From positions 1-30,123 of IMG/VR virus record IMGVR_UViG_3300017733_000030: a stretch of 30,123 nt of DNA, one strand, 5' to 3'. The position numbers were made by a program, and so were the translations under genes. The notes below the pieces were generated by a model. That model saw only the letters and a program-made list of their open reading frames with translations, was not told the origin of the DNA and ran no database searches. Source of the DNA: a virus. Of the stretch, positions 1 through 30,123 are shown piece after piece (position 1 is the stretch's first letter; every line of letters starts with the position of its first letter).

Positions 1-102
1 AAACCTACAGTTCCGCAAGCAGAGAACCTTACTGATCCTGCAACCACACAACAAATAGCACAGACTAAAGCTATAACATTAGAACAGCTATTAGCTAGCT
101 AG
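1..102 (+). CDS. 3' end of a rightward gene, truncated by the window edge
   Basis: Frame 1 is open from the first base to a TAG at 100-102 and encodes 33 residues ending in TLEQLLAS. The start lies outside the window. The composition (Gln, Thr, Ala) is unremarkable and I do not recognise the family. The gene converges with the minus-strand HTH gene, and the two overlap by 8 bases. Its direction is that of the late genes at the right edge. If the genome is circular or circularly permuted, this is probably the last gene of the late transcription unit. That link is inference. Confidence 0.55.
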   Translation, partial: KPTVPQAENLTDPATTQQIAQTKAITLEQLLAS

Positions 103-526
103 GTTCAACGTCTATAACCCTGGCCTCTTGCAATTCTGCTTGTTGTTGCCGAGCTTTTAATGTGCCGACAAGTTCACGAATACTATCGTTAGCTTCCAGT
201 ATATGAGTGTGAGTAGTTTCTACTTCTAGTTTAGCGGTGCGAGCTTCACGAGCTTCACGTCTACGCTTAAGAGAACGATACTCTTTAATCATAGAAGAAT
301 CACCAGCTATAGCCATCTCACGCATGCGTCTTTCAACCTGATCAAAGGAAGCTTCCTCGGCATCAAGCATCTGTTCCATAAACTCAGGGTCGCTTTTCTC
401 ATGACGACGTAACGTTTGCATAGTAATGCTGGCATCGCCACAAGCTTCTGCCCTAGTCTTACCCATAGCTATAGCCATTAACAAAGTGCTTCTAGTTTTA
501 GGATCGTCTAAAGCTTTTTTACTCAT
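95..526 (-). CDS. Small-terminase-like helix-turn-helix protein
   Basis: The 143-residue protein starts with a compact HTH of the type found in phage small terminase subunits (residues about 12-55: an Ala-rich helix, GKTRAEAC, a second helix ending in TLRRHEKSDPEF, then a Glu-rich helix). A long charged helical region, likely coiled coil, follows at residues 55-130 (KRRREAREARTAKLEVE). TerS proteins bind pac/cos DNA through such an HTH and oligomerise through the helical region. It overlaps the primase-helicase stop by 8 bases and is the last gene of the leftward unit. It lies about 17 kb from the large terminase and on the opposite strand, which is unusual for TerS. A DNA-binding regulator with the same fold is the alternative. 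Confidence 0.6.
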   Translation of the reverse strand: MSKKALDDPKTRSTLLMAIAMGKTRAEACGDASITMQTLRRHEKSDPEFMEQMLDAEEASFDQVERRMREMAIAGDSSMIKEYRSLKRRREAREARTAKLEVETTHTHILEANDSIRELVGTLKARQQQAELQEARVIDVEPS

Positions 527-3038
527 CTATGATTACCTTATCAAAGTCTACAACATAGACTCTGCGTTGTTTACCCATATGAAATATGCGTTCTTTCTTA
601 GCGCCAAGATGATCTTCAAGCCACCTACCAAAAGCTGTATGTTTCTCAAAAGGTAACGGTAACTTAGGACCCCATGGAGCGTTCTGGATACGCATAAGTT
701 CTATGGTAGAGATAGCTAACTTGCCTTCTTCCTCTATTGCGTAGACGGCAGTTGTTTCTGTTTCGTACGCCCAACGTAGTAGTTCAAGTATAGGGTTTTC
801 GGTGTCAGCTATTGAAGCATCACGTAGTATTAGGTCCCATGACTTATCAGGTAGTTGCCATTTAATGTCATTATCTATTTGTAGATCGTGAACAAAGTGT
901 TGCAACAAGTTGTAACCATATTGTAACACTCTGTAGTTATTGAGCTGACGACCTGACACACTGTCATCAAGTTCGTAATTGTCAGGTAGTTTAACAGAGT
1001 TAGTTAAATAGTTTTTATGCAACCACTTAAGGTAGACGTAACTAATAGTGTCCTCGAAATCTAATGAACCTAATGCCTCAGAGTTCTTACCCTCCATGGG
1101 TATGTTCACAATTATGGAACGATCTATGTGAGACTTCTCAGATAAGGTATCTTCACCAGTAACTATGACGGGACTGTCAGTAAGTATTTGAGCTACTTCA
1201 GCACGGTTAGTATTGACAGCTCCTTTGGTAGATACCTGACCTGTGTAAGTATCACGAAGTAATTGGTCAAGGGTTTTCTTAGCGTCATCTCTAGCACCTG
1301 GCCGGTACTCATCAAACCATATGGGGAATCCATTGGATGCCATGAAGTGTGATGAGATAGCAAACGGTGTGGTAGTAGTTAGGTTAGATGAGATCATCGA
1401 ACCAGAGAAATGAAAGATCATAAGAGATGTCAATGTAGTTTTACCTGATCCGCTAGTACCAGACAGGTGCAGTATTGGATACTCTTTGAAGAGAGTACGT
1501 AAAGGTGCAGTAGCTAACCAGCACAACACAGGCATAGTAACCTCAGGTTTATGTAGCTCTACTAAAGACTTAAGTATGCGTAAAGCATGTGCTTCTTGCA
1601 CGTTTTCAGACAACATAACATTAGTTTTGTCTAGTTTTAAACCAGTTTCTTTTGGGAGATACTTCCATTCTTGATCTCCAATAGAACCAGTAGGCCACAC
1701 GAAGTCGCCCCTATGTAATCCTATTCTTGAAGTCATCCTTCCCACAGGTTTCATTGTAGCCTCATTAAGAAGGAAGGACCCTAATTTCTGAGCATCAGTA
1801 GTGTTACCAAAGAACTGTCTAGTATTACGCTGTGACCAATCAATAAGTTTTTGAACAGATCTAAATTCTGTAGAGGATATAGAAACATTCCTACCAGTAG
1901 GTAGAAGCTTGCCTTCTATAGCCCACGTATCAGAATCTTCACCTATTAAAAAACGAGTAATGTCAATAGCCCAGTTAGATATCTCAGTTCCCTGAGAACC
2001 ATCACTAGTTAACCTGCGATACAAGTTACCTATCTTTGTAATCTTCTGTCGCTCACCATACGGCATCTGCCAGTTATTAAACAAGTCACGAATGTCCTGC
2101 TCCTGCATGTCAGCAACATCTTTATTATCAGGCAATGGAGTTAAAGAAACATACGCTTCCTTTCGATGCAACCACTCAGCTACCTGAGCACGACCAGATG
2201 TGCCAGCGGCATCACCATCAAACACAATAGATATGTCACGTTCAAGCCACACATCATCATCGTAAACTCCTAGTATCTCCTGAATGTTTTGGTTAGCGCC
2301 AGGGAAACCAACAACAACATATTCATTACCATACAAATACTCCATAACCCAAGTATCTGATTCCCCTTCACACATGATGACAGGCCCGTCAACATATTCC
2401 AATCTACGCAAAGCATCTCGTGTCCCGTAAAGAGCCATTTTGGACCCTACACCCGCTCTTTTACCACCACTACGAGACAATGTTTTGTATCCAATGATAC
2501 TACTGTACTTATCATAGTACGGTGCAAACACCATCTCGTTTGGCATAACATGGATGCCGAACTCAGACCTAAGAAAACCTACCGGAGGCAGGCAAGGATG
2601 AGTTTTCTGATAGTGGAAATGCCATATACGAGCAGACCTGTCATCATGGCGAGGATTAGGCCAACGAAATTCACGACCCATTATCTCTGGAGTGGTGTAG
2701 TCAACTCCATTAGATAACTGGGTAGCGTACAACACACGAGCTAAATCAATAGCTTGTTGTGTACTCCAATCAGTTTTGAAACGTAAGATAAGATCAATAG
2801 AAGAACCTTGAAATCCTTCAGCGAAATCACCTACACGCCATTCGTTACGTTGATTGCGATAGACATCAAGAGAAGGATTCTTATCTTCCCGAAAGGGACT
2901 TGAATAAGATAACCTAATCTTGCCGACTATCTGAGGTTCGTGACCAAAGTAAGATAAGACGACAGCCGGATGTAGTTCTTTCCGCAGAGTTCTAGCGTTA
3001 GCTTGTTGTGCTACAGAGTTCGCTACATCCGGTGTCAT
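519..3038 (-). CDS. TOPRIM primase-helicase fusion protein
   Basis: The 839-residue protein probably primes replication and unwinds DNA. Residues 43-88 resemble the CHC2-type primase N-terminus (SSPFREDKNPSLDVY, then GDFAEGFQGSSIDLIL), but the zinc-binding Cys residues are absent. A TOPRIM domain follows, with the acidic Glu in IMCEGESD (about 224) and the DxD in IVFDGDAAG (about 274-276). The C-terminal ATPase has a Walker A, GTSGSGKT, at about 527-534 and a Walker B, PIWFDE, at about 572-577. This layout matches phage and plasmid primase-helicase (DUF927/D5-like) fusions, not the T7 gp4 RecA-type helicase. It lies 12 bases after the DUF669-like gene and overlaps the HTH gene. No DNA polymerase is visible nearby. 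Confidence 0.85.
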   Translation of the reverse strand: MTPDVANSVAQQANARTLRKELHPAVVLSYFGHEPQIVGKIRLSYSSPFREDKNPSLDVYRNQRNEWRVGDFAEGFQGSSIDLILRFKTDWSTQQAIDLARVLYATQLSNGVDYTTPEIMGREFRWPNPRHDDRSARIWHFHYQKTHPCLPPVGFLRSEFGIHVMPNEMVFAPYYDKYSSIIGYKTLSRSGGKRAGVGSKMALYGTRDALRRLEYVDGPVIMCEGESDTWVMEYLYGNEYVVVGFPGANQNIQEILGVYDDDVWLERDISIVFDGDAAGTSGRAQVAEWLHRKEAYVSLTPLPDNKDVADMQEQDIRDLFNNWQMPYGERQKITKIGNLYRRLTSDGSQGTEISNWAIDITRFLIGEDSDTWAIEGKLLPTGRNVSISSTEFRSVQKLIDWSQRNTRQFFGNTTDAQKLGSFLLNEATMKPVGRMTSRIGLHRGDFVWPTGSIGDQEWKYLPKETGLKLDKTNVMLSENVQEAHALRILKSLVELHKPEVTMPVLCWLATAPLRTLFKEYPILHLSGTSGSGKTTLTSLMIFHFSGSMISSNLTTTTPFAISSHFMASNGFPIWFDEYRPGARDDAKKTLDQLLRDTYTGQVSTKGAVNTNRAEVAQILTDSPVIVTGEDTLSEKSHIDRSIIVNIPMEGKNSEALGSLDFEDTISYVYLKWLHKNYLTNSVKLPDNYELDDSVSGRQLNNYRVLQYGYNLLQHFVHDLQIDNDIKWQLPDKSWDLILRDASIADTENPILELLRWAYETETTAVYAIEEEGKLAISTIELMRIQNAPWGPKLPLPFEKHTAFGRWLEDHLGAKKERIFHMGKQRRVYVVDFDKVIIDE

Positions 3039-3050
3039 TCCCTTATCCCC

Positions 3051-3473
3051 CTAAAATTCTTCTATGGTTTCGTTAAGTGCCATGTATGTGCAACGAAGCC
3101 AAGGCCGTTGTGGGTCCCTGTCATTCTCATCAAAGGTAGTACGTACCTTTAGTTTTGCACCCATCAAGGCACGCTCAATTTCCATTTCATCAGGATCTTT
3201 AGCCCAGAAAGCTTCGTTAGCTACAGACGTAGCGGCCTCAAGCTTCGCAAATGCCATAGCATTGGCTCGACCATTAGATGAAAAGTAGGTGTTATCCCAG
3301 AAACGTTCTCCAGAATCTTCACCACCTACAACTTCGTGCCACAAACTAACAGATGGAAATCCGTTAGCTGTTTCACCAACACGACACTCAACAACGACTG
3401 TCGTATATTCGCCACCCTCTTCGGGTGTCCACCGCTCTTCTGCTGAAGAACGTAAATCACTAAATGAAGGCAT
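3051..3473 (-). CDS. DUF669-like putative ssDNA-binding protein
   Basis: The 140-residue acidic protein has a beta-rich core (EYTTVVVECRVGET, then SVSLWHEVVGGEDSGERFWDN) and a following helix, SNGRANAMAFAKLEA. This pattern fits DUF669-type phage proteins, thought to bind ssDNA and often encoded beside a Sak4-like ATPase, as here. The start is preceded by an AAGGAGAAGATT Shine-Dalgarno region. It lies between the Sak4-like gene (upstream) and the primase-helicase (downstream), which supports a role in replication or recombination. The family assignment rests on pattern and neighbourhood only. Confidence 0.55.
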   Translation of the reverse strand: MPSFSDLRSSAEERWTPEEGGEYTTVVVECRVGETANGFPSVSLWHEVVGGEDSGERFWDNTYFSSNGRANAMAFAKLEAATSVANEAFWAKDPDEMEIERALMGAKLKVRTTFDENDRDPQRPWLRCTYMALNETIEEF

Positions 3474-3493
3474 AATCTTCTCCTTTGTTTATT

Positions 3494-4225
3494 TTATTTA
3501 TTTAGCGTTTCTAATATTTTTTCAATAGTAGGATCAACAATGTATCCTTTATCATGCTGTTCTGCAATTTGCCACAAACGACATTTAGCATCAACAAGAT
3601 CAGTAGGTTCAAACTGCATAAGCTGACGAAGCTCGCCTTGCTTATCACGTTGCAGTTTCATAAACCCATGTATGTCTACTAAACCTGGCAAACGTTTACG
3701 TATCTGACCTTCCAACAATGGGCGCATGTAATGAGCCTCACGATCAGTAGCAGATATCAAACAAACATTCATAGGTTTCTTAGCACTAGGTTCAACAACA
3801 GACAAGAGATCCTCACATTGCATAAGCATATGATTAAGCACACGATTCCACGCATGGAACGTAAACTCAGCATCAGGATTAAACTCTTGGTTAGGTTGTT
3901 GAAGTTCACGCTTTAACTTTGTCTGATACAAAGTCAAGCTATCAAGAGTAAATGTTTCAAACGGATGCTCACCCTTTTTCAGGTAATCAATAATCCATTT
4001 AAGATCATCCTCTTCTTTAATGGGATAGACAACAGTATCAGCGTCATCTTGACCAGACTTATGCCAGTCATCCCAAAGAATTTTTATTCCGCCATACTTA
4101 GACTTAAAGCTAGCGCCTTCAACGTCAGCTATTAAACGAGGCCCAGGGCCAGACAAACCAAACGCTGTCTTACCTGAACCAAACACTCCATGTATGTGGA
4201 GGAATACTTTCAAATCATTCATCAA
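3494..4225 (-). CDS. Sak4-like RecA-fold phage ATPase
   Basis: The 243-residue P-loop protein has a Walker A, GVFGSGKT, at residues 13-20, a Walker-B-like hydrophobic strand ending in TLDSLT at about 93-98, and an ISATDRE strand near residue 157. The length and motif spacing match the AAA_24 / Sak4 single-strand-annealing family, a RecA-core protein that works with phage SSBs in recombination. It overlaps the upstream nuclease gene by 4 bases, so the two are probably translationally coupled. It is followed by the DUF669-like gene. The trio nuclease, annealing ATPase and SSB forms a recombination cassette. Confidence 0.75.
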   Translation of the reverse strand: MMNDLKVFLHIHGVFGSGKTAFGLSGPGPRLIADVEGASFKSKYGGIKILWDDWHKSGQDDADTVVYPIKEEDDLKWIIDYLKKGEHPFETFTLDSLTLYQTKLKRELQQPNQEFNPDAEFTFHAWNRVLNHMLMQCEDLLSVVEPSAKKPMNVCLISATDREAHYMRPLLEGQIRKRLPGLVDIHGFMKLQRDKQGELRQLMQFEPTDLVDAKCRLWQIAEQHDKGYIVDPTIEKILETLNK

Positions 4226-5133
4226 GTTCCTTTCTTGTGATCAACTTTCATTACGTATTCCCAATCTTGGTTAGCACTTTTCGCCTCACATGCGTCGTAA
4301 AAACTACACATAGAGGGACAAGTCCAAGTAGGGTTAGGTAAGTGTACCACGTCGGAACTTATTTGATGCAACAAATGAGTAATTTCATCCTCAGCTAACT
4401 TAATTCTTTCCGAATCAAAACGCATTTCATTAAGCTGAACATAAGGAGGCTTCGCTCGCTTGGTGTCTTTAATCTTTTTAATACGCAGATGACCACCAAA
4501 AGAAACAGGCGTATCATACACATGCTCCATGACCACAGCCATCGTACGCATCTGCCAATCAGAGTTCATCGGAGCCTGATCAACAGAAGCACCAGTCTTA
4601 AAGTCAATGATACCTAACTGTTCAGTAACCCGATCACGTACAATAAGATCAGGGCGACACCTAAGCTCCCAACCCAAGTCAATATACCAAGCATGATCTT
4701 CCTCCATAGAAACAATGTCATAACGATCAAAGAACTTATCTTCCTCAAACCAAAGAAAAGTATTAAACGCCATGACCTTAGCGTAAGGAACTATCTTCTC
4801 ATATATCTCAGACTGCACAATCTCATTATCTGAATAAGCCGCAATCCAAGAATCAATCTCACGCTTTGCTACCTCCATCGCAGACATAGGACCATACTCA
4901 GGCTGAACCATAACAGGTATACCAACCTCAATAAGGTAATGCACCAACGAACCAAGGCACATAGCATTAGCTTTCTTAGGCCCATCATACTCCCAGCCAT
5001 CCTCACGTGACCACTTAAACTTACGAGGACAAACACTGTACGTCACCAACCCAGTAGCGGACACACTGATCTTGCCTGCTGGGTTAAGCCGTTCACCTTC
5101 CTCATTGAATCTTTCTATTACTGTGCTATTCAT
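4222..5133 (-). CDS. PD-(D/E)XK Cas4/RecB-like nuclease with Fe-S cysteines
   Basis: The 303-residue nuclease has all the landmarks of the PDDEXK_1 / Cas4-RecB group. His65 lies in GSLVHYL, the first acidic residue is Asp162 in RCRPDLIV, Asp177 and Lys179 lie in IIDFKTG, and Gln194 lies in DWQMRT. Four cysteines suited to a 4Fe-4S cluster are split between the N-terminus (Cys35 in YSVCPRKF) and the C-terminus (Cys272, Cys276 and Cys282 in TCPSMCSFYDAC). Such proteins are exonucleases that process DNA ends for recombination. The start overlaps the small zinc-ribbon gene upstream by 8 bases, and the stop overlaps the Sak4-like ATPase start. Confidence 0.85.
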   Translation of the reverse strand: MNSTVIERFNEEGERLNPAGKISVSATGLVTYSVCPRKFKWSREDGWEYDGPKKANAMCLGSLVHYLIEVGIPVMVQPEYGPMSAMEVAKREIDSWIAAYSDNEIVQSEIYEKIVPYAKVMAFNTFLWFEEDKFFDRYDIVSMEEDHAWYIDLGWELRCRPDLIVRDRVTEQLGIIDFKTGASVDQAPMNSDWQMRTMAVVMEHVYDTPVSFGGHLRIKKIKDTKRAKPPYVQLNEMRFDSERIKLAEDEITHLLHQISSDVVHLPNPTWTCPSMCSFYDACEAKSANQDWEYVMKVDHKKGT

Positions 5134-5269
5134 TATTCTCCATTCTTTTGAACTGCATAAGAGCTTCAGCTACGCCACAAGAAGGACATATCCTTGTCTC
5201 GTTATCCAGTCTGCTTAACGCATAGTAGGGTTCTTCTATTGTATCTTGACACCAAGGACAATTACTCAT
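5126..5269 (-). CDS. 47-aa zinc-ribbon protein
   Basis: This small gene has an ATG at 5267-5269 and a TAG at 5126-5128. It encodes 47 residues with two CxxC knuckles (CPWC at 4-7 and CPSC at 28-31) separated by 20 residues, a classic treble-clef or zinc-ribbon spacing. It overlaps the 104-aa gene upstream and the nuclease downstream by 8 bases each, fills an otherwise empty gap and keeps the operon contiguous. It is probably a nucleic-acid or protein-binding accessory. No specific function can be assigned. Confidence 0.7.
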   Translation of the reverse strand: MSNCPWCQDTIEEPYYALSRLDNETRICPSCGVAEALMQFKRMENNE

Positions 5270-5576
5270 GAATCGTGTACCTTTCCTTAATTGAATTGGC
5301 TAGCTTGTCGTTCATATCTATAACGCAATCATCATAGTTATCGAACCAGCGACTGCCCCAAATAGAACATGAAGCGCTATTGCCAGCATCTTTACAGGCA
5401 TTATCGACAAGGATACTGTTCATAAACTTATGCTCATTCTCCACGCCTTCAACTTGCTTAGACTTGACATAAGCATGGACAATTAGATTCTGCCCATGAT
5501 CATATTCAAGTGTTGTCGAAAGAACTTCTGTCTGGTTCTCCTCTTTATCTTCTTCTTTACGCATAGGGTAAGTCAT
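5262..5576 (-). CDS. Hypothetical 104-aa protein
   Basis: I do not recognise this acidic soluble protein. It starts with a charged segment (MRKEEDKEENQTE), continues with a beta-like stretch (LEYDHGQNLIVHAYV), and has three Cys residues (SILVDNACKDAG, SASCSIWG, YDDCVIDM). A GAAAGGAAAAGTT ribosome binding site precedes the ATG. It overlaps the downstream zinc-ribbon gene by 8 bases and lies 37 bases after the DnaQ-like exonuclease, inside the replication operon. Confidence 0.6.
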   Translation of the reverse strand: MTYPMRKEEDKEENQTEVLSTTLEYDHGQNLIVHAYVKSKQVEGVENEHKFMNSILVDNACKDAGNSASCSIWGSRWFDNYDDCVIDMNDKLANSIKERYTIHE

Positions 5577-5613
5577 AACTTTTCCTTTCTTTTCTGTTTT
5601 TTTATTTAATTAT

Positions 5614-6372
5614 TTAAACAATGCCAGGGCGATAATCTTTTTCAGCAACACGCTGACGAGAAAAAGCACCGCATCCCTTACATTGATATTGAATATATGT
5701 CATAGTACGAGTACGTCTATAACCACGACGAATAACCTGCTTATGACCACACGTAGGACAACCATTCTTTTCGGTATACATATTCCAATTAGGATGATTG
5801 TTCATCCAAGGGCGTAACGCCATGTACACGTCGTACAATAAATTAATATCCTGCTTGTTGTACTTGACCATGGTTTTCCATGCCGCAGGATCACCTCGCA
5901 TACAGCCAGCCCACGTTTTAAAACCACCAGTGTCAGTCTTTACACCAATGTCTAAGTACTTACCTAAACTATTAAGATGATTAGTGGTGAACTTAAAATG
6001 TCTACGAGCTAGCTTGAGAGTATCAATAGAATTAACAGGAGATGCAGGACCAAGCCCATGTTTAACAAACCTGGCGTTAGCTTTTTTGTAATCAAAAGCA
6101 TCTCCATTATGAGCGACAATAACATCAGCTTCATCAAATAATTCATGCAGTTTCTTTACTACATGGAAATCATCTTCAGGATCTTTAGCATATGTCTTAG
6201 GGAAATCAGGAAGAGCACACGCATGTATAGTTTTCTGATGACCCCAACGCCAAGCAAAACAAAGGATGTACCACTCACGTTCATGAGCTATAACATCCTG
6301 TTGATAATGGCCCCACACATACGCCAAGTTAGGCGCAGTTTCAATGTCATAAAACAGAATCTTAGGTTCCAC
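5614..6372 (-). CDS. DnaQ-like 3'-5' exonuclease with C-terminal zinc ribbon
   Basis: The 252-residue protein begins with a GTG that shares its G with the stop of the preceding small gene (TAGTG). It carries the DEDDy exonuclease motifs: Asp9 and Glu11 in FYDIETAP, the ExoII region VIVAHNGDAFD at about 84-94, and YNKQD at 171-175. A zinc ribbon follows the nuclease fold (CPTC at 205-208 and CKGC at 231-234). DnaQ-family proteins degrade 3' ends during proofreading or recombination. As no polymerase is visible, this one may act on its own or with the host polymerase. The appended zinc ribbon probably binds DNA (inference). Confidence 0.8.
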   Translation of the reverse strand: MEPKILFYDIETAPNLAYVWGHYQQDVIAHEREWYILCFAWRWGHQKTIHACALPDFPKTYAKDPEDDFHVVKKLHELFDEADVIVAHNGDAFDYKKANARFVKHGLGPASPVNSIDTLKLARRHFKFTTNHLNSLGKYLDIGVKTDTGGFKTWAGCMRGDPAAWKTMVKYNKQDINLLYDVYMALRPWMNNHPNWNMYTEKNGCPTCGHKQVIRRGYRRTRTMTYIQYQCKGCGAFSRQRVAEKDYRPGIV

Positions 6373-6563
6373 TAAACATCCTCAGCTAACGTGCGTAACC
6401 TGACTGTAGGCCAACAGAAATCCATACCGTCATACTCATCAGCGAGCTGACCAAACAGTTCTCCATCTTCAGGTGCATACAAGTCATGGTTAGCGCAGTA
6501 GTTAGATGTGCAATACCCTTCTTCAATTCCGTATCTGAGCCAAGCTCCGAACGTCATACCCAT
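6372..6563 (-). CDS. Small conserved-type actinophage protein (63 aa)
   Basis: The N-terminus (TFGAWLRYGIEEGYC, then CANHD) has the pattern of short proteins often met in actinobacteriophage genomes. They share a W-L-x-Y-G-I-E-x-G-x-C segment and an acidic tail, and have no known function. That family memory is an inference from pattern. No Shine-Dalgarno precedes the ATG. Instead TATACT (6571-6576, minus strand) ends 7 bases before it, so a leaderless transcript is plausible. The stop overlaps the GTG of the exonuclease by one base. Confidence 0.65.
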   Translation of the reverse strand: MGMTFGAWLRYGIEEGYCTSNYCANHDLYAPEDGELFGQLADEYDGMDFCWPTVRLRTLAEDV

Positions 6564-6576
6564 GGATTAGAGTATA

Positions 6577-6894
6577 CTACCAATCCATGTCTTCTTCATC
6601 ATCTTCGTACCAAGCGTTAGGCCTGATGAATCTAATCACCATCTTTGAGATGCGACCATCCTCTACATCAACGTACACAGGATAAGAACCATCACCGTAG
6701 CCAGTACTACATACTGCACCAAGGTTAAATGTTCCAGCCATCTCATCGCTACATGAAACACTACAAGCATCTTCATATAACTTGTTTAACTTTTCATCCT
6801 TAGTATTATTATCAGCCAGAATATAGCAAGGATCTATTAACATCATCTGACCTGAGTCAACAGGTATCTCACCTATCTTTCTTAAATTACCCAT
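6577..6894 (-). CDS. Hypothetical 105-aa protein, DUF4241-like pattern
   Basis: This acidic soluble protein has the motifs MLIDPCYIL near the N-terminus and STGYGDGSYPVYVDVEDG near residue 63. The GDGxYPVYV core resembles DUF4241-type proteins found in phages and bacteria. It ends in a very acidic tail (YEDDEEDMDW). Its stop lies directly upstream of the TATACT box proposed for the next gene. The biochemical role is unknown. The family link is from motif memory only. Confidence 0.6.
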   Translation of the reverse strand: MGNLRKIGEIPVDSGQMMLIDPCYILADNNTKDEKLNKLYEDACSVSCSDEMAGTFNLGAVCSTGYGDGSYPVYVDVEDGRISKMVIRFIRPNAWYEDDEEDMDW

Positions 6895-6899
6895 TATCT

Positions 6900-8597
6900 T
6901 TATTTCCTTTCATTAGATAAAGCTTCAAAGTATTCTTCATACACCTTTATTTTATTAGACATATGCAAAGCAAGGTGCTCCTCTACAGTGTCTTCAGCTC
7001 GGAGGGATATAGCAGGGACAACATGAGTTGAACCTACCCTACGAACACGACCACGACATTGAATGAACTGTTGTAAGCTGGTTGGTTCCTGAGCGAACAC
7101 AAGCAAACCAGCGTTAGTAAGAGATACAGATTCAGACATCGTGCCACTAGTACAAACAAGAATCTTACGAGTCAGATCATTAACATCTTGAAAAGACCTA
7201 ATGATATGGTCCCTGGAGGCTTGCCTGGTATCACCAGTAATAATATTTACAAGAAATTTTTGAGGCAAACGCTCATCAAGCCCACGATAAATCATGCCAG
7301 CTACCTTAGAATGCTCACAAAATACAACAACATTACAATCAACATCTTCGAGTAGATCAATCATCGCATCAACCTTGGCAGAAGGAGTAGACAAACCCAT
7401 GACACGATTGGCGTCATTCAAAACAGGTCTACCATTAGCCCACTGTCTAAGCTTAGTGAACTTATCCAAATCATTTTTAGCGATAAGAATATTGTCATCC
7501 CAATCTGATATATAGGATTCCAACATTTGATCGTACCCTTTTCGCTGGAGTGTGTTCAAAGGAACCTTGATAACAGTATGCGGACCTTCTTCAGGTATCG
7601 TCATACCACGCATAGCATAAGCAACAGCTTTATCTCCGAACTGATTATGGGTAGTACGCCACCCACATATCTGAAGGTAATGTGTATGACCTGTTTCATT
7701 CCAACCAATACAATCTAAACCACCGTGCCAGTTCTCACGCATATTAAGAAAACGTTCACGCCAAGCAGTTAACGTAGGGAACTCTTTAGGTGCAAGGAAA
7801 CGCCATTGCGCCCACAAATCTTCGGGGTTACCAGTAGTAGGAGTAGCAGTTAACGCTATCCTTTTATCAGCATTACCAGCAAGAGTCCAACAACAACGAG
7901 TACGCAAAGCCTTAGGGCTTTTAATCCTATGTGATTCATCGATAATAACCGAGTTATATTCATGGAAATCAAGTTCCCCTGCCGGAAGCTTCTTACTATT
8001 AGGCCAATGCTTACAACTAACATGCTTAATAAGGTTATCGTAAGAGATAATAACAAAATTGACATCCTCAACATGCTTTAACCTAGTCTTTCGTTCCTTG
8101 GCATCACCAACAATAGTAATATAATCTGCGCCAGGGAACACAGTCTCGATCTCTTTAGTCCACACGGGTATAGCAACCTTCGGGCAGACAATAATATTAG
8201 GAGCTAACCTAAAATTATTATCCAAAGCACACAAAGCAGAACGAGTCTTACCTAAACCAGTGCCGTCGTTAATAAACAAAGACTTATTCTCACATCCAAC
8301 ATGGCCAAGCTTCTGACCTGTCCACCACTGATAACCAAACCATTCATCAGAGTTCTCAACAATACTTTTACGAGACTCCAATGACAAACGCTGATCACCC
8401 CATTGATGTATACGATCCACGCCCTCTTGATTAATTCTTTTCAAATCATAATGATCAGACAAACGAATATCCCAAGCAGAAAGATACGTATCAGGCAACG
8501 TAACATACTGACCTTCATGAGGAGTCTTAGTATATATACGCCAATCTTTTATATCAGGTCGGTATTCGACAATATCATTTTCCTTCAACTGGAACAT
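6900..8597 (-). CDS. SNF2/SF2 DNA helicase-translocase
   Basis: The 565-residue protein has SF2 motifs in order: Walker A DGTGLGKTRS at about 111-120, the DESH box (IIDESHRIKS) at about 218-227, motif III ALTATPTTG at about 248-256, and motif VI QCRGRVRRVG in the C-terminal half. These match SNF2-like helicases of phage replication modules, which remodel forks or displace proteins. The reading frame is open up to 8657, but the ATG at 8595-8597 (MFQLKEND) is preferred. It follows a GAAAGGGTGG stretch, avoids an odd hydrophobic N-terminus, and is overlapped by a coupled 54-aa ORF upstream. Confidence 0.85.
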   Translation of the reverse strand: MFQLKENDIVEYRPDIKDWRIYTKTPHEGQYVTLPDTYLSAWDIRLSDHYDLKRINQEGVDRIHQWGDQRLSLESRKSIVENSDEWFGYQWWTGQKLGHVGCENKSLFINDGTGLGKTRSALCALDNNFRLAPNIIVCPKVAIPVWTKEIETVFPGADYITIVGDAKERKTRLKHVEDVNFVIISYDNLIKHVSCKHWPNSKKLPAGELDFHEYNSVIIDESHRIKSPKALRTRCCWTLAGNADKRIALTATPTTGNPEDLWAQWRFLAPKEFPTLTAWRERFLNMRENWHGGLDCIGWNETGHTHYLQICGWRTTHNQFGDKAVAYAMRGMTIPEEGPHTVIKVPLNTLQRKGYDQMLESYISDWDDNILIAKNDLDKFTKLRQWANGRPVLNDANRVMGLSTPSAKVDAMIDLLEDVDCNVVVFCEHSKVAGMIYRGLDERLPQKFLVNIITGDTRQASRDHIIRSFQDVNDLTRKILVCTSGTMSESVSLTNAGLLVFAQEPTSLQQFIQCRGRVRRVGSTHVVPAISLRAEDTVEEHLALHMSNKIKVYEEYFEALSNERK

Positions 8598-8739
8598 ACC
8601 TATGCACCACCCTTTCGTTACTAGTAATAAAAACATCTTCATTGTGAAGAGTGTCAATTAAATTATTTATATCAGTGTCTACATTCTTATTAGACTGAGC
8701 TTCATACTTCATAAGTATCGTCAATTCAATAACATCCAT
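8575..8739 (-). CDS. 54-aa ORF coupled to the helicase gene
   Basis: The ATG at 8737-8739 shares its A with the TAA of the preceding 62-aa gene (TAATG), and GAAGGATAA lies just upstream. The frame runs 54 codons to a TGA at 8575-8577, overlapping the helicase start by 23 bases. The product is acidic and mostly helical (MDVIELTILMKYEAQ to YVPVEGK). I do not recognise it. It fills the gap between two genes and supports the shorter helicase start through stop-start coupling. Confidence 0.55.
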   Translation of the reverse strand: MDVIELTILMKYEAQSNKNVDTDINNLIDTLHNEDVFITSNERVVHRYVPVEGK

Positions 8740-8927
8740 TACTTATCCTTCTTCCACACAAAGTTGCGTAGATCACTACGAAACGCAAATGCTTTAGCAA
8801 ACTGCTCAGTAATCTGCCCCATAAGCTTTTGCATTATGTCTTCAAAGATAAGAATAACCGCCAACCTAAACACAGGATCAGCGGCCCTCTCTTCAGCTTC
8901 AGTTTGGATATCTTTATATGCACCCAT
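8739..8927 (-). CDS. Hypothetical 62-aa protein
   Basis: This small, largely helical protein has the segment FRLAVILIFEDIMQKLMGQITEQFAKAF, an amphipathic helix or weak coiled coil, and a basic tail (FVWKKDK). A GAAAGGAAAAATT ribosome binding site precedes the ATG. It lies between the RuvC-like resolvase and the 54-aa ORF. No function can be assigned. Confidence 0.6.
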   Translation of the reverse strand: MGAYKDIQTEAEERAADPVFRLAVILIFEDIMQKLMGQITEQFAKAFAFRSDLRNFVWKKDK

Positions 8928-8952
8928 AATTTTTCCTTTCTTTATTGTTTCT

Positions 8953-9423
8953 TTATTTTCTCAAATTTTTTATATACTCCTTAGACACATTGCTATCAGG
9001 CTTATGAGACAAATGATGTCTAACAATATGACGCATCGCATCATTAGCATGGCGAAAACTAGGAGTATACAAACCCATAGCTTTCAACGGGGGATTTTTA
9101 ATAGTCTTTCCTTCTGAAGGGGACTGCGGATACAAGCGGACACCCAGCCACAAATCAAACTCCACAGTAATCCAACCAATAAGATGTAAAGCATCAAACA
9201 CACCAGTGTTACCAGCCTTTAATGTCCTATCCCCAATGTAAAATGTTTCATAAACAAGTTCAATAAACTGACCCTCACAATGCCTGCGGAGCCAATGGGC
9301 CGCATCATGAGGGCCAGAAACTTGATCATGGGCGGCTATCCAGCCGTCACCAGTCTCTCTAAGGACAGCCAAGCCAGTAGTAGAACCAGGGTCTACACCA
9401 ACATATGTCCTAGGTAATGTCAC
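8953..9423 (-). CDS. RuvC-like Holliday junction resolvase (RNase H fold)
   Basis: The 156-residue protein shows the RuvC/RNase H core. The first catalytic Asp lies in YVGVDPGSTTGLAV (about Asp11), Glu59 lies in LVYETFYIG, and the C-terminal HANDAMRH contains Asp128. This family cuts four-way junctions before packaging or during recombination. The start is a GTG with no Shine-Dalgarno. TAATAT (9430-9435, minus strand) ends 6 bases before it, so a leaderless transcript is possible. It follows the 680-base non-coding structured region. Confidence 0.8.
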   Translation of the reverse strand: MTLPRTYVGVDPGSTTGLAVLRETGDGWIAAHDQVSGPHDAAHWLRRHCEGQFIELVYETFYIGDRTLKAGNTGVFDALHLIGWITVEFDLWLGVRLYPQSPSEGKTIKNPPLKAMGLYTPSFRHANDAMRHIVRHHLSHKPDSNVSKEYIKNLRK

Positions 9424-9435
9424 ATTTTTATATTA

Positions 9436-10110
9436 GCGAATACCTGAAGCAATAGGGGACACCACCCTGATGTATCTGCGACGATACTCTGGGTTCCGGT
9501 GGGACATATGCGTCAAAGACTTGTACAGTACTTTGCATTGCCGGATACTAACCGCTAAGTTTTCACCATGCACAATGGGTAATTAACCCGTCCTTTGTTA
9601 CATTCCCCTATTACTTCCTTCGGAATCAGGGGACCGGAACACCTGACATGTCCAAGGCTCCTGCGTCTTGATCCGAAGCGATCTTAAATTTTAAATGTGA
9701 GTGTGGACCTACTCAATACCACTGAAATGTGGATTTACATGAGTAGATCTGCTGTCTGCACAGCCGGAGGAATATTCTCATATAGGACCATCCTCTCCAT
9801 CACTCAACTAGGCTCGCAGGTCATGTCACGTTGAGCGCAAGCTTGCGACTTTACCTGGGCCTAGAACTTTTAGAGCTGTTATTTAGTCTCTCCTTACCCA
9901 TCTGCGACGATTCTCAGGGCACTGGACACACGTGATTAAGTATACTTTCCAATCCTAAACACATTTAACCTATTAGGGCACTCTATGTCGCACAATTAGC
10001 TCGTTTACCAAGTCTACCTTGCACGACGATTTAAATGGCAGGGAAACGAAGGGAGACAACGCTCCCCTGCCAGCCGACGGGGAAATAGAAAGGTGTAACT
10101 AAACCCGCCG
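9436..10110 (-). ncRNA. Candidate giant structured non-coding RNA
   Basis: No ORF of 60 codons occurs here on either strand, and no ribosome binding site of the phage's usual type is seen. The stretch is packed with helices: 9493-9500 with 9633-9640 (extendable outwards to about 12 pairs with a bulge); 9604-9609 with 9628-9633 around a TTCC/GGAA hairpin; 9709-9715 with 9740-9746 around CCAC/GTGG; 9751-9755 with 9760-9764; 9808-9813 plus 9817-9821 with 9853-9857 plus 9859-9864 enclosing the palindrome at 9836-9847; 9954-9958 with 9973-9977; and 10037-10041 plus 10051-10055 with 10062-10071. Flanking genes are on the minus strand, and the minus-strand version has purine-rich linkers, so that strand is preferred. 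Size and phage setting resemble GOLLD or ROOL RNAs. Membership is not shown. Confidence 0.6.
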
Positions 10111-10118
10111 ACGAACAA

Positions 10119-11261
10119 CTACACTAATGCTTTAGCATGCTCAATAGCTGAATCATCAAGCGACTGAGCAACATCATTAGGTACATAATCTTTCTGCGAA
10201 TACGAAGTAATAGCCTGAGCTACACCAAACGCAGACAAATCAGTACCCATAACAAAGTCATTAAAAATACCCATAGCAACATCATCATCAAATGCTGTCT
10301 TAAGATACTCACTAACAACCTGAACACCGACAGGTTTCTTCAAACCACGAAGCTCATCAACCTTAGCCTGAATAAAATCAGGATGAGCTATCTCAACAAC
10401 CTTGTCAATAGTTTCAGATGTAATCAACTCAGTAGTCGCACGTAACGTACGCTGAGAAACAACACCAGAATCTAAACTAGCACCAAGATGAACCTTACGA
10501 TAAATATCTTCAGTCAACGTCATACCATTATCACAAACTTGAATGATAACAGAAGGCACAAGACTGAAAGCACCAGCGCCAACCTCAGAGTTACGTATCT
10601 CAATACCCATAAACACAATGGGGTTATCAATGCCACGATTACCAGTAAACGGTGACGTGTAATTACGCAACAATTCCTCAGCTACCACATGCAACTGAGG
10701 TATGTTAATACGAGCACGCATTTGCGTATCGCTAACAGAAGCAGGGCCAGGCTCAAAATCAATACCATGTTCTTCACGAACAGCTTTGAAACCCTCGAAA
10801 ACAGCGGCAAGAATATCGAAATTCTCAATAATACTGTAACTAGGAGAAACAATAGCACGGCAATAGTAATCTAAACCATTCGGATCAATCAAACCACGCA
10901 ACATAACATCACGTTCCTCAACCCGATTCGTAGTATTCATAATTTCTTTAGCCAACTCAGGGTAAGCAAAAGATTCATGACCAACAAGCTTAGACATATA
11001 CTTAGCTGGAACATTAAACTTATGACACCACTGACGCAAAGCATGAGGAGTCAACTCCCAATCACGAGGGGGTAAACCCACGCCTTCCGAAGTCAAAACG
11101 TCACCTATCTCAGGAGTACGAAGAAAACCAGGTACATGACTGACCAAATCCTTCGTATTCACCACAATATCATGGCGAGCATCCCTAATAGCTGACAAAT
11201 TTTCTTTCAGCTCACTAAAGGTAATATTTTTACCCCTAGTTTGCTCTATAATACTAGACAT
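10119..11261 (-). CDS. DUF932-family phage protein
   Basis: The 380-residue protein matches the phage/plasmid DUF932 pattern: an N-terminal substrate-like region (DWELTPHALRQWCHKF), a central DYYCRAIVSPSYSIIENFDIL, and the typical NSEVGAGAFSLVPSVIIQVCDNGM near residue 230. Family members are common in actinophages and plasmids and are of uncertain function, possibly in DNA metabolism. The frame is open to 11357, but the ATG at 11259-11261 (MSSIIEQT) is preferred. It follows AAAGGACAAAAT and avoids a Lys-rich, unlikely N-terminus that overlaps the upstream gene. The large non-coding region follows the stop. Confidence 0.75.
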   Translation of the reverse strand: MSSIIEQTRGKNITFSELKENLSAIRDARHDIVVNTKDLVSHVPGFLRTPEIGDVLTSEGVGLPPRDWELTPHALRQWCHKFNVPAKYMSKLVGHESFAYPELAKEIMNTTNRVEERDVMLRGLIDPNGLDYYCRAIVSPSYSIIENFDILAAVFEGFKAVREEHGIDFEPGPASVSDTQMRARINIPQLHVVAEELLRNYTSPFTGNRGIDNPIVFMGIEIRNSEVGAGAFSLVPSVIIQVCDNGMTLTEDIYRKVHLGASLDSGVVSQRTLRATTELITSETIDKVVEIAHPDFIQAKVDELRGLKKPVGVQVVSEYLKTAFDDDVAMGIFNDFVMGTDLSAFGVAQAITSYSQKDYVPNDVAQSLDDSAIEHAKALV

Positions 11262-11292
11262 ATTTTGTCCTTTCTTTTTTCTATATTTTTTC

Positions 11293-11589
11293 TTATTCTT
11301 CTTGATCATCTTCAATAAGAACAGACCAAACCATCTCACAAGCAGGATCATCATCAATTTTAGTAATAAAATCTATGATACTACCATCATTAGCTGTTTT
11401 GATTAACAAATCACGAAACATTTCACGCAACTCAACAGCCTTCCCATAAGTTTTAGGCGAAACATCATCATCAGACGAAACTTTAGCAAAAAACATAAAC
11501 TGTTCAGCAAGAGCCACCTGAATAGACGTTAATTCATCTTCAGTTAACGTAATTGAATAATTTCCATCATCATTCACGAGCAAAACCAC
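11293..11589 (-). CDS. Hypothetical acidic 98-aa protein
   Basis: I do not recognise this acidic protein (SITLTEDELTSIQVALAEQF at the N-terminus, VWSVLIEDDQEE at the end). The ATG follows AAAGGAGAAA. It is the first gene after the AT-rich repeat region, and a good minus-strand promoter lies at 11635-11664. It precedes the DUF932 gene by 31 bases and is probably co-transcribed with it. Confidence 0.6.
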   Translation of the reverse strand: MVLLVNDDGNYSITLTEDELTSIQVALAEQFMFFAKVSSDDDVSPKTYGKAVELREMFRDLLIKTANDGSIIDFITKIDDDPACEMVWSVLIEDDQEE

Positions 11590-11634
11590 ATTTTCTCCTT
11601 TCTTTTTCTTTTATTTCTTTTACTTTTGACATAA

Positions 11635-11664
11635 AACATAACACAATCACCAAAAAAATATCAA
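11635..11664 (-). promoter_or_regulatory. Leftward sigma70-type promoter
   Basis: On the minus strand a -35 TTGATA (plus 11659-11664) is followed after 18 bases by a -10 TATGTT (plus 11635-11640), about 45 bases upstream of the 98-aa gene. The same -10 hexamer occurs in the divergent late promoter at 15864. A 12-base element (TAGACAAAAGTT) overlaps the upstream edge of the -35 and recurs at 11807-11818, so it could be an operator (inference). Confidence 0.5.
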
Positions 11665-11714
11665 CTTTTGTCTACACCACAGAAACCCTCTGACCAGCAC
11701 AAACAGTACCAATA

Positions 11715-11758
11715 GTAATAATAATAATAATAAATAGACAAAATAATAATAATAATAA
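11715..11758. repeat. Two TAA/AAT triplet tracts, AT-rich
   Basis: Two runs of TAA/AAT triplets (about 11715-11733 and 11742-11758) are separated by AATAGACAAA. TAGACAAAA occurs three times nearby: direct on plus at 11735-11743, and inverted at 11663-11671 and 11807-11815 (read as TTTTGTCTA). The tract lies in a 225-base non-coding gap. An easily melted repeat with short repeated boxes and an adjacent palindrome is what a replication origin often looks like. That role is inference. Confidence 0.5.
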
Positions 11759-11803
11759 GGGTACTAGGTAGTGTGTTAACTATTGGAGGCCTACCTAGTA
11801 CCC
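11759..11803 (-). terminator. 13-bp perfect inverted repeat, terminator-like
   Basis: GGGTACTAGGTAG (11759-11771) is repeated as its perfect reverse complement at 11791-11803, with a 19-base loop. Read on the minus strand it follows the stop of the 54-aa zinc-ribbon gene by 12 bases and is followed by the U-rich TTATTATTATT, so it can end the lysozyme/zinc-ribbon transcript. The long loop and perfect symmetry also allow a protein-binding or origin role. Confidence 0.55.
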
Positions 11804-11815
11804 AAAAACTTTTGT

Positions 11816-11980
11816 CTAATAACTATTCGACCAATTCGCACCACCACAAAACTTACAATCAGGATAATCTCTAAAAACACGATCAGAATAAATAGCACGA
11901 CAATCCAAACACTTCACCCAAAACTTAGCCTTCCTATAACCAACACGCTTAGGTTGCTTCACAAAATCATCAAAATTCAT
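11816..11980 (-). CDS. 54-aa zinc-ribbon protein
   Basis: The protein is basic at the N-terminus (FVKQPKRVGYRKAKFWVK), followed by two CxxC pairs (CLDC and CKFC, 18 residues apart), a zinc-ribbon layout. The frame is open to 12001, but the ATG at 11978-11980 overlaps the lysozyme-like stop in an ATGA, the coupling seen elsewhere in this genome, and is preferred. A terminator-like inverted repeat follows. It is probably a small nucleic-acid-binding protein. The function is unknown. Confidence 0.6.
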   Translation of the reverse strand: MNFDDFVKQPKRVGYRKAKFWVKCLDCRAIYSDRVFRDYPDCKFCGGANWSNSY

Positions 11981-12582
11981 ACACACACCCAATGCTTCCA
12001 ACCACCACCAGTAGCCCTATAAATAAGCCAAGCAGAAACCCTAATATTAGCCTCACCATCAAAAGGACTCGCAACATAACCCAAAGCAGTTTCACTACGA
12101 GCATCCCAATAATTAGCCAAATGTTGCATCAAACCACTAGCAGACGACACAGAATTATAAGCATTCTCATCACCACCACTTTCACAATTAATAACACTCA
12201 AAAACCTGGCAGTATCAGACAACAAACCACCATTAGAAACAATCGCATCCTCAACAACAGAACGCCAACGCTCAACCTCAGGCCGAAACGTAGCATCTTC
12301 AGAAACAGTAGAATACAAAACAACAGGAATATTCAACTCCATAGCCCTCTGACGATGAGCCAAATGAGTCTGCCTACCATACAAACCATCAGCCTCAACA
12401 CCCAACCAAAACTGCAACAACTCAACAAGCATACTCTGTTCCTGCCAACTATACTCCTGAGCATAAGACCAAGACTCCAACAACTCCCAATCCACAAAAT
12501 CAGGATGCTTATGATCTGCAACAACAACACCACTAAAAACAAAACAAGAAAACACAACAACAATTAAAAACAATTTACGCAT
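11977..12582 (-). CDS. Exported lytic transglycosylase/lysozyme-like protein
   Basis: The 201-residue protein opens with a clear signal peptide (MRKLFLIVVVFSCFVF, cleavage probably near VVVA-D). A short peptidoglycan-binding-like helix bundle follows (LLQFWLGVEADGLYGRQTHLAHRQ, residues about 56-80). The C-terminal half resembles SLT/Rpf-type lysozyme folds: the catalytic Glu lies in INCESGGD, then YNSVSSASGLMQ and GGGWKHWVC. It would cut glycan strands outside the membrane. The ATG at 12580-12582, with GGAG 8 bases upstream, is chosen over a GTG at 12591. It is read leftward among early genes and is separate from the late endolysin, so an entry, superinfection or release role is open. A hairpin array precedes it. 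Confidence 0.7.
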   Translation of the reverse strand: MRKLFLIVVVFSCFVFSGVVVADHKHPDFVDWELLESWSYAQEYSWQEQSMLVELLQFWLGVEADGLYGRQTHLAHRQRAMELNIPVVLYSTVSEDATFRPEVERWRSVVEDAIVSNGGLLSDTARFLSVINCESGGDENAYNSVSSASGLMQHLANYWDARSETALGYVASPFDGEANIRVSAWLIYRATGGGWKHWVCV

Positions 12583-12621
12583 ATCTAACACTCCAAATAA
12601 TCGCTAGGGCTACTATCCTTG

Positions 12622-12775
12622 CATGGCTTACGAAGCTATGTGGGGAGCGTAGCTATGAACTTAAAAGACTCTCCATTGCGGAGTTGGAGAGCCTTACTAG
12701 AAAACTATGCGGAGAAAGCAACAAACCACATAGTTCTCTAGTAAAGGGGCAGAAGGATGGGGTGTCCTCCTGCCC
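12622..12775 (-). promoter_or_regulatory. Array of stable hairpins upstream of the lysozyme gene
   Basis: This 190-base gene-free gap holds four stems: 12747-12757 with 12765-12775; 12695-12709 with 12729-12743 (15 bp); 12669-12674 with 12686-12691; and two mutually exclusive hairpins, 12622-12629 with 12633-12640 or 12634-12640 with 12648-12654. In the first two stems the only mismatch is A.C on the plus strand and G.U on the minus strand, so they are built to fold as minus-strand RNA. The third is followed by UCUUUU on the minus strand. The array could be a leader or a small RNA. Confidence 0.55.
12663..12693 (-). terminator. Intrinsic terminator inside the hairpin array
   Basis: On the minus strand GGCTCTCC pairs with GGAGAGTC (8 bp with one G.U, loop of 11) and is followed directly by TTTT. 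It lies between the DUF669-like gene at 13.2 kb and the lysozyme gene, and would limit read-through from the upstream unit. Confidence 0.5.
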
Positions 12776-12783
12776 ACGATACA

Positions 12784-13245
12784 TCAGCTATCGCTGGATT
12801 CACGCTTGATCATACTCCACTCAAAACGAGGGAAGATACGACCATCAGTGCCTTCTTCATGATCCACTACATAGACAGAAGCCTCAGTGATGGATTCTAG
12901 GTCATCGGCTATAGCATTTAGGTCACCAGACTGAATAAGTTCAGTAGTTACGCCAAGTGCAATTAGTCGCTCAATAGTAATTCGAGTACCAGTAGTAGAT
13001 GAAGTAGAGAAGGTAAAGTTCTCAAAGTGAGCAATACCCTCAGCGCCATCAGTGGACACATTACTAAAGCCTAGAAGGATAGTAGGATTACCTGAACGAG
13101 ATTCTTTAACTCGTGCGAACTCAATGTTCACATAGAAGTCTGAATCAACATCAGGTACAATCTCCATATCTCCGCCACGGACATAACCGTCAGGCAGGTC
13201 AGAAGTATCCGACATAGCTTGGTTGATAAGGTTAGCAATATTCAT
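12784..13245 (-). CDS. DUF669-like putative ssDNA-binding protein (second copy type)
   Basis: The 153-residue acidic protein has the pattern GDMEIVPDVDSDFYVNIEFARVKESRSGNPTILLGF, then HFENFTFST and a helix, TIERLIALGV. This beta-strand/'GxPxIxLxF' layout with a following helix fits DUF669-type ssDNA-binding proteins. It does not align obviously with the other such protein at 3.05-3.47 kb. The ATG follows AAAGGATATTCCT. It ends 9 bases before a strong minus-strand hairpin. Identity is tentative. Confidence 0.45.
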   Translation of the reverse strand: MNIANLINQAMSDTSDLPDGYVRGGDMEIVPDVDSDFYVNIEFARVKESRSGNPTILLGFSNVSTDGAEGIAHFENFTFSTSSTTGTRITIERLIALGVTTELIQSGDLNAIADDLESITEASVYVVDHEEGTDGRIFPRFEWSMIKRESSDS

Positions 13246-13269
13246 AGGAATATCCTTTCATTATATTTT

Positions 13270-13458
13270 TTAAAACGGATCAAGTGCAGATACCTCTAAA
13301 GGCGCATCACACACAAGATCACTAAGCTGGGCTACCGACTTGATAACCCAACGAATTTGCGGACAATTCTCAATAGAATGATCCGAAGAATAATTAATAA
13401 ATGCACTACGACATTCATACAATGCAATAATTAGATTCATTACATCTTTGTCATTCAC
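13270..13458 (-). CDS. Hypothetical 62-aa protein
   Basis: This small protein has a helical N-terminal half (DVMNLIIALYECRSAFINY), then CPQIRWVIKSVAQLSDLVC. The ATG follows GAAAGGAAAATGTG. It lies between the SNase-like lipoprotein and the DUF669-like gene with short spacers, in one leftward unit. I do not recognise it. Confidence 0.55.
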   Translation of the reverse strand: MNDKDVMNLIIALYECRSAFINYSSDHSIENCPQIRWVIKSVAQLSDLVCDAPLEVSALDPF

Positions 13459-13470
13459 ATTTTCCTTTCT

Positions 13471-13800
13471 TTAATTTTTACAATTTATTATTTTATTTTT
13501 TACTTCAATTCTTTTATTACTTCTGTAATCAGTACGGATAGGTAGATATGTAATTTCTCTACCTTCCAAATGAGATCTAAGGCACATCATCTGTAATTGA
13601 CCGTGCGGTAGATCTACATTTATTTCTCTGTAATTAAGAACGTCAGCAGTAACACCATTATTAAGTTGTACTGTGTTAGAGTCGAAGACCTTCACGACTG
13701 TTGCGACACAGTACGGATTGCAAATAGGTTGCACTGTGTCGCACGCAGTCGATAATAGAAAGGCCAGGAAGATCGCTAACGTTTTATATGTGGCGGACAT
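13471..13800 (-). CDS. Putative lipoprotein with SNase-like segment
   Basis: The 109-residue protein starts with a hydrophobic signal (TLAIFLAFLLSTAC) ending in a plausible lipobox Cys (STAC), so it is probably exported and lipid-anchored. The segment ATVVKVFDSNTVQLNNGVTADVLNY resembles the first strands of the staphylococcal-nuclease fold (VVxVxDGDTVxL), but the protein is too short for a full nuclease and the catalytic Arg/Glu set is not evident. It might be a surface protein of the infected cell, for example in superinfection exclusion (inference). The start overlaps the 32-aa gene by 25 bases. Confidence 0.5.
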   Translation of the reverse strand: MSATYKTLAIFLAFLLSTACDTVQPICNPYCVATVVKVFDSNTVQLNNGVTADVLNYREINVDLPHGQLQMMCLRSHLEGREITYLPIRTDYRSNKRIEVKNKIINCKN

Positions 13801-13874
13801 TTACCCTTGGGGCATTTGCAGTTGACATACCTGCCAACTTTGCCGTCACGATTTTTAAATACTAATGGTTTCAT
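13776..13874 (-). CDS. 32-aa Cys-rich basic peptide
   Basis: The ATG at 13872-13874 follows AAAGAAAGGATAATGT, a ribosome binding site of the type used by most of this phage's leftward genes. The 32 codons end at a TAG at 13776-13778. The product is basic and has a CKCPKGKCPPH cluster that may bind a metal. It lies just after the UUCG terminator of the 293-aa gene and overlaps the lipoprotein start. The function is unknown. Confidence 0.5.
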   Translation of the reverse strand: MKPLVFKNRDGKVGRYVNCKCPKGKCPPHIKR

Positions 13875-13930
13875 ACATTATCCTTTCTTTTATTTACACT
13901 ACTTTTTTATTTCTATTACTTGTTGTAACG

Positions 13931-13956
13931 AAAAGAGGGAGAGCCGAAGCCCTCCC
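13931..13956 (-). terminator. Intrinsic terminator with UUCG tetraloop
   Basis: On the minus strand GGGAGGGC-TTCG-GCTCTCCC forms an 8-bp stem with one G.U and a C(UUCG)G loop, followed by TCTTTT. On the plus strand the wobble becomes an A.C mismatch, confirming the direction. It ends the 293-aa gene, whose stop lies 9 bases upstream. Confidence 0.8.
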
Positions 13957-13964
13957 TGATTCCG

Positions 13965-14846
13965 TCATGACCAGTCTTCCTCCATAAGCTTAGCTATGGA
14001 CAATTCCTCGTCAATGTCTTGATGGATACGGTTAGTCTCACGTTTCTTACCTTTGGAGGTAATTACTTTGCGAGTTTCTTTCTTGACATCTTTCGATTCG
14101 TCAATAAAGAAGTCATTTGTCAACTGATACAAGCCGGACTCAATCAACTTGGATTGAGTGTCATCGGTATCCCACAAGGTTTCGTCACGTGATTGCTTTT
14201 GGTTGCGATAAACACAAGCCATGTAATTCTGACTAAGCCTGACGAATACGTTGAGCCAGTGATCACCAGCAACAATGTTGCTGAAGCCAATAGGCTCAAA
14301 AACGTATTTATGTGGTCGACCTTGACGGTCCATCTTGATAGTGCCACTTCCAAGGTTATCGTAGAGTGGGTGGTTAAAAGCTTTGCCATCGTTCTCGTAA
14401 ATACGAGCAACAATGATTGCTTTGCCACGATACTCTGGAGCTTGACCACTGACAAAGTGCCAGTAGTCAATAACTCGTAACTGATAACCTAACAGAGTGC
14501 CAACAACTTCTGACATGTCGATAGTCTCGAAACTAACTGAGACTTGATCAATCCAGAAATTCTTGACGGGATCATCGTCAGTGAAGTTGCGATTGATAAG
14601 ACCATTGTTATCGTAATAACTCATGTCTTTACCAAGCTTATCAGCTTGCGTGACCCATGTTCTGCCGAACAATAAGCCTTTGTTTGACATCATCTCGTTA
14701 TAAGGACCATAACGTACAGGGTCGCCAGAGTCACGATCTGCAAAACCGTGAAGAGCTGACAACGATGCAATGACCTCTTGAGAGAAGTTAGCAAAAGCTT
14801 CGTCGGGTGGCGTTTCAGTTCCACCATCATATGTTTTATATACCAT
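13965..14846 (-). CDS. Unknown 293-aa protein
   Basis: This soluble protein has a mixed N-terminal half (YDGGTETPPDEAFANF, then FGRTWVTQADKLG), a beta-rich middle (WIDQVSVSFETIDMSEVVGTLLGYQLRVIDYW, KAIIVARIYEND, HWLNVFVRLSQNYM) and a charged C-terminus rich in Lys and Glu (DVKKETRKVITSKGKKRE). I do not recognise the family. It has its own terminator, a terminator upstream and a long structured leader, so it may be made as a separate, abundant transcript. The ATG follows AGAAAGGTAATAC. Confidence 0.6.
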   Translation of the reverse strand: MVYKTYDGGTETPPDEAFANFSQEVIASLSALHGFADRDSGDPVRYGPYNEMMSNKGLLFGRTWVTQADKLGKDMSYYDNNGLINRNFTDDDPVKNFWIDQVSVSFETIDMSEVVGTLLGYQLRVIDYWHFVSGQAPEYRGKAIIVARIYENDGKAFNHPLYDNLGSGTIKMDRQGRPHKYVFEPIGFSNIVAGDHWLNVFVRLSQNYMACVYRNQKQSRDETLWDTDDTQSKLIESGLYQLTNDFFIDESKDVKKETRKVITSKGKKRETNRIHQDIDEELSIAKLMEEDWS

Positions 14847-14873
14847 GTATTACCTTTCTATTGAATAGCCGTA

Positions 14874-14951
14874 CTGCAACGGCATGTGGGTTTGGAAACA
14901 GCGCCACCGGCTTGCCGGTATACTTGCGCCCAAACCCTTGCCGTTCCGCAG
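14874..14951 (-). promoter_or_regulatory. Long rod-shaped hairpin in the leader of the 293-aa gene
   Basis: Nested complementary blocks form a rod of about 27 bp: CTGC (14874-14877) with GCAG (14948-14951), AACGGC (14878-14883) with GCCGTT (14940-14945), GGGTTTGG (14888-14895) with CCAAACCC (14930-14937), GCGC (14901-14904) with GCGC (14926-14929), and ACCGG (14906-14910) with CCGGT (14915-14919), closed by a 4-base loop. It lies between the terminator at 14986-15011 and the ATG at 14846. A stabilising or regulatory 5' leader, or a processed small RNA, is likely. Confidence 0.6.
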
Positions 14952-14985
14952 GGGCTAATGTTAATGAATGTACACGGGTGTGTAC

Positions 14986-15011
14986 AAAAAAGGGAGGACC
15001 TAAGTCCTCCC
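14986..15011 (-). terminator. Intrinsic terminator
   Basis: On the minus strand GGGAGGAC-TTAG-GTCCTCCC is a perfect 8-bp stem followed by six Ts. It lies 8 bases after the stop of the 29-aa ORF, and on the plus strand no T run follows. Confidence 0.85.
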
Positions 15012-15018
15012 TCATCTG

Positions 15019-15108
15019 TCACGAACCGAGTTCGTGGTTATGAAAATGCTTACCGTACAGAAGCGAGAGCTTCACTACGGCAAGATGTCTTTTAATACGC
15101 TTAAGCAT
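15019..15108 (-). CDS. 29-aa basic peptide ORF or small RNA
   Basis: GGAGG lies 5 bases upstream of an ATG at 15106-15108, and the frame runs 29 codons (MLKRIKRHLAVVKL to HELGS) to a TGA at 15019-15021. The peptide is basic and could form an amphipathic helix. The same stretch also folds well: CCGTA/TACGG around GAAGC/GCTTC (15053-15080), and CACGAAC/GTTCGTG (15020-15036). It is enclosed by two intrinsic terminators. Either a tiny early protein or a small RNA would fit, and the strong Shine-Dalgarno favours translation. Confidence 0.4.
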   Translation of the reverse strand: MLKRIKRHLAVVKLSLLYGKHFHNHELGS

Positions 15109-15146
15109 ATTAACCTCCAATTGTTAAGCACACATTGTTATGTACG

Positions 15147-15173
15147 AAAAAGGGAGGAACCGAAGTCCCTCCC
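15147..15173 (-). terminator. Intrinsic terminator with UUCG tetraloop
   Basis: On the minus strand GGGAGGGAC-TTCG-GTTCCTCCC is a 9-bp stem with one G.U and a C(UUCG)G loop, followed by five Ts. It lies 7 bases after the stop of the 93-aa gene, so the first gene of the leftward arm can be made as a short monocistronic mRNA. Confidence 0.85.
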
Positions 15174-15180
15174 AAAATCG

Positions 15181-15462
15181 TTACCGACAGGAATCGTCGG
15201 CACGCTCAGCGCAACCGCAACGAACTGCTTCGTCACGACTAACAACTGCACCAATACATGTACAACTAACATGATCTGCGAACAGATCCAAGAAGTCATA
15301 CGCAATACCATCCACTACAGCGTGGTCGGCAAGTACAGGTCTAACCATGTTGCTTTCTCCTTTCTTACTTATTTCTTTACCTTTCCTTATTGCGCTAGCA
15401 AGGTCTAAACGTCCTTGCTTAGTCACAGGAAAAGGGTCTGACCGATATGGTAGACGTGGCAT
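15181..15462 (-). CDS. First leftward gene: small Cys-rich protein, two possible starts
   Basis: The frame encodes 93 residues from an ATG at 15460-15462, preceded by GAAAGGAAATTAGTT. A second, stronger ribosome binding site (AAGAAAGGAGAAAGCAAC) precedes an in-frame ATG at 15346-15348, which would give a 55-residue product (MVRPVLADHAVVDG onward). The C-terminal third has five Cys (CTC, CGC and a final C), suggesting metal binding. It is the first gene left of the divergent region and has its own terminator, as expected for an immediate-early or host-takeover protein (inference). I do not recognise the family. Confidence 0.5.
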   Translation of the reverse strand: MPRLPYRSDPFPVTKQGRLDLASAIRKGKEISKKGESNMVRPVLADHAVVDGIAYDFLDLFADHVSCTCIGAVVSRDEAVRCGCAERADDSCR

Positions 15463-15477
15463 AACTAATTTCCTTTC

Positions 15478-15483
15478 TATAAT
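15478..15483 (+). promoter_or_regulatory. Candidate rightward -10 box for the rod RNA
   Basis: A perfect TATAAT on the plus strand would place a start near 15490, just before the first strand of the nested rod at 15498. No good -35 is seen 16-18 bases upstream. It overlaps the leader of the leftward 93-aa gene. Confidence 0.3.
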
Positions 15484-15490
15484 GTTAAAC

Positions 15491-15765
15491 GTTAGGGCTA
15501 CACTTCACGACGGGCGTAACGAGTAGGCCACCACGTTGAGCCTTTTGGCTCTGATCAGGCGCTCCGCAGACACCGGCGATTTTGTCAAGTCGAACAGCCG
15601 TCTTACATGGCTTACTAAGTTCGACTTTACTAAATCGCCTACTCACAAGACAGACAACGTTGAACAGGAACAGAGTTACTAAAGGCCCCTCTGTGTCTGC
15701 GTATAATTGCGCCCAGACCAAAAGGCTCTGTGGTGGTCTGCGAAGTTACAGGGGGTGTAGTTGTG
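15491..15765 (+). ncRNA. Nested rod-like structured element at the divergence point
   Basis: Blocks pair in strict nested order: 15498-15503 with 15755-15760; 15516-15520 with 15745-15749; 15523-15534 with 15730-15741 (12 bp, two G.U only on the plus strand); 15538-15548 with 15718-15728 (11 bp); 15550-15553 with 15714-15717; 15558-15562 with 15709-15713; 15565-15573 with 15693-15701 (9 bp); 15575-15582 with 15632-15639; 15587-15595 with 15619-15627 (9 bp); 15596-15599 with 15609-15612. The wobble pairs would be A.C mismatches on the minus strand, so a plus-strand RNA is favoured. It could instead act as DNA (origin, cos/pac) between the two arms. No protein gene is evident. Confidence 0.6.
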
Positions 15766-15800
15766 TAAGTGTGGACCATCAGCATGGGTAACAGCACTCT

Positions 15801-15837
15801 CACACAACAATTGACTAGATTCGGCTTTTGTTGTGTG
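15801..15837. promoter_or_regulatory. 10-bp inverted repeat abutting the late promoter
   Basis: CACACAACAA (15801-15810) and TTGTTGTGTG (15828-15837) are perfect reverse complements around a 17-base loop, ending 3 bases before the -35 TTGACG. It may be an operator or activator site for the rightward promoter (inference). It has no U tract, so it is not a terminator. Confidence 0.4.
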
Positions 15838-15840
15838 GTG

Positions 15841-15869
15841 TTGACGTTTTGTTTGTCCTGAAGTATGTT
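15841..15869 (+). promoter_or_regulatory. Rightward promoter driving a leaderless transcript
   Basis: A -35 TTGACG (15841-15846) is followed after exactly 17 bases by a -10 TATGTT (15864-15869). Seven bases later lies the ATG at 15877, so transcription would begin at or next to the start codon. No Shine-Dalgarno lies between. It is the first promoter of the rightward arm. Confidence 0.6.
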
Positions 15870-15876
15870 CTTGTTT

Positions 15877-16311
15877 ATGGCTACTGCTGATTTTGTTGAT
15901 AAGAATTTAAAATTTTGTAGGTATTGCCAGGAGTGGAAGTCTGAGTTTAAGGATAATCAGACGTATTGTGATGGTTGTTGGAAGGTGTATAAGCGTCGGC
16001 AGTATCATATTGCGAAGCATAAGACTCGTTTGATGGTTGCTCAGGGTGGTCGTTGTATGATTTGTGATGCGGATTTTGCGTATATGTCTTCTGGGAAGAT
16101 TCATGTGGATCATTTGCATGGTGATAGGTATTTGATTCGTGGTTTGTTGTGTTTGCATTGCAATTCGGTGTTGGGCCATTCCTTGGATCGCCCCGATATC
16201 TTGCGTAAGGCGGCGGATTATTTGGAGTCTACTGAGGCTCGCCCGTTGGAAGATATTTTAGAAGAGCTTGATCATAGCGAATCTGCGAGTAAACTAAAAG
16301 GTGTATTCTAG
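15877..16311 (+). CDS. HNH / recombination endonuclease VII-like nuclease
   Basis: The protein has 144 residues from the ATG at 15877. The frame is also open from an ATG at 15865, but that codon lies inside the -10 box. It has two CxxC pairs near the N-terminus (FCRYC, YCDGC). The endonuclease VII core follows: RCMIC, the HVDHLH catalytic block, then RGLLCLHCNSVLG. Family members cut branched DNA or nick at cos, and HNH genes beside terminases often take part in packaging. It stands just upstream of the terminase region, 12 bases before the next gene. Confidence 0.8.
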   Translation: MATADFVDKNLKFCRYCQEWKSEFKDNQTYCDGCWKVYKRRQYHIAKHKTRLMVAQGGRCMICDADFAYMSSGKIHVDHLHGDRYLIRGLLCLHCNSVLGHSLDRPDILRKAADYLESTEARPLEDILEELDHSESASKLKGVF

Positions 16312-16323
16312 TTAAGGAGAATT

Positions 16324-16611
16324 ATGGCCGTTCATGGCGAAGATAATGCGCTGAGTACAGCTAGGGAAGTTGTTTGGACTGCTACGCAGGCCGCCTCTAT
16401 TGATCATCCTAATCTTGTTTGGGTTGAGAATAAAGATGGCTCTATTGAGATGACTATTGGTGGCGCTGATGTTGCTGATGACTCAAAAGGGTTGACTTTG
16501 GCGGCAGGTGCAACCATTGGACCTATTACGCTGACTCAGCCAGGCGAAGAACTCTATGCTATTGCGGCATCGGGTACACCAACTATTAAAGTATTTGTGA
16601 CAGGAGTTTAA
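16324..16611 (+). CDS. Putative small virion (decoration-like) protein
   Basis: The 95-residue acidic protein has a beta-rich C-terminal half (GLTLAAGATIGPITLTQPGEELYAIAASGTPTIKVFV). This resembles small phage head-decoration or fibre-base domains with a 'LYAIAASGT' strand. AAGGAGAATT precedes the ATG. It lies between the HNH nuclease and the Lys-rich gene trio. Assignment is by pattern only. Confidence 0.45.
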   Translation: MAVHGEDNALSTAREVVWTATQAASIDHPNLVWVENKDGSIEMTIGGADVADDSKGLTLAAGATIGPITLTQPGEELYAIAASGTPTIKVFVTGV

Positions 16612-16612
16612 T

Positions 16613-16720
16613 ATGCCATATGGTAAAGGAAGATACGGAAGTAAAAGGGGTCGCCCTTCTAAGGCGGCTAAGGCGGCTGGTCGTAAAAAAATGACTGGTG
16701 CGAAGAAACGGAAAAAGTAA
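16613..16720 (+). CDS. 35-aa Lys/Arg-rich peptide
   Basis: The ATG at 16613 follows GGAGTTTAAT and the TAA lies at 16718-16720. The peptide (MPYGKGRYGSKRGRPSKAAK, then a KKRKK tail) is extremely basic and resembles DNA-condensing or RNA-binding tails. It overlaps the next gene by one base (TAATG). It is the first of three consecutive Lys-rich genes before the terminase. Confidence 0.65.
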   Translation: MPYGKGRYGSKRGRPSKAAKAAGRKKMTGAKKRKK

Positions 16721-16875
16721 TGCCTAAAAAGAAAGGGCTTTACGCCAATATTCATGCTAAGAAAAAACGTATTAAGGCTGGTTCTGGTGAGCGTATGCGT
16801 AAACCTGGTTCTAAGGGTGCGCCTACTGCTAAGGCTTTTAAGCGTTCGGCTAAGACTGCTAAGAAAAGGAAGTAG
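16720..16875 (+). CDS. 51-aa Lys-rich phage protein
   Basis: This tiny basic protein (MPKKKGLYANIHAKKKRIKA, then GSGERMRKPGSKGAPTA and a KKRK tail) matches a pattern I recall as widely shared among marine and freshwater phages. There it sits among structural genes and has no known role. Charge and position suggest a DNA- or RNA-binding virion or packaging component. The start is coupled to the previous stop (TAATG). Confidence 0.7.
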   Translation: MPKKKGLYANIHAKKKRIKAGSGERMRKPGSKGAPTAKAFKRSAKTAKKRK

Positions 16876-16877
16876 TT

Positions 16878-17162
16878 GTGCCTGCTAAGAAAGATCCTAA
16901 GTTAAAAGCGGCTGGGGTGTCTGGTTATAATAAGCCTAAACGTACTCCTAGTCATAAAACTAAGTCACATGTTGTTGTTGCTAAAGAGGGCGGCAAAACT
17001 AAAACTATTCGTTTTGGTCAGCAAGGTGTGTCTGGTGCAGGTAAAAACCCTAAAACTGCTAAAGGCAAAGCTAGGCAAAAGTCTTTTAAGGCTCGTCATG
17101 CTAAGAATATTTCTAAGGGCAAGATGTCTGCGGCGTATTGGGCCAATAAGACAAAGTGGTAA
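16878..17162 (+). CDS. DUF6321-like basic protein
   Basis: The 94-residue protein starts at a GTG. It has the segments GVSGYNKPKRTPSHKTKSH, TIRFGQQGVSGAG, and SFKARHAKNISKGKMSAAYWANKTKW. The 'RFGQxG...SFKARHxKNI...SAAYWAxKxKW' layout is typical of the DUF6321 group found in many aquatic phages. Its function is unestablished. It overlaps the terminase start by 7 bases and closes the Lys-rich trio. Confidence 0.7.
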   Translation: MPAKKDPKLKAAGVSGYNKPKRTPSHKTKSHVVVAKEGGKTKTIRFGQQGVSGAGKNPKTAKGKARQKSFKARHAKNISKGKMSAAYWANKTKW

Positions 17163-18910
17163 TTAGTCGTTCTGACGACATTAATTATGAGGAGCTGTTA
17201 GGGCTTCTTGAGTTTGCTACTCCTGAGGAAACTAAATACATTGAGCAGTTGTTGTCCGCTAGGGTTGCTTTGGAATCCCCTTTGGACTATGCCTGTTATG
17301 TGTCGCCTCAGACGATACGATATAAGCATGTCGAAGTTGTATCAGATTATATACAGTCTTTGTGCGAGTTTCGTTTGTATCATTCGGGGCCTGGTCCTGT
17401 GGCTGATTGGTTCTATCGAACTGAAGAAGGAACGTACCCCATAGAGGGTCCTGATGAACTTCGGGAGTTTTTGTCTTCTGATGATGGCGCTCAGGTTATT
17501 GAATTTTTTGGTTTGCATCCTGATACGGGTGAGCGAGTGGTTTTTCGCCTTGGCTTGTCAGCCCCCCCTCGTCATGGCAAGTCGTGGATTACGACGTTGC
17601 ATACGCCTGGCTGGTATTTGTCTAGGTGGCCTGATCGGAAGCAAGCTATTGTCACGTATTCTGATGAGTTTTCGTGGGAATGGGGCGAGCAGATTAATCG
17701 TCAATTAGATGAAAGGAATGGTTTTGTTGATACTAAAGGAAATAGGCAACTTATCAGAGAAACCAAAAGGCTTGGTGAATTACGATTTGCTGGTGTGGGC
17801 GGGAAGCTTACTGGTACTGGTTATCACTTTGGGCTTATTGATGATCCTTTTAAAAACTCTGAAGAGGCTCTTTCACAGGTAGCTAGGGATTCAAAAGATA
17901 ACTGGTATGGTTCTGTTTGGTTGACTCGTAAAGAACCGATGGCTGTTGAAGTAGTTATGTTTACTCGCTGGCATGAAGATGATTTATCTGGCCGAAGGAT
18001 CTATTTGTCTAATTCGACTGTGCCTCGTGAGGATTGGTGTGTTTTAGAAATGCCTGCTATTGCGTTTGAACCTGATCATTATCCTCGTGATGGTTACACA
18101 GATGTTATTGATCGTAAACCTGGGCAAGCGCTTTGTCCTGCTCGTAAGACGTTAAAGGAACTTGAGGACATTCGTAAGGATGATCCTTTGTGGTTTGAGG
18201 CCATGTATCAGGGTAATCCGTCGTTGGAGGCTGGTGGTATTTTGTCGCCTCCATATCATCATTGGTCTGATGCTGGTTCGCAGTACAAGTTAACGTATGA
18301 TGATGACCGTCATTTAATGATACCTAAACGTAATTGTGTACGGTTTGGTGTTATTGATTTGGCGGCTTCGTTAAAGACTTGGGCTGATTGGTCTGTTATG
18401 TCAATTTGGGATTGGCATCGTGATTCCCAGAATTTGATGTTGGTGCATATGGATCGTCAACGTATTGAGTCAGCTCGCCATTTAGAATGGGCGCAAGCTT
18501 TGTGCCGTAAGTGGGATGTTACTACGTTAGGAATTGAGGAACGTTCGTTTGGTTTGACTCTTATTCAGTTGTTTCAACGTGCTGGCGGATTTTTTGTTCG
18601 GCCTCTTTTTCCGAAGGATCGTGACAAAGTTCAACGGGCTATTCCTTATGGTGCTGGTATATCTAATCAACAGGTTTGGTTTCCTCAAGGGGCTTCGTGG
18701 TTGTTTTTGTGGGAACAGGAACATAGAAATTTTCCTAATGCAAAACATGACGATATGGTAGATACTGGTGCATATGCTTGGGAAATGACTCGTTCTATGC
18801 CAGCATATGTACAGAGAAAGAAAAAAGTGCCTACATTAGAAGATCGGTGTTGGGCGCAATTAGAAGAAAGAAATAAGGAACCAGATAATTGGTCTTATAT
18901 GATGAGGTAA
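17156..18910 (+). CDS. terL: Terminase large subunit
   Basis: The 584-residue packaging motor has an N-terminal ATPase with Walker A PPRHGKSW (137-144), Walker B GLIDDP (Asp229/Asp230) and a C-motif region TRWHEDD. The C-terminal nuclease has Asp401 in FGVIDLAAS, Glu461 in GIEERS and Asp533/Asp536 in KHDDMVD. It cuts concatemers and pumps DNA into the prohead through the portal two genes downstream. The start is a GTG inside the preceding gene. An upstream Shine-Dalgarno is weak, so the exact start is uncertain. No canonical small-subunit gene lies next to it. Confidence 0.95.
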   Translation: MVISRSDDINYEELLGLLEFATPEETKYIEQLLSARVALESPLDYACYVSPQTIRYKHVEVVSDYIQSLCEFRLYHSGPGPVADWFYRTEEGTYPIEGPDELREFLSSDDGAQVIEFFGLHPDTGERVVFRLGLSAPPRHGKSWITTLHTPGWYLSRWPDRKQAIVTYSDEFSWEWGEQINRQLDERNGFVDTKGNRQLIRETKRLGELRFAGVGGKLTGTGYHFGLIDDPFKNSEEALSQVARDSKDNWYGSVWLTRKEPMAVEVVMFTRWHEDDLSGRRIYLSNSTVPREDWCVLEMPAIAFEPDHYPRDGYTDVIDRKPGQALCPARKTLKELEDIRKDDPLWFEAMYQGNPSLEAGGILSPPYHHWSDAGSQYKLTYDDDRHLMIPKRNCVRFGVIDLAASLKTWADWSVMSIWDWHRDSQNLMLVHMDRQRIESARHLEWAQALCRKWDVTTLGIEERSFGLTLIQLFQRAGGFFVRPLFPKDRDKVQRAIPYGAGISNQQVWFPQGASWLFLWEQEHRNFPNAKHDDMVDTGAYAWEMTRSMPAYVQRKKKVPTLEDRCWAQLEERNKEPDNWSYMMR

Positions 18911-18911
18911 T

Positions 18912-19232
18912 ATGTTTAGATTAGTTGAGGGTGGCGATTTTGGGTTAGATAGTGCTAATGTCGGATTATGCTATGTTTCTTATTTGCCAAAAGCAGAAGG
19001 CGACGTTGGCATTTTTCGTGGGCCTCCTATTGAGGAAGAAGGTTTTTTAGATGTCGGTATGGACTGTATTAAAGATGCGGCTCAACAAATTGGTTGGAAA
19101 GGCCCAGAGTATTGGAAACCGCTTGAAGTTTCATATGAAGAACTTAAAAAACAATGTAAAAATTTGGAACAAAGATTAAGTAAAGCAGAAAAAGCATTAG
19201 GTTTAGTTAAGGAAATTAAAAAGAGTAAATAA
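18912..19232 (+). CDS. Hypothetical 106-aa protein between terminase and portal
   Basis: The N-terminal half is compact and acidic (GGDFGLDSANVGLCYVSYLPKAEGD). The C-terminal third is a coiled coil (SYEELKKQCKNLEQRLSKAEKALGLV). The position between TerL and portal is that of small packaging accessory proteins, but I do not recognise the family. It overlaps the portal start by one base (TAATG). Confidence 0.65.
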   Translation: MFRLVEGGDFGLDSANVGLCYVSYLPKAEGDVGIFRGPPIEEEGFLDVGMDCIKDAAQQIGWKGPEYWKPLEVSYEELKKQCKNLEQRLSKAEKALGLVKEIKKSK

Positions 19233-21139
19233 TGGCAGATAAGTACAATACAACAGTTGAAGAACTTTATGATGAGGCTTCTCGTCATGTTATGGGTCCT
19301 ATGCGTAGTTATTGGCTTAATCACGCTTTTGTTCGTGGCATGCAATGGTTACGTTGGAATGCGGCTGTTACTCGTCTTAGCGAACAGGTAGAGGATCGTG
19401 ACAGAATTCAAGCTGTGTTTAATAAAATGCGTGCTAATCAAAGAACTATTATTTCTAATTTAACGCAACGTAATCTTGTTTTTGAGGTTACTCCTACAGG
19501 TGCTGATGATGAATCTGTTCGTGCGGCTCGTTTAGCTGAAGCTATTTTGCGGGATCTCCATCGTAATCAACGTTGGGAAGTTATTCGTGAGGAACATATG
19601 GCCGCTACTTGTAAAGGTGGTACTGCGGCTTTAATGATTGAAATAGATCCTGATACTGGTTTGCCTATTATTAAACCTTTGTCTTTGGCAGAGTTTATTG
19701 TTGAGCCAGGTTCTAGAAGTGCTGAGTCTGCTCGTTGGTGCATTAAAGTAGAAGCTTTGCCTCCTAAAACTGTTAAGGCTTTGTTTGAAATGCGTAAAGA
19801 ACCTCCGGCTGATGCTCATGCTGGTTTGGCTCCGTTTCAACATAGAATGTTGCATCAGTCTTTTGGTTCTGGAGAGTCTACTCTTCCTCCTTTAACTAAA
19901 GTTTTGACATATTATGAACGCCCTATGGGTAAAGGTAAGGGTGGTTTTCAGGTTGTTATTGATGGCAAGGTAGTGCAAAAGGGTGATTGGCCGTTTCCAT
20001 TTGAGGATAGGTTGCCGATTGCTGTTGCTCGTGAAACTGTTGAGGAAAATCAGTGGTGGGGTACTACGTACATGGATGATGTTCGTAAGATACAGGTAAT
20101 ACTTAATGGTATTTGGTCTGGTGTTGCTGAACATGCTAAAGAACTTGGAACTATTCGTGCGTTGTTTCCTGCTAGTGCAGAGCCTTATGTTGAGGAAATG
20201 GTTGATAAACCAGGTTTTCAGCCTTGGCCTGATGGTGTTGAGTTGCCTTCGTATCTTGAACAACCAAGAATGCAAACGTGGTATGAGTCTATTTTGGATC
20301 GTGCGTCAATGATGATTGATGACATTATGGGTGTTCATGATGTTTCTCGTGGTATGGCTCCTGCAAATATTGAGTCTGGTACTGGGTTGTCTATTTTGTC
20401 GGAAAAGGATTCTTCTCCGACTGGTAGGTTATTAAAAGAAACTGCTAGGTGTTGGTCTGATTGTGCAAAGATGGCTTTGCAAATTTATCAAGAAACGCAA
20501 AAGAAAGAAAAAACTCTTGTTGTTGATGCTGGCTTTGGCCCTGAACGTTTTCCTCATAGAGGTAGCGATTTGTCTTCTGAGTTTGAAGTTAGAGTACCTG
20601 AAGAAGAAATACAGTCTCGTTCTCGTACTGCTATGATTCAGCAAGCTGACAAAATGTTGCAAATGGGTTTAATACAGTCTCCTGCTCAGTATGTGCGTAT
20701 TGCTGATTTGCCTGGCTCTGATGATATTATTGCTGGTATATCTCCACAGATAGCTAAAGCTAAACGTCAAAATTCTCAGATGGCTCGTGGCGAGATAGGT
20801 AATCCTGAATGGGACAAAGATGATGATCATGATGTCCATATTGAGGAACATCGTGCTTTTATGTCTACTAAACGTTGGGAAATGTTACCTGAAAAAATTC
20901 AAAAACTTTTTAGTGATCATGTGCAGATACATAAGAACTTTAAAGCTGAGAACCAAGCTAAGGATATTCAGATGGCTGGTGCTCAAGCTATGGCTGAACA
21001 AGCTATGGCTCCTGTCCCTGAGGTTGGTCAAGAAGGTATGATACCTCCACCACCTCAGGCTCCTCAAGAACCTATAATGCAAGAAGGAATGGAAGCTCCT
21101 ATGGGTGATGATTTAGGAGCTATGTTAGGACAAGGATAA
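19232..21139 (+). CDS. Portal protein
   Basis: The 635-residue protein has the layout of podoviral (P22-like) portals. The N-terminal wing begins with YDEASRHVMGPMRSYWLNHAF. The core carries RANQRTIISNLTQRN and the CKGGTAALMIEID strand. A stem region follows (EENQWWGTTYMDDVRKIQVILN and GTGLSILSEKDSS), and the C-terminal tail is Pro/Gln/Met-rich (MIPPPPQAPQEP). It forms the dodecameric ring at the head vertex. It is the third gene of the packaging block and is followed by the scaffold with a one-base stop-start overlap. Confidence 0.9.
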   Translation: MADKYNTTVEELYDEASRHVMGPMRSYWLNHAFVRGMQWLRWNAAVTRLSEQVEDRDRIQAVFNKMRANQRTIISNLTQRNLVFEVTPTGADDESVRAARLAEAILRDLHRNQRWEVIREEHMAATCKGGTAALMIEIDPDTGLPIIKPLSLAEFIVEPGSRSAESARWCIKVEALPPKTVKALFEMRKEPPADAHAGLAPFQHRMLHQSFGSGESTLPPLTKVLTYYERPMGKGKGGFQVVIDGKVVQKGDWPFPFEDRLPIAVARETVEENQWWGTTYMDDVRKIQVILNGIWSGVAEHAKELGTIRALFPASAEPYVEEMVDKPGFQPWPDGVELPSYLEQPRMQTWYESILDRASMMIDDIMGVHDVSRGMAPANIESGTGLSILSEKDSSPTGRLLKETARCWSDCAKMALQIYQETQKKEKTLVVDAGFGPERFPHRGSDLSSEFEVRVPEEEIQSRSRTAMIQQADKMLQMGLIQSPAQYVRIADLPGSDDIIAGISPQIAKAKRQNSQMARGEIGNPEWDKDDDHDVHIEEHRAFMSTKRWEMLPEKIQKLFSDHVQIHKNFKAENQAKDIQMAGAQAMAEQAMAPVPEVGQEGMIPPPPQAPQEPIMQEGMEAPMGDDLGAMLGQG

Positions 21140-21906
21140 TGGCAGATATAGAAAAGGAATTAAAAAAAGTAAGGGATGAAGCGGCTCAACGAAGAGTTGA
21201 GTTAGCTCCTTTTAAAAAAGCTTTTGAGTCTTTTGATGAGGAAGCTGTTGCTTGGTTGTTAGATACTATTTCGTTAATTAATGATAATCCTTATGAAGCT
21301 GGTGAGCGTTTTGCGACGTTAGCTGTTGGTAATATGGGTGAAGATGGCTTTACTGCTTGGGCTAAGGATATAGTTTTTGACGATAACGACAATACTGTTG
21401 CTAATACTACAAATATAGGAGAAAATAATAAAATGGAACCTACTGAATTAAAAGCTGAGTTAGAAGCGTTTGAAGAACGTTTGCTTGGTCAGATAAATCA
21501 AAATAAAGCTGAAACACAGGAGTTGCTTCAAGAGCAACAAAAGCGTGAACAGTTTCGTGAGATAACTACTATTGTCACTAATTTGGGTTATGAGCCTGAG
21601 TCTTGGCAAGGCAAGATGCTTATTCAAGTTGCTAGTGGCGAAGTTGATTCTAATATGCCTATTAATGAACGTTTGGCTAAGGCTCATGAAATAGTTTCTG
21701 AACGTTTAGGTACTGCTACTGAGGAATCTTCTGATTCTGTTAAAATAGGGAATGCTGAAGTTTCTAATGATCCTTTAAATGTTCCTGCTACTGGCGGTCA
21801 AGTAGGCGGTGGTGGAATACCTAACGCTGGAGAAAATGTTCCATTAAGTTTTACTGACGCTGATGACGCATTAATGACTCTTCTTAAATCAGAGATAGGT
21901 CAATAA
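21139..21906 (+). CDS. Putative scaffolding protein with an internal start
   Basis: The 255-residue acidic protein is mostly helical with a Gln/Glu-rich coiled coil (EELKAELEAFEERLLGQINQNKAETQELLQEQ region, about residues 103-140), as expected of phage scaffolds encoded after the portal. An in-frame ATG at 21433 (MEPTELKAEL), with GGAG about 11 bases upstream, could give a shorter C-terminal form, like lambda Nu3 within C. The long gap to the capsid gene, filled by the lysis cassette, is unusual. Confidence 0.65.
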   Translation: MADIEKELKKVRDEAAQRRVELAPFKKAFESFDEEAVAWLLDTISLINDNPYEAGERFATLAVGNMGEDGFTAWAKDIVFDDNDNTVANTTNIGENNKMEPTELKAELEAFEERLLGQINQNKAETQELLQEQQKREQFREITTIVTNLGYEPESWQGKMLIQVASGEVDSNMPINERLAKAHEIVSERLGTATEESSDSVKIGNAEVSNDPLNVPATGGQVGGGGIPNAGENVPLSFTDADDALMTLLKSEIGQ

Positions 21907-22673
21907 TGGCTATACCTACTTCTAGTAAATGGGTACGTCTTAACGAATTGCATCCTAAAATGAAATATCGTTTAGAAAAGTTTTTTGCTGATCCACGTAT
22001 TAAAGGTAAGGTTGTTGTTAGTTCTGGTGTTAGGACTTATGCACAGCAAAAAGATTTGTATCGACGGTATAAAGCAGGAACGTTCCCGAACCTTGTAGCG
22101 AACCCAGATCGCAAATTTGGCGGTGGTTTCCAGGGTTCTTGGCACATGCAACAGCCTAGTCATCCTGAGGGGAATTATGGTTTTGCTGTTGATTTTCGTA
22201 TTGTTGGTAGGATATCCACAGGGGATGTGAATAAAGTAGCTAGAGAGTATGGGATGGAAAAGACTGTTCCTTCTGAGTGGTGGCATCATCAAGCGTACGG
22301 GTATCGGTATGATACGCAAAAGTATGATTGGTATGATGCTCCTGCTTTGTCTAGTGACGACGAAAAGAAAGCTGAAGTAGGTGCTACTGTTTTAGCTAAG
22401 ACTCAAAATCGTGGGGCTTTTGCTGAAATAGCTTCTGCTATGAAAACTACATTACGTAGAAATGCTAAAGGTCCTGCTGTTAAATTAATGCAGTCAAGGT
22501 TAGCTAATTTAGGTTATCGTTTAACTAAATATCCTTCAGCTCGAACAGGTATTGACGGACATTTTGGTTGGTATACACTTAGAGCGTTAAAACAATTTCA
22601 AAAGAAAAAAGGTCTTGTTGCCGATGGCATATGTGGACCTAACACATGGAAGGCGTTAATGAAGAATGGGTAA
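21906..22673 (+). CDS. Endolysin: M15 peptidase with peptidoglycan-binding domain
   Basis: The 255-residue protein has an N-terminal VanY/M15-type zinc peptidase: VSSGVRTYAQQKDLYRRY, the first ligands SHPEGNYGFAVDF (His86 and Asp96), and EWWHHQ with the third His (127/128). The C-terminal PG-binding repeat spans about residues 185-253 (GPAVKLMQSRLANLGYRL, then FGWYTLRALKQFQ). It cuts peptide stems at lysis. There is no signal peptide, so export depends on the holins that follow. It overlaps the holin by 8 bases. Confidence 0.9.
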   Translation: MAIPTSSKWVRLNELHPKMKYRLEKFFADPRIKGKVVVSSGVRTYAQQKDLYRRYKAGTFPNLVANPDRKFGGGFQGSWHMQQPSHPEGNYGFAVDFRIVGRISTGDVNKVAREYGMEKTVPSEWWHHQAYGYRYDTQKYDWYDAPALSSDDEKKAEVGATVLAKTQNRGAFAEIASAMKTTLRRNAKGPAVKLMQSRLANLGYRLTKYPSARTGIDGHFGWYTLRALKQFQKKKGLVADGICGPNTWKALMKNG

Positions 22674-22938
22674 AATAGATTTAAGGGATTTAGGAGAACG
22701 TGTTTTAGCAACGTTTTTGCAAGCTTGTGGCGGAACTTTAGGCACTAATTCAATTGTAGATATGGGTATTTCTGAATGGAAACTTATACTTGCATCTGGT
22801 GGGGCCGCAGTTCTAAGCTTTTTGAAAGGATATGCCGCATCTATTCTAGGAAAGGATGGATCTTGTTCTGTTGTACGCAGAAAAGATCTAGATGAATCCG
22901 ACTTGGAAGAGATGTATGGCGAGGTTCCGGCAAACTAA
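22666..22938 (+). CDS. Holin (r1t-like)
   Basis: The 90-residue protein has a first hydrophobic segment near residues 9-30 ([17 protein letters not shown]), a second ([22 protein letters not shown]) and a polar, acidic tail ([14 protein letters not shown]). This is the layout of r1t-type holins common in actinophages. It opens the membrane for the endolysin encoded just upstream. Its 3' end overlaps the secreted acidic protein's start by 23 bases. Confidence 0.75.
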
Positions 22939-24301
22939 AAAATTATTTCAAGTTTTAAGTAGAGGTTTATTAGCTTCTTTGCTTTTAATTGTTTGGTTTG
23001 CGCCTCCTGCGCCTGCCCAAACTGTGTGTTCAGCAACTGAAACTGGTTGGGAATGCACAATAATTGTAGATACTGTAGATGAAGGACCTAAGTTTACTTT
23101 TGTTATTGCAGAATCAACACAAGTTACTATTACTACTTATACAAGTTTAACGTGTAACGATCATGGATTGGAAAATGGGAGTGCAGACCCGTATATTTAT
23201 TTGTATGACGATAATGAAACGTTGCTTTTTGAAGATGATGATTCGGCTCCGCACAATAATGGAACAAATTTTTGTTGGGATTCCTACATACAAGAAACCT
23301 TAGACCCTGGCACGTATGTGCTTAAGGCTGACGTTTTTGATGAGTATACGGTTGGCACGTATTCGATGGATATTTCTGGAGGAGATTGGACTGTTCCGCA
23401 GGAGCAAGAACCTGAACCAGAGCCTGACCCAACTCCGGAACCTGAGCCAGAGCCAACACCAGAGCCAACGCCTGAGCCGACACCTGAACCTACTCCCGAA
23501 CCTGATCCAACTCCTGAGCCGACCCCAGAGCCAGATCCGCTACCAGAACCAGAACCCACACCACCAGAGGTACTCCCCACCCCAGTACCAGAGCCTGAAC
23601 CCATCCCATCTCCACTCCCAACGCCATCATTACCAGTATTTGAGATGCCGATAATAGACATAGAGGAATTAGAACTAGTCCCATGGGAAAATGGTATCAC
23701 ATGGGAGGATATTGATTATGAAGATTTTGAAGAACTGGAATTTGAAGAAATTGAAGAAGAGGAAATTGAAATTTTACTTGAAGAGTTTGAAGAGGAATTG
23801 AGTGACGAAGAACCTTTGGAAGAGGAACAAGAACCTGAAATAATAGAAGAAGATGAAGTATTATTGGAAGAATCCGAGTACGAAGACCTTGAAGTGGATG
23901 ATCTCTTTGAGGAAGAAACAGAACTTTTGGAAGAAGTATTATCAGACCCAGAGGAAATTGAAGAATTTTTTGAAGATGTCTTAGAAGATAACGAAGATTT
24001 TTTTGAAGAAGCTGAAGAAGAAGAATTAGAAGAATTATTTGAAGCCGCTCCAGCTTTATTCAATGAAGCACCGGATGAAGTTAAAGATGAATTTGAAGAA
24101 TCTGTAAATATTTTTGATGGTGGTTTTGACGATTATGTTGCTGAAGATAGCACCATAACTGTAGAAGAAAGGCGTGTTGTTGTGGCGGCAACAACAGTAA
24201 GTGCAGTAGTAGCCGCTAGACCTGCGGTACAGCCGAAGCCTATACTAGGTTCATCGCCTGCAAGCGGTCCATCAATCCCTCAACGAAGGAGGAATACATG
24301 A
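22916..24301 (+). CDS. Secreted Pro-rich/hyperacidic multidomain protein in the lysis cassette
   Basis: The ATG at 22916, with GGAAGAG close upstream, gives 461 residues; the frame is open from 22892. Counting from the 22892 ATG, a signal peptide ends near APAQ (about 43). A beta domain with four Cys follows at 44-165 ([32 protein letters not shown]), resembling pre-peptidase C-terminal domains. A PEP/PTPEP repeat linker spans 171-248. A segment at 255-405 is nearly all Glu, Asp and hydrophobic residues ([20 protein letters not shown] type). A hydrophobic stretch ([14 protein letters not shown]) and a basic tail (PQRRRNT) follow. It could bridge membrane and wall or neutralise the envelope at lysis (inference). 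I know no family with this full layout. Confidence 0.65.
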
Positions 24302-24483
24302 TTAAATTCTTGAAGAGATTTATTCGAGAGACAACCATGCTTGGCTGGACTATTGGAGGTACTGGCCTTGTATTGATTACATTATCAGGAGAAACACGTG
24401 AATATGGTATTTACATTTCTATTGCAAGTTTTATTGTCCACATGTTTGGTGTACTTATTAATTGGGACAGTGAAGAAAAGTGA
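24298..24483 (+). CDS. Small membrane protein, two TM segments
   Basis: The 61-residue protein has two hydrophobic helices ([16 protein letters not shown] and [16 protein letters not shown]), a basic N-terminus and a charged tail (NWDSEEK). AGGAGGAATAC precedes the ATG, and the ATG overlaps the acidic protein's stop (ATGA). It is probably a second holin, antiholin or lysis accessory. The stop overlaps the next gene (GTGA). Confidence 0.65.
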
Positions 24484-24728
24484 ATCTTTTTGCAAACACA
24501 GTTCTACGCATTGTGAGTGTTTTCGGAATACAGGTAATGGCAATTATAGGGGGAGCCAGTATGATTGGCGGCATCCCAGTTTACAAGGCCGCAATTCTGA
24601 GTGGTGTGTGTGCTGTGGCGCAAGTCCTACAGAAAATTGCAATTGCATTTGCTGACGATGGAGTGTTAACTTCTGAGGAACTTAATGCGGCTTTTTCTAA
24701 TCATACAGCTCCACAAGTTGAAGAATAG
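24480..24728 (+). CDS. Holin-like membrane protein
   Basis: The 82-residue protein starts at a GTG. It has two hydrophobic segments (VLRIVSVFGIQVMAIIGGASMI and AAILSGVCAVAQVLQKIAIAF) and an acidic tail (DDGVLTSEELNAAF). The tail resembles short actinophage holins with an 'EDGVLTxEEINxAF' ending. It closes the lysis cassette, just before the capsid promoter. Confidence 0.65.
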   Translation: MNLFANTVLRIVSVFGIQVMAIIGGASMIGGIPVYKAAILSGVCAVAQVLQKIAIAFADDGVLTSEELNAAFSNHTAPQVEE

Positions 24729-24729
24729 T

Positions 24730-24758
24730 TGCATTTAGGTTACAAATACTTTATATTT
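24730..24758 (+). promoter_or_regulatory. Promoter of the major capsid gene
   Basis: TTGCAT (24730-24735), a 17-base spacer and TATATT (24753-24758) make a strong sigma70-type promoter in the 126-base gap before the capsid gene. Transcription would start near 24765, at the base of the leader structure. Confidence 0.6.
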
Positions 24759-24761
24759 AGT

Positions 24762-24834
24762 TGTAGGTGACAGGTCACCAAGTCGCATCAAAGCAGGCTT
24801 TGATAGCAAGACGAAGTAATTTATTCATCTACAA
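24762..24834 (+). promoter_or_regulatory. Structured 5' leader of the capsid mRNA
   Basis: TTGTAGGTGA (24762-24771) pairs with TCATCTACAA (24825-24834), a 10-bp stem with a G.U only on the plus strand. It encloses ATCAAAG/CTTTGAT (24787-24804) and a GGTGAC/GTCACC palindrome that competes with the outer stem. AAGGAG (24841-24846) lies free just outside. A 5'-terminal stem with an exposed ribosome binding site would stabilise an abundant mRNA. Confidence 0.5.
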
Positions 24835-24854
24835 GCATATAAGGAGTTAGCCAA

Positions 24855-26105
24855 ATGACGGCAACGACTACTACGCTGGATGCGGCGCTAAAGGAATATT
24901 ATCTTCCACCAGCTCGTGAACAGCTAAATAATGAAAACATGATGCTTGCTCAGATCGAACGGTCTTCACGTCACGTAGAAGGTCGCCGAGCTGTACTTTC
25001 TTTGCACGTACAACGCAACAGCGGTGTTGGTGCTAGAGCAGAAGGCGGTCAACTACCAACGGCAGGAAGCCAGGGATATGCAGAAGAAAGAGTAGGCCTT
25101 GCCTATAACTATCTGCGGATCAAAGTATCTGGACAAGCTATGAAAGCAACAGTAAATGACTCAGGTTCATTTGTGCGAGCACTTTCATCAGAGATGACAC
25201 AAGGTGTTAACGACCTACGTCGTGACATTAACCGTCAAATCTTTAACGATGGAAATGCGGCTATAGCACAATGCGCTTCAGTATCTACAGCAACAGTTAC
25301 ACTTACTAGCCCAACAACACAGCAACTGAATCAACTTCATGTTGGTATGTTGATTGACATTGGTACAGTAATTGACGCTGACGCTAAAGGCGCTGGGCTT
25401 GAAATTTTATCTATTGATAAATCAGCAGGTACAGTAACCTTTACCTCTAACCCAACATCAGGAATTGGAACCTCGCACTTTCTATTTAGGCAAGGTAACA
25501 AAAAAGATGCTGACGGTTCAGGTGCAGATGCCGCTGACAATGCAGGTACACACGAACTTATCGGTCTTGCAAAGATCGTTGGGACCGCTGGTACTTCGCT
25601 ACATAACATAGATTCAAGCACATACCCATCTTGGTCATCTATTATCAACGACAACAGTGGCACAAACCGAGCCGCAACTGACACTCTCTTTGAGAAAGTC
25701 ATTGACGACATAGACATAGAATCAGGCAAAAGCCCGAACCTATGTGTCACCACTAAAGGTGTACGTCGTAACTATGCGGCACAGTTGAAGAGCATGAAGC
25801 GATTCAATGACGGAGCTTCTCTTACCCTTAAGGGTGGTTTTAAAGCTCTGACTATTGATTGCGGAGATGTTTCACTTCCACTTGTAGCTGATAGAGATTG
25901 CCCAGCTAACCTGGCATACCTGCTTAACACCAGCCATATCGTTCAACACGAAATGTCTGACTGGGAATGGGCAGATTATGACGGAGCTATTCTTAGGAAT
26001 ACTGCTGGCTACGATCAATTTGAAGCTTACATGTTTAAGTATCATCAAATCTGTACTGACCAGAGAAACACACACGGTAAAATTTCTGACCTATCGGAGA
26101 GTTAA
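24855..26105 (+). CDS. Major capsid protein (HK97 fold expected)
   Basis: The 416-residue protein begins with TTTTLDAALKEYYLPPAREQLNNEN, then RRAVLSLHVQRNSGVGARAEGGQLPTAG and a spine-like helix, FVRALSSEMTQGVNDLRRDINRQIF. A central variable region follows, then IVQHEMSDWEWADYDGAILRN. This layout is typical of capsid proteins in this type of phage. Its codons use C-ending forms (AAC, GAC, ATC) far more than the portal gene, as expected of the most highly expressed gene. It has its own promoter and a strong AAGGAG site. Confidence 0.85.
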   Translation: MTATTTTLDAALKEYYLPPAREQLNNENMMLAQIERSSRHVEGRRAVLSLHVQRNSGVGARAEGGQLPTAGSQGYAEERVGLAYNYLRIKVSGQAMKATVNDSGSFVRALSSEMTQGVNDLRRDINRQIFNDGNAAIAQCASVSTATVTLTSPTTQQLNQLHVGMLIDIGTVIDADAKGAGLEILSIDKSAGTVTFTSNPTSGIGTSHFLFRQGNKKDADGSGADAADNAGTHELIGLAKIVGTAGTSLHNIDSSTYPSWSSIINDNSGTNRAATDTLFEKVIDDIDIESGKSPNLCVTTKGVRRNYAAQLKSMKRFNDGASLTLKGGFKALTIDCGDVSLPLVADRDCPANLAYLLNTSHIVQHEMSDWEWADYDGAILRNTAGYDQFEAYMFKYHQICTDQRNTHGKISDLSES

Positions 26106-26107
26106 TC

Positions 26108-26422
26108 ATGGCTCTAACGATATCTAATGAAGACCGTAGGATTATGGGTGACAGGGTAGTCATTGACGCAAAAATTGCGTTTGATGATAGCTACCCTACA
26201 AACGGAGAAGCTTTGGCTAATACTCAGTTTTCTGGGTTGCACCAAATAGATTCACTAATTGTTCACTCAACTAATCTTGCGTTGCACCGTGTTATCTGGG
26301 ATGACACCAATAGCAAACTTAAAGTATTCGTAGAAGACGGCACTACAGGTAAAGAAGCTGAAGTGGGCGATACTACAGATATCAATACTTTACGTTGTTT
26401 GGTACAAGTTACAGGTAAATAA
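26108..26422 (+). CDS. Small capsid-associated (decoration-like) protein
   Basis: The 104-residue protein lies 2 bases after the capsid stop, so the two are made together. It is beta-rich (RVVIDAKIAFDDSYPTNGEAL, HQIDSLIVHSTNLALHRVIWD, LKVFVEDGTTGKEAEVG). Size, beta content and position fit a head decoration or capsid-stabilising protein. A stable hairpin follows. The identity is inferred from context. Confidence 0.6.
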   Translation: MALTISNEDRRIMGDRVVIDAKIAFDDSYPTNGEALANTQFSGLHQIDSLIVHSTNLALHRVIWDDTNSKLKVFVEDGTTGKEAEVGDTTDINTLRCLVQVTGK

Positions 26423-26431
26423 CCTCTAAAC

Positions 26432-26474
26432 TAGGACCGGCAAGGTTTTTTTCCTTTCTTCCTTGTCGGTCTTA
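26432..26474 (+). promoter_or_regulatory. 14-bp stem-loop after the capsid genes
   Basis: TAGGACCGGCAAGG (26432-26445) pairs with CCTTGTCGGTCTTA (26461-26474) with two G.U pairs on the plus strand. The 15-base loop is T-rich. The next gene's GGAG follows at once and no T run follows the stem, so it is more likely an mRNA processing or 3'-protecting element than a full terminator. Confidence 0.5.
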
Positions 26475-26482
26475 GGAGAGTT

Positions 26483-26911
26483 ATGAACAGATCAGAATTA
26501 ACTAAACGTATTCGAGAAACTAAACTTATAGGCAATGATCTAGCAGATATTATAACTAAAGGATCTCCAGCTATGGGTTGGGAAGGTGATCCCTTTCTTA
26601 TGGTTTGTTGGAATAAAGAATTAAATCGCATTGAAATATGGGATGAGCGGAACGGGCCTGGCAGAGAAACTTTGGTAGGTTCTGCTCCTTTTGATCCTCC
26701 TCCTAATCCATATCAGATGGTGCAGTATTTGTTAATGCGTGATATGTCAAGAAAATCTATTGATGAAATAGTTGATGAGATAGATACTCATAATGACAAA
26801 ATAATGGAAGATCAAGCAAAGGAACATGCTGATCGGATGGCGGAAGCTGAGGATAAAGTTGCTTTAGCCCACCATAAAGAAGTTGGTGGCTATCGTAGCA
26901 GAGTGTACTAA
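26483..26911 (+). CDS. Hypothetical 142-aa virion-region protein
   Basis: The N-terminal half is globular (WEGDPFLMVCWNKELNRIEIWDERNG). The C-terminal half is a long charged helix (SIDEIVDEIDTHNDKIMEDQAKEHADRMAEAEDKV). The first part resembles small conserved proteins encoded after capsid genes in aquatic phages, of unknown role. The ATG follows TAGGAGAGTT. Confidence 0.6.
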   Translation: MNRSELTKRIRETKLIGNDLADIITKGSPAMGWEGDPFLMVCWNKELNRIEIWDERNGPGRETLVGSAPFDPPPNPYQMVQYLLMRDMSRKSIDEIVDEIDTHNDKIMEDQAKEHADRMAEAEDKVALAHHKEVGGYRSRVY

Positions 26912-26920
26912 GGTAGTTTT

Positions 26921-27292
26921 ATGGTAGAAAAACGAGCAGGTAATTTAGATTCGCAAAGAATACATTCTCGTAATGTAGCTAAAAATCCAATGGTTCGAGA
27001 AGCTCGTCGTGACAATCGTAAACCACGTAAACAAATGCCTAAGATGGGAGCGCCTACTCCTAAGAAAGTTCCTGTTGAGCCTAGAGCTGTTGATGTTTCT
27101 AATGCTCAAAATGTTGATCGTAAACAACGTATGCAACAAGTAGTTCCTGCTAGTACTGTTCCTACTGTTGCTCCTCAACCTGAAATTGATGTTTCTGGGT
27201 TTCCTCCTATTACGTCTTTTACTGAGGATCAACAACAAATTATGAAAATTATGGCTCTTAAAAGTTGGATAGAATTAGAGATGGGATTATGA
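26921..27292 (+). CDS. Hypothetical basic 123-aa protein
   Basis: The N-terminal two thirds is basic and Pro/Arg-rich (NPMVREARRDNRKPRKQMPKM, PKKVPVEPRAVD). The C-terminus is a short helix (DQQQIMKIMALKSWIELEMGL). It has no clear fold and might be a virion-internal DNA-contacting protein. The stop overlaps the adaptor ATG (ATGA). Confidence 0.6.
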   Translation: MVEKRAGNLDSQRIHSRNVAKNPMVREARRDNRKPRKQMPKMGAPTPKKVPVEPRAVDVSNAQNVDRKQRMQQVVPASTVPTVAPQPEIDVSGFPPITSFTEDQQQIMKIMALKSWIELEMGL

Positions 27293-27918
27293 CTGCGGCT
27301 TCTGCGTTAATTATTCAAATACGTAATCGAGTTAATTTGGCTACTGATGATGCCAGGGTAACTGATGCTAATATTCTTGACTTTCTTAATGCGGCTATGC
27401 AAGACGTTGAGTCGCAATATAGTTGGCCTTGGCGACAACAAGTAGAAACTATTTCTGTTAGTGCTAATGACAACACGTATACACCTGCGGCTGATTGGCG
27501 CAATACTTTATCTGTTACTTTAGTGGACCCTCCTGCTGTTTTACAAAAACGTACTTGGAAATGGACTAGGCGTGTTGCTTGGGCTGATATGACGGGTACT
27601 CCTGCTTATTATACTGAGCATGCTGGTGTTATTTATTTGTATCCTGTGCCTGATAAAGCGTATTCTATTGAGCATAGGTATTTAGAAACTACTGATGTTT
27701 TGGGTAGCACGAGTGCTACTGTTGGCAATCCTGATTGGTTTGACAATGTTATTGTTACTAAGGCTTCTTCGTATGTAGCTCAAAAGCTTAGAGATAGTGA
27801 GTTGTATCAAATGTTAGAAACTCAATATAAGCAACAGTTAAAGTCTTTTGCTGATGATGTTTCTAGAAGTTATGAGCCTGTAAATATAGCTACACGTAGG
27901 GATTGGGAGCATGGATAA
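27289..27918 (+). CDS. Head-tail adaptor (head completion) protein
   Basis: The protein has 209 residues from the ATG at 27289, which overlaps the previous stop (ATGA). This is preferred to the TTG at 27265. The N-terminus (SALIIQIRNRVNL, TDANILDFLNAAMQDVESQYSW) is the typical adaptor/gp4-like helical domain that docks under the portal. A beta-rich middle with YLYPVPD and a C-terminal helix (YQMLETQYKQQLKSFADD) follow. The context is capsid upstream and a stabilisation protein downstream. Confidence 0.75.
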   Translation: MTAASALIIQIRNRVNLATDDARVTDANILDFLNAAMQDVESQYSWPWRQQVETISVSANDNTYTPAADWRNTLSVTLVDPPAVLQKRTWKWTRRVAWADMTGTPAYYTEHAGVIYLYPVPDKAYSIEHRYLETTDVLGSTSATVGNPDWFDNVIVTKASSYVAQKLRDSELYQMLETQYKQQLKSFADDVSRSYEPVNIATRRDWEHG

Positions 27919-29738
27919 TGCCTACAGAGCAGAAAGATATTGTCACATTTGACGATTGGACTACTGGTCCATGGCATTCGTTAGGTTCTGATCATGGCCC
28001 TAAAAAAGGTTATTTTTATGATTGCGTAAATATGCAGTTGTATGAGAATGGTTCTTTGGGCCCTCGGCCTTGTTTAAAAGAGGTTGGTATTAACGGGGAT
28101 GTTTTGTTTAATTCTGCGTATCAGCATTTTGCTGGTGTTGCTTGGTATCAAGCTACTGATTTTAATGCTGGGCCTTTGTCTATAGAATCAAGTGCTAAAG
28201 CTCGTTTGATGATTATGGAAAAAGGTAGTGGCACTAGGTATTATTGGGATGAGACAGCTCATTCTGCTGGCACTTTAGGTAGCATTGATCATTCTACGTT
28301 TAGGTGTTTTCTTAAGCCTGCTAGGTATTCTGAAGCGGCTTGGGATGCTAGTTCTGAAATTCTTATTAGTTCTATGCCGTTTCAATATAAAGGTAGTACT
28401 GATATTATTTTTGGTGGTGACGGTTATTTTAATGGTTTAGATGACACTGGAACTGATGGTTATCAAGCTATTACTGCAAGTGGTGACGCTACGTTAACAT
28501 CTAATGAGTACCCACAAAACTGGGACCCTATGGGTTTATTTGGTTGGCGTGACAGGTATTGGGCTTGGGGCGATTATGATTCAGGAACTAACTATAACGG
28601 TAACCGAATATATTATTCTCGTGTAGGGGATATAAGCGATTGGCGAGATGACGACAATGGCGAGAATGCGTTCATTGCCGTAGGAGCTGACCCTGATTTA
28701 GCTATAGTTGGTTGTTGGCAAACGTTTGATTCTTTGCTTATAGCTATGGCTGATGGTAGATGGTATAGGTTTGCGTATACTGATAACCCTGGTTTTGGCG
28801 AAATTAGATATATAGGCACTAAGATATTGCCTGATTTTTATGTAACTGCCGCTGTTACAGGTTCAGCAATTGTTTATATAACAAGACAAACAGGTGTTGT
28901 TGTCGCAACTAAAGACAACATAGATGACCAAACGTTTAGTTATGTAAAGATACCTAACGAAGGAGATGATTCTATTGACGCATATTTTATGCGAGGTGTT
29001 CCTTCACACGCACATAACGCTGTGTGCTTGCCTTACAAAGTAAAAACTGTAGGTAGCACTGTTCCTAATAACGTGTACAAAGGTGACCGTTCTTTAGATT
29101 TAGTTAATGGTGTATGGACCCATCAACTGTATTTTGGTCCAGGTGACGATAGCGTATTAAACCCTGCAATTATTGATGTTATCCCTATGGGAAACGATCA
29201 CTGGGGTTTCTTTGCGTTAGATGAATACAACACACATGCTAATCCTGATAATTCTTTGTACGTTAGACCTGTAACTTTAAATAGACCTTCTAATAGTAAT
29301 GATGCGTTTACGGGCAATACTGAAGTTGCTGTCCATACAACTGATACTGATGACAGATTTGAAGGCGCTATTTGGTTAGCTACGTATAGGCCTCCTGAAA
29401 AAACGTCTGCGGCTATAGAAAAAGTTATTATTGATTTTGATTTTTGGAACTCTAGTGGTTTTACTACACCTGCGTTTACTGTTAAAGCTGATTGTGTGCA
29501 TCAAGGTGATGAAATAAGTACTATTACTGTAGGTTCGTTAGACGCTACTGAATTAAGTTCTACTTCTGGGACTGTGTATAAACCAAAGCAAGGTCGTGTA
29601 GTTTTGCGCCCTGGTCGAATGCCTTTGTGTTCTCAAATAAATGTAAGCGTTACAGGTATTAAGTCTGTAGCTTTTAATGAAGTAACGGTTGAGTATGCGT
29701 ATGAACCGCAAACTCCTTTAACTAACATAAACACATGA
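27918..29738 (+). CDS. Head-closure / packaged-DNA stabilisation-like protein
   Basis: The protein has 606 residues from the ATG at 27918 (TAATG overlap), preferred to the TTG at 27903. It is a beta-rich, aromatic-rich protein with repeated WxxRYWAWG/DYDSGTN, YYSRVGDISDWRDDDNG and ADGRWYRFAYTDN motifs. This pattern fits the beta-propeller hub/plug proteins of podoviruses (P22 gp10-like). It overlaps the tail-fibre gene by 4 bases. No tape-measure gene lies between adaptor and fibre. Confidence 0.65.
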   Translation: MPTEQKDIVTFDDWTTGPWHSLGSDHGPKKGYFYDCVNMQLYENGSLGPRPCLKEVGINGDVLFNSAYQHFAGVAWYQATDFNAGPLSIESSAKARLMIMEKGSGTRYYWDETAHSAGTLGSIDHSTFRCFLKPARYSEAAWDASSEILISSMPFQYKGSTDIIFGGDGYFNGLDDTGTDGYQAITASGDATLTSNEYPQNWDPMGLFGWRDRYWAWGDYDSGTNYNGNRIYYSRVGDISDWRDDDNGENAFIAVGADPDLAIVGCWQTFDSLLIAMADGRWYRFAYTDNPGFGEIRYIGTKILPDFYVTAAVTGSAIVYITRQTGVVVATKDNIDDQTFSYVKIPNEGDDSIDAYFMRGVPSHAHNAVCLPYKVKTVGSTVPNNVYKGDRSLDLVNGVWTHQLYFGPGDDSVLNPAIIDVIPMGNDHWGFFALDEYNTHANPDNSLYVRPVTLNRPSNSNDAFTGNTEVAVHTTDTDDRFEGAIWLATYRPPEKTSAAIEKVIIDFDFWNSSGFTTPAFTVKADCVHQGDEISTITVGSLDATELSSTSGTVYKPKQGRVVLRPGRMPLCSQINVSVTGIKSVAFNEVTVEYAYEPQTPLTNINT

Positions 29739-30123
29739 CGGCTTGGCTTGATTATATTAATGATTTAAATACTGATTTTGATGACGATAGTCCTATTTAT
29801 TCTTCTCTTAACGTCGGTACTGGACTAGTACTTAATGGAAACTTGCGTCAAACTCAAGGAGAGATACAAGCAACTGGAGTAAAGCTCGACAGTGTTTCAT
29901 TAACTACGGTTCAAACTAGCGCTGAATCTTTTGCTGATAACGACACTTCAATTATGACAAGTGCGGCAATAGCAGACAAAGTAGAAAGTTATGGCTACAG
30001 CACTACTACTGGAGATATTACTGGAGTTACCGCAGGTAGCGGATTGTCTGGTGGAGGAACTAGCGGAGGTGTTTCTTTAGCTGTAGCTGACTTAGCTGTA
30101 TCGCATTTTGCTGACGCTACTAT
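29735..30123 (+). CDS. Tail fibre or spike, N-terminal part (truncated by window)
   Basis: The ATG overlaps the previous stop (ATGA). About 129 codons are visible. The N-terminus (MTAWLDYINDLNTDFDDDSP) is followed by a coiled, trimer-like segment (SAESFADNDTSIMTSAAIADKV) and GDITGVTAGSGLSGGGTSGG. The 'GITxVTAGxGLxGGGTSGxVxL' repeat is a well-known phage tail-fibre motif. The receptor-binding end lies beyond the window. Confidence 0.8.
   Translation, partial: MTAWLDYINDLNTDFDDDSPIYSSLNVGTGLVLNGNLRQTQGEIQATGVKLDSVSLTTVQTSAESFADNDTSIMTSAAIADKVESYGYSTTTGDITGVTAGSGLSGGGTSGGVSLAVADLAVSHFADAT

Follow-up and report, generated by a model that had tools for sequence, protein, structure and literature searches.

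Where the two gene arms of a phage diverge, a stretch of some 260 nucleotides can fold back on itself into a long rod, which raises the question of what kind of molecule, RNA or DNA, would be kept in that shape and for what. The window, that is, the whole stretch of DNA analysed, is a linear IMG/VR record of 30,123 bases. To the left of about 15.5 kb its genes read leftward and include small ORFans, recombination genes, a primase/helicase gene and, outermost, a small-terminase-like gene; to the right they read rightward and encode endonuclease VII, terminase, portal, capsid and structural proteins. No tRNA gene was found in the window. The host may be an actinobacterium, since phages of Arthrobacter and Cellulosimicrobium have capsid proteins about 30% identical to the one encoded here. 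Every full-length relative examined has the small-terminase-like gene (95-526 in the window) apart from the large terminase gene and opposed to it. In the nearest relative, G001 (29028-37808), and at the same place in G002, G003 and G004, the last gene of the right arm is a giant one of about 2000-3700 codons, which runs head-on into the small terminase gene.

A nested rod at the head of the right arm

An initial annotation, made from the letters of the window, had described ten blocks pairing in nested order over 263 nt at 15498-15760, and folding bears the rod out: the plus strand of this segment reaches -115.7 kcal/mol with about 90 nested pairs, compared with a mean of -75.9 (sd 4.7) for shuffled sequences, none of 200 of which is as stable (z -8.4). 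The minus strand, folded in the same comparison of both strands that the annotation had proposed, is weaker (-104.9 kcal/mol, z -5.4), and no other part of the window folds as stably on the plus strand when scanned in 260-nt steps of sequence. The 263-nt extent is right for the core, while the structured domain is slightly longer, and the long side loop is present in the centroid structure where it had been predicted. The parts of the domain are as follows.

15496-15777, plus strand: putative rod RNA domain, 282 nt, 99 pairs, -126.8 kcal/mol, containing the 15498-15760 core
15498-15537, plus strand: 5' strand of the basal helices, partner at about 15725-15760; almost invariant in G001
15538-15551, plus strand: local hairpin GAGCC-TTTT-GGCTC, in which G001 has a compensatory G-C in place of C-G
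15575-15639, plus strand: apical rod, arms 15575-15595 and 15619-15639, with an A-T to C-G compensatory change in G001
15640-15692, plus strand: side loop and remodelled region, with frame-breaking indels relative to G001

The middle of the rod is rebuilt in the nearest relative

Only one relative can be aligned over the rod: G001, a contig of 44003 bases whose terminase is 98% identical. Its gene map is that of the window, the arms diverging once, at the rod, and converging once; both contig ends fall inside one gene, so that G001 looks like a complete, circularly permuted genome. Between the two rods there are indels of 2, 2 and 8 nt, and because these break the frame, the small open frames that cross the rod are not genes and a coding function for it is ruled out.

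When the pairs of the window rod are followed into G001, 62 are unchanged, six survive a one-sided and three a two-sided change, ten are broken and nine fall in gaps. The changes cluster in the middle of the rod, while base and apex are kept; on this alignment, the middle is rebuilt in G001, not conserved. The ten-block pairing thus stands in its basal and apical helices, which hold in G001, and fails in its middle blocks. At 15538-15551 the long-range pairing first assigned to these bases is broken in G001, where the sequence reads GAGGC-TTTT-GCCTC; since this change is compensatory within a local hairpin, the hairpin is favoured over the long-range pairing. Covariation, the check that the annotation had called for, consequently yields compensatory changes against the one alignable relative, alongside the ten pairs that are lost.

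Rods without sequence similarity in other lineages

Five further lineages, from samples that we take to be marine from their IMG identifiers, were examined: G002, G003 (with the near-identical G005), G004, G006 and G007. Their endonuclease VII proteins are 83-86% identical to that of the window, and the gaps before these genes fold at z -8 to -13. The rods measure 250-360 nt with about 98-142 base pairs, and across the six genomes beyond the window they have z-scores of -5.4 to -13.3. Apart from a hairpin at the primase/helicase start (see below), the endonuclease VII gap holds the strongest fold of the entire genome in G002, G003, G004 and G007, and across these lineages no other site is structured as consistently. 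Relative to the endonuclease VII start, the rod lies at -381..-100 in the window (99 pairs), at -338..-89 in G006 (98 pairs) and at -347..-86 in L006, which carries the same rod as G007 (108 pairs); those of G002 and G003 are 357-358 nt long, with 142 and 138 pairs, lie at -662..-305 and are accompanied by a second structured domain, and the G004 gap is a run of hairpin domains.

Other than between the window and G001, no sequence similarity between the rods of different lineages was detected by blastn at E 0.05. On the reading preferred below, selection keeps position, size, stability and rod shape, while the sequence turns over almost completely next to flanking proteins that remain about 85% identical.

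Further searches added no members. Rod DNA had no match in phage records; a pattern search of IMG/VR for AGCACTC plus the promoter motif described below returned nine contigs, none of them new; a terminase alignment search found no further relatives of the clade; and a search of genome collections gave no informative provirus, with a single match at 30%. In the distant terminase relatives that were scanned (31-46% identity), no comparable rod precedes the terminase; structure there is moderate, and the terminators are of the ordinary kind.

The direction of wobble mismatches points to rightward RNA

The initial annotation had noted that two wobbles in one of its blocks are G.U pairs only if the plus strand is RNA. 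To read this signal more widely, each region was folded with Watson-Crick pairs only, and the single mismatches inside helices were counted; double-stranded DNA hairpins should give G.T and A.C mismatches equally. Over the seven genomes the rightward strand carries 20 G.T mismatches and one A.C, against 258:211 in shuffles (p 6e-5); a count within the rod boundaries gives 24:2, although these boundaries were drawn from plus-strand folds and the count is hence not independent. In structured elements of the left arm the ratio is reversed (two G.T to eight A.C), as expected if those elements are transcribed leftward. The energy difference between plus and minus strands exceeds the shuffle mean in all seven genomes, strongly so in the window and G007, a purine excess of the plus strand accounting for part of it in G002, G004 and G006.

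The 20:1 bias therefore implies that the selected molecule is single-stranded and rightward. It is most likely RNA; single-stranded DNA also tolerates G.T and would give some of the same bias. Together with the left-arm reversal and the compensatory change in G001, the bias agrees with the annotation's reading of the rod as plus-strand RNA.

A conserved flank and a separate promoter

Sequence conservation resumes directly 3' of the rod. The gene that follows, which had been taken for an HNH gene, is in fact that of recombination endonuclease VII, and the elements flanking the rod are listed here.

15181-15462, minus strand: first left-arm gene, a small ORFan that reads away from the rod
15478-15483, plus strand: TATAAT, a possible -10 of a rod transcript, kept in G001, without a conserved -35
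15791-15800, plus strand: conserved ACAGCACTCT element, which contains AGCACTC, directly 3' of the rod
15841-15869, plus strand: endonuclease VII promoter (TTGACG, 17 nt, TATGTT), with CCTGAAGTATGTTCT invariant in eight relatives
15877-16311, plus strand: endonuclease VII gene, the first of the right arm (PF02945, E 1.4e-17)

In all close lineages ACAGCACTCT, with one base changed in G006, stands 56-58 nt before the CTGAAGTATG motif of the promoter, and the motif CTGAAGTATGTTCT found at this distance contains the -10 of the endonuclease VII promoter; CAGCACTC is present also in L018, whose terminase is 60% identical. A hairpin at AGCACTC pairs weakly in the window and G001 and was not accepted as a proven conserved stem, so that AGCACTC is kept as a sequence element only. 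The endonuclease VII start codon follows the -10 box by 6-7 nt, an arrangement (15841-15879) conserved in eight relatives, and because of this short distance the gene is probably translated from a leaderless messenger. Given this promoter and leaderless start, the rod is more likely a transcript of its own than the leader of the endonuclease VII gene, read-through being possible. The TATAAT is located where the initial annotation had placed it; no clear promoter with a -35 was found upstream of the rod and no intrinsic terminator downstream. In G001 a small gene and its terminator lie between the TATAAT and the next left-arm gene.

Other structured elements

Two structured elements in gaps of the left arm share short motifs with the rod.

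12598-12790, minus strand: structured intergenic element A, left-arm orientation favoured, with TARRCGYTAGGGCTAC and CTTRCATGGCTTACNAAG in common with the rod
14846-14965, minus strand: structured intergenic element B, left-arm orientation favoured, with GTATAMTTGCGCCCARACC in common with the rod

A further motif, GGCTTACNAA, occurs in left-arm gaps. With few exceptions it is on the right-arm strand, and in some cases a left-arm start codon follows at about 18 nt (window 12618-12635 and 15602-15619; G002 97, 39499 and 43477; G003 19301 and 22064; G004 8581, 10977 and 12221). It is not claimed as a promoter element, for despite its recurrence the -10 that follows is usually poor. Small-gene cassettes of the left arm carry a terminator and a GTACAC-N6-GTGTAC palindrome (window 14972-15173; G001 about 9787-10060), and G001 has one extra small gene with a terminator inserted right behind the left border of the rod.

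In the primase/helicase messenger a long hairpin encloses both the ribosome-binding site and the start codon (window about 2950-3050, minus strand; coding-strand z -4.3), and strong coding-strand folds occur at the same start in G002 (5841-6100), G003 (13041-13300), G004 (21601-21940) and G007 (7441-7780), which suggests translational control.

Among cultured phages, those of Jasminevirus have some 690 nt of unannotated sequence between an Lsr2 gene and gp57, a gap that is full of CTATCC-type hairpins and folds at z -7 to -8; in the Arthrobacter phage Jasmine (L130) it spans 45072-45765, and Adat, Brad and Casserole have a counterpart. Twelve of its pairs show double changes among the four phages, and its strand signal is weak. 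This gap may be comparable to the rod region, homology being only a candidate explanation. The divergence gaps of Jasmine and of Cellulosimicrobium phage DS1 (L131) are unstructured, and DS1 has a structured left-arm intergenic region at 33292-33670 (z -5.1).

Interpretation

The explanation that we consider best, and to which we give an even chance, is that the rods form a new family of RNAs selected for their shape, transcribed separately or as a leader where the right arm begins, and presenting a double-stranded RNA surface to a protein that reads shape. It builds on what was computed at the locus, namely the fold, its excess over chance, its strand, its recurrence in seven genomes and the compensatory changes in G001. 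The product would be a noncoding rightward RNA, a rod of about 100 base pairs, whose transcription we infer and which could be separate or part of a leader. By analogy, a shape-reading role is probable: the rod would offer a long imperfect double-stranded RNA surface to a partner, which might be a phage protein or, on the host side, a nuclease for double-stranded RNA or a defence sensor of the nucleotide-cyclase type, and would occupy or divert it, as adenovirus VA RNA does its sensor. Fast sequence turnover could then reflect freedom from sequence constraint, an arms race or both. The stronger proposal, that this is a class of RNA kept for rod shape alone, with a sequence turnover so rapid that nothing is shared even between close relatives and a shape-reading host protein as the probable source of pressure, we advance tentatively, as a possibility that falls short of even.

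That the rod instead acts in cis, as the 5' leader of the right-arm transcript, mediating antitermination or insulating and protecting the late messenger, is rather unlikely. In its favour, the rod points along the right arm and immediately precedes the first gene there, and what is conserved, AGCACTC and the promoter motif alone, is found between the two at a spacing that hardly varies. However, that gene has a strong, invariant promoter of its own after the rod, from which the messenger would begin at the start codon, and known leaders of such a sort keep sequence motifs, which the rods do not. A role as DNA, with a cruciform or single-stranded hairpin serving as origin, packaging signal or substrate of endonuclease VII, we regard as improbable. 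Endonuclease VII is a branched-DNA enzyme, and its gene adjoins the rod at the point where the arms diverge; the DNA folds are also stable (z -6.9 and -6.2), and base composition changes sign at the rod. Yet the 20:1 wobble asymmetry is unexpected for double-stranded cruciforms, and composition skew follows gene direction at every gene, so that it marks no origin and was rejected as proof of one; no iteron array was seen in the rod, and a replication origin here is possible, though not indicated. The cos or pac signal that the initial annotation had entertained finds no counterpart in genome ends: G001 runs through the rod, the small terminase gene is remote from it, at the outer end of the left arm, and the ends of nine contigs (eight of the close clade and L018) are spread over about 760 bases, between -614 and +148 relative to the start of endonuclease VII, a pattern more suggestive of strain variation at the site or of failed assembly at hairpins than of a fixed genome end.

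The same cluster of about nine contig ends is what a hypervariable or hairpin-rich region would produce, and it fits, with similarly low probability, a neutral origin in which template-switch palindromes arise and decay without function in a recombination-prone gap, the strand bias being mutational. Many perfect hairpins of unrelated sequence, clearest in G004, and the short motifs common to A, B and the rod, which suggest mixing, are in line with it. Plus-strand C-to-T decay would, however, leave T in excess of A, whereas A exceeds T in most rods, and unrelated sequences of similar position and size, compensatory changes and a wobble bias that matches orientation in the left-arm elements all speak against neutrality. 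A further suggestion of the initial annotation, a 6S-like RNA that would imitate an open promoter and bind host RNA polymerase, appears highly improbable. 6S RNA is rod-shaped and weakly constrained in sequence, and the rod matches it in these respects and in size class; on the other side, no 6S covariance model matches at the gathering threshold or at E up to 1, and the rods of G006 and L006 have only small internal loops in place of the central bubble, which is hence not consistent among rods.

If the rods are RNAs selected for shape, they bear on how such molecules are found. RNA families are normally found through conserved sequence or through covariation within an alignment; an RNA kept by shape alone would escape both, and here the fixed gene neighbourhood exposes it. 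The direction of wobble mismatches serves as a strand test that can be applied without an alignment, and its sign was reversed in elements of the opposite orientation. If expressed, the rod could be a decoy or a trigger where bacteria sense double-stranded RNA, for which, to our knowledge, few phage RNAs are known, and cultured Arthrobacter phages, with their comparable region, may offer a way to test this.

Comparison with known RNAs

Rfam returned no credible family at gathering or relaxed thresholds (E up to 1), its one match being a chance hit to a microRNA (E 0.76). HEARO, the omega RNA of IscB, was rejected because the adjoining nuclease is endonuclease VII, and no Rfam match supports it. 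The packaging RNA (pRNA) of phi29-type phages has a defined shape and divergent sequences, but the rod has no Rfam match and its phage carries an ordinary large terminase as well as the small-terminase-like gene. The early regions of T4 contain mobile cassettes of promoters and stem-loops, and the left-arm intergenic cassettes here resemble them in having stem-loops and repeated motifs and in that small genes are exchanged where cassettes meet; the left arm has repeated terminators and short shared motifs, while the rod itself is not a repeated cassette and differs in being far larger, in its orientation with the right arm and in that cassette sequence is not kept. Adenovirus VA RNA is a short viral rod in which shape outweighs sequence and which occupies a double-stranded-RNA sensor; since virus and sensor are eukaryotic, the analogy is one of working principle only.

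Two large noncoding RNAs of phages, GOLLD and ROOL, have an elaborate fold and an unknown function; they keep a covariance model and often lie near tRNA genes (PMC12286853). The rod, too, is predicted to be a folded noncoding phage RNA, but it lacks an Rfam match, stands in a window without tRNA genes and is not conserved in sequence between close relatives. The cabRNA of staphylococcal phages, discovered as a trigger of host defence that activates a CD-NTase, comes from the terminase region and has extensive double-stranded structure, and the cabRNAs of different phages share no sequence, although all are predicted to form hairpins (PMC10686824). It differs in lying inside the terminase coding region, whereas the rod occupies a dedicated noncoding gap before endonuclease VII; being likewise near the terminase genes, double-stranded and unshared in sequence between phages, the rod has in cabRNA its closest published parallel in behaviour.
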